From: Natronobiforma cellulositropha
Lineage (GTDB): Archaea > Halobacteriota > Halobacteria > Halobacteriales > Natrialbaceae
Reading direction: 5' to 3'
Assembly: GCF_025629245.1 (NCBI RefSeq)
Contig: NZ_JANZXN010000024.1
Span: 614-34,922 of the forward strand
DNA length: 34,309 nt
Shown: positions 1 to 34,309 of the stretch, piece after piece
Layout: each line of letters begins with the position of its first letter
How positions within the stretch are numbered: the first letter of the stretch is position 1
Translations under genes and position numbers: made by a program
Notes under the pieces: generated by a model
Seen by the model: the letters and a program-made list of their open reading frames with translations, nothing else
Databases searched by the model: none
Told to the model about the DNA's origin: nothing

Positions 1-327
1 CTCGCGCGATGGTTGGCCCACTCGCGTTAGGTACTGGTACGGCCGCGCCCCGCGCTGGGTCTGGGCCTGCGCTCGAGCGCGCCGTGTTCGTTCGTTTCGC
101 TCACTCTCGTCGTTCGACCGGCCGCGTCGGTCCCGGTCGAAGCTCACACGCCCCACCTCGTGTATCGTTGCATTGGTGATTATCGAAGCGTTACTGCTTG
201 GTCCTATTAGCTGTTGGTGTTCGGACACCACCGCGGGATACCCCACCTCCCGACCCGGGTTTCACAGGAGAGAGACACATCACCAACACCCATTTCCAGA
301 AATTATATGTATCTATCCGTAAAACTC
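1..327. other. Non-coding left edge; no gene recognised
   Basis: No open frame here has convincing haloarchaeal coding character, and I recognise no tRNA or rRNA signature. A perfect 6-bp hairpin with a TCGG loop sits at 215-230 (TGGTGT / ACACCA), shortly downstream of a weak TATA-like CCTATTAG near 203-210. An AT-rich TATA-like element, AATTATAT, lies at 301-308 and probably drives the structured block that follows. Positions 1-180 may be the tail of a neighbouring transcription unit outside the window; nothing more can be supported. Confidence 0.5.
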
Positions 328-460
328 GAACGTGGAAGCTACGCCTGCCGGACGCCGGTTGGGGTACGCAGAGAATGTGCCCCGGGTGGTGGAGCACCCG
401 AGGCGTGGCTTCCAACCCTTCGGGGTTTCGAAGCCATGACTCAGTACCAACCACGCGACC
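328..460 (+). ncRNA. Candidate structured RNA (three adjacent hairpins, one with a UUCG loop)
   Basis: Three consecutive stems are directly visible. The first is at 361-383 (GGGGTAC pairing GTGCCCC, 9-base loop). The second is at 384-399 (GGGTG / CACCC). The third is at 405-437: outer GTGGCTTC / GAAGCCAT and inner AACCC / GGGTT closed by a TTCG tetraloop at 419-422. The set can be closed by GGTT 357-360 with AACC 449-452, giving a multibranch fold. A TATA box at 301-308 places a transcription start near 328-335. I could not match it to RNase P RNA, SRP RNA, a tRNA, or a riboswitch consensus I know. It may be an independent small RNA or the leader of the zinc-ribbon gene at 569. Ends are approximate. 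Confidence 0.5.
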
Positions 461-568
461 TTAAAAGGCTCGCAAACGCACTGTACAGACCGCGAAACGC
501 CCGTTCTCTGAGTGATTACGCTCACACCCGAGTGTCCCGTACGCACCCCGCAGACCGGAGGCAACTCG

Positions 569-730
569 ATGAGTGAGGACGTCGGCCGCTGGGGCGGCGA
601 GGAGTGGAACCCGCCGCGGTGTCCTCACTGTGAGAGTGTTGTGGTGGGGGTGACGGCGATAGGACCGGAGACCATCCAGGCCTCCTGTGGCTGTTATCTC
701 ACCCAGGCGGAGGCTCGAGACCTCCGGTAG
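569..730 (+). CDS. Small CxxC/CxC zinc-ribbon protein (53 aa)
   Basis: A short acidic protein with four cysteines arranged as C18-x2-C21 (CPHC) and C40-x-C42 (CGC). This is the layout of a single-zinc ribbon, typical of the many tiny CPxCG-related proteins of haloarchaea, whose roles are mostly unknown. The ATG at 569 is chosen because it immediately precedes the acidic MSEDVG start; the frame is open further upstream but that part does not look coding. A TATA-like TTAAAAGG at 461-468 could give it its own promoter, or it could be cotranscribed with the structured RNA upstream. The same C-x2-C...C-x-C pattern recurs in the gene at 21335-21526. Specific function unknown. Confidence 0.65.
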   Translation: MSEDVGRWGGEEWNPPRCPHCESVVVGVTAIGPETIQASCGCYLTQAEARDLR

Positions 731-847
731 TCTCGAAACTCTCCCGCTAGCGGTGCGCCAGGTTTCCGTACACGTCGGCTTCTCACGGCCTGAACCACCG
801 ATCCGAATATGCCGTCCCCGACGCTCTGTGCTCTTACAGCCGAGCAA

Positions 848-863
848 TTTAGACAACACTAAA
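848..863. promoter_or_regulatory. Palindromic operator-like site upstream of znuA
   Basis: A perfect inverted repeat, TTTAG-ACAACA-CTAAA, lies just upstream of the znuA TATA box (CTATATG, 884-890). TTAG...CTAA arms around a 6-base centre resemble operators of DtxR/MntR/SirR-type metalloregulators. Assignment to a metal regulator is inference from the neighbouring zinc importer. The related sites at 3784-3801 and 3807-3822 strengthen it. Confidence 0.6.
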
Positions 864-915
864 CATTTTTCTCGAATCGAAATCTATATGACTTCGCATG
901 CTCGAATCCAACTCG

Positions 916-1905
916 ATGACTGATAGTTCGACGCGGATTCGTTCGACGACAGATCGACTCACCCGTCGGCGAGCCCTCGCTGCAGGCGGGGTACTCGCGG
1001 CCTCGTTCGCGGGGTGTCTCGGAAGCGGGACGGACGACGACGGTTCCGGTAGCGGAGACGCCGATATTACCGTCTTCGCGACGATGCCCGCCGTCTGGGA
1101 CTTCGTCCGCCAGGTCGCCGGTGACCACATCGACGTGATCGACCTCGTGCCCGTCGGCGAACACGGCCACGACTGGGACCCCCAGCCCGGTATCGTCCGA
1201 GAGATCGAAGACGGCGACGGGTTCGTCTACCTGCGCGACTTCTCGAGTTGGCAAGACGACGCCGCCTCACAGCTCGAGACCGACGGCGAGGTGGTCGTGA
1301 TCGAGGCCTCTGCGGGCATCGAGTTCTTCGACAGCCCCGCCGAGGACAACGACGAACACTGGTGGATGGACCCCGTCGAGTGCCAGCACGGCGTCGACAA
1401 CATCGCCGACGGACTCGCGGAGATCGATCCGGACCACGCCGACGACTACGCCGCCAACGCCGACGCCTTCAACGAGGAACTCGAGTCGCTCCACACGGAG
1501 TTTCAGGACATCGTCGACCGGGCGACGCTCGACGAACTCGTCGTCGGAACCCACGACTCGTTCCAGTGGTGGCACCGACGCTACGGTATCGACATCCACT
1601 CGCCGGTGGGAACCTCGCCCGACGACCGTGCCTCGCCACAGGACGTCAGAGAGATCGAGACACTGATCGACGAGTTCGGCATCGAGCACGTCCTCTACGA
1701 CGTCGGTGAACCCGCTGTGCTCGCGCGCGACCTGGCCGACGAAACCGACGCGGAAATTCTCCCGCTCTCTCCGGTCGAAACCCAGATCGACGGCAGCCCG
1801 GAGATCGACTCGAGCGTGCAGATGGACGCCGACTGGGGCTACGTCGATCACTTCCGCGAGCTGAATTTCCCGTCGCTCGAGGTAGCGCTCCAGACCACAG
1901 ATTAG
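916..1905 (+). CDS. znuA: Zinc-type ABC transporter substrate-binding lipoprotein (ZnuA family, cluster A-I)
   Basis: Extracellular metal-capturing component of the ABC importer encoded with the next two genes. Residues 17-34 form a twin-arginine signal (TRRRALAAGG) ending in a lipobox with the lipidated cysteine at residue 34 (FAGC), so the protein should be Tat-exported and membrane-anchored. The ZnuA/TroA fold is supported by the ligand-type motifs GEHGHDWDP, DEHWWMDP and GTHDSFQWW, which place histidines where the family binds Zn or Mn. The acidic His-rich loop of many ZnuA proteins is absent. An ATG at 898 is in frame, but the TATA box at 884-890 is too close to it and sits 29 bases from the ATG at 916, so 916 fits a leaderless start (329 aa). 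Metal identity (Zn rather than Mn) is inferred from family resemblance. Confidence 0.88.
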   Translation: MTDSSTRIRSTTDRLTRRRALAAGGVLAASFAGCLGSGTDDDGSGSGDADITVFATMPAVWDFVRQVAGDHIDVIDLVPVGEHGHDWDPQPGIVREIEDGDGFVYLRDFSSWQDDAASQLETDGEVVVIEASAGIEFFDSPAEDNDEHWWMDPVECQHGVDNIADGLAEIDPDHADDYAANADAFNEELESLHTEFQDIVDRATLDELVVGTHDSFQWWHRRYGIDIHSPVGTSPDDRASPQDVREIETLIDEFGIEHVLYDVGEPAVLARDLADETDAEILPLSPVETQIDGSPEIDSSVQMDADWGYVDHFRELNFPSLEVALQTTD

Positions 1906-1967
1906 ACGAGACGAAAGATTTTGATAGCTGTAGCCGAATACGTGACTAACGACACGCTCTTACGTTC

Positions 1968-2720
1968 ATGACCAGCGCCATCTCCGTCGACGACGTCCAC
2001 TTCGCCTACGACGACGAGCCGGTCCTGCGCGGCGTCTCGCTCTCTGTCGAGCAGGGGGCGTTCCTCGGTGTTCTCGGCCCGAACGGCTCCGGGAAGACCA
2101 CGCTGGTGAGGATCATGCTCGGGCTCGAGCGGCCCGACGCCGGCCGCGTCGAACTGTTCGGCCAGCCTGCCGAGACGTTCACCGACGGCACCCGTCTCGG
2201 CTACGTCTCCCAGCACTCGACCGACGCCGACGCGACGATGCCCGTCACCGTCCGCGAGGTGGTGACGATGGGCCGCTACGCACACGCCGGTATCGACCGA
2301 CTGAACGACGCCGATCACGCGGCCGTCGACGACGCACTCGAGCGCGTCGACATCACCGACATCGCCGGCCGACGGCTCTCGACGCTCTCGGGTGGCCAGC
2401 GCCAGCGTGCGTACATCGCCCGCGCGCTCGCCTCCGAGGCGGACCTGCTCGCGCTCGACGAACCCACGGTCGGTATCGATGCCGACTCGCTCGCGCGCTT
2501 TTACGACCTCCTCGGCGAACTCAACGACGAGGGGATCACCATCGTCCTCGTCGAACACGACATCGGCGTCGTCACCGAACACGCGAGCACCATCGCCTGT
2601 CTCGACGGCGAACTGTACGCCCACTGTGAGACGAGCGCGTTCCTCGAGAGCGACGCCTTAGAGCGTGCGTTCAGTTCGGTTCGCGTCGCGAACGCACACC
2701 GGCCCGTCGGGGGCGACTGA
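1968..2720 (+). CDS. znuC: Zinc-type ABC transporter ATP-binding protein
   Basis: Cytoplasmic ATPase that powers the metal importer. The 250-aa length is normal for ZnuC/MntB-like subunits. A Walker A motif (GPNGSGKTT) lies near residues 37-45, the ABC signature (LSGGQRQR) near 139-146, and a Walker B (LLALDEP) near 162-168 is followed by the switch histidine in VEHD. The gene follows znuA by 62 bases and precedes the permease by 3 bases, so the three form one operon in the order binding protein, ATPase, permease. No strong TATA element is seen in the 62-base gap, which suggests expression from the znuA promoter. Confidence 0.93.
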   Translation: MTSAISVDDVHFAYDDEPVLRGVSLSVEQGAFLGVLGPNGSGKTTLVRIMLGLERPDAGRVELFGQPAETFTDGTRLGYVSQHSTDADATMPVTVREVVTMGRYAHAGIDRLNDADHAAVDDALERVDITDIAGRRLSTLSGGQRQRAYIARALASEADLLALDEPTVGIDADSLARFYDLLGELNDEGITIVLVEHDIGVVTEHASTIACLDGELYAHCETSAFLESDALERAFSSVRVANAHRPVGGD

Positions 2721-2723
2721 ACC

Positions 2724-3770
2724 GTGTCGCTCGACCGCTCCAGTCTCCTCCGCTCCGTGCGCGAGGAGTTTCTCGTCCTCGGTATCCTCGCCGCGGTCGC
2801 GCTCCTCTCTGCGGGGTTCATCGTGGCCGTCTTCCCCACCCTCTACAGCCTGTTCTGGAGTAGCACGTGTCACTCGTTCGAGGTCGGTCTGGGTGCCTTC
2901 TCGACGACCTGGGTAGGCCAGCAACTGAGCACGTGGCTCGGTCTCTCGTTCGATCCGTGGCTCGTCTGTAGCGGCTTCCTCCAGCGCGGGTTCACCGCGG
3001 GAATCCTCATCGCGATCACCGCGCCGGTCGTCGGCGCCTACCTCGTCAACCGCCAGATGGCGCTCATCGGTGAGGCACTCGCGCACACGGCGTTCGGTGG
3101 GGTCGCCATCGGCCTGTTCGTCGGGGCCGCCGTCCCGAGTCTCAACTACCCCCTCGGCTTCGCGCTCGTCGTCGCGGCCATCGCCGCCCTCGGCATGCAG
3201 TACGTGGCGGTGAAGACCGACGGCTACGCGGACGTCCCCATCGCGATCATGCTCACCGGCGGCTTCGCCGTCGGCGTCGCCATCATCTCCTACGGCGTCA
3301 CCTTCAGTGCGACCGTCGAGAGCTACCTCTTCGGCGACATCCTGTTCGTTCCCTTCGAGAACGTCCAACTGATGGTCGCGCTCACTCTCATCGTCGCGGC
3401 CACCATCGCCCTGACGCACAAGCAACTGCTGTTTATCACGTTCGACCGCGAAGCCGCCCGCCTCGCGCGCATCAACGTCTGGTTCTACGACACGCTGCTC
3501 ATCGTCCTCACCGCACTCGTCGTCGTCGCCGCGATGCAGATTCTCGGTGCCATCCTCGTCGCGGGCATGCTCGTCATCCCGGTCGCCGCCGCAATGGTCC
3601 TCACCAGCAGTTTCACTCGAGGGCTCGTCCTCTCGGTTCTCTTCGGCCAACTCGCCATCGTCGGCGGCATCCTCTCGTCTGCGCACTGGAACGTCGCCAC
3701 GGGCGCGATGATCATCATCGCCGCCATCTGCCTCTACCTCGGTGCGCTCGCCGTCACCAGCCTGCGGTGA
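2724..3770 (+). CDS. znuB: Zinc-type ABC transporter permease (ABC-3 family)
   Basis: Membrane channel of the metal importer. A GTG start at 2724 lies 3 bases after the znuC stop, consistent with translational coupling, and gives 348 aa. That is longer than the usual 270-290 aa of the family because of an N-terminal extension of about 90 residues. The extension contains one hydrophobic segment (about residues 17-42) and two cysteines before the ABC-3 core. The core begins near residue 90 (QRGFTAGILIAITAPVVGAYLV) and has about eight hydrophobic segments and the conserved ALxGEALAHTAFGGV-type element. The extension appears to be an additional transmembrane helix plus an extracellular loop; its role is unknown. 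Confidence 0.92.
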   Translation: MSLDRSSLLRSVREEFLVLGILAAVALLSAGFIVAVFPTLYSLFWSSTCHSFEVGLGAFSTTWVGQQLSTWLGLSFDPWLVCSGFLQRGFTAGILIAITAPVVGAYLVNRQMALIGEALAHTAFGGVAIGLFVGAAVPSLNYPLGFALVVAAIAALGMQYVAVKTDGYADVPIAIMLTGGFAVGVAIISYGVTFSATVESYLFGDILFVPFENVQLMVALTLIVAATIALTHKQLLFITFDREAARLARINVWFYDTLLIVLTALVVVAAMQILGAILVAGMLVIPVAAAMVLTSSFTRGLVLSVLFGQLAIVGGILSSAHWNVATGAMIIIAAICLYLGALAVTSLR

Positions 3771-3783
3771 GGTCCCCCGAACG

Positions 3784-3822
3784 AATTAGACTGAGCTAAT
3801 TATATATTTAGACATAGTAAAA
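3784..3822. promoter_or_regulatory. Two operator-like palindromes flanking an orphan TATA box
   Basis: AATTAG-ACTGAG-CTAATT at 3784-3801 is a perfect palindrome with 6-bp arms and a 6-base centre. It is followed by TATATATTT (3801-3809) and by TTTAGACATAGTAAA (3807-3821), which shares its first eight bases (TTTAGACA) with the znuA site at 848. The arrangement is that of a regulated promoter pointing rightwards. It lies 14 bases after the znuB stop, so it cannot serve the znu genes; its product must lie between 3830 and about 4030. Binding by a metal-dependent repressor is inference. Confidence 0.6.
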
Positions 3823-3829
3823 CTTATCC

Positions 3830-3940
3830 GGATACGCCTCCTGCCCACTAGTGCGGTTCGGGCGACGCCAGTGTCCGACCCGCGAGCCAGGTGAGCTCCG
3901 CTGTCACTGGCAGTTCGTGATCAGGGACGCCCCTGACATT
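3830..3940 (+). ncRNA. Candidate metal-regulated small RNA (alternative to the small ORF at 3851)
   Basis: The expected transcription start from the promoter at 3801-3809 is near 3830. The downstream sequence contains a stem with 7-bp perfect arms (GCCAGTG 3867-3873 with CACTGGC 3905-3911). A tight perfect hairpin follows at 3921-3936 (TCAGGG-ACGC-CCCTGA). These could be the body and 3' end of a small RNA. No poly-T run closes it, so the end is a guess. A short coding frame starting at GTG 3851 overlaps it and is the alternative reading. Confidence 0.3.
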
Positions 3941-4009
3941 TCTCCACGGAACCCGCCGCCCTCGTCACGAGTGCACGGCTCTCGGCTCGAGAGACTGCTG
4001 CAAAAATAG
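3851..4009 (+). CDS. Possible 52-aa protein with Cys-Cys-His motif behind the orphan promoter
   Basis: A GTG-initiated frame starts about 20 bases after the predicted transcription start. It encodes a basic 52-residue peptide with C8, C18 and H19 (QCPTRE...RCHWQF) and ends at TAG 4007-4009, just before the convergent ferredoxin gene. The first 30 codons have moderately high GC in third positions; the rest does not look strongly coding. If real, a two-Cys/one-His peptide under a metal-type operator could bind metal. I do not recognise a family. It may instead be non-coding (see the overlapping RNA candidate). Confidence 0.25.
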   Translation: MRFGRRQCPTREPGELRCHWQFVIRDAPDISPRNPPPSSRVHGSRLERLLQK

Positions 4010-4033
4010 TCGAGTTGTGCGCGTCGAGGAGGT

Positions 4034-4423
4034 TTAGATGACGCGGTTCTGCAGGTAGTCGAGGTGCTTGGCGTTGTAGACGATCTTGACCTCGTCGGCG
4101 GCCGGCGAGCCGATGCAGGTGAGACGGACGTTCTTCTCGTCGACCTCCTCGTCGGAGAGGATCTGCTGCATGTCCATCTCGATGTCGCCCTCGAGGACGA
4201 TCGCTGCACAGTTCGCACACGCGCCAGCGCGACACGAGAAGGGCCAGTCGTAGCCCTGGGCCTCGGCGGCCTCGAGGATGTACTCGCCCTCGTTGACTTC
4301 GATCTCGCCGTGGTCTTCGTCGTCGAAGCCCTCGCCTGCGGCCTTCTCGAAGAGGTCGTCGTCTTCGAGGTCCCATCCCTGGTCGTCTAGCACTTCGTAG
4401 TTTAGGTATTCTACCGTGGGCAT
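4034..4423 (-). CDS. fdx: Halophilic plant-type [2Fe-2S] ferredoxin
   Basis: Small cytoplasmic electron carrier of 129 aa, the usual length of haloarchaeal ferredoxins. In haloarchaea this protein accepts electrons from 2-oxoacid:ferredoxin oxidoreductases. The cluster ligands are C64, C69, C72 (CRAGACANC) and C103 (LTCIG), one residue offset from the well-studied Halobacterium protein. The acidic insertion of about 25 residues near the N-terminus (residues 16-40), typical of the halophilic family, is present. The start at 4423 is supported by a TATA element (CTATA on the minus strand, 4451-4455) about 29 bases upstream. It converges on the metal-operator region at 3784. Confidence 0.96.
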
Positions 4424-4798
4424 CACTTCAGGCTTTGCGGCCCGGACTGGTATAGCTTGCTGTTCGCATCTATCCTGCCTTTCCGGGACGTTTCGCTCGA
4501 GATGGGTGTCGAAACTCGACGTTCGTCTGATTTCTTCTCGTGACTGTCGCTGAAAAGAGTATGTCCGTGAAGAATCTCTGTTCGACTCTCGTGAGCGTGC
4601 GAAACCGCCCCACAGAACCCGGATTCCGCCGCGTTTCGTCCCCTGATAGCATCTCGCAAGCGAGGTGGGGATGACGGAGACGGCCGTCGACCCCGCGGCG
4701 ACGGGTGGGTGCCGGTCCACCCCGTCACGTCACCAGACCGGTGGCGCGCCTCGACCCGGATCAGGCCGCTTATTCCGTCGGCGCGCGCGTGTACGACC
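4424..4798. other. 375-bp divergent intergenic region between fdx and hisA
   Basis: It holds the fdx promoter at its left end (TATA at 4451-4455, minus strand) and the hisA promoter at its right end (CTTATT near 4769-4774, about 27 bases before the ATG). Between them I find no open frame with haloarchaeal coding character. One short hairpin, CTCGC-AA-GCGAG, is present near 4652-4663. No tRNA or convincing box C/D motif was seen. Confidence 0.5.
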
Positions 4799-5533
4799 AT
4801 GTCCACGCAGTTCCCGCGGTTCGAGGTCATCCCGGCGGTCGACGTACAACACGGCGAGGTCGTCCAGCTCGTTCAGGGCGAACGCGGCACCGAGAAGACC
4901 TACGGCGACCCCGTCGACGCCGCCACGCGCTGGATCGATGCGGGTGCGCGCTCGCTCCACCTCGTCGACTTAGACGGGGCGTTCGACGGCGAACGCGCCA
5001 ACGGAGCGGCCATCGACGCCGTCGTCGACGCCGTCTCGGTCCCGACCCAGCTCGGCGGCGGGATCAGGAGCGCCGCCGACGCCACCGACGTACTCGAGCG
5101 CGGTGTCGACCGCGTCATCCTCGGTACTGCGGCGGTCGAGAACCCCGATATCGTCGCCGAGATCAGCGAGCGCCACCCCGACAGCGTCGTCGTCAGCCTC
5201 GACGCGAAAGACGGCGAGGTCGTCGTCGAAGGGTGGACCGAGGGCGCGGGAATCTCGCCCGTCGAGGCCGCCGCGCGCTACGACGACCTCGGTGCCTGTG
5301 CCATCCTCTTCACCAATGTCGACGTCGAGGGGAAACTCGAGGGTGTCGCGACCGACCCCGTCCGCGACCTCGTCGCGGCGACCGACGTACCGATCATCGC
5401 CAGCGGCGGCGTCGCCACGCTCGCTGACGTGACGGCGCTGCGAGACGCCGGGGCGGCCGCCGTCGTCGTCGGCAGCGCCCTCTACGAGGGCAAGTTCACG
5501 CTCGCGGAGGCGCAGGCGGCCGTCGAGGAGTGA
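4799..5533 (+). CDS. hisA: Phosphoribosylformimino-5-aminoimidazole carboxamide ribotide isomerase
   Basis: Fourth step of histidine biosynthesis: isomerises ProFAR to PRFAR in the cytoplasm. The 244-residue (beta/alpha)8 barrel shows the N-terminal catalytic Asp in VIPAVDVQHG, the substrate phosphate loops QLGGGIRS and IIASGGVATL, and the second acidic catalytic position in LFTNVDVEG. These features separate HisA from HisF less clearly, but the QHGEVVQLVQGE start is HisA-like. ATG 4799 lies about 27 bases after a TATA-like CTTATT, so the transcript should be leaderless. hisB lies 2.3 kb downstream on the same strand, separated by two minus-strand genes. Confidence 0.93.
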   Translation: MSTQFPRFEVIPAVDVQHGEVVQLVQGERGTEKTYGDPVDAATRWIDAGARSLHLVDLDGAFDGERANGAAIDAVVDAVSVPTQLGGGIRSAADATDVLERGVDRVILGTAAVENPDIVAEISERHPDSVVVSLDAKDGEVVVEGWTEGAGISPVEAAARYDDLGACAILFTNVDVEGKLEGVATDPVRDLVAATDVPIIASGGVATLADVTALRDAGAAAVVVGSALYEGKFTLAEAQAAVEE

Positions 5534-5546
5534 CCGCGGCGCTCAC

Positions 5547-7058
5547 TCACGAGGTCCAGTACGCCCGTGTCAACAACACGAGTACGGGGATGATCTCGAT
5601 GCGGCCGACCCACATCATGACGACCATCACCGCGCGGGTGCTCGTGGGGAAGGCGAGGTAGTTGCCGAACGGGCCAGCCTCGCCGAAGGCAGGACCGATG
5701 TTGAGGAAGATCGAGGCGGCGGCTCCCATCGCGTCGAACTCCGTGACGACGGTGCCCGCTCGAGCGGCGTCGGAGACGATGACGATGGTGAGTGCGAAGA
5801 AGATGACGAGCGCGAGCAGGACGTAGGAGTAGACGTCGCGGATGGTCTCCTCGTCGACGACCTCGCCGCCGAGACGGATCGGGCGGACAGCGCGCGGGTG
5901 GACGGCGAGAAAGAGGTTCCGCCTGAACGCCTTGAGGACGATCACCCAGCGTAGCGCCTTGATCGAACAGGTCGTACTGCCGGCCATGCCGCCGATGAAC
6001 ATACACAGAAAGAGCATGTGCTTCGCCCCGGGCGTCCACAGGTCGAAGTCCGCCGAGGCGTAGCCCGTCGTCGTCGTGATCGAGATGACGTTGAACAGGC
6101 CGTGGCGGACCGTCTCCTCGACGCTCGAGAAGGTGCCGTCTGCGAGCAGGAGGAAGACGACTACGCTCGAGAAGAACGCGAGCATGCCGACGTAGAAGCG
6201 AAATTCATCGCTCTCGAGCGGTCGCCGAAGGTCGCCACCGGTGAGGTAGTAGAGCAGGATGATGTTGGTCGCGCCGAGGATCATAAAGGGCATGAGCGCC
6301 CACTGGACGGCGGGTGAGAATGCGCCGATGCTGTCGCCTTCGGGCGAGAAGCCCGCCGTCGAGACGCTCGTCAGGCCGTGGGAGACGGCGTTGAAGAGGT
6401 CCATGTTCGGTGCGAGACCGACGAGGTGGAGACCGTAGAGGACGGCCATCGCGAGCAGCGTCAGGCCGACGTAGAGCCACCAGATGAGCCGGGCGGTCTC
6501 ACCGATGTGTGGGCGAAGCTTCCGGACGTTCTGGGTCTGGGTCTCGGTCTCCATCAGCTGTGCACCCCCGACCATCAGGTTCGAGAGCAGGCCGATGGCG
6601 ACGACGAGGATGCCGAGTCCGCCGAGCCACTGGATGAGCTGTCGCCAGAACAACACCGCCCGCGAGTGGTCGTCGAAGTCCTCGATGACGGTTGCCCCCG
6701 TCGTCGTGATGCCGCTCATGCTCTCGAACAGCGCGTTGACGGGGTGGGCGAGTGCTCGCGAGTTCGTGACGTTCGCGGGGTCTGCGAGGACGAACGGAAT
6801 CGCCCCGACGACCGCGACGCCGAGCCAGGTCAGCGCGACCACCAGAAACGCCTCGCGCTGGTGGATGTCCGGGTCCTCGTAGGTCCGCTCGAGGGCGAGA
6901 CCGACGACGGTGGTGACGACGATGGCGGCCACGAACGGGAGGACGTCGTCGCCGTCGAACACCGCGAGTGCCAGCGGCAACAGGAGCGCCACGGCGAGCC
7001 ACTTGAGAACGGTCCCGGTGAGGCTGACGCTCGCTCGCCACTCGACGCGGATGGTCAT
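5547..7058 (-). CDS. trkH: TrkH family potassium uptake membrane subunit
   Basis: Membrane pore of a Trk/Ktr-type K+ transporter. In haloarchaea such uptake supplies the molar cytoplasmic K+ needed for osmotic balance. The 503-aa protein has the fourfold M-P-M repeat with four selectivity-filter segments: SGITTTGATV near residue 118, SVSTAGFS near 237, SITTTTGYA near 332 and NIGPAFGEAG near 450. No TrkA/KtrA NAD-binding regulator lies beside it here. The nearest TATA-like element on the minus strand (about 7144-7151) is some 90 bases upstream, implying a leader unless a weaker promoter is used. The gene sits between hisA and hisB, on the opposite strand. Confidence 0.93.
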   Translation of the reverse strand: MTIRVEWRASVSLTGTVLKWLAVALLLPLALAVFDGDDVLPFVAAIVVTTVVGLALERTYEDPDIHQREAFLVVALTWLGVAVVGAIPFVLADPANVTNSRALAHPVNALFESMSGITTTGATVIEDFDDHSRAVLFWRQLIQWLGGLGILVVAIGLLSNLMVGGAQLMETETQTQNVRKLRPHIGETARLIWWLYVGLTLLAMAVLYGLHLVGLAPNMDLFNAVSHGLTSVSTAGFSPEGDSIGAFSPAVQWALMPFMILGATNIILLYYLTGGDLRRPLESDEFRFYVGMLAFFSSVVVFLLLADGTFSSVEETVRHGLFNVISITTTTGYASADFDLWTPGAKHMLFLCMFIGGMAGSTTCSIKALRWVIVLKAFRRNLFLAVHPRAVRPIRLGGEVVDEETIRDVYSYVLLALVIFFALTIVIVSDAARAGTVVTEFDAMGAAASIFLNIGPAFGEAGPFGNYLAFPTSTRAVMVVMMWVGRIEIIPVLVLLTRAYWTS

Positions 7059-7309
7059 CGGTCACCCGGCGCTCGAACGCCGTCCCACGGCACACCCGTC
7101 CGTTCGCTGGCCCGATTCACACCCTCTCCCTCGAAGCCACGCGAAATAAAAGACCGGTATTCGACGTCTATCCGTGCTCACCGACCGGTAGACGTTCGTT
7201 AGCGTCACCACTCGAGCGAACGAACGCACCGTCGGAAGTGGAACAGAACCGTGATCGGAGGTGGCTGGAGGACGGCCGTAGAGACCGGAGCGGACGCTCG
7301 GGCGGCGGT

Positions 7310-7588
7310 TCAGGCTCGAGTCTGGTTGTAGCCGTGGCCGACGTAGAGGGCGATTACATTCACGACGAGGAGGACGATGAACGCCAGCGCGACGGGCCGG
7401 TGGTCGAGTCCGTACGCGAGGAGGGTCACGTGGACGAACGGGAGGGCGACCGCGGCCCAGAAGCTGACGAACTGGGTGGGTCCTTTCAGCGAGCGGAGGG
7501 TCTCGCTGAGGCGGCCGTCTCGCTGGGCGGCCGCGTCGGTGTTCGAGGACGTGATCGAGTCGTTTGGGAGCGGGGTTGGAGGGGTCAT
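7310..7588 (-). CDS. Small two-helix membrane protein, unknown function (92 aa)
   Basis: The N-terminal 35 residues are polar and probably disordered. Two hydrophobic helices follow (about residues 43-60 and 66-86), with a short Arg/Asn tail. I do not recognise the family. The start is decided by a strong Shine-Dalgarno match: minus-strand GAGGTGA at 7597-7603 ends 8 bases before the ATG at 7588. A TATA box (TTATAT, about 7635-7640) gives a leader of about 20 bases. This makes it one of the few clearly leadered genes here. A GTG four codons upstream (7600) overlaps the SD and is rejected. Confidence 0.7.
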   Translation of the reverse strand: MTPPTPLPNDSITSSNTDAAAQRDGRLSETLRSLKGPTQFVSFWAAVALPFVHVTLLAYGLDHRPVALAFIVLLVVNVIALYVGHGYNQTRA

Positions 7589-7596
7589 CGTGTTGG

Positions 7597-7603
7597 TCAC
7601 CTC
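7597..7603 (-). promoter_or_regulatory. Shine-Dalgarno site for the 7588 small membrane protein
   Basis: GAGGTGA on the minus strand is a close match to the archaeal anti-SD complement (GGAGGTGATC). It sits 8 bases before ATG 7588. Most other genes in the window appear leaderless, so this site is unusual locally and fixes the start codon. Confidence 0.65.
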
Positions 7604-7857
7604 TACGTACTACTGACCTTCACTGCCACCAGCATATAATAGGTCGAATATTGGCCCTGTTTCGGCTCGTTTCACAGCGATCGAACACCAGTGTCTGACG
7701 TTTCACGAACGACTCAGAACCGGGTAGACGTTTTACAACTGCTTCTGAGACCGTTTCTCTACCTCGACTATCGGGAACAGGTATTGCCTCCGGAACGTCG
7801 CCAGTGTTGACACCACCGAACGGAATTTCCTTGTACTGCCGGCGCGCTCGTTCGCCT

Positions 7858-8451
7858 ATGACCGAGCGAACGGCGACGCTCTCGCGCCAGACGGCCGAGA
7901 CGACGATCGACTGTACACTCTCCGTCGACGGCACCGGTGAGACCGACGTCGACACCGGCATCGGCTTCTTCGACCACATGCTCACCGCGTTCGCCGCCCA
8001 CGGCCTGTTCGACCTCGAGGTCGACTGCGACGGCGACCTCGAGGTCGACGACCACCACACCGTCGAGGACGTCGCCATCGTCCTCGGGACGGCGTTCGAC
8101 GAGGCGCTCGGCGACCGTGCGGGCATCGTCCGCTACGCCGACCGGCGCGTCCCGCTCGACGAGGCCGTCGCCGGAACCGTCGTCGACGTCAGCGGGCGCG
8201 CGCGCTTTTACTTCGAGGGGACCTTCTCGCAGGCGCGCGTCGGCGCGTTCACGAGCGACATGGCCAGACACTTCGCCGAGTCGCTCGCGATGAACGCCGG
8301 TCTCACCCTCCACCTCGAGGTCAGCGGGGAGAACGCCCACCACGAGGTCGAAGCGCTGTTCAAGTCGCTCGCCCGCGCGCTCGACGACGCGACCCGCTAC
8401 GACGAGCGCCGGGAGGGCGCACCGAGTACGAAAGGGACGCTCTCGGAGTGA
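7858..8451 (+). CDS. hisB: Imidazoleglycerol-phosphate dehydratase
   Basis: Manganese-dependent enzyme of histidine biosynthesis that converts IGP to imidazole acetol phosphate. The 197-aa monofunctional form is present, without the phosphatase domain found in enterobacteria. Metal-binding and family signatures are visible: GIGFFDHML near residue 36, DDHHTVEDV near residue 63 (the HHxxED-type motif) and a second HHEVEALFK motif near residue 161. ATG 7858 follows a weak TATA-like GAATTTCC near 7823-7830. Earlier in-frame codons encode an Arg-rich stretch not found in the family and are left out. Confidence 0.95.
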
Positions 8452-8535
8452 ACTAGTCCCCTCCCACGCGTCGACTGATGGGCCGAACCGATACCCGCAA
8501 CTGGTTCGACTCGTCAGTTCAGGCCTGGAACGCCA

Positions 8536-9273
8536 CTAGGGCCGATGGAGGTTCGACCCGTCCTCGCGTAACTCTCCCTGCTCGAGCGCGTGGTCGATCA
8601 CCGCCTCGACCTCGTGGCGCTCGAGGTCGTAGGCACCCGCGGCGAGCGACTCGGCAGCGCTGCGTTCGATCGGAAACTCGCGGTTCTGTAAGAGCCTGAG
8701 GACGCTCCCGTAGGCCTTCGGTGGCCGCTCGTCGCTCGTCGACTCCTCGGTCTTCGCCGCCGCCGCGGTCTCGTCGTCGGTCGTCGACCGCTCGGCTGTC
8801 GCTCGCGTGTCGCCGCGGCCGAGCGTGATGCCCTCGGTCGCACCCCCTCGCCCCGCGCTGGCCGCCGCTCGAGGGGGTTCACTCGCTGTCCGTCCATCGC
8901 CCTTCTGCCCGCCGGGCTCGTCGTCTTCGACCTTCACGTCCTCGTCACGACCAGCGGACGCCCCCGCTCGAGTGATCGACCGTCGCGTCGGCCTGGAACG
9001 TTCGGTCCCGTCGTCTGGGGCCGTTTCTGCCGTTCGGTGCTCCGCGCGCTCGTCGTCCGGGGTCGTCGTCGCCGCTCGCCGTCCGTCGTCGGATGCGGGC
9101 GCGTCGAGACGCGCGAGCAACGGCTCGAGCAACACGTCGAGGCGCTCCTGACACGCCCGACAGAGGACGACGCGACGCTGTTCGCGCTCGGTCGGCTCGA
9201 GTTCCGGGGGGACGACTTCGAAGGTACCGACGGCGTCGGTCCCACAGAAGTCACAGCTTCGCAGTGCGTGCAT
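8536..9273 (-). CDS. Zinc-ribbon / disordered linker / winged-helix-like protein, haloarchaeal, unknown function
   Basis: A 245-aa protein in three parts. Residues 1-55 hold a treble-clef or ribbon type zinc site with C7-x2-C10 (CDFC) and C38-x2-C41 (CRAC). Residues 60-180 are low-complexity, rich in Asp, Glu, Arg, Thr and Ala, and surely disordered. Residues 185-245 (YGSVLRLLQNREFPIERSAA...) look like a small helical or winged-helix module. Zinc-ribbon plus helix-turn-helix suggests nucleic-acid binding or a regulatory role, but this is inference. ATG 9273 is preferred over GTG 9282 because a minus-strand TTTATT (about 9296-9301) lies about 25 bases upstream, giving a leaderless start. Confidence 0.65.
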   Translation of the reverse strand: MHALRSCDFCGTDAVGTFEVVPPELEPTEREQRRVVLCRACQERLDVLLEPLLARLDAPASDDGRRAATTTPDDERAEHRTAETAPDDGTERSRPTRRSITRAGASAGRDEDVKVEDDEPGGQKGDGRTASEPPRAAASAGRGGATEGITLGRGDTRATAERSTTDDETAAAAKTEESTSDERPPKAYGSVLRLLQNREFPIERSAAESLAAGAYDLERHEVEAVIDHALEQGELREDGSNLHRP

Positions 9274-9420
9274 GACGCTCACTCTCTCGCACGGAATAAA
9301 AAACGTCCGTCAGACGGCCGACCGGCCGACTCACCCGCTGGCGGATCCGCCCACGGGACCGTCGTCCGCGCTCGCGGACCACCGCTGATTATACGGGGGG
9401 CCGCGTATATCGGCCGACGA

Positions 9421-9924
9421 ATGTTCGACGAGATCATGGAGAAGTTCGAGGGGTCGCCGAGCCAGCAGGCGGTCATCCGCCTCTTGCTCGAGCGCGGCTT
9501 CTCGGTCAACGACGACGGGCGCGTGGTATCTGGTGGCATCGAGATTCCGAACACGGGGATCGCTCGCGAGATCGGCGTCGACCGGCGCGTCGTCGACTCG
9601 ACGACCAACGTGATCCTCGGCGACGACGAACTCACGCGCATCTTCCAGAACATCTCGCAGGTGCCGAGTCTGATGGACCTCGCCCCCGTCCTCGATCTGA
9701 CCGTGCTCTCGGTCGAAGTCGCCGACGCCGAGGCGCGCGGCATCGTCGCGACCGTCGCGGCCATCCTCGCCGACCACGGCGTCTCGATCCGACAGACGAT
9801 CAGCGAAGATCCCGAGTTCACCGACGAGCCGCGTCTCTACCTCATCACCGACGAGGAGATCCACGGCGACGTCATCACCGAGATCCGCGACCTCGAGTTC
9901 GTCAGGAAGATCGAGTTGCAGTGA
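9421..9924 (+). CDS. ACT-domain amino-acid-responsive regulator (HTH plus ACT)
   Basis: A 167-aa protein whose first 75 residues form a helix-turn-helix-like region (SQQAVIRLLLERGFSV...IAREIGVDRRVVDST). Residues 90-167 match an ACT domain, with the typical LTVLSVEVADAEARGIVATVAAILADHGVSI pattern. It resembles archaeal proteins annotated as regulators of amino-acid metabolism containing an ACT domain. The ACT domain should sense an amino acid; ligand and targets cannot be read from sequence. TATA (TTATA, 9389-9393) is about 30 bases before the ATG. Proximity to hisA and hisB is suggestive only. Confidence 0.8.
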   Translation: MFDEIMEKFEGSPSQQAVIRLLLERGFSVNDDGRVVSGGIEIPNTGIAREIGVDRRVVDSTTNVILGDDELTRIFQNISQVPSLMDLAPVLDLTVLSVEVADAEARGIVATVAAILADHGVSIRQTISEDPEFTDEPRLYLITDEEIHGDVITEIRDLEFVRKIELQ

Positions 9925-10106
9925 GCCGTCTGGCGGCCACCACGTCGGGGCCGACACCCCCTCGTTTCGAGTGCAGTTCTCACGCCCGGAGAAACCGGTG
10001 GCATTACTCCCCGTCGGGCCGTCCCCTCGAGCATGCGCGCGCTCGCAGCCGACCTTCGCACCCCCGTCCGTGATGGCGGCCGCTCGCTCAGGCCGGGTGA
10101 GCGCCG

Positions 10107-10715
10107 GTGACGCGCACCTACGCGACCGTCGCGACCGCCGCCCATGCCGAGTTTACCGTGTCCGGGTCGGTGTTCATCGGCCACGTCCGCCCCGTCGAGT
10201 CGGTCGAGGAAGCCGAGTCCTTCGTCGCCACGGTCGAAGCCGAGTACGCCGACGCGACCCACAACGTCCCCGCCTACCGGGTACGGACCGACACCGAGGG
10301 CTCGTTCGTCCGCGAGTACGCGAGCGACGACGGCGAACCGACCGGCTCGGCGGGCAAACCGGCGCTGAACGTCCTCGAAGGGCGCGACCTCGAGAACACC
10401 GCAGTGGTCGTCACCCGCTACTACGGCGGGACGAACCTCGGCGTCGGCGGCCTGGTGCGGGCGTACTCGCGGGCTGCCGCGGAGGCCATCGACGCCGCGG
10501 GCGTCGTCGAGGAGCGCCCACACGAACGCCTCGCGGTCACCGTCGCCTACGACGACTCCGGCACCGTCAGAGGCATCCTCGAGAGCGAAGACCTCGCGTT
10601 CGACGCCGCCTACGAGGAGACGGTCAGCTTCGACGTACGGGTTCCGAGCGCAGACGCGCCCGCCCTGCGCGAACGGATCCAGAGCGCGACCAGCGGCCGG
10701 GCGACGCTCGAGTAA
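10107..10715 (+). CDS. IMPACT/YigZ family protein (UPF0029)
   Basis: 202-aa protein of the YigZ/IMPACT family, with the signature DGEPTGSAGKPALNVLEG followed by NTAVVVTRYYGGTNLGVGGL near residues 75-118. A C-terminal ferredoxin-like domain (about 135-202) corresponds to the DUF1949 region of YigZ. Family members bind ribosomes or influence translational control in eukaryotes (IMPACT/Yih1); the role in archaea is not established. The start is a GTG at 10107; no better start preserves the conserved N-terminal TYATVATAAHAEFTVSGS region. Confidence 0.85.
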   Translation: MTRTYATVATAAHAEFTVSGSVFIGHVRPVESVEEAESFVATVEAEYADATHNVPAYRVRTDTEGSFVREYASDDGEPTGSAGKPALNVLEGRDLENTAVVVTRYYGGTNLGVGGLVRAYSRAAAEAIDAAGVVEERPHERLAVTVAYDDSGTVRGILESEDLAFDAAYEETVSFDVRVPSADAPALRERIQSATSGRATLE

Positions 10716-10741
10716 CACCCCTGCTTCGGGTGGAACACACA

Positions 10742-10756
10742 CGGGCTTTTCGCCCG
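10742..10756. terminator. Short GC hairpin after the IMPACT-family gene
   Basis: A perfect 5-bp stem, CGGGC-TTTTC-GCCCG, lies 27 bases after the stop codon. The T-run is in the loop, not after the stem, so it is only terminator-like. A second possible stem, CACCC...GGGTG, lies just upstream (about 10714-10740). Confidence 0.25.
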
Positions 10757-10887
10757 ACGGTGGCGGGGTTCGACCGGAAACCAGGGGGTTGGCGCGCAGG
10801 CTCGAGTACGGATTCTCTCGGCCACGCTCCCGGAGAGCGGTCACGTGCAGGCGTGAGACTGAGGCGGGTACGGATCCTACGGGTGGT

Positions 10888-11085
10888 ATGCACCCGAACG
10901 TCTGTGGAGCCGACCGTCTCGGCCGAGCCGCCCTCGGACTCACGCTGCTCGCCGTCGGGTATCGACACCGCGACCGGACGCCCGCGACGCTCGCGTTCGT
11001 CGCCGGGAGCGACGTCCTGGCGACGGCCGTCATCAGACGCTGTCCGCTGAACGCGCTGTTCGGAATCGACACCTGTTCGTCCTGA
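10888..11085 (+). CDS. Small YgaP-type membrane protein (DUF2892)
   Basis: 65-aa protein matching the DUF2892 pattern: N-x2-x-DR-x-x-R-x-x-x-G near the N-terminus (NVCGADRLGRAALG), two hydrophobic helices, and the terminal CPLNALFGIDTC motif. Two such helices form the membrane domain of YgaP-like rhodanese proteins; stand-alone versions are widespread and of unknown function. Cysteines at about residues 6, 52 and 63 are retained. The ATG at 10888 is the only start that keeps the family's N-terminal asparagine motif. Confidence 0.75.
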   Translation: MHPNVCGADRLGRAALGLTLLAVGYRHRDRTPATLAFVAGSDVLATAVIRRCPLNALFGIDTCSS

Positions 11086-11102
11086 TGGTCACCGCACCAC
11101 CC

Positions 11103-11309
11103 CTACGCGCGCGTGACGAGGTACGTGAGTACGACCAACAGGAGCGTAAACCCGAGCCACCGGCTCCAGGTGAGCGTCGTGATGCCGACGAGGTCCGAGA
11201 GGAACAGTACGAGGTAGGCGAACGCCCCCGAGAGCACCACGTTGAGGACGAACAGCACCCGCGGGTCGCCCGCCGATCCCTCGAGTCCCTCCTGGAGGTC
11301 ACCGCTCAT
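11103..11309 (-). CDS. Small two-helix membrane protein, unknown function (68 aa)
   Basis: After a short acidic N-terminus (MSGDLQEGLEGSAGDP) come two hydrophobic helices (about residues 17-38 and 46-66). No family recognised beyond a haloarchaeal-type small membrane protein. ATG 11309 is supported by a TATA-like CTTAAG about 27 bases upstream on the minus strand (11333-11338). It converges with the DUF2892 gene, with 17 bases between them. Confidence 0.6.
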   Translation of the reverse strand: MSGDLQEGLEGSAGDPRVLFVLNVVLSGAFAYLVLFLSDLVGITTLTWSRWLGFTLLLVVLTYLVTRA

Positions 11310-11400
11310 AGCTCGTGACTCTCGCCGGACGCTCTTAAGGTTCCGCACCGCTCGAGCCGTTCACACCCGGTCTCGACGGACGCACTCGAGGTGGTGGCCA

Positions 11401-11517
11401 CGAGAGTCCCACCCTCAGAACCGCGACGGATGCCAGCTACGAGATTCCCAGCCTCCGAACCGCGACGGATACCAGCCATGAGACTCCCACGCCCGAGAAC
11501 CCGCGACGGCCGCCCGG
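11401..11517 (+). repeat. 39-bp tandem repeat (three copies, third diverged) spanning a start codon
   Basis: Copies at 11401-11439 and 11440-11478 agree at 34 of 39 positions. A third, more diverged copy begins at 11479. The period is a multiple of three and the frame is open throughout, giving 13-residue protein repeats of the type ATRxPxSEPRRxP. The start codon of the membrane protein (ATG 11478-11480) lies at the copy 2/3 junction, where the two earlier junctions read ACG. The repeat therefore looks like tandem duplication of the start region. Confidence 0.7.
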
Positions 11518-11798
11518 TCGACCCGGTGCCGTTGCTCGTCGTCGTGCTCACACTCTTCTTGCTCACCCACGCCTGGGGTCCGCTCTACCTCGGCGCACTC
11601 GGCTTCTCACTGCCCGCGGCGCTCGCCATCGCCACCGCCGTCTTCTGCTGTCTCTCGGTGGTGGCCTACCACCGGCTCGTCTGGCGTGGCGGCAGGGAAC
11701 GCGACCCGTACTCGAGCGATCCGCTCTCCTGGCTGCTCTACGCGGTCGCCATCGCCGTCGCGCTCGCCGTGCTCCTGGCGCTCCCGTTCCTGCGCTGA
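11478..11798 (+). CDS. Small membrane protein with three hydrophobic segments, unknown function (106 aa)
   Basis: After an Arg/Pro-rich N-terminus (MRLPRPRTRDGRP) the protein has hydrophobic segments at about residues 18-34, 40-58 and 85-105, consistent with a three-helix membrane protein. I recognise no family. The frame stays open upstream to a GTG at 11391 through two 13-residue repeats. I prefer ATG 11478 because the upstream copies look like duplicated start-region DNA, but a 135-aa product from 11391 is possible. Confidence 0.55.
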   Translation: MRLPRPRTRDGRPVDPVPLLVVVLTLFLLTHAWGPLYLGALGFSLPAALAIATAVFCCLSVVAYHRLVWRGGRERDPYSSDPLSWLLYAVAIAVALAVLLALPFLR

Positions 11799-11803
11799 GT
11801 CGG

Positions 11804-13024
11804 TCAGCGCCGGACGACCGTCCGCTCGCCGCGTTCGCGCGGAAACGAATCCGCCTCGAGCGGCGCGTCCTCGTCCGGATCGGTCAGACACGCCTCGAGA
11901 CCAGCCGTGAGCGCGGTCTCGTCGAGGTCGGTCCCGATGACGACGAGTTCGGTTCGCCGGTCGCCGTGGCGCTCGTCCCAGGGGAGGTCGGGGTGGTTCT
12001 CCCGGTAGAGCTCCCGGCGGGTGGCGGGCAAGGAGGCGGCCCAGGGACCGACGCCCTCGGCGGCGACCGATCGGCCAGCGCCGCTGACCTGTACCTCGAG
12101 GTCGTCCCGGCCCGCGAGCCAGCACGGGCCTTTCAGGCGGAGCACCGCCGGTGGCAGCTCGCGCAGGAATGCGGCGAAGCGCTCTGGCTCGAGTGGCGCG
12201 TGATAGCGCAGCGTGATCGCCTCGACGCCGTAGACGGTTTCTGGTGTCCGGTGGCTGTGGCCGTGGTGGGTGTGCTCTCCGTCCCCGCCGTGGCCACACG
12301 CCTCGTCTGCGTGCGCCCGATACTCCTCGAGTGCGCGCTGCCAGCCGGCGAGACCGCCGAGCGCCTGCGGGTCGAACTCCTCGCGCTCGAGGACGCGTTC
12401 GACTTCGACCTCGCTGTAGACGGTTCTGATCACCGTCGCGTCGGGCTGTAGCCCGGCGACGACCCGCTCGAGTCGCTCCAGTTCACCTTCGCTCACGAGG
12501 TCGCACTTGTTGAGCAGGACGAGCGTGCTCACCTCGATCTGTTCGAAGAGGAGGTCGGAGAGCGGGCGGTCGGCCGCCTCGGGTGGGGTCTCGCGCTCGA
12601 GGCGGTCGCCCGAGACGACCGTCGCGAGGAGGCTCGCGTCGACGACGGTGACGAGTGCGTCCACGGTGTAGCGGGCGGCCGCGCTCCCGGTCGTGAAGAG
12701 GCGGGCGACCGGTGCGGGCTCGCTGATCCCGGAGGTCTCGACGACGAGCTGGTCGAAGTCGTAGCGCCGTGCCAGCGCCCTGACCTCGGTCTCGAGGTCG
12801 TCCTGGAGTTCACAGCAGATACAGCCGTTGCTCAGCTCGGCGATGCCCTCACGCGGGAGGTCCGACCCGGACTCGAGCAACGAGGCGTCGACGTTCACGT
12901 CTCCGACGTCGTTGACGAGGACGGCGAGGCGTCTGTCGGCGGTAGTCAGGAGGTGGTTGAGCAGGGTGGTCTTCCCGGCACCCAGGCTCCCGCTGACGAC
13001 GGTGACCGGCATCCGATCGCGCAT
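11804..13024 (-). CDS. CobW/COG0523-family metal chaperone GTPase
   Basis: G3E-family P-loop GTPase of 406 aa. P-loop GSLGAGKT at residues 12-19; the CxCC metal motif GCICC at 67-71; NKCD guanine-specificity motif near 180; a His-rich segment (HGGDGEHTHHGHSH) near 245-260; and the C-terminal CobW_C domain from about 270 to 385. COG0523 proteins deliver metals: CobW to cobalt chelation, ZNG1/YeiR-type proteins to zinc enzymes. The His-rich loop favours zinc or a similar metal; the exact client is unknown. ATG 13024 lies about 27 bases from a minus-strand CTTTTCA (13048-13054). No TTAG...CTAA operator like those of the znu region is seen upstream. Confidence 0.85.
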   Translation of the reverse strand: MRDRMPVTVVSGSLGAGKTTLLNHLLTTADRRLAVLVNDVGDVNVDASLLESGSDLPREGIAELSNGCICCELQDDLETEVRALARRYDFDQLVVETSGISEPAPVARLFTTGSAAARYTVDALVTVVDASLLATVVSGDRLERETPPEAADRPLSDLLFEQIEVSTLVLLNKCDLVSEGELERLERVVAGLQPDATVIRTVYSEVEVERVLEREEFDPQALGGLAGWQRALEEYRAHADEACGHGGDGEHTHHGHSHRTPETVYGVEAITLRYHAPLEPERFAAFLRELPPAVLRLKGPCWLAGRDDLEVQVSGAGRSVAAEGVGPWAASLPATRRELYRENHPDLPWDERHGDRRTELVVIGTDLDETALTAGLEACLTDPDEDAPLEADSFPRERGERTVVRR

Positions 13025-13111
13025 AGACGCCGGTACCGCGCCCGGGGTGAAAAGCCTCCCCTCGGTTCGGCCGGCGACATTCTTTTGGCTCGATCTGTGC
13101 AACGCTCACGC

Positions 13112-13447
13112 ATGACGATCGCCGAGCGGATCGCCGCCTACCGCCGTGCTCTCGAGCGCTGGCTCGCCGCCCGGTTCGGCGGGACGTGGCTCGAGGAGTG
13201 GGCACGCGGGCTGTACCACGGCATGATTTCACACCCGGCCTACGAGATCATCGAACTCGAGGCCGAAGACCGCGAAGACGCCTTCATGCTCGCCTGCTTC
13301 CCCGACGCCTTCGGCATTCCGAGTCCGGTCTCGTACTACACGGCCGAACTCCTGCCCTACCTCGAAGACGAGTTCGCCGCCTGGGAACGGCGCATGTGGG
13401 ACCGTGGCTCGATCCTCGAACGCAAAGGTCGCCAGCACCACCTCTGA
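13112..13447 (+). CDS. Haloarchaeal conserved 111-aa protein, coupled to the ArsA-like ATPase
   Basis: Soluble, Trp/Tyr-rich acidic protein (GTWLEEWARGLYHGMISHP..., then PSPVSYYTAELLPYLEDEF) with no recognised domain. Its stop overlaps the start of the next gene as TGATG at 13445-13449, so the two are translationally coupled and probably act together. TATA-like TTCTTTTG (13080-13087) sits about 28 bases before ATG 13112, supporting a leaderless start and a two-gene operon. Divergent from the CobW-family gene, with 87 bases between starts. Confidence 0.7.
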   Translation: MTIAERIAAYRRALERWLAARFGGTWLEEWARGLYHGMISHPAYEIIELEAEDREDAFMLACFPDAFGIPSPVSYYTAELLPYLEDEFAAWERRMWDRGSILERKGRQHHL

Positions 13448-14415
13448 TGGCCCGCCGCTTCGTCTTCGTCGGCGGCAAAGGAGGTGTCGGAAAGACGACC
13501 GTCTCGAGTGCGCTCGCGCTCGGCTGTGCCCGCGACGGCGAGCGAACGCTGCTCGTCTCGACCGATCCGGCCCACAGTACCGCCGACGTCTTCGACCAGC
13601 CGTTCTCCGACGAGCCGCAGGCGGTCGACGGCCACGAGCACCTGTCGGTGCTCGAGATCGATCCCGAACGCGAGGTCCGCGAGCACCTCCAGGAGTTGAA
13701 ACGCGAACTCGGCGCGCAGGTCAGCCCGGTGATGGTCAACGAGGTCGACCTCCAGCTCGAGATGGCCCACCGGACGCCCGGAGCCTACGAGGCGGCGCTG
13801 TTCGACCGCTTCGTCGACGTGATGGCCGACGCGGAGACCTACGACCGCGTCGTCTTCGACACCTCGCCGACCGGCGGGACGCTCCGGCTGCTCTCCCTGC
13901 CGGAACTGCTCGAGGGCTGGGTCGAGCGCCTCCTCGAGAAACGCCGCGAGAGCGTCGACCTCTACGAGCGGGCGGCTATCGGCGGGCGAACCCCTCGCCG
14001 CCTGCTCGAGGGTGATCCCATCATCGACCGACTCGAAACCCGCCGCGAGCGCTTCGCCTTCGCCCGCGAGACGCTCACCGAGTCGTCCGTCTTCGCGCTG
14101 GTGATGAACCCCGACTCGCTCTCGCTGCGCGAGACCGAACGCGCCCTCGAGACGCTCACGGAGTCCGGCCTCTCCGTCGGCGGCGTCGTCGTCAACCGCG
14201 TCACGCCCGAACCGGAGAGCCACGAGGAGGGCCGCGGCGCGCGCTACCTCCGCGAGCGCTGTGCCACCGAGCGCGAGCGCATCCGCGAGGCGCGCGCGTC
14301 GCTCGAGGTCCCGGTCGTCGCCGAACTCGAGACCAGAGTCGGCGAGGTGACGGGCGAGACGCTCGAGCGGGTCGCCGAGGAGATCAGCCTCTCGGCGCTG
14401 GCGGTCGACTCGTAG
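13447..14415 (+). CDS. ArsA/Get3-like P-loop ATPase
   Basis: 322-aa soluble ATPase of the ArsA/Get3/MinD superfamily. Deviant Walker A GGKGGVGKTT at residues 9-18; switch I-type DPAHS near 41-45; switch II-type DTSPTGGTLRLLSLP near 139-153. In ArsA and Get3 the corresponding motif is DTAPTGHT, so the histidine is replaced by glycine here. There is no arsenite-type Cys triad and no CxxC of Get3. An arsenite pump role is therefore unlikely; a targeting or other nucleotide-switch role is more plausible but unproven. The start overlaps the upstream stop by one base. Confidence 0.82.
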   Translation: MARRFVFVGGKGGVGKTTVSSALALGCARDGERTLLVSTDPAHSTADVFDQPFSDEPQAVDGHEHLSVLEIDPEREVREHLQELKRELGAQVSPVMVNEVDLQLEMAHRTPGAYEAALFDRFVDVMADAETYDRVVFDTSPTGGTLRLLSLPELLEGWVERLLEKRRESVDLYERAAIGGRTPRRLLEGDPIIDRLETRRERFAFARETLTESSVFALVMNPDSLSLRETERALETLTESGLSVGGVVVNRVTPEPESHEEGRGARYLRERCATERERIREARASLEVPVVAELETRVGEVTGETLERVAEEISLSALAVDS

Positions 14416-14513
14416 CCGCGAACGCCGGGACGCCAACATTCATCCATTCCATACTTTCTACAACTATGGTCTATGCGTATGTCATTATCGTCCATGGGGT
14501 TTTAATACATATT

Positions 14514-14537
14514 CATGGTATGAGTCGGTATACCGTG
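14514..14537. promoter_or_regulatory. Operator-like palindrome between the cstA TATA box and start codon
   Basis: CATGGTAT - 8 bases - ATACCGTG is an inverted repeat with 7 of 8 arm positions matching. It lies just downstream of TTTAATA (14501-14507) and 5 bases before ATG 14543. A repressor bound here would block initiation. The 90 bases around it are markedly AT-rich compared with the flanking genes. The regulator is unknown. Confidence 0.5.
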
Positions 14538-14542
14538 ATACT

Positions 14543-16495
14543 ATGGAGGTTCAGGTCATCTGGTTCGTCGTCTTCGTGCTGGCCACGTTCACCGTCGGCT
14601 ATATTGGATACTCGGCGTACCTGGCTCGACTGGTCGAGATCGACGACGACCGCGAGACGCCCGCGCACAGACACGAGGACGGACAGGAGTACGTCCCCTC
14701 GAAACGGCCGGTGTTGCTCGGACACCACTTCTCGAGCGTCGCCGGCGGCGCACCGATCGCGGGACCGCTGACGGCGGTCGCCGCCTTCGGCTGGCTGCCC
14801 GGGCTGCTCTGGGTCGCCATCGGCAACCCGATCTTCGGCGCGGTCCACGACTTCATGGCGCTCTCCTCGAGCGTCCGCCACGAGGGGAAGTCGATCGGCT
14901 ACATCATCGGCGAGTACGTCGGCGAGCGCGGAAAGAATATGCTGCTGTGGTTCGCCTTCCTGCTGGTGGTGCTGGTGGTCGCGGCGTTCGTCTTCCTCAT
15001 CGCCCAGGTGTTCAACGCCTATCCACCGGCGGCGACCGCGAGCGTGATCTACATCGCGCTGGCGCTGGCGTTCGGCGTCTACCTCTACCAGCTCAACGGG
15101 CCGTTTCTCCCCGGTGCGGTCTTCTTCGTCGCTGGCGTCTTCGCCGGCGTCTGGGTCGGTATCCAGTTTCCCATCGCGCTGGCCGGGGTCGACGGACTGC
15201 CGGAGGGGACGATCGTCCTCCTCGGTGACGGGGCGAACTGGGCGTGGCTCCCGCTCGCCGACGCCGTCAACCCGAACTTCGCGCTCTGGGCGATCGTCAC
15301 CGTCTGCTACTCGTTCGTGGCGGCAGTCCTCCCGGTGTGGGTCTTACTCCAGCCGCGTGACTTTCTCACCTCGACGCTGCTCTACACCGGCATCGGCGCG
15401 ATGTTACTCGGCGTCTTCGTCGGCACCTACCTCGCGCTGACGGGCGCGTTCACTCCCGTCGACATCCCGGTTTCGGGTATCGAGGCGTTCGACTCGGTCA
15501 CCATCGAGGGCATGGAGGCGGCCATCCCGGCCTACACCGGCTTCGTCCACCCCGGGCTGGGACCACTGCTTCCGTTCCTCTTTCTGACGATCGCCTGCGG
15601 GACGATCAGCGGCTTCCACTCGCTCGTCTCCTCGGGGACGACCGCCAAACAGCTGGATCGAGAGAGCGACGCCCGCGTGATCGGCTACGGGGCGATGCTC
15701 GGCGAGGGGCTGCTCGCGCTGACCTCGATCATCGCCGTCTCGCTCGCCGCTGCGACGGTCGCGGCCGGTGATCTGGGGGCGGCCATCGCCGTCTTCCCGG
15801 CCGGTGGCGGGGCGCTCGTCACGACCCTCGGCGTCTCGGCGGCGCTCGCCTCGACGTTCATCGCGCTCGTCTTCGCGAGTTTCTTACTCACCAGCACGGA
15901 CACGGCGATGCGGCTGGGCCGGTACCTGATCGAAGAACTCGTCGGCACGCCCGAGACGAGCCTCCAGGAGACGATGACCAACCGCTACGCCAACGCCGGC
16001 GTGACCGCGGTCGGTGGCTACGTACTGGTCGCCTCCGGCTCCTGGGAGAACCTCTGGCTGCTCTTCGGCGGCGCGAACCAGATGCTCGCCGCGCTCGCCC
16101 TGCTGGTCGTCACCGTCTGGCTCGCCAACTGGTCGAGCACGAAACAGCTACTCAGCACCGGCGTCCCGCTCGCGTTCATGATGGCCGTCACCGTCATCGG
16201 TCTCCTCTGGGTCTCGCTGATCCGCTTCCCGGCGTACATCATCGAACCCGCCGCCGTCGGTCCCGAGATGACCGAGTGGGAGGTCTGGAGCGAGGTACTC
16301 GCCGACCCCGGCACGATCACGAATATCGAGGCGTCGCTCCACACCCTCTCGTTCACCCTGCTGAGTCTCATCGCGCTCGTCCTCGTCTGGCTCGCCATTA
16401 GCCTCCTGCGCATGGGCGTCGACAACGTCCGCGAGGCCAGGGCAGGTCTCAGCGTGGACGCCCTCGCCGGTGGCGAACCCGGCGACGACGACTAA
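14543..16495 (+). CDS. cstA: CstA-family carbon-starvation / peptide or pyruvate transporter
   Basis: 650-aa polytopic membrane protein with about 15 hydrophobic segments. The CstA N-terminal signature is visible: YVPSKRPVLLGHHFSSVAGG near residues 51-70, followed by GPLTA and GNPIFGAVHDFMALSSSVRHEGKS. Bacterial relatives (CstA, BtsT) import peptides or pyruvate during carbon limitation; the substrate in haloarchaea is not known. The start at 14543 is preceded by TATA (14501-14507) and the palindrome at 14514-14537, so expression is probably controlled. The stop codon overlaps tail-to-tail with the convergent gene ending at 16492. Confidence 0.93.
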   Translation: MEVQVIWFVVFVLATFTVGYIGYSAYLARLVEIDDDRETPAHRHEDGQEYVPSKRPVLLGHHFSSVAGGAPIAGPLTAVAAFGWLPGLLWVAIGNPIFGAVHDFMALSSSVRHEGKSIGYIIGEYVGERGKNMLLWFAFLLVVLVVAAFVFLIAQVFNAYPPAATASVIYIALALAFGVYLYQLNGPFLPGAVFFVAGVFAGVWVGIQFPIALAGVDGLPEGTIVLLGDGANWAWLPLADAVNPNFALWAIVTVCYSFVAAVLPVWVLLQPRDFLTSTLLYTGIGAMLLGVFVGTYLALTGAFTPVDIPVSGIEAFDSVTIEGMEAAIPAYTGFVHPGLGPLLPFLFLTIACGTISGFHSLVSSGTTAKQLDRESDARVIGYGAMLGEGLLALTSIIAVSLAAATVAAGDLGAAIAVFPAGGGALVTTLGVSAALASTFIALVFASFLLTSTDTAMRLGRYLIEELVGTPETSLQETMTNRYANAGVTAVGGYVLVASGSWENLWLLFGGANQMLAALALLVVTVWLANWSSTKQLLSTGVPLAFMMAVTVIGLLWVSLIRFPAYIIEPAAVGPEMTEWEVWSEVLADPGTITNIEASLHTLSFTLLSLIALVLVWLAISLLRMGVDNVREARAGLSVDALAGGEPGDDD

Positions 16496-17100
16496 CGCGA
16501 CAGCCAGCCCAGCAGCCGATCCAGCCGCCCCGGCGTCTCCGCGACGATGGGTTCCCACACCGCAAAGGCCTGGGCCACGTCCGCGTTCGCACTCGAGACA
16601 CACACCTCACGCGCTGGCACCACGACGAGCAGGTTGATCTCGTAGTGGCCGTTGTAGCCGTACGTCAACAGCGTCCGGTTCCGGTAGCCGGAGACGTACT
16701 CGCGTGCGTCTTCGGGCAGTTCAGCCGCGATCACGGCGAACGTAAAGTCCGTACTGTAGTGGTCTTCGTCCGCCTCGACCCACTCCTCGGCGAGGCGCTC
16801 ACCCAGCGCCTCGAGTCCCTCGAGCGTCGCCACCGTCGGCCGCTCACACTCGGTCACGAACAGGTGTTCGCGCGCCTCGTGGTGGCCGAAGGTGACCGAC
16901 GGGTGGATGGCGTGGCGCTCGTAGGTGACGCGCAGCTGGCCGTACATCGTGAACTGCTCGCCCTCGAGCCTGTACCCCCGCTCGAGGTCGTAGTGGTGGC
17001 TCAGCCGACCGGCGACGCGCTCTACGTACTCGTCGTCCCACGTCGGGCGGTCGTCGTCGCGTTCCGGTGACGCTCGCTCGGCGGTCACGGCCGACACCAC
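16492..17100 (-). CDS. Haloarchaeal conserved protein, unknown function (202 aa)
   Basis: Acidic soluble protein. Central segments (YGQLRVTYERHAIHPSVTF, HLFVTECERPTVATLEGL, FTFAVIAAELPEDAREY) suggest an alpha/beta fold; I see no catalytic motif or membrane helix. The start is a GTG at 17100 with a second GTG directly after; a minus-strand CTTTTGCC near 17131-17138 could be the TATA element. Its 3' end overlaps the cstA stop by 4 bases, so the two mRNAs must be antisense at their ends. Any functional link to CstA is speculation. Confidence 0.6.
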   Translation of the reverse strand: MVSAVTAERASPERDDDRPTWDDEYVERVAGRLSHHYDLERGYRLEGEQFTMYGQLRVTYERHAIHPSVTFGHHEAREHLFVTECERPTVATLEGLEALGERLAEEWVEADEDHYSTDFTFAVIAAELPEDAREYVSGYRNRTLLTYGYNGHYEINLLVVVPAREVCVSSANADVAQAFAVWEPIVAETPGRLDRLLGWLSR

Positions 17101-17197
17101 GCGTGCATGTGTCAGCCAAGCCGGTACAGTGGCAAAAGCGTTCGCGCTACCTCTCTGTGCGAGACCTTATCACGATTCGGTCCCTACACACGACCGT

Positions 17198-17455
17198 ATG
17201 GACCGCTCGAGTCGTCGCGAGAGCTGTGGTCGCTGTAGTTTTACGACCGTCCTCGACGCCGCCGACCCGGGTGACGGGACCGGCGAGGACGACCGCCGCG
17301 CTCGCACACGCCAGCGTCACGACCCGTTCGAGGGCGGCGCGATCGAAGTCGACGAACGCGACCTGCGTCTCGCCGCCGCCCCGGCCGTCGCCGCCGCCCG
17401 CCTCGGCCGCTGGCTCGACGACACCGCGGCGCGCCTGATCGACCCGCGGCGCTGA
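17198..17455 (+). CDS. Small CxxC-containing protein, unknown function (85 aa)
   Basis: N-terminal MDRSSRRESCGRCSF has one CxxC pair (CGRC). A polar, charged stretch follows, then an Ala/Arg-rich amphipathic region predicted helical (residues 55-80). A single CxxC could bind metal as a dimer or act as a redox pair. ATG 17198 follows TTATCA (17168-17173) by about 28 bases, supporting it over the longer frame that starts at 17129. No family recognised. Confidence 0.5.
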   Translation: MDRSSRRESCGRCSFTTVLDAADPGDGTGEDDRRARTRQRHDPFEGGAIEVDERDLRLAAAPAVAAARLGRWLDDTAARLIDPRR

Positions 17456-17656
17456 GCGTCCGCGCCCACACCCGTCGACCGTCTCGAGTCCCCACGATCA
17501 CCGCGAGCGGTCGCTCTGCTGGCCATCGTGTATCACCGAGACACTCGAGCGGCTATGTATATCACAGTTCCTCACAGGTGGTGCGTTTCCACAGGACGCT
17601 CGAGGCGGGTGGCCGTACTCGGGGCGTGCGGTTTCGAGGCGAAGCGAAGGGGTTCG

Positions 17657-18334
17657 CTACGTGGTGCGAAACGCCCGGTCGCCCGCGTCGCCGAGACCGG
17701 GGACGATGTAGCCGTCGTCGTCGAGGTAGTCGTCGATGGCGACGGTGAGTAAGTCGACTTCGGGGAACTCCTCGCCGACTCTGAGCAGGCCGTCGGGTGC
17801 CGAGACCGCCGAGAGGACGATGAGGTGTTCCGGATCGGGGGCGGTCTCGATGACGTGCTCCAAGACGGCACACATGGTGCTGCCGGTCGCGAGCATCGGG
17901 TCGGCGACGATCACCGTATCCTCGGGGCGAATCTCCGGTAACTTGACGTAGTCGACGGTGATCGGAAAGCGTCCGCTGTCGTCGCGGCCCGCGTGTTCGT
18001 CGCGACTGGCGCTGATCACGCCCTGGCGCGCCCGTGGGAACGCCTTCAGCAGGCCCTCGACGAACGGCGTCGCCGCGCGCAACACGTTGATGATTACCAC
18101 GTCTTCGAGTCCCTTGACCCGCTCGCCCATCGTCTCCTCGAGCGGCGTCTCGATGGCGACGTACTCGGTCTCCATCCGGCCGTCGATGATCTCGTAGCCA
18201 CAGAGCCGGCCGAGTTTGACGAGTCCCTTCCGGAACCCGACCTGTTCGGTCTCGACGTCGCGAAGCCGCGAGAGGGTGTCTTTCGCCATCGCGTGCGTGA
18301 TCAGGTAGGCGTCTCCCCTGTCTTCGATCGGCAT
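17657..18334 (-). CDS. upp: Uracil phosphoribosyltransferase
   Basis: Pyrimidine salvage: converts uracil plus PRPP to UMP. 225 aa, normal length. Family features: the PRPP-binding loop [14 protein letters not shown] near residues 130-143, the uracil-binding end [16 protein letters not shown] at the C-terminus, and [14 protein letters not shown] near 79-92. ATG 18334 is supported by an AT-rich minus-strand element GATAACGTAAA (18359-18370) about 30 bases upstream. Divergent from the 18473 gene; the two share a 138-bp promoter region. Confidence 0.95.
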
Positions 18335-18472
18335 ACGTCTACGCGCACCCGCCGGACAGTTTACGTTATCGGTCACTGACGCCGATGTGACCGACGGGTA
18401 ACGGGCCGCTCGAGCGGGCGACTGCGGCAACGAAGTTTATACGGGTGCGCGCCATACACCCCGAGCGACCCG

Positions 18473-19189
18473 ATGGAAGAGAGCATCTCCGGTTTCAAAG
18501 TGCGCGGCGACTGGGGGGACGTCGTCGAACACGGCGAGCGCATCACCTACGCCCTGCGCGAGGCTGGCGTCGACGAACCCGATACGGACCTGAACGCCCG
18601 CTTCGCTCGCGCGTACGAGGAGTGGAACGAGTGGCGGCCGAAAGCCCACGAAACCCTCGAGGTCGACGTCAGCGAGAAGACCGCCGCCCAGGCCCACCTC
18701 GAGGAGGGCGAGGGCGAGAAGGCGGGAAAGGCACCCGACGACGACATCAAGACCGCCGGTGAGAAACTCTCGGCCTCCTACGAGGCGCTCGAGGAGGACG
18801 ACGCCGCCGAGGCCGTCGACACCTGGCGGGAGTCGATCGACTACGTCGCGCGTGCGGCCGATTCAGCGAGTCGGAAGGCGATCCGACGCGTCGAAGACAC
18901 CGTCTACCAGCGCGTGATGACCCAACTCGCCCCCTACTACTTCGACAACGCACTCGTCAGCGCGAACATCCAGCAGGCCGGGCGCAACGGCGACGAGACG
19001 TTCGTCTTCGAGGTGAACGTCAACGACGACCCGCTGAAAGCCGACGTCTCCGACCGCCTGGCCGAACTCGCAGACGAGGTCGACCGCTGGCACGTCGAAG
19101 TCGAGAAGGACACCGACACCGCAGAGGCGGTCGAAGGCGTCGAGCCACCACCGGAGCCGACCGACAACACCCGCTCGACGACGAACTGA
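18473..19189 (+). CDS. Haloarchaea-specific acidic protein (likely DUF5828), unknown function
   Basis: 238-aa, very acidic, largely helical. Starts with the distinctive MEESISGFKVRGDWGDVVEHG and ends in a Pro/Thr-rich disordered tail. From memory this start matches the haloarchaeal family DUF5828, which I could not check. No membrane segment, no cysteine, and no enzyme motif seen. TTTATA at 18436-18441 provides a TATA box about 34 bases before the ATG. It precedes the phosphate permease by 112 bases, but that gene has its own TATA element, so cotranscription is uncertain. Confidence 0.7.
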   Translation: MEESISGFKVRGDWGDVVEHGERITYALREAGVDEPDTDLNARFARAYEEWNEWRPKAHETLEVDVSEKTAAQAHLEEGEGEKAGKAPDDDIKTAGEKLSASYEALEEDDAAEAVDTWRESIDYVARAADSASRKAIRRVEDTVYQRVMTQLAPYYFDNALVSANIQQAGRNGDETFVFEVNVNDDPLKADVSDRLAELADEVDRWHVEVEKDTDTAEAVEGVEPPPEPTDNTRSTTN

Positions 19190-19301
19190 CCGCGACCGCG
19201 TAGGCCGTCCCGACGCACTGTCACTCGAGGGTGACGGCTCTCGGGCGTGCGATGGCCGGCGGTCGGCACACACTAATAGCACCCGGCGGTAGGGGTGAAC
19301 C

Positions 19302-20492
19302 ATGGTCGACGTCGCGACGCTCCTCGCGTTCTCGTTCGCCTCCCTCGCCAGCCTCTTCATGGCCTGGGCGATCGGCGCTGGCTCGAGCGGTTCGACGCCC
19401 TTCGCACCCGCGGTCGGGGCGAACGCGATTTCGGTGATGCGGGCGGGCTTTCTCGTCGGCATCTGCTGTCTGCTGGGGGCGATCTTCCAGGGGGCGAACG
19501 TCTCCGAGGCGGTCGGCCAGGACCTCATCCAGAACGTGACGCTCTCGGCCGAGGCCGCCACGATCGGTCTGACGATCGCCGCGATACTGGTCGCCATCGG
19601 CATCTTCACCGGCTACCCCATCGCAACGGCGTTCACCGTCACGGGTGCGGTGATCGGTGCCGGTCTCGCGATGAACGGCGACCCGGCCTGGTGGAAGTAC
19701 CGTGAGATCGCGACCCTCTGGCTGTTGACGCCGTTCGTCGGCGGCGCGGTCGCCTACGTCACCGCTCGAGCGCTGCGCGAGGAACCGATTCCCGAACGCC
19801 AGGTCGTCCTCATCCTGGCGGGTATCGTGGGCGCGTTGCTCGCGAACGTCGAATTCGCCGTCCTCGGCTCCGACGGTGCGGGTGCGTCGATCGCCGTCGC
19901 CGCCGCGGGCGTCGTTCCTGGTCCCACGGCCGGCGCCGTGGTCGCCGTCACGCTCGCGCTCGCGCTCGGCTGTGCCGGCGTCCTCCGCTGGGACATGCGC
20001 CGCGGGACGAGCGTGGCCGAGCGCCACTTCCTGCTCGCACTCGGCGCACTCGTCGCCTTCTCGGCCGGCGGCAGCCAGGTCGGTCTCGCCGTCGGCCCGC
20101 TGGTCCCGCTCGCCGATGACGTCGGTCTCACGGTCACGGCGCTGCTCGTCGGCGGCGGCGTCGGACTGCTCGCGGGGGCCTGGACCGGCGCACCGCGGAT
20201 GATCAAGGCGATCTCACAGGACTACTCCTCGCTGGGCCCGCGCCGGTCGATTGCGGCGCTCATTCCGTCGTTCGCCATCGCCCAGGTCGCCATCCTCTAC
20301 GGCATCCCGGTCTCGTTCAACCAGATCGTCGTCTCCGCGATCATCGGCAGCGGCTACGCCGCGATGGACTCCGGCGGCGGCGTCAGCGTCCGGAAGATGG
20401 GCTTTACCGTCCTCGCGTGGGTCCTCTCGCTGGCCGGTGCCATCGTCGTCACCTACGTCGGCTTTCTCGGTTTCACCTGGCTGTTCGGCTGA
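19302..20492 (+). CDS. PiT-family inorganic phosphate permease
   Basis: 396-aa integral membrane protein. The PiT signature appears twice, as expected for the duplicated fold: near the N-terminus (GSSGSTPFAPAVGANAIS) and in the second half (SFNQIVVSAIIGSGYA, MDSGGG). About ten hydrophobic segments. PiT transporters import phosphate, usually as a metal-phosphate complex coupled to H+ or Na+. CTAATAG (19273-19279) lies about 26 bases before the ATG. No PhoU/DUF47 accessory gene lies next to it, which differs from many pit loci. Confidence 0.88.
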   Translation: MVDVATLLAFSFASLASLFMAWAIGAGSSGSTPFAPAVGANAISVMRAGFLVGICCLLGAIFQGANVSEAVGQDLIQNVTLSAEAATIGLTIAAILVAIGIFTGYPIATAFTVTGAVIGAGLAMNGDPAWWKYREIATLWLLTPFVGGAVAYVTARALREEPIPERQVVLILAGIVGALLANVEFAVLGSDGAGASIAVAAAGVVPGPTAGAVVAVTLALALGCAGVLRWDMRRGTSVAERHFLLALGALVAFSAGGSQVGLAVGPLVPLADDVGLTVTALLVGGGVGLLAGAWTGAPRMIKAISQDYSSLGPRRSIAALIPSFAIAQVAILYGIPVSFNQIVVSAIIGSGYAAMDSGGGVSVRKMGFTVLAWVLSLAGAIVVTYVGFLGFTWLFG

Positions 20493-20560
20493 CCGCCTCC
20501 ACCGCTGTCGCGTCCGCGAGAGACCGAACACCCTTTATTCGCTCGAGAGCGACACCGAGT

Positions 20561-21334
20561 ATGGACGAGTCACGAACGGTTCACTGGCGACGTGACGCCA
20601 CGACCTCGCGGACCGTTCGCGCGCTCTGGGCGCTCGGCGCGGGGACGTTCTTCGCGATGATCTCACTCATCGTCTTCTGGCGACTGTTCGGACTGGCTGG
20701 CCAGATCGGTGACGAAACCGTCGCCCTCCCGTCGGCCGATCCGTCGACGCTCGCTCTCTCGACGACGTCTCTGACGCTCGTACAGGCCACGCTGCTCGCG
20801 GCACTCGGTGGTCTGGCCGCGACCATCCTCGCACTGGCGGCCGCCGGCAACACCGAACGCAGACTCGAGCGACTCACGCGCTCGCTGCCGCTCACACCGC
20901 CGTCCGATGCAGCCCTCCGGCGGACGATGGACGCTGCCGTCGGGACGGTCGTGATGGGTGCCGTCATCGGCGGGCTGATCGGTGCAGGCCGTTTCGTTGC
21001 CCAGGGCGACCTCCTCGCCACCGGTGCCGGCCCGTTCACCGGTCTCGCCGCCGCGACGCTCCCGCTCGCGCTGATCGCACTCGTTCTCTCCTCGTTTCTC
21101 CAGTCGGTCGGCACGCTCGACCTCGAAGCGGGCGTCCTCTACCTCCACGACCCCGAGGCAGCGATCGAACTCGAGACGCTCGTCGCCGTCTCGAGCCGTG
21201 ACGTCGGCGACGTCTCGGTCCTGACGCTCGCCTACGACCAGCCGGACGGCCAGTACGTCGCCGGCCCACGGCGGCTGGTGGTTCCCCCACGAGTCGCCCA
21301 CGAACTCGAGAGCCGCGTTGGCCCGGTGACGTAG
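20561..21334 (+). CDS. Multi-pass membrane protein with C-terminal soluble domain, unknown function
   Basis: 257 aa. Hydrophobic segments at about residues 22-44, 67-92, 122-143 and 155-180 form a four-helix membrane part. A soluble C-terminal region of about 75 residues follows (LEAGVLYLHDPEAAIELETLVAVSSRDVGDVSVLTLAYDQPD pattern), beta-rich and PH-like in appearance. I recognise no family. CTTTATT at 20533-20539 is about 25 bases before ATG 20561. The gene follows the phosphate permease by 68 bases but has its own promoter. Confidence 0.6.
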   Translation: MDESRTVHWRRDATTSRTVRALWALGAGTFFAMISLIVFWRLFGLAGQIGDETVALPSADPSTLALSTTSLTLVQATLLAALGGLAATILALAAAGNTERRLERLTRSLPLTPPSDAALRRTMDAAVGTVVMGAVIGGLIGAGRFVAQGDLLATGAGPFTGLAAATLPLALIALVLSSFLQSVGTLDLEAGVLYLHDPEAAIELETLVAVSSRDVGDVSVLTLAYDQPDGQYVAGPRRLVVPPRVAHELESRVGPVT

Positions 21335-21526
21335 TTACTCGGCACCCGAACCGGCCGCTCCCGTGTCGCCGGTCTCCCCCAGGGCGGTGAACGACTCCGA
21401 GCCACAGCGACACCTCGTGCGTCCGATCACGCGGATCGTCCCATTCGGCCACTGTCTCGCGGCGTACACCGCCTCACAGTGATCGCACACCGCTGCAACC
21501 TTCGTCACGTCGTCCCGGTGTGCCAT
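21335..21526 (-). CDS. Small zinc-ribbon protein (63 aa)
   Basis: Cysteines C14-x2-C17 (CDHC) and C39-x-C41 (CRC) form a one-zinc ribbon, with a beta-hairpin-like middle (GTIRVIGRTR) and a Gly/Ala-rich tail. Same class as the 569-730 gene. ATG 21526 is chosen because the upstream in-frame stretch is Arg-rich and outside the ribbon; the promoter is not obvious. Its stop abuts that of the convergent membrane-protein gene with no gap (21334/21335). Confidence 0.6.
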   Translation of the reverse strand: MAHRDDVTKVAAVCDHCEAVYAARQWPNGTIRVIGRTRCRCGSESFTALGETGDTGAAGSGAE

Positions 21527-21687
21527 CACTCCCCTCCGACTGCCGTTTCCGCAATCATTGGTACCTCTACGCACCCTCGGAGAATAGCGATTGCGAGATT
21601 CGCGCCACTCGTGTTGCGCCTTTCGCAACATTCGCCCTCTCGATTGGCGGATCTCTCAGACCCTGCTCGATTTCTTCGACTCGCCCG

Positions 21688-22161
21688 TCAGCCGTCTTCG
21701 GCTCTCAGCTCACCGAAGTGGTTGAACGGCCGGACGTGTACGCGCTTGACGAGGTCGACCGACTCGATCTCGAGACCGAGTCTCGTGACCTCACCGGTAA
21801 TTCTGTCCACGGCATCCGAACTCTCGCCGACCGCCTCGATGTGGACGTTCACCGTCCCGGTTAGCATCTCACGGACGGCGACGACGCCGTGGACGCGCAT
21901 GATGTTCTCGACGAGTGCCGAGCGTTCGCTCACCGGTGCTCGACACAGGAGCATCATCTGGAGTTGGTAGCCCGCCCGTTCGTAGTCGATATCCGGGTGA
22001 TATCCTCGCACGATGTCTGCCTCCTCGAGGCGGCCGATCCGGTTGCGGACGGTACTCGGTGAGACGCCGACACGGTCTCCCATCTCCGCGGCGGTCGCTC
22101 CCCTGGCGTCCGCTTGCAGCACGTGTAAGATTCCTCGATCGACGTCGTCGAGTTCACGCAT
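21688..22161 (-). CDS. Lrp/AsnC family transcriptional regulator
   Basis: 157-aa regulator. Residues 1-60 are the AsnC-type helix-turn-helix (LDDVDRGILHVLQADARG...GVSPSTVRNRIGRLEEADIVRGY). Residues 65-145 are the RAM/ACT-like ligand and oligomerisation domain (VHGVVAVREMLTGTVNVHIEAVGES). Such proteins act as amino-acid-responsive octameric activators or repressors, often including their own gene. Minus-strand CTATATG (22185-22191) sits about 27 bases upstream of ATG 22161. Effector and targets cannot be read from sequence. Confidence 0.9.
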   Translation of the reverse strand: MRELDDVDRGILHVLQADARGATAAEMGDRVGVSPSTVRNRIGRLEEADIVRGYHPDIDYERAGYQLQMMLLCRAPVSERSALVENIMRVHGVVAVREMLTGTVNVHIEAVGESSDAVDRITGEVTRLGLEIESVDLVKRVHVRPFNHFGELRAEDG

Positions 22162-22218
22162 GCGGTGAGCTGTCCACTTCCATCCATATAGTTAGGGACC
22201 TGCGCGTGGGCCGATACC

Positions 22219-23574
22219 CTACTCCTCGCTCGCCTCCTCGATCGGCTCGTCGAACTTCGTCAGCCTGGCCTTCATGATCCGGGTGTTTTCGACGTCTTCG
22301 ACGGTGATCCGCACGCTGTCGTAAGTGAGTTCCTCACCCTCTTCGACCAGCCGACCCGCGCGGTTGAAGATGAACCCGGCGATGGTCTCGAACTCCTCGC
22401 CCTCGGGGAGGTCGATCTCGAGCGCCTCGTTGACGTCTTCGATGTTGACCTCGCCGCGGACGAGGACGGTCCGCTCGTCGATCTCTTCGATCGGCTCTTC
22501 CTCGCCCCCCTCGAGGATCTCGCCGACGATCTCTTCGATCATGTCCTCCATCGTCACCAGCCCCTCAGTGGTGCCGAACTCGTCGATGACGATCACCATG
22601 TGCATGCGCGCCTCGCGCATCTCGGCGAGCAGTTCGTCGACGTTCTTCGACTCGGGGACGTGTAGCGTCGGCTGAATCAGGTCCTCTAAGGCGAGATCCG
22701 TCCGTTCGCCGTAGTTGAGGTCGCGAACCAGATCGCGGATGTGGACCACGCCCTGGATGTTGTCGAGACTCCCCTCGTAGACCGGAATGCGCGCGTGGCC
22801 GCTCTGGATACAGGTCTCGATCGCCTCGTCGATGGCGGCGTCTTTCGGCACCGCCGTCATATCCAGTCGCGGCGTCATCACCTCCTTGACGATCGTGTTG
22901 TTGAACCGGAAGATCCGCTGGAGCATCTCGTGTTCGTCCTCTTCGAGGACCCCCTCGCGCTCGCCGGACTCGATCATCTCCTGGATCTCGGTCCGGGTGA
23001 CGTACGGCGTCTCGATCGCCCCGCTCGAGCCAGTCACCTTGTTGACCTGTCGGGTGAGGTAATCGAAGACGACGACCAGCGGCAACAGGACGTACTCGGT
23101 CGCCTTCAGCGGCTTCGCGATCCGTACCGACCAGGTCTCGGTGTTCTCGACGGCGTAGGACTTCGGGGCACTCTCACCGAAGAGCAACACGATGGCGGTG
23201 ATCCCGAACGTCGCGAGGACCACTCCCAGGAGACCGCCGAAGTGAATCGAGAGGACGGCCGTCGCGATCGACGACATCGCGATGTTGACGATGTTGTTCC
23301 CGACCAGGATCGTCACCAGCAACCGGTGGGGGTCGTCTTTCAGCGCCTTCACCCGGGTCGCCCCCTGGATTCCCTCCTCGACCATCCCCTCGACGCGGTG
23401 TTTCGGCAGAGAGAACATCGCGATCTCGGACGAGGAGAAAAAGCCCGACAGCGCGATCAACACGGCGACCGCGACCACTCCCAGCACCGTCACCGTCGAC
23501 TGCTCGAGTTCGGTCCCCACCACCGGGACCTCGTAGGCCGTGAGGGCGATCTCGAGGAGCGAAACCAGTTCCAT
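22219..23574 (-). CDS. CNNM/CorC-type membrane protein (DUF21, CBS pair, CorC_HlyC domain)
   Basis: 451 aa. Residues about 30-200 are the DUF21 transmembrane domain, starting LSGFFSSSEIAMFSL. Residues about 220-350 are a CBS pair (VMTPRLDMTAVP..., HIRDLVRDLN). Residues about 360-440 are the CorC_HlyC domain (RTVLVRGEVNIEDVNEALEIDL). Relatives transport or regulate Mg2+ (CNNM/CorC); the older 'hemolysin' label is misleading. A minus-strand TTAA element (23603-23606) lies about 30 bases from ATG 23574. Divergent from the Sua5-family gene. Confidence 0.9.
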   Translation of the reverse strand: MELVSLLEIALTAYEVPVVGTELEQSTVTVLGVVAVAVLIALSGFFSSSEIAMFSLPKHRVEGMVEEGIQGATRVKALKDDPHRLLVTILVGNNIVNIAMSSIATAVLSIHFGGLLGVVLATFGITAIVLLFGESAPKSYAVENTETWSVRIAKPLKATEYVLLPLVVVFDYLTRQVNKVTGSSGAIETPYVTRTEIQEMIESGEREGVLEEDEHEMLQRIFRFNNTIVKEVMTPRLDMTAVPKDAAIDEAIETCIQSGHARIPVYEGSLDNIQGVVHIRDLVRDLNYGERTDLALEDLIQPTLHVPESKNVDELLAEMREARMHMVIVIDEFGTTEGLVTMEDMIEEIVGEILEGGEEEPIEEIDERTVLVRGEVNIEDVNEALEIDLPEGEEFETIAGFIFNRAGRLVEEGEELTYDSVRITVEDVENTRIMKARLTKFDEPIEEASEE

Positions 23575-23700
23575 TGACTACCCCCGTTTATCACCCGGCC
23601 GATTAACGCTTTCCGCTTTTTCGACGTTCTGGCCCCGGGTGGCCGCCCTGTCCGCTCGGAACACGCTACGTTTTTCCCGATCCCGCGACGACCGCCACCA

Positions 23701-24285
23701 ATGAGTGACCTCGAAACCGCTGGTGCGGCGATCGAGGCGGGCGACCTCGTCGTCTACCCCACCGAGACCGTCTACGGACTCGCCGCGAACGCACTCGACC
23801 CGGCGGCCGTCGACCGACTGTTCGCGCTTAAGGGCCGCGACCGCTCGAAGCCGGTCTCGATCGCCCTCTCGAGCGTCGAGGACGCCCTGACCTACGTCGA
23901 CGCGACCGACCGCGAGCGCGAGTTCATGCGGGCGTTTCTCCCGGGGCCGGTGACCGTCCTCTGTGCGCGTCGCGAGTCGATCCCCGACGCCGTCACCGGC
24001 GGCCGCGAGCGCGTCGGCGTCCGCGTTCCCGACTGCGACCTCGCGCTCGCCCTCTGTGAGCGGGTCGCCCCGCTCCCGATCACCGCGACCAGCGCGAACC
24101 GCAGCGGCGAGGCGAACGCCCGCCGCGTCGCCGACCTCGACCCCGCAATCCGCGAGACCGCGGTCGTCCTCGACGGCGGCGAGACGCCCGGCGGCGAGAG
24201 CACCGTCGTCGACGTCTCGAGCGGAACGATCCTCCGCCGTGGCGAGCACGCCGGCGCGATCGAACGCTGGCTCGCCGAACACTGA
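23701..24285 (+). CDS. L-threonylcarbamoyladenylate synthase (Sua5/YrdC/YciO family)
   Basis: 194 aa, YrdC domain only; the C-terminal Sua5 extension found in many archaea is missing, so this is a short form. It makes threonylcarbamoyl-AMP from Thr, bicarbonate and ATP for the t6A modification at position 37 of ANN-decoding tRNAs. Signatures: YPTETVYGLAANA near residues 18-30, FALKGRDRSKPVSI near 41-55, FLPGPVTVL near 79-87, and ITATSANRSGEA near 127-138. TTTTTCCC (23670-23677) lies about 28 bases upstream of ATG 23701. Confidence 0.9.
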   Translation: MSDLETAGAAIEAGDLVVYPTETVYGLAANALDPAAVDRLFALKGRDRSKPVSIALSSVEDALTYVDATDREREFMRAFLPGPVTVLCARRESIPDAVTGGRERVGVRVPDCDLALALCERVAPLPITATSANRSGEANARRVADLDPAIRETAVVLDGGETPGGESTVVDVSSGTILRRGEHAGAIERWLAEH

Positions 24286-24336
24286 TAGACACCTCAGCGC
24301 TCGAGCACACGGCACACACTCGCCACCAACACACCC

Positions 24337-25023
24337 TCACCGCTCGAGTAACGACCGCAGCGTCCGCGTCCGGACGCCACACGTCTCGGCGTACTCGCAG
24401 GCGCGACACTTCGCGGTGTCCCCGAGCCGTGGCGGCGGCCCGTCGACGGCGCGAACCGTCCGGAGAGTCCGCCGGTACTGGGCCTTGCGTCGCGTCGTCA
24501 GCGGAACGCGCCTGATCACGCCGTAGGCCGGATACTCGAGGTAGGCGATTTCGATGGGGGTCTTCGTCTCCCACGCCAGCGCCTTCGCCGCGGCGACGGC
24601 GTGGACCGTCTGGGTGGCGTAGACGCCGCGTTCGGGCGGCCGACCCGCCGAGACGAGCGACGGGGCGAGCGGCCCCTCGAGCACTTTCTGAATCACACCG
24701 CGACACTCCCGGCCGGTGACCAGCCGGTCACACTCGCGGGGCTCACACAGCCGTTCCCACTCGCCGTGTTCCTCGAAGCGCCCGCGGGTCTCCTCGAGTG
24801 CGCGCCGGTAGGCCCGCGGCTCGAGCGCGATGGGTTCGTCCGCGAGCGCCTCGAGCGGGCAGGTCAGCAGGTCGCGATAGCGCGTCGCGAGCGCACGAAC
24901 ACGCGAGACCTCGGTTGGCACCGCCGCGGGGGAGTCGGCGCGCTCTCGGCGTCGGTAGTAGTACGCCCGCGGGCAGTAGGCGGCGGTTCGGAGGTCACTG
25001 AAGGCGACGAGCGGTGTCGACAC
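24337..25023 (-). CDS. Cas4-like Fe-S protein lacking PD-(D/E)XK nuclease residues
   Basis: 228 aa with the Cas4/DUF83 outline: an N-terminal YCPRAYYYR segment with C17, and a C-terminal C206-x2-C209-x5-C215 cluster (CRACEYAETC), so four cysteines suited to a [4Fe-4S] cluster are kept. At the nuclease core, the position of the catalytic Asp (G-x-x-D) reads GVIQ with Q112. The E-x-K motif region reads PSLVSAG (121-127), with neither Glu nor Lys. The YATQTVHAVAAA helix that follows is preserved. A non-nucleolytic Fe-S role is inferred. No CRISPR or cas1/2 genes are near. GTG 25023 is chosen because minus-strand TTTTTGTA (25049-25056) is about 30 bases upstream; a TTG at 25053 would overlap the TATA. 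Confidence 0.72.
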   Translation of the reverse strand: MSTPLVAFSDLRTAAYCPRAYYYRRRERADSPAAVPTEVSRVRALATRYRDLLTCPLEALADEPIALEPRAYRRALEETRGRFEEHGEWERLCEPRECDRLVTGRECRGVIQKVLEGPLAPSLVSAGRPPERGVYATQTVHAVAAAKALAWETKTPIEIAYLEYPAYGVIRRVPLTTRRKAQYRRTLRTVRAVDGPPPRLGDTAKCRACEYAETCGVRTRTLRSLLER

Positions 25024-25101
25024 GACACGGGATCTGGCCCCGTCATCGTACAAAAACCCTCTCCGCTCGAGCGGCCACCGACCGACACGGTACGCCCGGT
25101 C

Positions 25102-25686
25102 TCAGAACGAGACGTCCGTCTCCATGCCGTCGGTGGCGTCTGCGAGTCCGTCCTCGCGGAGGTCCTTCGCCATCCGCGCGCTGAGGTCTGCGTCGTCGAG
25201 GGTGCTGTCGAACTCGTCGCGGTAGCGGTCGTTGGCCGCTCGAGACTCGTCTCTCGCGGCCGCAACCCGGCGGTAGCGGCGGATGCGCTCCTCGTCGACG
25301 CCGAACTCGTCGGCGAGTGTCGCGTCGTCGTGCTTTCTGACGGTGACGAGGTCGACGCCGTCGGCGTCCTCGTCGCTCACGAGGTGTAACGAGAGTCGGG
25401 CGTCGAAGACGGTCTCCGCGTCGGTACCGAGGTCGTCGGCGATCTCCGCGTCGCTCGCACCCTCGTAGAACCCCCTGGCGACGGCCCGAAGCTCACTTTC
25501 GGACAGGGCGGACTCGAACTCGTAGCGCTCACGCATCCGCGCGATGACGGTCTCGAGACGCTCCTCGATGGTTCGCTCGTCCTGCTCGAGGGTGCCGCGG
25601 GTGTCCTGCTGTGACTCGGTCACCGTCGCCTCACCGTCGGTGACGCTAGCGAAGATGTCCCGAAGCTCCGCGGTTTTTTCGTTCAT
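25102..25686 (-). CDS. Haloarchaeal HTH-repeat protein (possibly conditioned medium-induced protein 4)
   Basis: 194-aa acidic soluble protein. Two helix-turn-helix-like segments are visible: about residues 60-88 (LSESELRAVARGFYEGASDAEIADDLGTDAETV) and 122-145 (DDATLADEFGVDEERIRRYRRV). This suggests a DNA-binding or sigma-like adaptor role. The opening MNEKTAELRDIF reminds me of haloarchaeal proteins annotated as conditioned medium-induced protein 4; unverified. Minus-strand GTTAAATA (25711-25718) is about 28 bases upstream of ATG 25686, a very good leaderless promoter. Confidence 0.7.
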   Translation of the reverse strand: MNEKTAELRDIFASVTDGEATVTESQQDTRGTLEQDERTIEERLETVIARMRERYEFESALSESELRAVARGFYEGASDAEIADDLGTDAETVFDARLSLHLVSDEDADGVDLVTVRKHDDATLADEFGVDEERIRRYRRVAAARDESRAANDRYRDEFDSTLDDADLSARMAKDLREDGLADATDGMETDVSF

Positions 25687-25792
25687 GAAGGGAATCTGGC
25701 GACGGGGGACTATTTAACCCTGTTGCCAGATACGTTGGGAAAATCACGAGGGTTACGCCCGCGTTCGCGCCCAACCGCCGGCGCGTTTCGCC

Positions 25793-26155
25793 TCAGAACG
25801 GTGCCTGTGGGCCTTCGTCGGTCTCGCCGTCGTCGACGGTCTCGCCGGGGAAGGAGGGGCTCGCACCGCCTCCGCCGCCCATCTCTTCATCGCCCATGCC
25901 GGTGTGGGCGTGGACCGCCGTGATCTCGGGAATCTCCTTGACCATGCGGCTCTTGATCGCCTGGATCGTCATCGGCGAGATGCCACAGCCGCTGCAGGCG
26001 CCGCCGAGGGCGATCGAGACCTCGCCGCTTTCGCGGTCGATGTCCTGAATCGCCGCGCTGCCGCCGTGCATCTGGATCTGCGGGAAGTTCCGGCGCAGGA
26101 AGTTCACCACGCGCTCTTCGAGGTCGTCGCCGTCGTTCTGGGCGTCCGTGCTCAT
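25793..26155 (-). CDS. NifU C-terminal-domain Fe-S scaffold protein
   Basis: 120 aa. Residues 10-85 are the NifU C-terminal (Nfu-type) domain with the cluster-binding C54-x2-C57 in GGACSGCGIS, preceded by MHGGSAAIQDID. It should bind a [4Fe-4S] cluster as a dimer and hand it to apo-proteins. A Gly- and Asp-rich disordered tail follows (GGGGGASPSFPGE). ATG 26155 is the family start. A weak CCTAAGG lies about 25 bases upstream on the minus strand. The 82-bp inverted repeat (26205-26286) lies upstream of this gene. Confidence 0.88.
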   Translation of the reverse strand: MSTDAQNDGDDLEERVVNFLRRNFPQIQMHGGSAAIQDIDRESGEVSIALGGACSGCGISPMTIQAIKSRMVKEIPEITAVHAHTGMGDEEMGGGGGASPSFPGETVDDGETDEGPQAPF

Positions 26156-26204
26156 GTATCCGCCTTGGGTGTGCGCCTCCTTAGGCCTTCCGTCGTACCC
26201 GTTC

Positions 26205-26286
26205 ATAGGGTCGGTTGTAAGTCGTTGCACCCTCAATCGCGACACACCGTTGCGATTGATCGATAAACCGTTACAACCGACCCTAT
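26205..26286. repeat. 82-bp nested perfect inverted repeat (possible mini-element or regulatory hairpin)
   Basis: Outer arms are ATAGGGTCGGTTGTAA (26205-26220) and its exact complement TTACAACCGACCCTAT (26271-26286), 16 of 16. Inside, CAATCGC (26234-26240) pairs exactly with GCGATTG (26252-26258) around an 11-base loop. The right arm touches the stop codon of the 107-aa gene (26286-26288). Read as a 13-bp terminal repeat starting GGGTCGG, it is flanked on both sides by TA, as expected of a TA-targeting transposon derivative. It could equally be an RNA hairpin in the 3' end of the upstream minus-strand transcript. Confidence 0.75.
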
Positions 26287-26609
26287 CAGGCGACGCCGAA
26301 GATCCGCTCGAGTTCGCCTTCGATCTCCCCGACGTGCGTCTCGAGGACCGTCTCGAAGGTCTCCTCGTCGGCGAGGACGCCCGTGAGTCGCTCGTAGGGG
26401 TCGTCGGGGAGTTCGATGCGGAACGCCTGCTCGTCCTCGCCGACGTAGAACGGCTCGCTCTCGTTGAGCACCTGCTGGTCGATCGCGTGGACGAGCTGGG
26501 AGTCGTAGCGGTCGTTCATCCGGTTGAACGCGTTCTTGTACGCCTGCTGGAGTTCGGGGAAGTAGTGAACGTACTTGTCCTCGAACTTCTCGGGGTCGAA
26601 ATCGGCCAT
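26286..26609 (-). CDS. Haloarchaeal conserved protein (likely DUF5783), 107 aa
   Basis: Acidic, helical protein without cysteines: MADFDPEKFEDKYVHYFPEL start, LPDDPYERLTGVLADEETFE in the second half. From memory this is a haloarchaea-specific domain of unknown function (DUF5783), not verified. Upstream in-frame codons exist but encode Arg-rich low-quality sequence. Minus-strand GATTTTTGTGC (26636-26645) lies about 30 bases upstream of ATG 26609. The stop overlaps the right arm of the inverted repeat. Confidence 0.72.
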   Translation of the reverse strand: MADFDPEKFEDKYVHYFPELQQAYKNAFNRMNDRYDSQLVHAIDQQVLNESEPFYVGEDEQAFRIELPDDPYERLTGVLADEETFETVLETHVGEIEGELERIFGVA

Positions 26610-26728
26610 CGGTGCCCGAATGGAGGCGAAGCGAGCACAAAAATCGGACGATTGGACGGCCGCCGCTACTCCGGGGCTGCTATCGCAAGCCGAAGGTACA
26701 CGCCTCCGAGTACCATTTCCAGGGACTA

Positions 26729-27115
26729 ATGCATCCGGACCAGCAGCCACTCCCACTCGAGACACTCCCTCCGGGGTGGGGGCTCGCGGCACACGAGGGG
26801 GCGCATATCGCCTACCGGTACAGTCGTCTCCCCATCGAACTCGTCGCCGCCCGGACCGACGGCGAGCGGGTCCACCCGGCGGTCGGTCTCGAGCGCCCCT
26901 GGGAGCTTCGTTGCCGTCACCTCGCCGGCGAATTCCCCTTCCGCGACGTGATCGGGTGCGTTTCGACTCGCCGTGCCGCCCTCCTCGCCCTCCGCGAGTC
27001 GATGCAGCGACTGCACGACGAGACCGACACCCTCGAGAGCCCCTTCGACGTCCGTCGCGTCCTCGAACGCATCTCGCTCTGTGACCGCGTCCCCGAACCG
27101 TCGGACACGCCGTGA
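26729..27115 (+). CDS. Haloarchaeal conserved protein, unknown function (128 aa)
   Basis: Soluble protein beginning MHPDQQPLPLETLPPGWGL, then beta-strand-like AHIAYRYSRLPIELVAARTDGER and a C-terminal helical part (AALLALRESMQRLHDETDTL). I know no function. ATG 26729 is preferred over upstream in-frame starts because the preceding residues are Lys/Arg-rich and overlap the promoter region of the divergent gene at 26609. Confidence 0.65.
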   Translation: MHPDQQPLPLETLPPGWGLAAHEGAHIAYRYSRLPIELVAARTDGERVHPAVGLERPWELRCRHLAGEFPFRDVIGCVSTRRAALLALRESMQRLHDETDTLESPFDVRRVLERISLCDRVPEPSDTP

Positions 27116-27467
27116 GAGAAAACACCCGATCGAGTACACGTAGCGGAAATTAACTTCACACAGACACTAACCATCCGTACGAGGCTCTGCAGCGGTGGGG
27201 GTGTTCCGACCCGCGCTCGTCCAGCGTCTCCGGGGCGGCTCTCTCCATCTCCTTTTTCGTCTCGCGCAGAAACTCACTCCGTGGCCGTCGCGTTCACCGG
27301 CCGGCTGACGTGGTCTCTCCCTACGAACCTCGTCACCTCTGGAGAAATCATATTTCCCATATCATGTGTCTGAAGATGACCTTTTGGCCGGTGACGGCCC
27401 GGGTCCGCGAACCGAGTGTTCTCACCGAACGGAAACGTTTAGGAATCGTGACCGCGAGCACTCGAGG
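27116..27467. other. 352-bp intergenic region before the sugar-oxidoreductase cluster
   Basis: No convincing open frame. An AT-rich stretch at 27346-27366 (ATCATATTTCCCATATCAT core) stands out from the GC-rich surroundings and could be a promoter in either direction or a regulator site. GGAAATTAACTT near 27146-27157 is another TATA-like element without an obvious gene behind it. GTTTAGG at 27437-27443 is the probable promoter of the 27468 gene (about 28 bases upstream). Confidence 0.45.
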
Positions 27468-28541
27468 ATGAGTCAGTACACGGCAGCGGTCATCGGGACG
27501 GGTCCGGAACCCGACAACCCGGTCTGGGGGGAGAGCGCCGCGATGGCCTACAGACACGGGGTAGCCTACCGGGACTGCGAGGCGAGCGACCTGGTCGGCT
27601 GTGCGGATATCGTCCGTGAGAACGCCGCCGACTTCGCCGTAGCGTTCGACCTGCCCGACTCGAGCGTCTACGAGGACCACGAGACGATGCTCGCGGAACT
27701 CGAGCCAGACGTCGTCAGCATCTGTACGCCGGTGCCGACCCACGCCGACCTCGTCGTCAGCACCGTCGAGTCGGGCGTCCCGCTCGCGGTCCACTGCGAG
27801 AAGCCGATGGCTCACACCTGGGCCGAGAGCCAGCGCATGGCCGCCGTCGCCGCCGACGCCGACGTTCAGCTCACCTTCAACCACCAGCGCCGCTTCGGCC
27901 CGCAGTGGGTACGCGCACGTGACCTGCTCGAGTCGGGGGCGATCGGCGACCTCGAGCGCGTCGAAGTCGGCGGGAAGAACCTCTTCGATTACGGCTCACA
28001 CCTGATCGACCTGGCGAACGCGTTCGCGGGCGAGCGGGGTGCCGAGTGGGTGTTCGGGCAGGTCCACTACACCGAGGCGGACGTCCGCTACGGCGTCCAC
28101 AACGAGAACCAGGCGCTCGCCTGTTGGGGCTACGGGAACGGCGTCCACGCGCTCGCCTCGACGGGCCACGGCTCCGGTGCGGACCTCGTCGGCTGTGAAC
28201 AGCGCCTGCTCGCCACCGCCGGAACCATCGAGATCAACCCCGACGGCACCGACGCCAGCCTCCGCTACCGGGCAGACGAGACCGACGGCTGGCGCGAGGA
28301 GTCGCCCGACGCCGACTGCGAGACGCCGCTGATCACCCTCGCCATCGAGGACGTGCTGGCCGCCCTCGACTCCGGCCGCGAACCCGAGACCTCGGCCGCG
28401 AAGGCGCTCCGGGCCACCGAGATCATCTTCGCCGCCTGGGCCTCCGCCCGCCGCCGCGAACGGCTCTCGCTCCCGCTCGAGGACGGCGGCAACGCCCTGA
28501 CCGAACTGGTCGACGCCGGTGAACTGACGCCCGACACCTAG
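27468..28541 (+). CDS. Gfo/Idh/MocA family NAD(P)-dependent oxidoreductase (first of two)
   Basis: 357-aa soluble dehydrogenase. N-terminal Rossmann fold starts AAVIGTGPEPDNP, with an insertion relative to the usual GxGxxG loop. The catalytic-region motif VHCEKPMAHT near residue 110 includes the EKP lysine. A C-terminal alpha/beta substrate domain follows, with the YGSHLIDLANAF motif (candidate active-site His) near residue 181. Members oxidise sugars, inositols or related polyols; the substrate is not predictable here. ATG 27468 has TATA GTTTAGG (27437-27443). It is followed at 54 bases by the formylglycine-generating enzyme on the same strand. Confidence 0.88.
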   Translation: MSQYTAAVIGTGPEPDNPVWGESAAMAYRHGVAYRDCEASDLVGCADIVRENAADFAVAFDLPDSSVYEDHETMLAELEPDVVSICTPVPTHADLVVSTVESGVPLAVHCEKPMAHTWAESQRMAAVAADADVQLTFNHQRRFGPQWVRARDLLESGAIGDLERVEVGGKNLFDYGSHLIDLANAFAGERGAEWVFGQVHYTEADVRYGVHNENQALACWGYGNGVHALASTGHGSGADLVGCEQRLLATAGTIEINPDGTDASLRYRADETDGWREESPDADCETPLITLAIEDVLAALDSGREPETSAAKALRATEIIFAAWASARRRERLSLPLEDGGNALTELVDAGELTPDT

Positions 28542-28595
28542 GCGTGCGGACGGGTGGGCGAACCGTTAACCCGCCGCGGGTCGCTACTCGAGACG

Positions 28596-29582
28596 ATGAC
28601 TGACGACCGCCCGTCGTGTTGCTCGCCCGGCCGGGACGACGCCGGCGACCGCTCGAGTGACCCGGCCACTGACGCCCGCTCGAGCGCCCAGGCGACCGCG
28701 CGCCCGTCACCGGACGCCGCAAGCCCGCTCGACTCGCGACGCCTGCGCTCGCTGCCGGGTGGCTCGTTCACCATGGGCACCGACACCGACGTCGGCTTCC
28801 CCGAAGACGGCGAGGGTCCCGCCCGGGAGGTGACGCTCGAGCCGTTCGCCGTGAGCGCCCACGCCGTCACCAACGCCGAGTTCTACCGGTTCGTCCGCGC
28901 GACCGACTACACGACCGACGCCGAGCGCTACGGCTGGTCGTTCGTCTTCGCCGACTTCCCCACCGAGGAGGCAGATACCGTCGGCACCGCGGGCGACGCC
29001 GAGTGGTGGGCCGGCGTCGAGGGCGCGACCTGGTTCCGCCCGGAGGGACCGGGCTCGTCGGTTCGCGACCGCCTCTCTCACCCCGTCGTCCACGTCTCCT
29101 GGAACGACGCCGTCGCCTACTGCGAGTGGGCGGGCGCGCGCCTCCCGACCGAAGCCCAGTGGGAGTACGCCGCCCGCGGCGGACGCGAGCGCACCCACTT
29201 TCCGTGGGGTGACGACCTCGAGCCAGACGGCGAGCACCGCTGTAACGTCTGGCAGGGCGAGTTTCCGACCCACAACACCGCCGCCGACGGCTACGAGGGG
29301 ACCGCACCGGTCGACGCCTACGGCCCGAACGGCTACGGCCTGTACAACGTCGTCGGCAACGTCTGGGAGTGGTGTCGCGACTGGTTCGACCCCGACTACC
29401 ACGAGACCAGTGCCGACGCGAACCCGACCGGACCCGCAGACGGCGACGCGAAGTCGATGCGCGGCGGCTCCTACCTCTGTCACGACTCCTGGTGTAACCG
29501 CTACCGCCTCGCCGCCCGCAGCCAGAACACGCCCGATAGCTCGAGCGGCAACGTCGGCTTCCGGGTCGTCGTCGAGCCCTGA
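28596..29582 (+). CDS. Formylglycine-generating enzyme (sulfatase-modifying factor, SUMF1/FGE type)
   Basis: 328 aa. FGE converts a cysteine in the CxPxR motif of type I sulfatases to formylglycine, using O2 and copper. The C-terminal core GGSYLCHDSWCNRYR / AARSQNTPDSS / NVGFR is nearly the signature of genuine FGEs, with both catalytic cysteines (C295 and C300, five apart as in human C336/C341). This separates it from catalytically different SUMF-like relatives such as EgtB. The first 50 residues are low-complexity, with a CC pair (SCCSP) near the start. No sulfatase is in the window, so its client must lie elsewhere. GTTAAC (28565-28570) is a TATA-like element about 29 bases upstream. Confidence 0.9.
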   Translation: MTDDRPSCCSPGRDDAGDRSSDPATDARSSAQATARPSPDAASPLDSRRLRSLPGGSFTMGTDTDVGFPEDGEGPAREVTLEPFAVSAHAVTNAEFYRFVRATDYTTDAERYGWSFVFADFPTEEADTVGTAGDAEWWAGVEGATWFRPEGPGSSVRDRLSHPVVHVSWNDAVAYCEWAGARLPTEAQWEYAARGGRERTHFPWGDDLEPDGEHRCNVWQGEFPTHNTAADGYEGTAPVDAYGPNGYGLYNVVGNVWEWCRDWFDPDYHETSADANPTGPADGDAKSMRGGSYLCHDSWCNRYRLAARSQNTPDSSSGNVGFRVVVEP

Positions 29583-29707
29583 CCCAGCGGTCCCTGCCGA
29601 AACCGTGATGTGCGCTCGCGTATCGACTCGGGTATGCGAGCGCTCGAGACGGTGACGACGCGCGGGATTCGACTCGACCAGCCGACGGTGCCCCGAGGTG
29701 GCCGGCC

Positions 29708-30709
29708 ATGACCCGGCTCGCCCTCGTCGGTGCGGGCGGCTTCGGCACCCACCTGGCCCACGCTGTCGACGCCCACCCGACGGCCACGCTCGTCGCTGTC
29801 GCCGACGTCGACCCCACAGCCCGGACCGAGGCCGCCGCCACCTTCGGCCTCGAGAGCGACGCCTGCTTCGAGACCGACGCCGACTGCTACGAGGCGGCCG
29901 ACCCCGACGGCGTGATCGTCGCGACGCCGCCCGCGCTCCACCTGCCACAGCTTCGCCGGGCGCTCGAGCGCGACTGTCACGTCCTCTGTGAGAAACCCGT
30001 CGTCTGCGACCTCGCGGAGGCACGGACGCTCGCCGCACTCGCCGACGCCAGCGAGGCGACGGTGATGGCGGGCTACCAGCGCCACCTCGACCCGGCGTTT
30101 CGCGCGGGCTACGACCGCTGGCACGACGGCGACGCCGAACCGACGTTCGTCACGGGCGAACTCACCCAGAACTGGCACCACCACTTCGAGCGCGGAACCG
30201 ACTGGCGACTCGACCCCGACCTCGGCGGCCGGGGCCACCTCTTCAGCGTCGGCACGCACGTCCTCGAGTCGCTCCTCTGGATGACCGGTCTGACCCCCGA
30301 GCGCGTCACCGCGCAGATGACCTTCTACGACGACGAGCGCCACATCGACACCCAGGCGGCCGTCACGATCCGCTTCGAGAACGGCGCGCTCGCCAGCCTC
30401 GCCGACACCGCCACGGCCGCGACCGAGCGCGAGCGACTCCGGATCTGGGACGACGACGGCGCGTTCGAACTCAGCGCGCGCGACTGGGACCGCCCGACGG
30501 CGACGCTGATCGACGCCGCGGGGGCCGAGTCGCCGCTCGAGGTCGACCACGAGTCCGCTCGCGGGACGATCGACGCCTTCGTCGACGTGATCGACGCGGG
30601 CGCAGAGCCACCGGCGACCGTCACCGACGTCTGCCGGGTGAGCGCCCTCCTCGACGCCATCTACGAGGCCGCAGAAACCGGCGACTCGGTCGCCGTCGAC
30701 CGCGTCTAA
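29708..30709 (+). CDS. Gfo/Idh/MocA family NAD(P)-dependent oxidoreductase (second of two)
   Basis: 333-aa soluble dehydrogenase with a canonical Rossmann start LALVGAGGFGTHLA (residues 4-17) and the EKP motif in VLCEKPVVCD near residue 96. A substrate domain follows, with GRGHLFSVGTHVLESLLWMTG near residues 172-192 (candidate active-site His). It is clearly different in sequence from the 27468 gene, so this is not a recent duplication. It follows the FGE gene by 125 bases on the same strand and probably shares regulation. Substrate unknown. Confidence 0.9.
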   Translation: MTRLALVGAGGFGTHLAHAVDAHPTATLVAVADVDPTARTEAAATFGLESDACFETDADCYEAADPDGVIVATPPALHLPQLRRALERDCHVLCEKPVVCDLAEARTLAALADASEATVMAGYQRHLDPAFRAGYDRWHDGDAEPTFVTGELTQNWHHHFERGTDWRLDPDLGGRGHLFSVGTHVLESLLWMTGLTPERVTAQMTFYDDERHIDTQAAVTIRFENGALASLADTATAATERERLRIWDDDGAFELSARDWDRPTATLIDAAGAESPLEVDHESARGTIDAFVDVIDAGAEPPATVTDVCRVSALLDAIYEAAETGDSVAVDRV

Positions 30710-30758
30710 CATTTTCTCGCTCACTCGCCCTTCTCACTCGCCCCGCTCACGCGCCTCC

Positions 30759-32090
30759 TCACTCGCGGCCGACCAGGAGGACGCGAAGGTCGTTGACGTT
30801 CGTCCCCGTCGGGCCGGTCCGAACCACGCCGCCGTACCTCGAGAAGTAGCCGGAGGCGTCGTTGGCTGCGAGCGCTGCTCGGGCCGCCTCGCGGTCGACC
30901 TCGCCGCTCTCGACGATGGCTCCGGCGGTCTCGCTCGCGCCGTCGACGCCGTCGGTGTCGACCGCGCCGACGACGACCGCCCCCGGGAAGTCGGCCAGTT
31001 CGGTCCCCGCGCTCAGGACGAACTCCGCGTTCGGCCCGCCCGACCCGTCGCCCGCGACGGTCACCGTCGTCTCCCCGCCGGAGACGAGGACGACCGGCGG
31101 CTCGAACGGCTCACCCGACAGCGCACACTCCTCGGCGATGGCGACGTGGTCGCGTGCCACCTCCCGCGCCTCGCCACGGACGCGCGTCGAGAGCAGTGCG
31201 CTCGCGTAGCCGCGCTCGCTCGCACACGCTCTGGCGGCCTCGAGCGCGGTCCGGCCGTTCGCGAGTACGTGGGTGTCGACGCGCTCGAAGGCCGGATCGT
31301 CGGGTCCCGGTGTCTCCGCGAGGTCTCCCGCCGCGCCAGACTCGAGGTGGCGACGGACCGCGTCGGGGGCATCCACGCCGTAGCGCTCGAGCACCGCCAG
31401 CGCCTCGGCGTAGCTCGTCGAATCCGGCGAGACGGGACCGCTCGCGACCGTCTCGAGGTCGTCGCCGACCACGTCGCTGAACACCAGCGCACAGACGCTC
31501 GCGGGGTGGGCGGCCCGAGCGAGCTGGCCGCCTTTGAGCCGCGAGAGGTGCTTTCTGACCGCGTTGAGGTCGCCGATGGGTGCGCCCGCGGCGAGCAGCC
31601 GGTCGGTGACTGTACGGAGCGCTTCGAGTGAGACGCCGTCTGCAGGCTGGGTGAGGTGGGCGCTCCCACCGCCGGTCACGAGGACGATCACGAGGTCGTC
31701 GGTCCCCGCCTCGCGTGCGAGACGGACCACCTCCCTCGCACCGCGGACGTTCGCCTCGCCCGGCAGCGGGTGTGCCCCTTCGAGGACGCTCAGCCGGTCG
31801 GTCTCGAGCGCCTCGTCCGAGACGACGACGCCCTCCTGCAGGTGCTCGCCGAGACGTTCCTCGAGCGCGAGCGCGGCCGCACCCGCGGCGTTCCCGCCCC
31901 CGACGACGACCACCCGGCCGTCGCGCTCGAGACCGTAGGTCGCTCCCCCAACTCTCAGAACGCCGTCCTCGACGGTCAGTTCGCGTCCGATCACCGTCTC
32001 GGGGTGGGCGGCGCGGACGCCACGCTCGAGACACTCGAGAACGGTCTCACGTCGCTCGTCACCGCCGAGGGCCGCCCGGTCGTCGATCAT
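30759..32090 (-). CDS. Glycerate 2-kinase (GckA/TtuD, DUF4147 family)
   Basis: 443-aa kinase of the MOFRL/DUF4147 family. It phosphorylates D-glycerate to 2-phosphoglycerate, linking non-phosphorylated sugar-acid, hydroxypyruvate or serine breakdown to lower glycolysis. Motifs: VVVGGGNAAGAAALALEE near residue 60, VLVTGGGSAHLTQP near 137, NAVRKHLSRLKGGQLA near 180, and the MOFRL-type end FVLSAGTEL / VDTDGVDGASETAGAI. ATG 32090 is supported by minus-strand GTATTTTG (32116-32123) about 28 bases upstream; the longer frame to 32135 is rejected. Converges on the 29708 dehydrogenase. Confidence 0.92.
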   Translation of the reverse strand: MIDDRAALGGDERRETVLECLERGVRAAHPETVIGRELTVEDGVLRVGGATYGLERDGRVVVVGGGNAAGAAALALEERLGEHLQEGVVVSDEALETDRLSVLEGAHPLPGEANVRGAREVVRLAREAGTDDLVIVLVTGGGSAHLTQPADGVSLEALRTVTDRLLAAGAPIGDLNAVRKHLSRLKGGQLARAAHPASVCALVFSDVVGDDLETVASGPVSPDSTSYAEALAVLERYGVDAPDAVRRHLESGAAGDLAETPGPDDPAFERVDTHVLANGRTALEAARACASERGYASALLSTRVRGEAREVARDHVAIAEECALSGEPFEPPVVLVSGGETTVTVAGDGSGGPNAEFVLSAGTELADFPGAVVVGAVDTDGVDGASETAGAIVESGEVDREAARAALAANDASGYFSRYGGVVRTGPTGTNVNDLRVLLVGRE

Positions 32091-32203
32091 CGTCTCTCCC
32101 ACTGTCGCCGACCGACAAAATACCTGCCCGCCCATCCACCCATTTCGCCCACCCCACCTGTCTCACCCGTTTCGCTCATCCAATCCGCTCGTCTCGCCGC
32201 TGC

Positions 32204-33247
32204 TCACTCGCGGAGTTCGGCCACGTCGAACACCGGTTTACACGTCTCTCCGGCGAGGAACGCCTCGAACGCCGCGTCGGCCTCGAGCAGCGAGAACCGC
32301 TCGTCGAGCATCGTCTCGCCGTCGACACGCCCGTCGCCGAGCAGCCTGATCGCGCGCTCGAAGTCCTCGTACGTCGAGGCGTAGGAACACTGGAGGTCGA
32401 CTTCGGCGCGCACCAGCGGCGAGTAGGCCATCGTCGTCTCGCCGGTCTGGCCGACGAGGACGATCTGGCCGCCTTTCCGGACCTCCGTCGCTGCCATCGT
32501 CAGCCCCGAGGGGTGGCCGGTGGTGTCGAAGACCACGTCGTAGCCGATCCCGTCCGTGTGGCGCTCGCGTGCGGACTCGAGCGCCTCGCCGCCGACGACG
32601 ACCGTCTCGAAGCCGAGTTCCTCGGCGAGCGGGAGGCGGTAGGTCTCGTCGCGCTCGACGCCCGCCACCAGCACCGACCCGCCCTGTGCGCGGGCGACCT
32701 GGGCCGTCAGCAGGCCGATCGGTCCCGGTCCCGCGACCAGCACCCGGTCGCCCGCCCGCGCCCGGGAGTTCTCGACGACCGCCCGGACGCCGACGCTCGT
32801 CGGCTCGACCAGCGCCGCGTGTGCCTCCTCGAGTGCGTCGGGAACGGGGTGGAGCGCCGTCTCGGGCACGGCCAGTGAGCCCGCGAACGCGCCGTCGTGG
32901 TCGACGCCCGTGATCTGGGCGTCCCGACAGACGTTCTCCGCCCCGATCGAACACTGGTAACACGAACCACAGCCGCGGATCGGCCGCTCGACGACCCGGT
33001 CACCGACCGAAAACTGTGTGACCGCGTCACCGACGTCGACGACGCGGCCGGTGTACTCGTGGCCGATGACCGTCGGTAGCTCCATCCGCTCGAACGCCGA
33101 CTTGAACCGGTAGATTCCCGCGTCGCTGCCACAGAGTCCGGCGTAGTCGACGTCGATCAGTGCCTCCTCCGGTCCTGGTGTCGGGCGCTCGAGGTCGCGT
33201 AACTCCATCGCCCCCTCGGTCCGTGCCACTTTCGCGAGTCCACGCAT
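32204..33247 (-). CDS. Zinc-dependent medium-chain dehydrogenase (sugar/polyol or threonine type)
   Basis: 347-aa MDR enzyme. Catalytic zinc ligands C39, H63 and E64 (LCGSD, IGHEY); structural zinc cysteines C93, C96, C99 and C107 in a GCGSCYQC...C lobe loop; NAD(P) Rossmann motif VAGPGPIGLL near residue 170. Relatives include sorbitol, threonine and galactitol dehydrogenases. The context (glycerate kinase, two Gfo/Idh enzymes) favours a sugar or polyol substrate. Minus-strand GTTGATATG (33270-33278) places the start at 33247. Upstream neighbour to the glycerate kinase with 113 bases between; each has its own TATA element. Confidence 0.9.
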   Translation of the reverse strand: MRGLAKVARTEGAMELRDLERPTPGPEEALIDVDYAGLCGSDAGIYRFKSAFERMELPTVIGHEYTGRVVDVGDAVTQFSVGDRVVERPIRGCGSCYQCSIGAENVCRDAQITGVDHDGAFAGSLAVPETALHPVPDALEEAHAALVEPTSVGVRAVVENSRARAGDRVLVAGPGPIGLLTAQVARAQGGSVLVAGVERDETYRLPLAEELGFETVVVGGEALESARERHTDGIGYDVVFDTTGHPSGLTMAATEVRKGGQIVLVGQTGETTMAYSPLVRAEVDLQCSYASTYEDFERAIRLLGDGRVDGETMLDERFSLLEADAAFEAFLAGETCKPVFDVAELRE

Positions 33248-33352
33248 TTGACGAGTAGTTCTCGCCGAATCATATCAACCTGTGGCTCCCGGCCATCCAC
33301 CGCCAGCCATCGACGCACCAGCTTTAATATCTCGAGCGGATTACGGCTACGT

Positions 33353-34309
33353 ATGTCTGTCTCAGACCCGCTCGAGACACCGGTAGCGGTCACTGCCGAG
33401 AACATCGGCGGCATCGACCGGACGACGGTCTCACTCGAGCCGGGCGTCAACGTCCTCACCGGGCGCAACGCCACGAACCGCACCTCGTTTCTCCAGGCGA
33501 TCATGGCCGCCCTCGGCAGCGACCGCCCCTCGCTGAAAGGCGACGCCGACCAGGGCAGTGCCACCCTCGCCTTCGGCGAGAATACGTACACGCGCTCGAT
33601 CAGCCGGCGAAACGGCCACCTCGTCTTCGACGGCGATCCCTACCTCGAGGACGCCGAACTGGCGGATCTCTTCGCCTTCTTGCTCGAGTCGAACGAGGCG
33701 CGCCGGGCCGTGGGCCGGGGGGACGATCTGCGCGAGCTGATCATGCGGCCGATCGACACCGACGAGATTCAGGCCCAGATCACCCTCTTAGAGACCGAAA
33801 AGCGCGATATCGACGAGCAACTGGCCGACCTCGAGCGCCTCGCCGAGCGCCTGCCCGAACTCGAAGCCGAGCGCGTCGGTCTCGACGACGAAATCGCCGA
33901 CCTCGAAGCCGAACTCGAGACCGTCGAGACCGAACTCGAGGAACTCGACGCCGACGTCGAGGAGAGCCAGGCGAAGAAATCCGACCTCGAGCGGACCTTC
34001 GCCGACCTCCGCCGGGCCCGCCAGCGCCTCGAGTCGGCCCGCTTCGACCTCGAGACCGAACGCGAGGCCCGGAGTGAACTCGAGCGCGAGCGCGAAGAGC
34101 TCGAAGAGCGACTCGAGACCATCGGCGGTGAGGAGACCGACTCGCCCGCCCGTCTGGAGGGAAGAGTGCAGGAACTCAGAGAGCGCAAACGCGCACTCGA
34201 CACCACGCTCAACGACCTCCAGAGCGTCATCCGCTTCAACGAGGAGCGCCTCGAGGAGGGCGGCATCGACCTCGGCGAGGCGCGCGCCGAAGGCGGCGAC
34301 CTGACCGAC
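33353..34309 (+). CDS. Archaea-specific SMC-related protein (ASRP), N-terminal part; gene runs off the window
   Basis: The first 319 residues of an SMC/Rad50-like ATPase: an N-terminal head domain (about residues 10-140) then a long coiled coil (about 140 to the edge, with repeated LE-rich heptads). The P-loop at residues 37-45 reads GRNATNRTS, replacing the G-K-T/S of a normal Walker A with N-R-T-S; haloarchaeal ASRP proteins as I remember them share this. The head also has LIMRPIDTDEIQAQI near residue 130. TTTAATAT (33323-33330) lies about 26 bases before ATG 33353. The Walker B half lies outside the window. Role in chromosome structure or repair is inferred from the fold. Confidence 0.85.
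   Translation, partial: MSVSDPLETPVAVTAENIGGIDRTTVSLEPGVNVLTGRNATNRTSFLQAIMAALGSDRPSLKGDADQGSATLAFGENTYTRSISRRNGHLVFDGDPYLEDAELADLFAFLLESNEARRAVGRGDDLRELIMRPIDTDEIQAQITLLETEKRDIDEQLADLERLAERLPELEAERVGLDDEIADLEAELETVETELEELDADVEESQAKKSDLERTFADLRRARQRLESARFDLETEREARSELEREREELEERLETIGGEETDSPARLEGRVQELRERKRALDTTLNDLQSVIRFNEERLEEGGIDLGEARAEGGDLTD

Follow-up and report, generated by a model that had tools for sequence, protein, structure and literature searches.

A candidate metal-regulated small RNA family of haloarchaea, encoded beside znuACB-type importers and predicted to pair across the start codon of the Mn-superoxide dismutase gene

What is encoded in the short intergenic region behind the znuB gene? 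The window, i.e., the whole stretch of 34,309 nucleotides analysed here, is haloarchaeal (source genome G000, 3.76 Mb), and the named relatives of its znuB belong to Natrialbaceae-type genera. A convergent ferredoxin gene lies 260 bases after znuB, and the initial annotation had placed in this gap a regulated promoter driving either an unannotated small RNA or a 52-aa Cys/His peptide. The comparative evidence supports the first of these products: both the promoter and the gene of a candidate small RNA (sRNA) fall inside the gap, with an operator common to the importer and to a DtxR/MntR-type regulator. The features of the importer operon and of the promoter are as follows.

849..862, + strand: DtxR/MntR-type operator TTAGACAACACTAA before znuA, one of the two TTAGN6CTAA matches in the window
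898..1905, + strand: znuA-type substrate-binding lipoprotein of a metal ABC importer (Pfam ZnuA, E = 4e-52)
1968..2720, + strand: znuC-type ATPase (Pfam ABC_tran)
2724..3770, + strand: znuB-type permease (Pfam ABC-3, E = 2e-56)
3786..3799, + strand: operator TTAGACTGAGCTAA of the sRNA promoter, a TTAGN6CTAA box at a fixed distance from the RNA in relatives
3807..3822, + strand: second, weaker operator-like box TTTAGACATAGTAAAA, touching the TATA element, with similar half-boxes there in several copies
3819..3827, + strand: TATA-like element AAAACTTAT, aligned with TTTTAATA, TTTAAGTA, and ATATAA of other copies

No NCBIfam model scored above its cut-off for the importer, and the name znu denotes homology, so the name does not settle the metal that is carried. 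Relatives of the importer were also sought in viral contigs, and none were found. Upstream of znuA, positions 572–730 encode a 53-aa zinc-ribbon-like protein with CPHC and CGC motifs.

Two near-palindromes with an AT-rich stretch between them are present behind znuB, as first described: the 16-nt ATTAGACTGAGCTAAT (3785–3800), in which the operator sits, and TTTAGACATAGTAAAA. The intervening TATATATTT had been taken for the TATA box and transcription for starting near position 3830; the alignment of homologous copies instead places the TATA-like element downstream of both boxes, at AAAACTTAT, and shifts both this element and the expected start by approximately 20 nt downstream. With AAAACTTAT at 3819–3827, transcription would therefore be expected to start at about 3847–3852. 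Every sRNA copy has a TATA-like element, at about −20 to −28. The motif TTAGNNNNNNCTAA occurred exactly twice in the 34 kb (0.01 occurrences expected), before znuA and behind znuB. In 21 of the 29 sRNA copies described below, a TTAGN6CTAA box started 58–61 nt upstream of the start of the RNA model, and the number with an operator reached 23 when two displaced boxes were included; the chance of an operator at that position is approximately 0.0006 per copy. Scans for bacterial promoters and terminators returned nothing, which is expected because the host is an archaeon.

In the relatives, the region downstream of znuB contained the same operator followed by a conserved element in which CCAGGTGARYTCC and CGTGRTCAG recur, two motifs that were recognised before model building began. 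Covariance models (R1, R2, and R3) were constructed from the elements of these relatives, with the window sequence included, and were used to search 125 genomes of the same family, the whole order, and two further families family-wide; true and false copies were sorted by the presence of the operator and the core. These searches yielded 29 copies in 28 genomes, of which 24 were among the 125 same-family genomes and four in two other families; the surplus copy is in G133, where two copies lie in tandem (L165, 7850–7951 and 8126–8250), the second of them without a strict operator and with most of helix 4 missing. Since the window sequence was among the model inputs, its own model scores are not independent, and its family membership rests on the core, loop, operator, and position, all of which were seen before model building. 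Matches in G115, G122, and G002, and most of the weak matches in families f4 and f5, were rejected; they had neither operator nor core and often lay within coding sequences. The element had no match in Rfam, and no second sRNA copy was found near the DtxR gene on contig C26 of the window's genome. A literature search with partial coverage returned no description of this RNA or of an archaeal sRNA against sod, and the family appears to be undescribed so far. The RNA is estimated to be approximately 90–130 nt long, with the following parts in the window.

3847..3937, + strand: small RNA gene (the conserved element; the transcript may extend 3'), identified by covariance-model matches and shared motifs
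3852..3884, + strand: 5' hairpin in the window fold, the counterpart of helices 1 and 2, of which helix 1 covaries in relatives
3887..3899, + strand: conserved core CCAGGTGAGCTCC (helix 3 and its loop), nearly invariant across copies
3914..3924, + strand: TTCGTGATCAG, the counterpart of the 3' hairpin loop TTCGTGGTCAGTC, whose complement lies at the sod start in relatives

The secondary structure is conserved and is backed by covariation. Among 28 aligned copies, 21 of 27 base pairs showed two-sided changes, and 90.6% of the cells could pair, compared with 39–56% when the partners were slid; all measures exceeded those of 500 of 500 shuffles. Because this alignment had been fitted to the structure, helix 1 was retested on a plain, structure-blind MAFFT alignment, in which 95.1% of the cells were paired versus 32–44% after sliding. 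Helix 3 encloses the core, and helix 4 encloses the large loop UUCGUGGUCAGUC. The two stems initially noted at 3867–3911 and 3921–3936 are present in the fold of 3847–3945, which forms hairpins at about 3852–3884 and 3917–3939, the latter containing 3921–3936. The relatives that keep the palindromes also keep the covarying stems, a result that favours an RNA as the product. Judged by comparison across genomes, the candidate RNA and its operator are well supported.

The neighbourhood of the RNA points to control by metal. In each of the 24 same-family genomes, a znuACB-type operon lies at most 5 kb from the RNA, and the gene order takes seven different forms. These include an RNA that immediately follows znuB, one divergent from znuA, one that is either divergent from a dtxR-znu operon or upstream of it, one that comes after the gene of a large membrane protein 3' of znuB, and one that comes after znuABC-dtxR. 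At four loci (L175, L176, L181, and L184), the gene of a membrane protein of approximately 680 aa, equipped with a box of its own, separates znuB from the sRNA. In three same-family genomes, the importer beside the RNA is a paralogue of only 33–47% identity, and the same holds for G096. Two genomes of another family carry the RNA in divergent orientation to a DtxR gene, far from any znu importer, and the copies in G288 and G253 have no evident metal gene alongside.

The boxes before the sRNA (23), znuA (24), and dtxR (13) share a single consensus, TTAGACTAGTCTAA, so that the same palindromic operator precedes the importer, the RNA, and, at loci where it is a neighbour, the regulator gene. Nearly all other boxes at the sRNA loci belong to a second class, TTAGGC..CCTAA. 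In the window's genome, TTAGGC..GCCTAA boxes occur at L196–L199 and L201, some of them in front of ABC importers that may be iron importers. On contig C26 of the same genome, the box TTAGATGGGGCTAA (L200, 8074–8100) precedes a 329-aa membrane protein near an MntR-like gene, and this protein is a possible further member of the regulon. The neighbouring regulators are DtxR-family proteins that contain Fe_dep_repress, Fe_dep_repr_C, and FeoA domains; among the NCBIfam models they matched MntR best, with scores below the cut-off. Linkage and the shared box tie the RNA to a putative importer of manganese or of another metal.

The candidate target emerged from the loop of helix 4. When the antisense of this loop (an 11-mer) was searched in 14 genomes, it met the start of the superoxide dismutase (SOD) gene, ATG ACT GAC CAC GAA, in 12 of them. 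The encoded SOD matches the haloarchaeal Mn type (NF041312) above the cut-off. In 11 genomes, the sRNA is complementary to the translation start of its own Mn-SOD gene over an unbroken 11–14 nt, within coding positions +1 to +16; in G016 and G083, a two-base shift still leaves a complement of 13 nt. Among 606 real start windows, sod ranked first for two of the RNAs (G133 and G085) and shared first place for a third (G013), and dinucleotide-shuffled RNAs attained the observed pairing length in ≤0.1% of trials. A related sod gene on a Natrinema plasmid also keeps CTGACCACGAAC. The match was absent from the loops of G093, G096, G020, and G014 and of the copies in other families; in G136 the loop is present, and the 11-mer had no match at sod. 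Variant loops also occur in G126, G127, G129, G021, G132, G135, and G139. Because the orthologues share ancestry, the sod match counts only once, as a coincidence or as a function, and not as 11 separate events, and it could partly reflect the conservation of N-terminal codons. We regard the sRNA–sod pairing as a strong prediction from the sequences. In several sod leaders (L378, L385, and L376), ACAGGTGAATTCC, which is nearly identical to the sRNA core CCAGGTGARYTCC, stands just before the ATG on the same strand, in an apparent mimicry of the ribosome-binding site.

For the window itself, the loop UUCGUGAUCAG is predicted to pair with the start of its own sod gene, for which the sequence CTGATCACGAA would be expected. 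The sod gene of this genome was searched for by synteny in approximately 400 kb of its contigs and was not found, and GACTGACCACG had no match in the contigs examined.

These observations are best accommodated by a trans-acting, metal-sparing sRNA that is induced by metal starvation and blocks sod translation to spare manganese, a reading to which we assign a probability of roughly 0.68. With an ample supply of manganese (or a related divalent metal), a MntR/SirR-type repressor of the DtxR family would bind the TTAG-N6-CTAA boxes and shut off its own gene, the znuACB importer, and the sRNA together. When the metal is short, the boxes would be freed, the importer would be made, and the separate promoter behind znuB would yield the RNA of approximately 90–130 nt. 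The loop of its 3' hairpin, UUCGUGRUCAGUC, would then pair with the first 11–14 nt of the Mn-SOD coding region, over the start codon, and the resulting block of SOD translation would keep scarce manganese from being tied up in SOD. The RNA thus appears to be made when metal runs low; we infer its transcription, the metal sensed, repressor binding, and pairing in the cell from the comparative data. The wider proposition, in which this is an undescribed archaeal sRNA family that spares manganese through the Mn-SOD start, independently of RsaC and RyhB, with the core acting on further targets, is one that we narrowly favour.

Conservation is stronger in the core CCAGGTGAGYTCC than in the loop, and the sod pairing leaves the conservation of the core unaccounted for. 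The RNA might therefore be metal-regulated and have other main targets (mRNAs or a protein), with the core as its working part and the sod match incidental or minor, a reading that we consider unlikely, albeit deserving of serious weight. It agrees with the persistence of the core in copies in which the loop has been lost (G096, G020, and families f4 and f5). Furthermore, when the core antisense was searched in 24 genomes, it met the start of a gene for a UPF0173-type metal-dependent hydrolase (ATG GAR CTC ACC TGG) in 12 of them (L205, L207, L225, L226, L238, and others); the orthologues were located with a partly hand-written query protein, used for finding positions only. However, this hydrolase was rejected as the core target. 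The same start is present in many genomes without the RNA, and co-variation was not clear, as a genome's own core–hydrolase pairs (11.78) hardly exceeded swapped ones (11.63; p = 0.07). For these two reasons, the match was not counted as evidence, and it is probably attributable to protein conservation. The sod match, moreover, is longer and concerns the target expected from RsaC and RyhB.

The element in this particular genome might instead be a silent remnant with an operator, i.e., a decoy site or relic promoter that no longer yields a functional RNA. Few copies have diverged as much as that in the window, which has a single merged 5' hairpin, no clean helix 4, and a competing 3' hairpin (3921–3936) that overlaps the loop, and its fold is only mildly better than those of shuffled sequences (z = −1.74), so the structural case rests on the relatives. 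We nevertheless regard decay as improbable, considering that the core, loop, operator, and spacing are intact and that five other genomes, all distant relatives, have exactly the same core CCAGGTGAGCTCC.

It is more improbable still that the element acts in cis within the znu transcript, as a 3' UTR structure or a product of processing, and is not a gene in its own right. Although it often directly follows znuB, and S. aureus RsaC does come from an mntABC-rsaC operon, the element has its own TATA element and operator at a fixed distance and in other genomes lies kilobases away or in divergent orientation to znuA or dtxR. The 52-aa metal-binding peptide deserves next to no credence: the open GTG frame (3851–4009) with C8, C18, and H19 does exist in the window, but there was no similar or conserved frame in the other copies (best match E = 0.055, over a different protein), Pfam and NCBIfam searches gave no match, and the indels of the family are not in threes and its changes follow base pairs.

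The trans-acting, metal-sparing sRNA can be compared with several known systems. RyhB of Enterobacteria is an Hfq-dependent, Fur-controlled sRNA of metal starvation that lowers a metal-dependent SOD. Unlike RyhB, which belongs to iron and Fur, the haloarchaeal RNA has a DtxR-type box, and the two are not homologous. In S. aureus, RsaC follows the mntABC importer, is freed by the loss of MntR repression, and lowers SodA in a manganese-sparing response; RyhB is mentioned beside it (PMC12421985). Like RsaC, the haloarchaeal RNA lies behind an ABC metal importer, has a box of the DtxR family, and has a Mn-SOD as its (predicted) target. It differs in that RsaC is bacterial and part of the importer transcript, whereas the RNA described here has a separate promoter, its own operator, and an archaeal host, in which its predicted pairing spans the sod start. 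The likeness is one of function and arrangement, not of ancestry, and we do not claim membership of the RsaC family; the haloarchaeal RNA is best read as a putative convergent counterpart of staphylococcal RsaC.

Among archaea, SirR of Halobacterium is described as a Mn(II)-dependent autorepressor of the same DtxR family, acting on the Zn/Mn ABC importer zurA-zurM-ycdH; its deletion raises zurM, zurA, and ycdH, and a small RNA is not part of the description of that system (PMC3600143). The closest haloarchaeal precedent is sRNA132 of Haloferax volcanii, an intergenic sRNA of phosphate starvation that is linked to ABC importers and has a positive effect on the importer (PMC6560208). It resembles the present RNA as an intergenic sRNA of nutrient starvation with a link to an ABC importer, but differs in its response to phosphate, its positive importer effect, and its lack of a metal operator.

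To our knowledge, it is uncommon for an archaeal sRNA to have a known signal together with a plausible target. The present one is directly testable because it combines a readable operator, a structure backed by covariation, a consistent neighbourhood, and a sharp target prediction. Haloarchaea are known for their manganese-based resistance to oxidative stress, and, if the proposed circuit is true, they trade SOD against manganese supply via an RNA. The repression of SOD by a metal-sparing sRNA would then have arisen separately in archaea, Firmicutes, and Proteobacteria, and archaea may have a metal-sparing RNA switch of their own.
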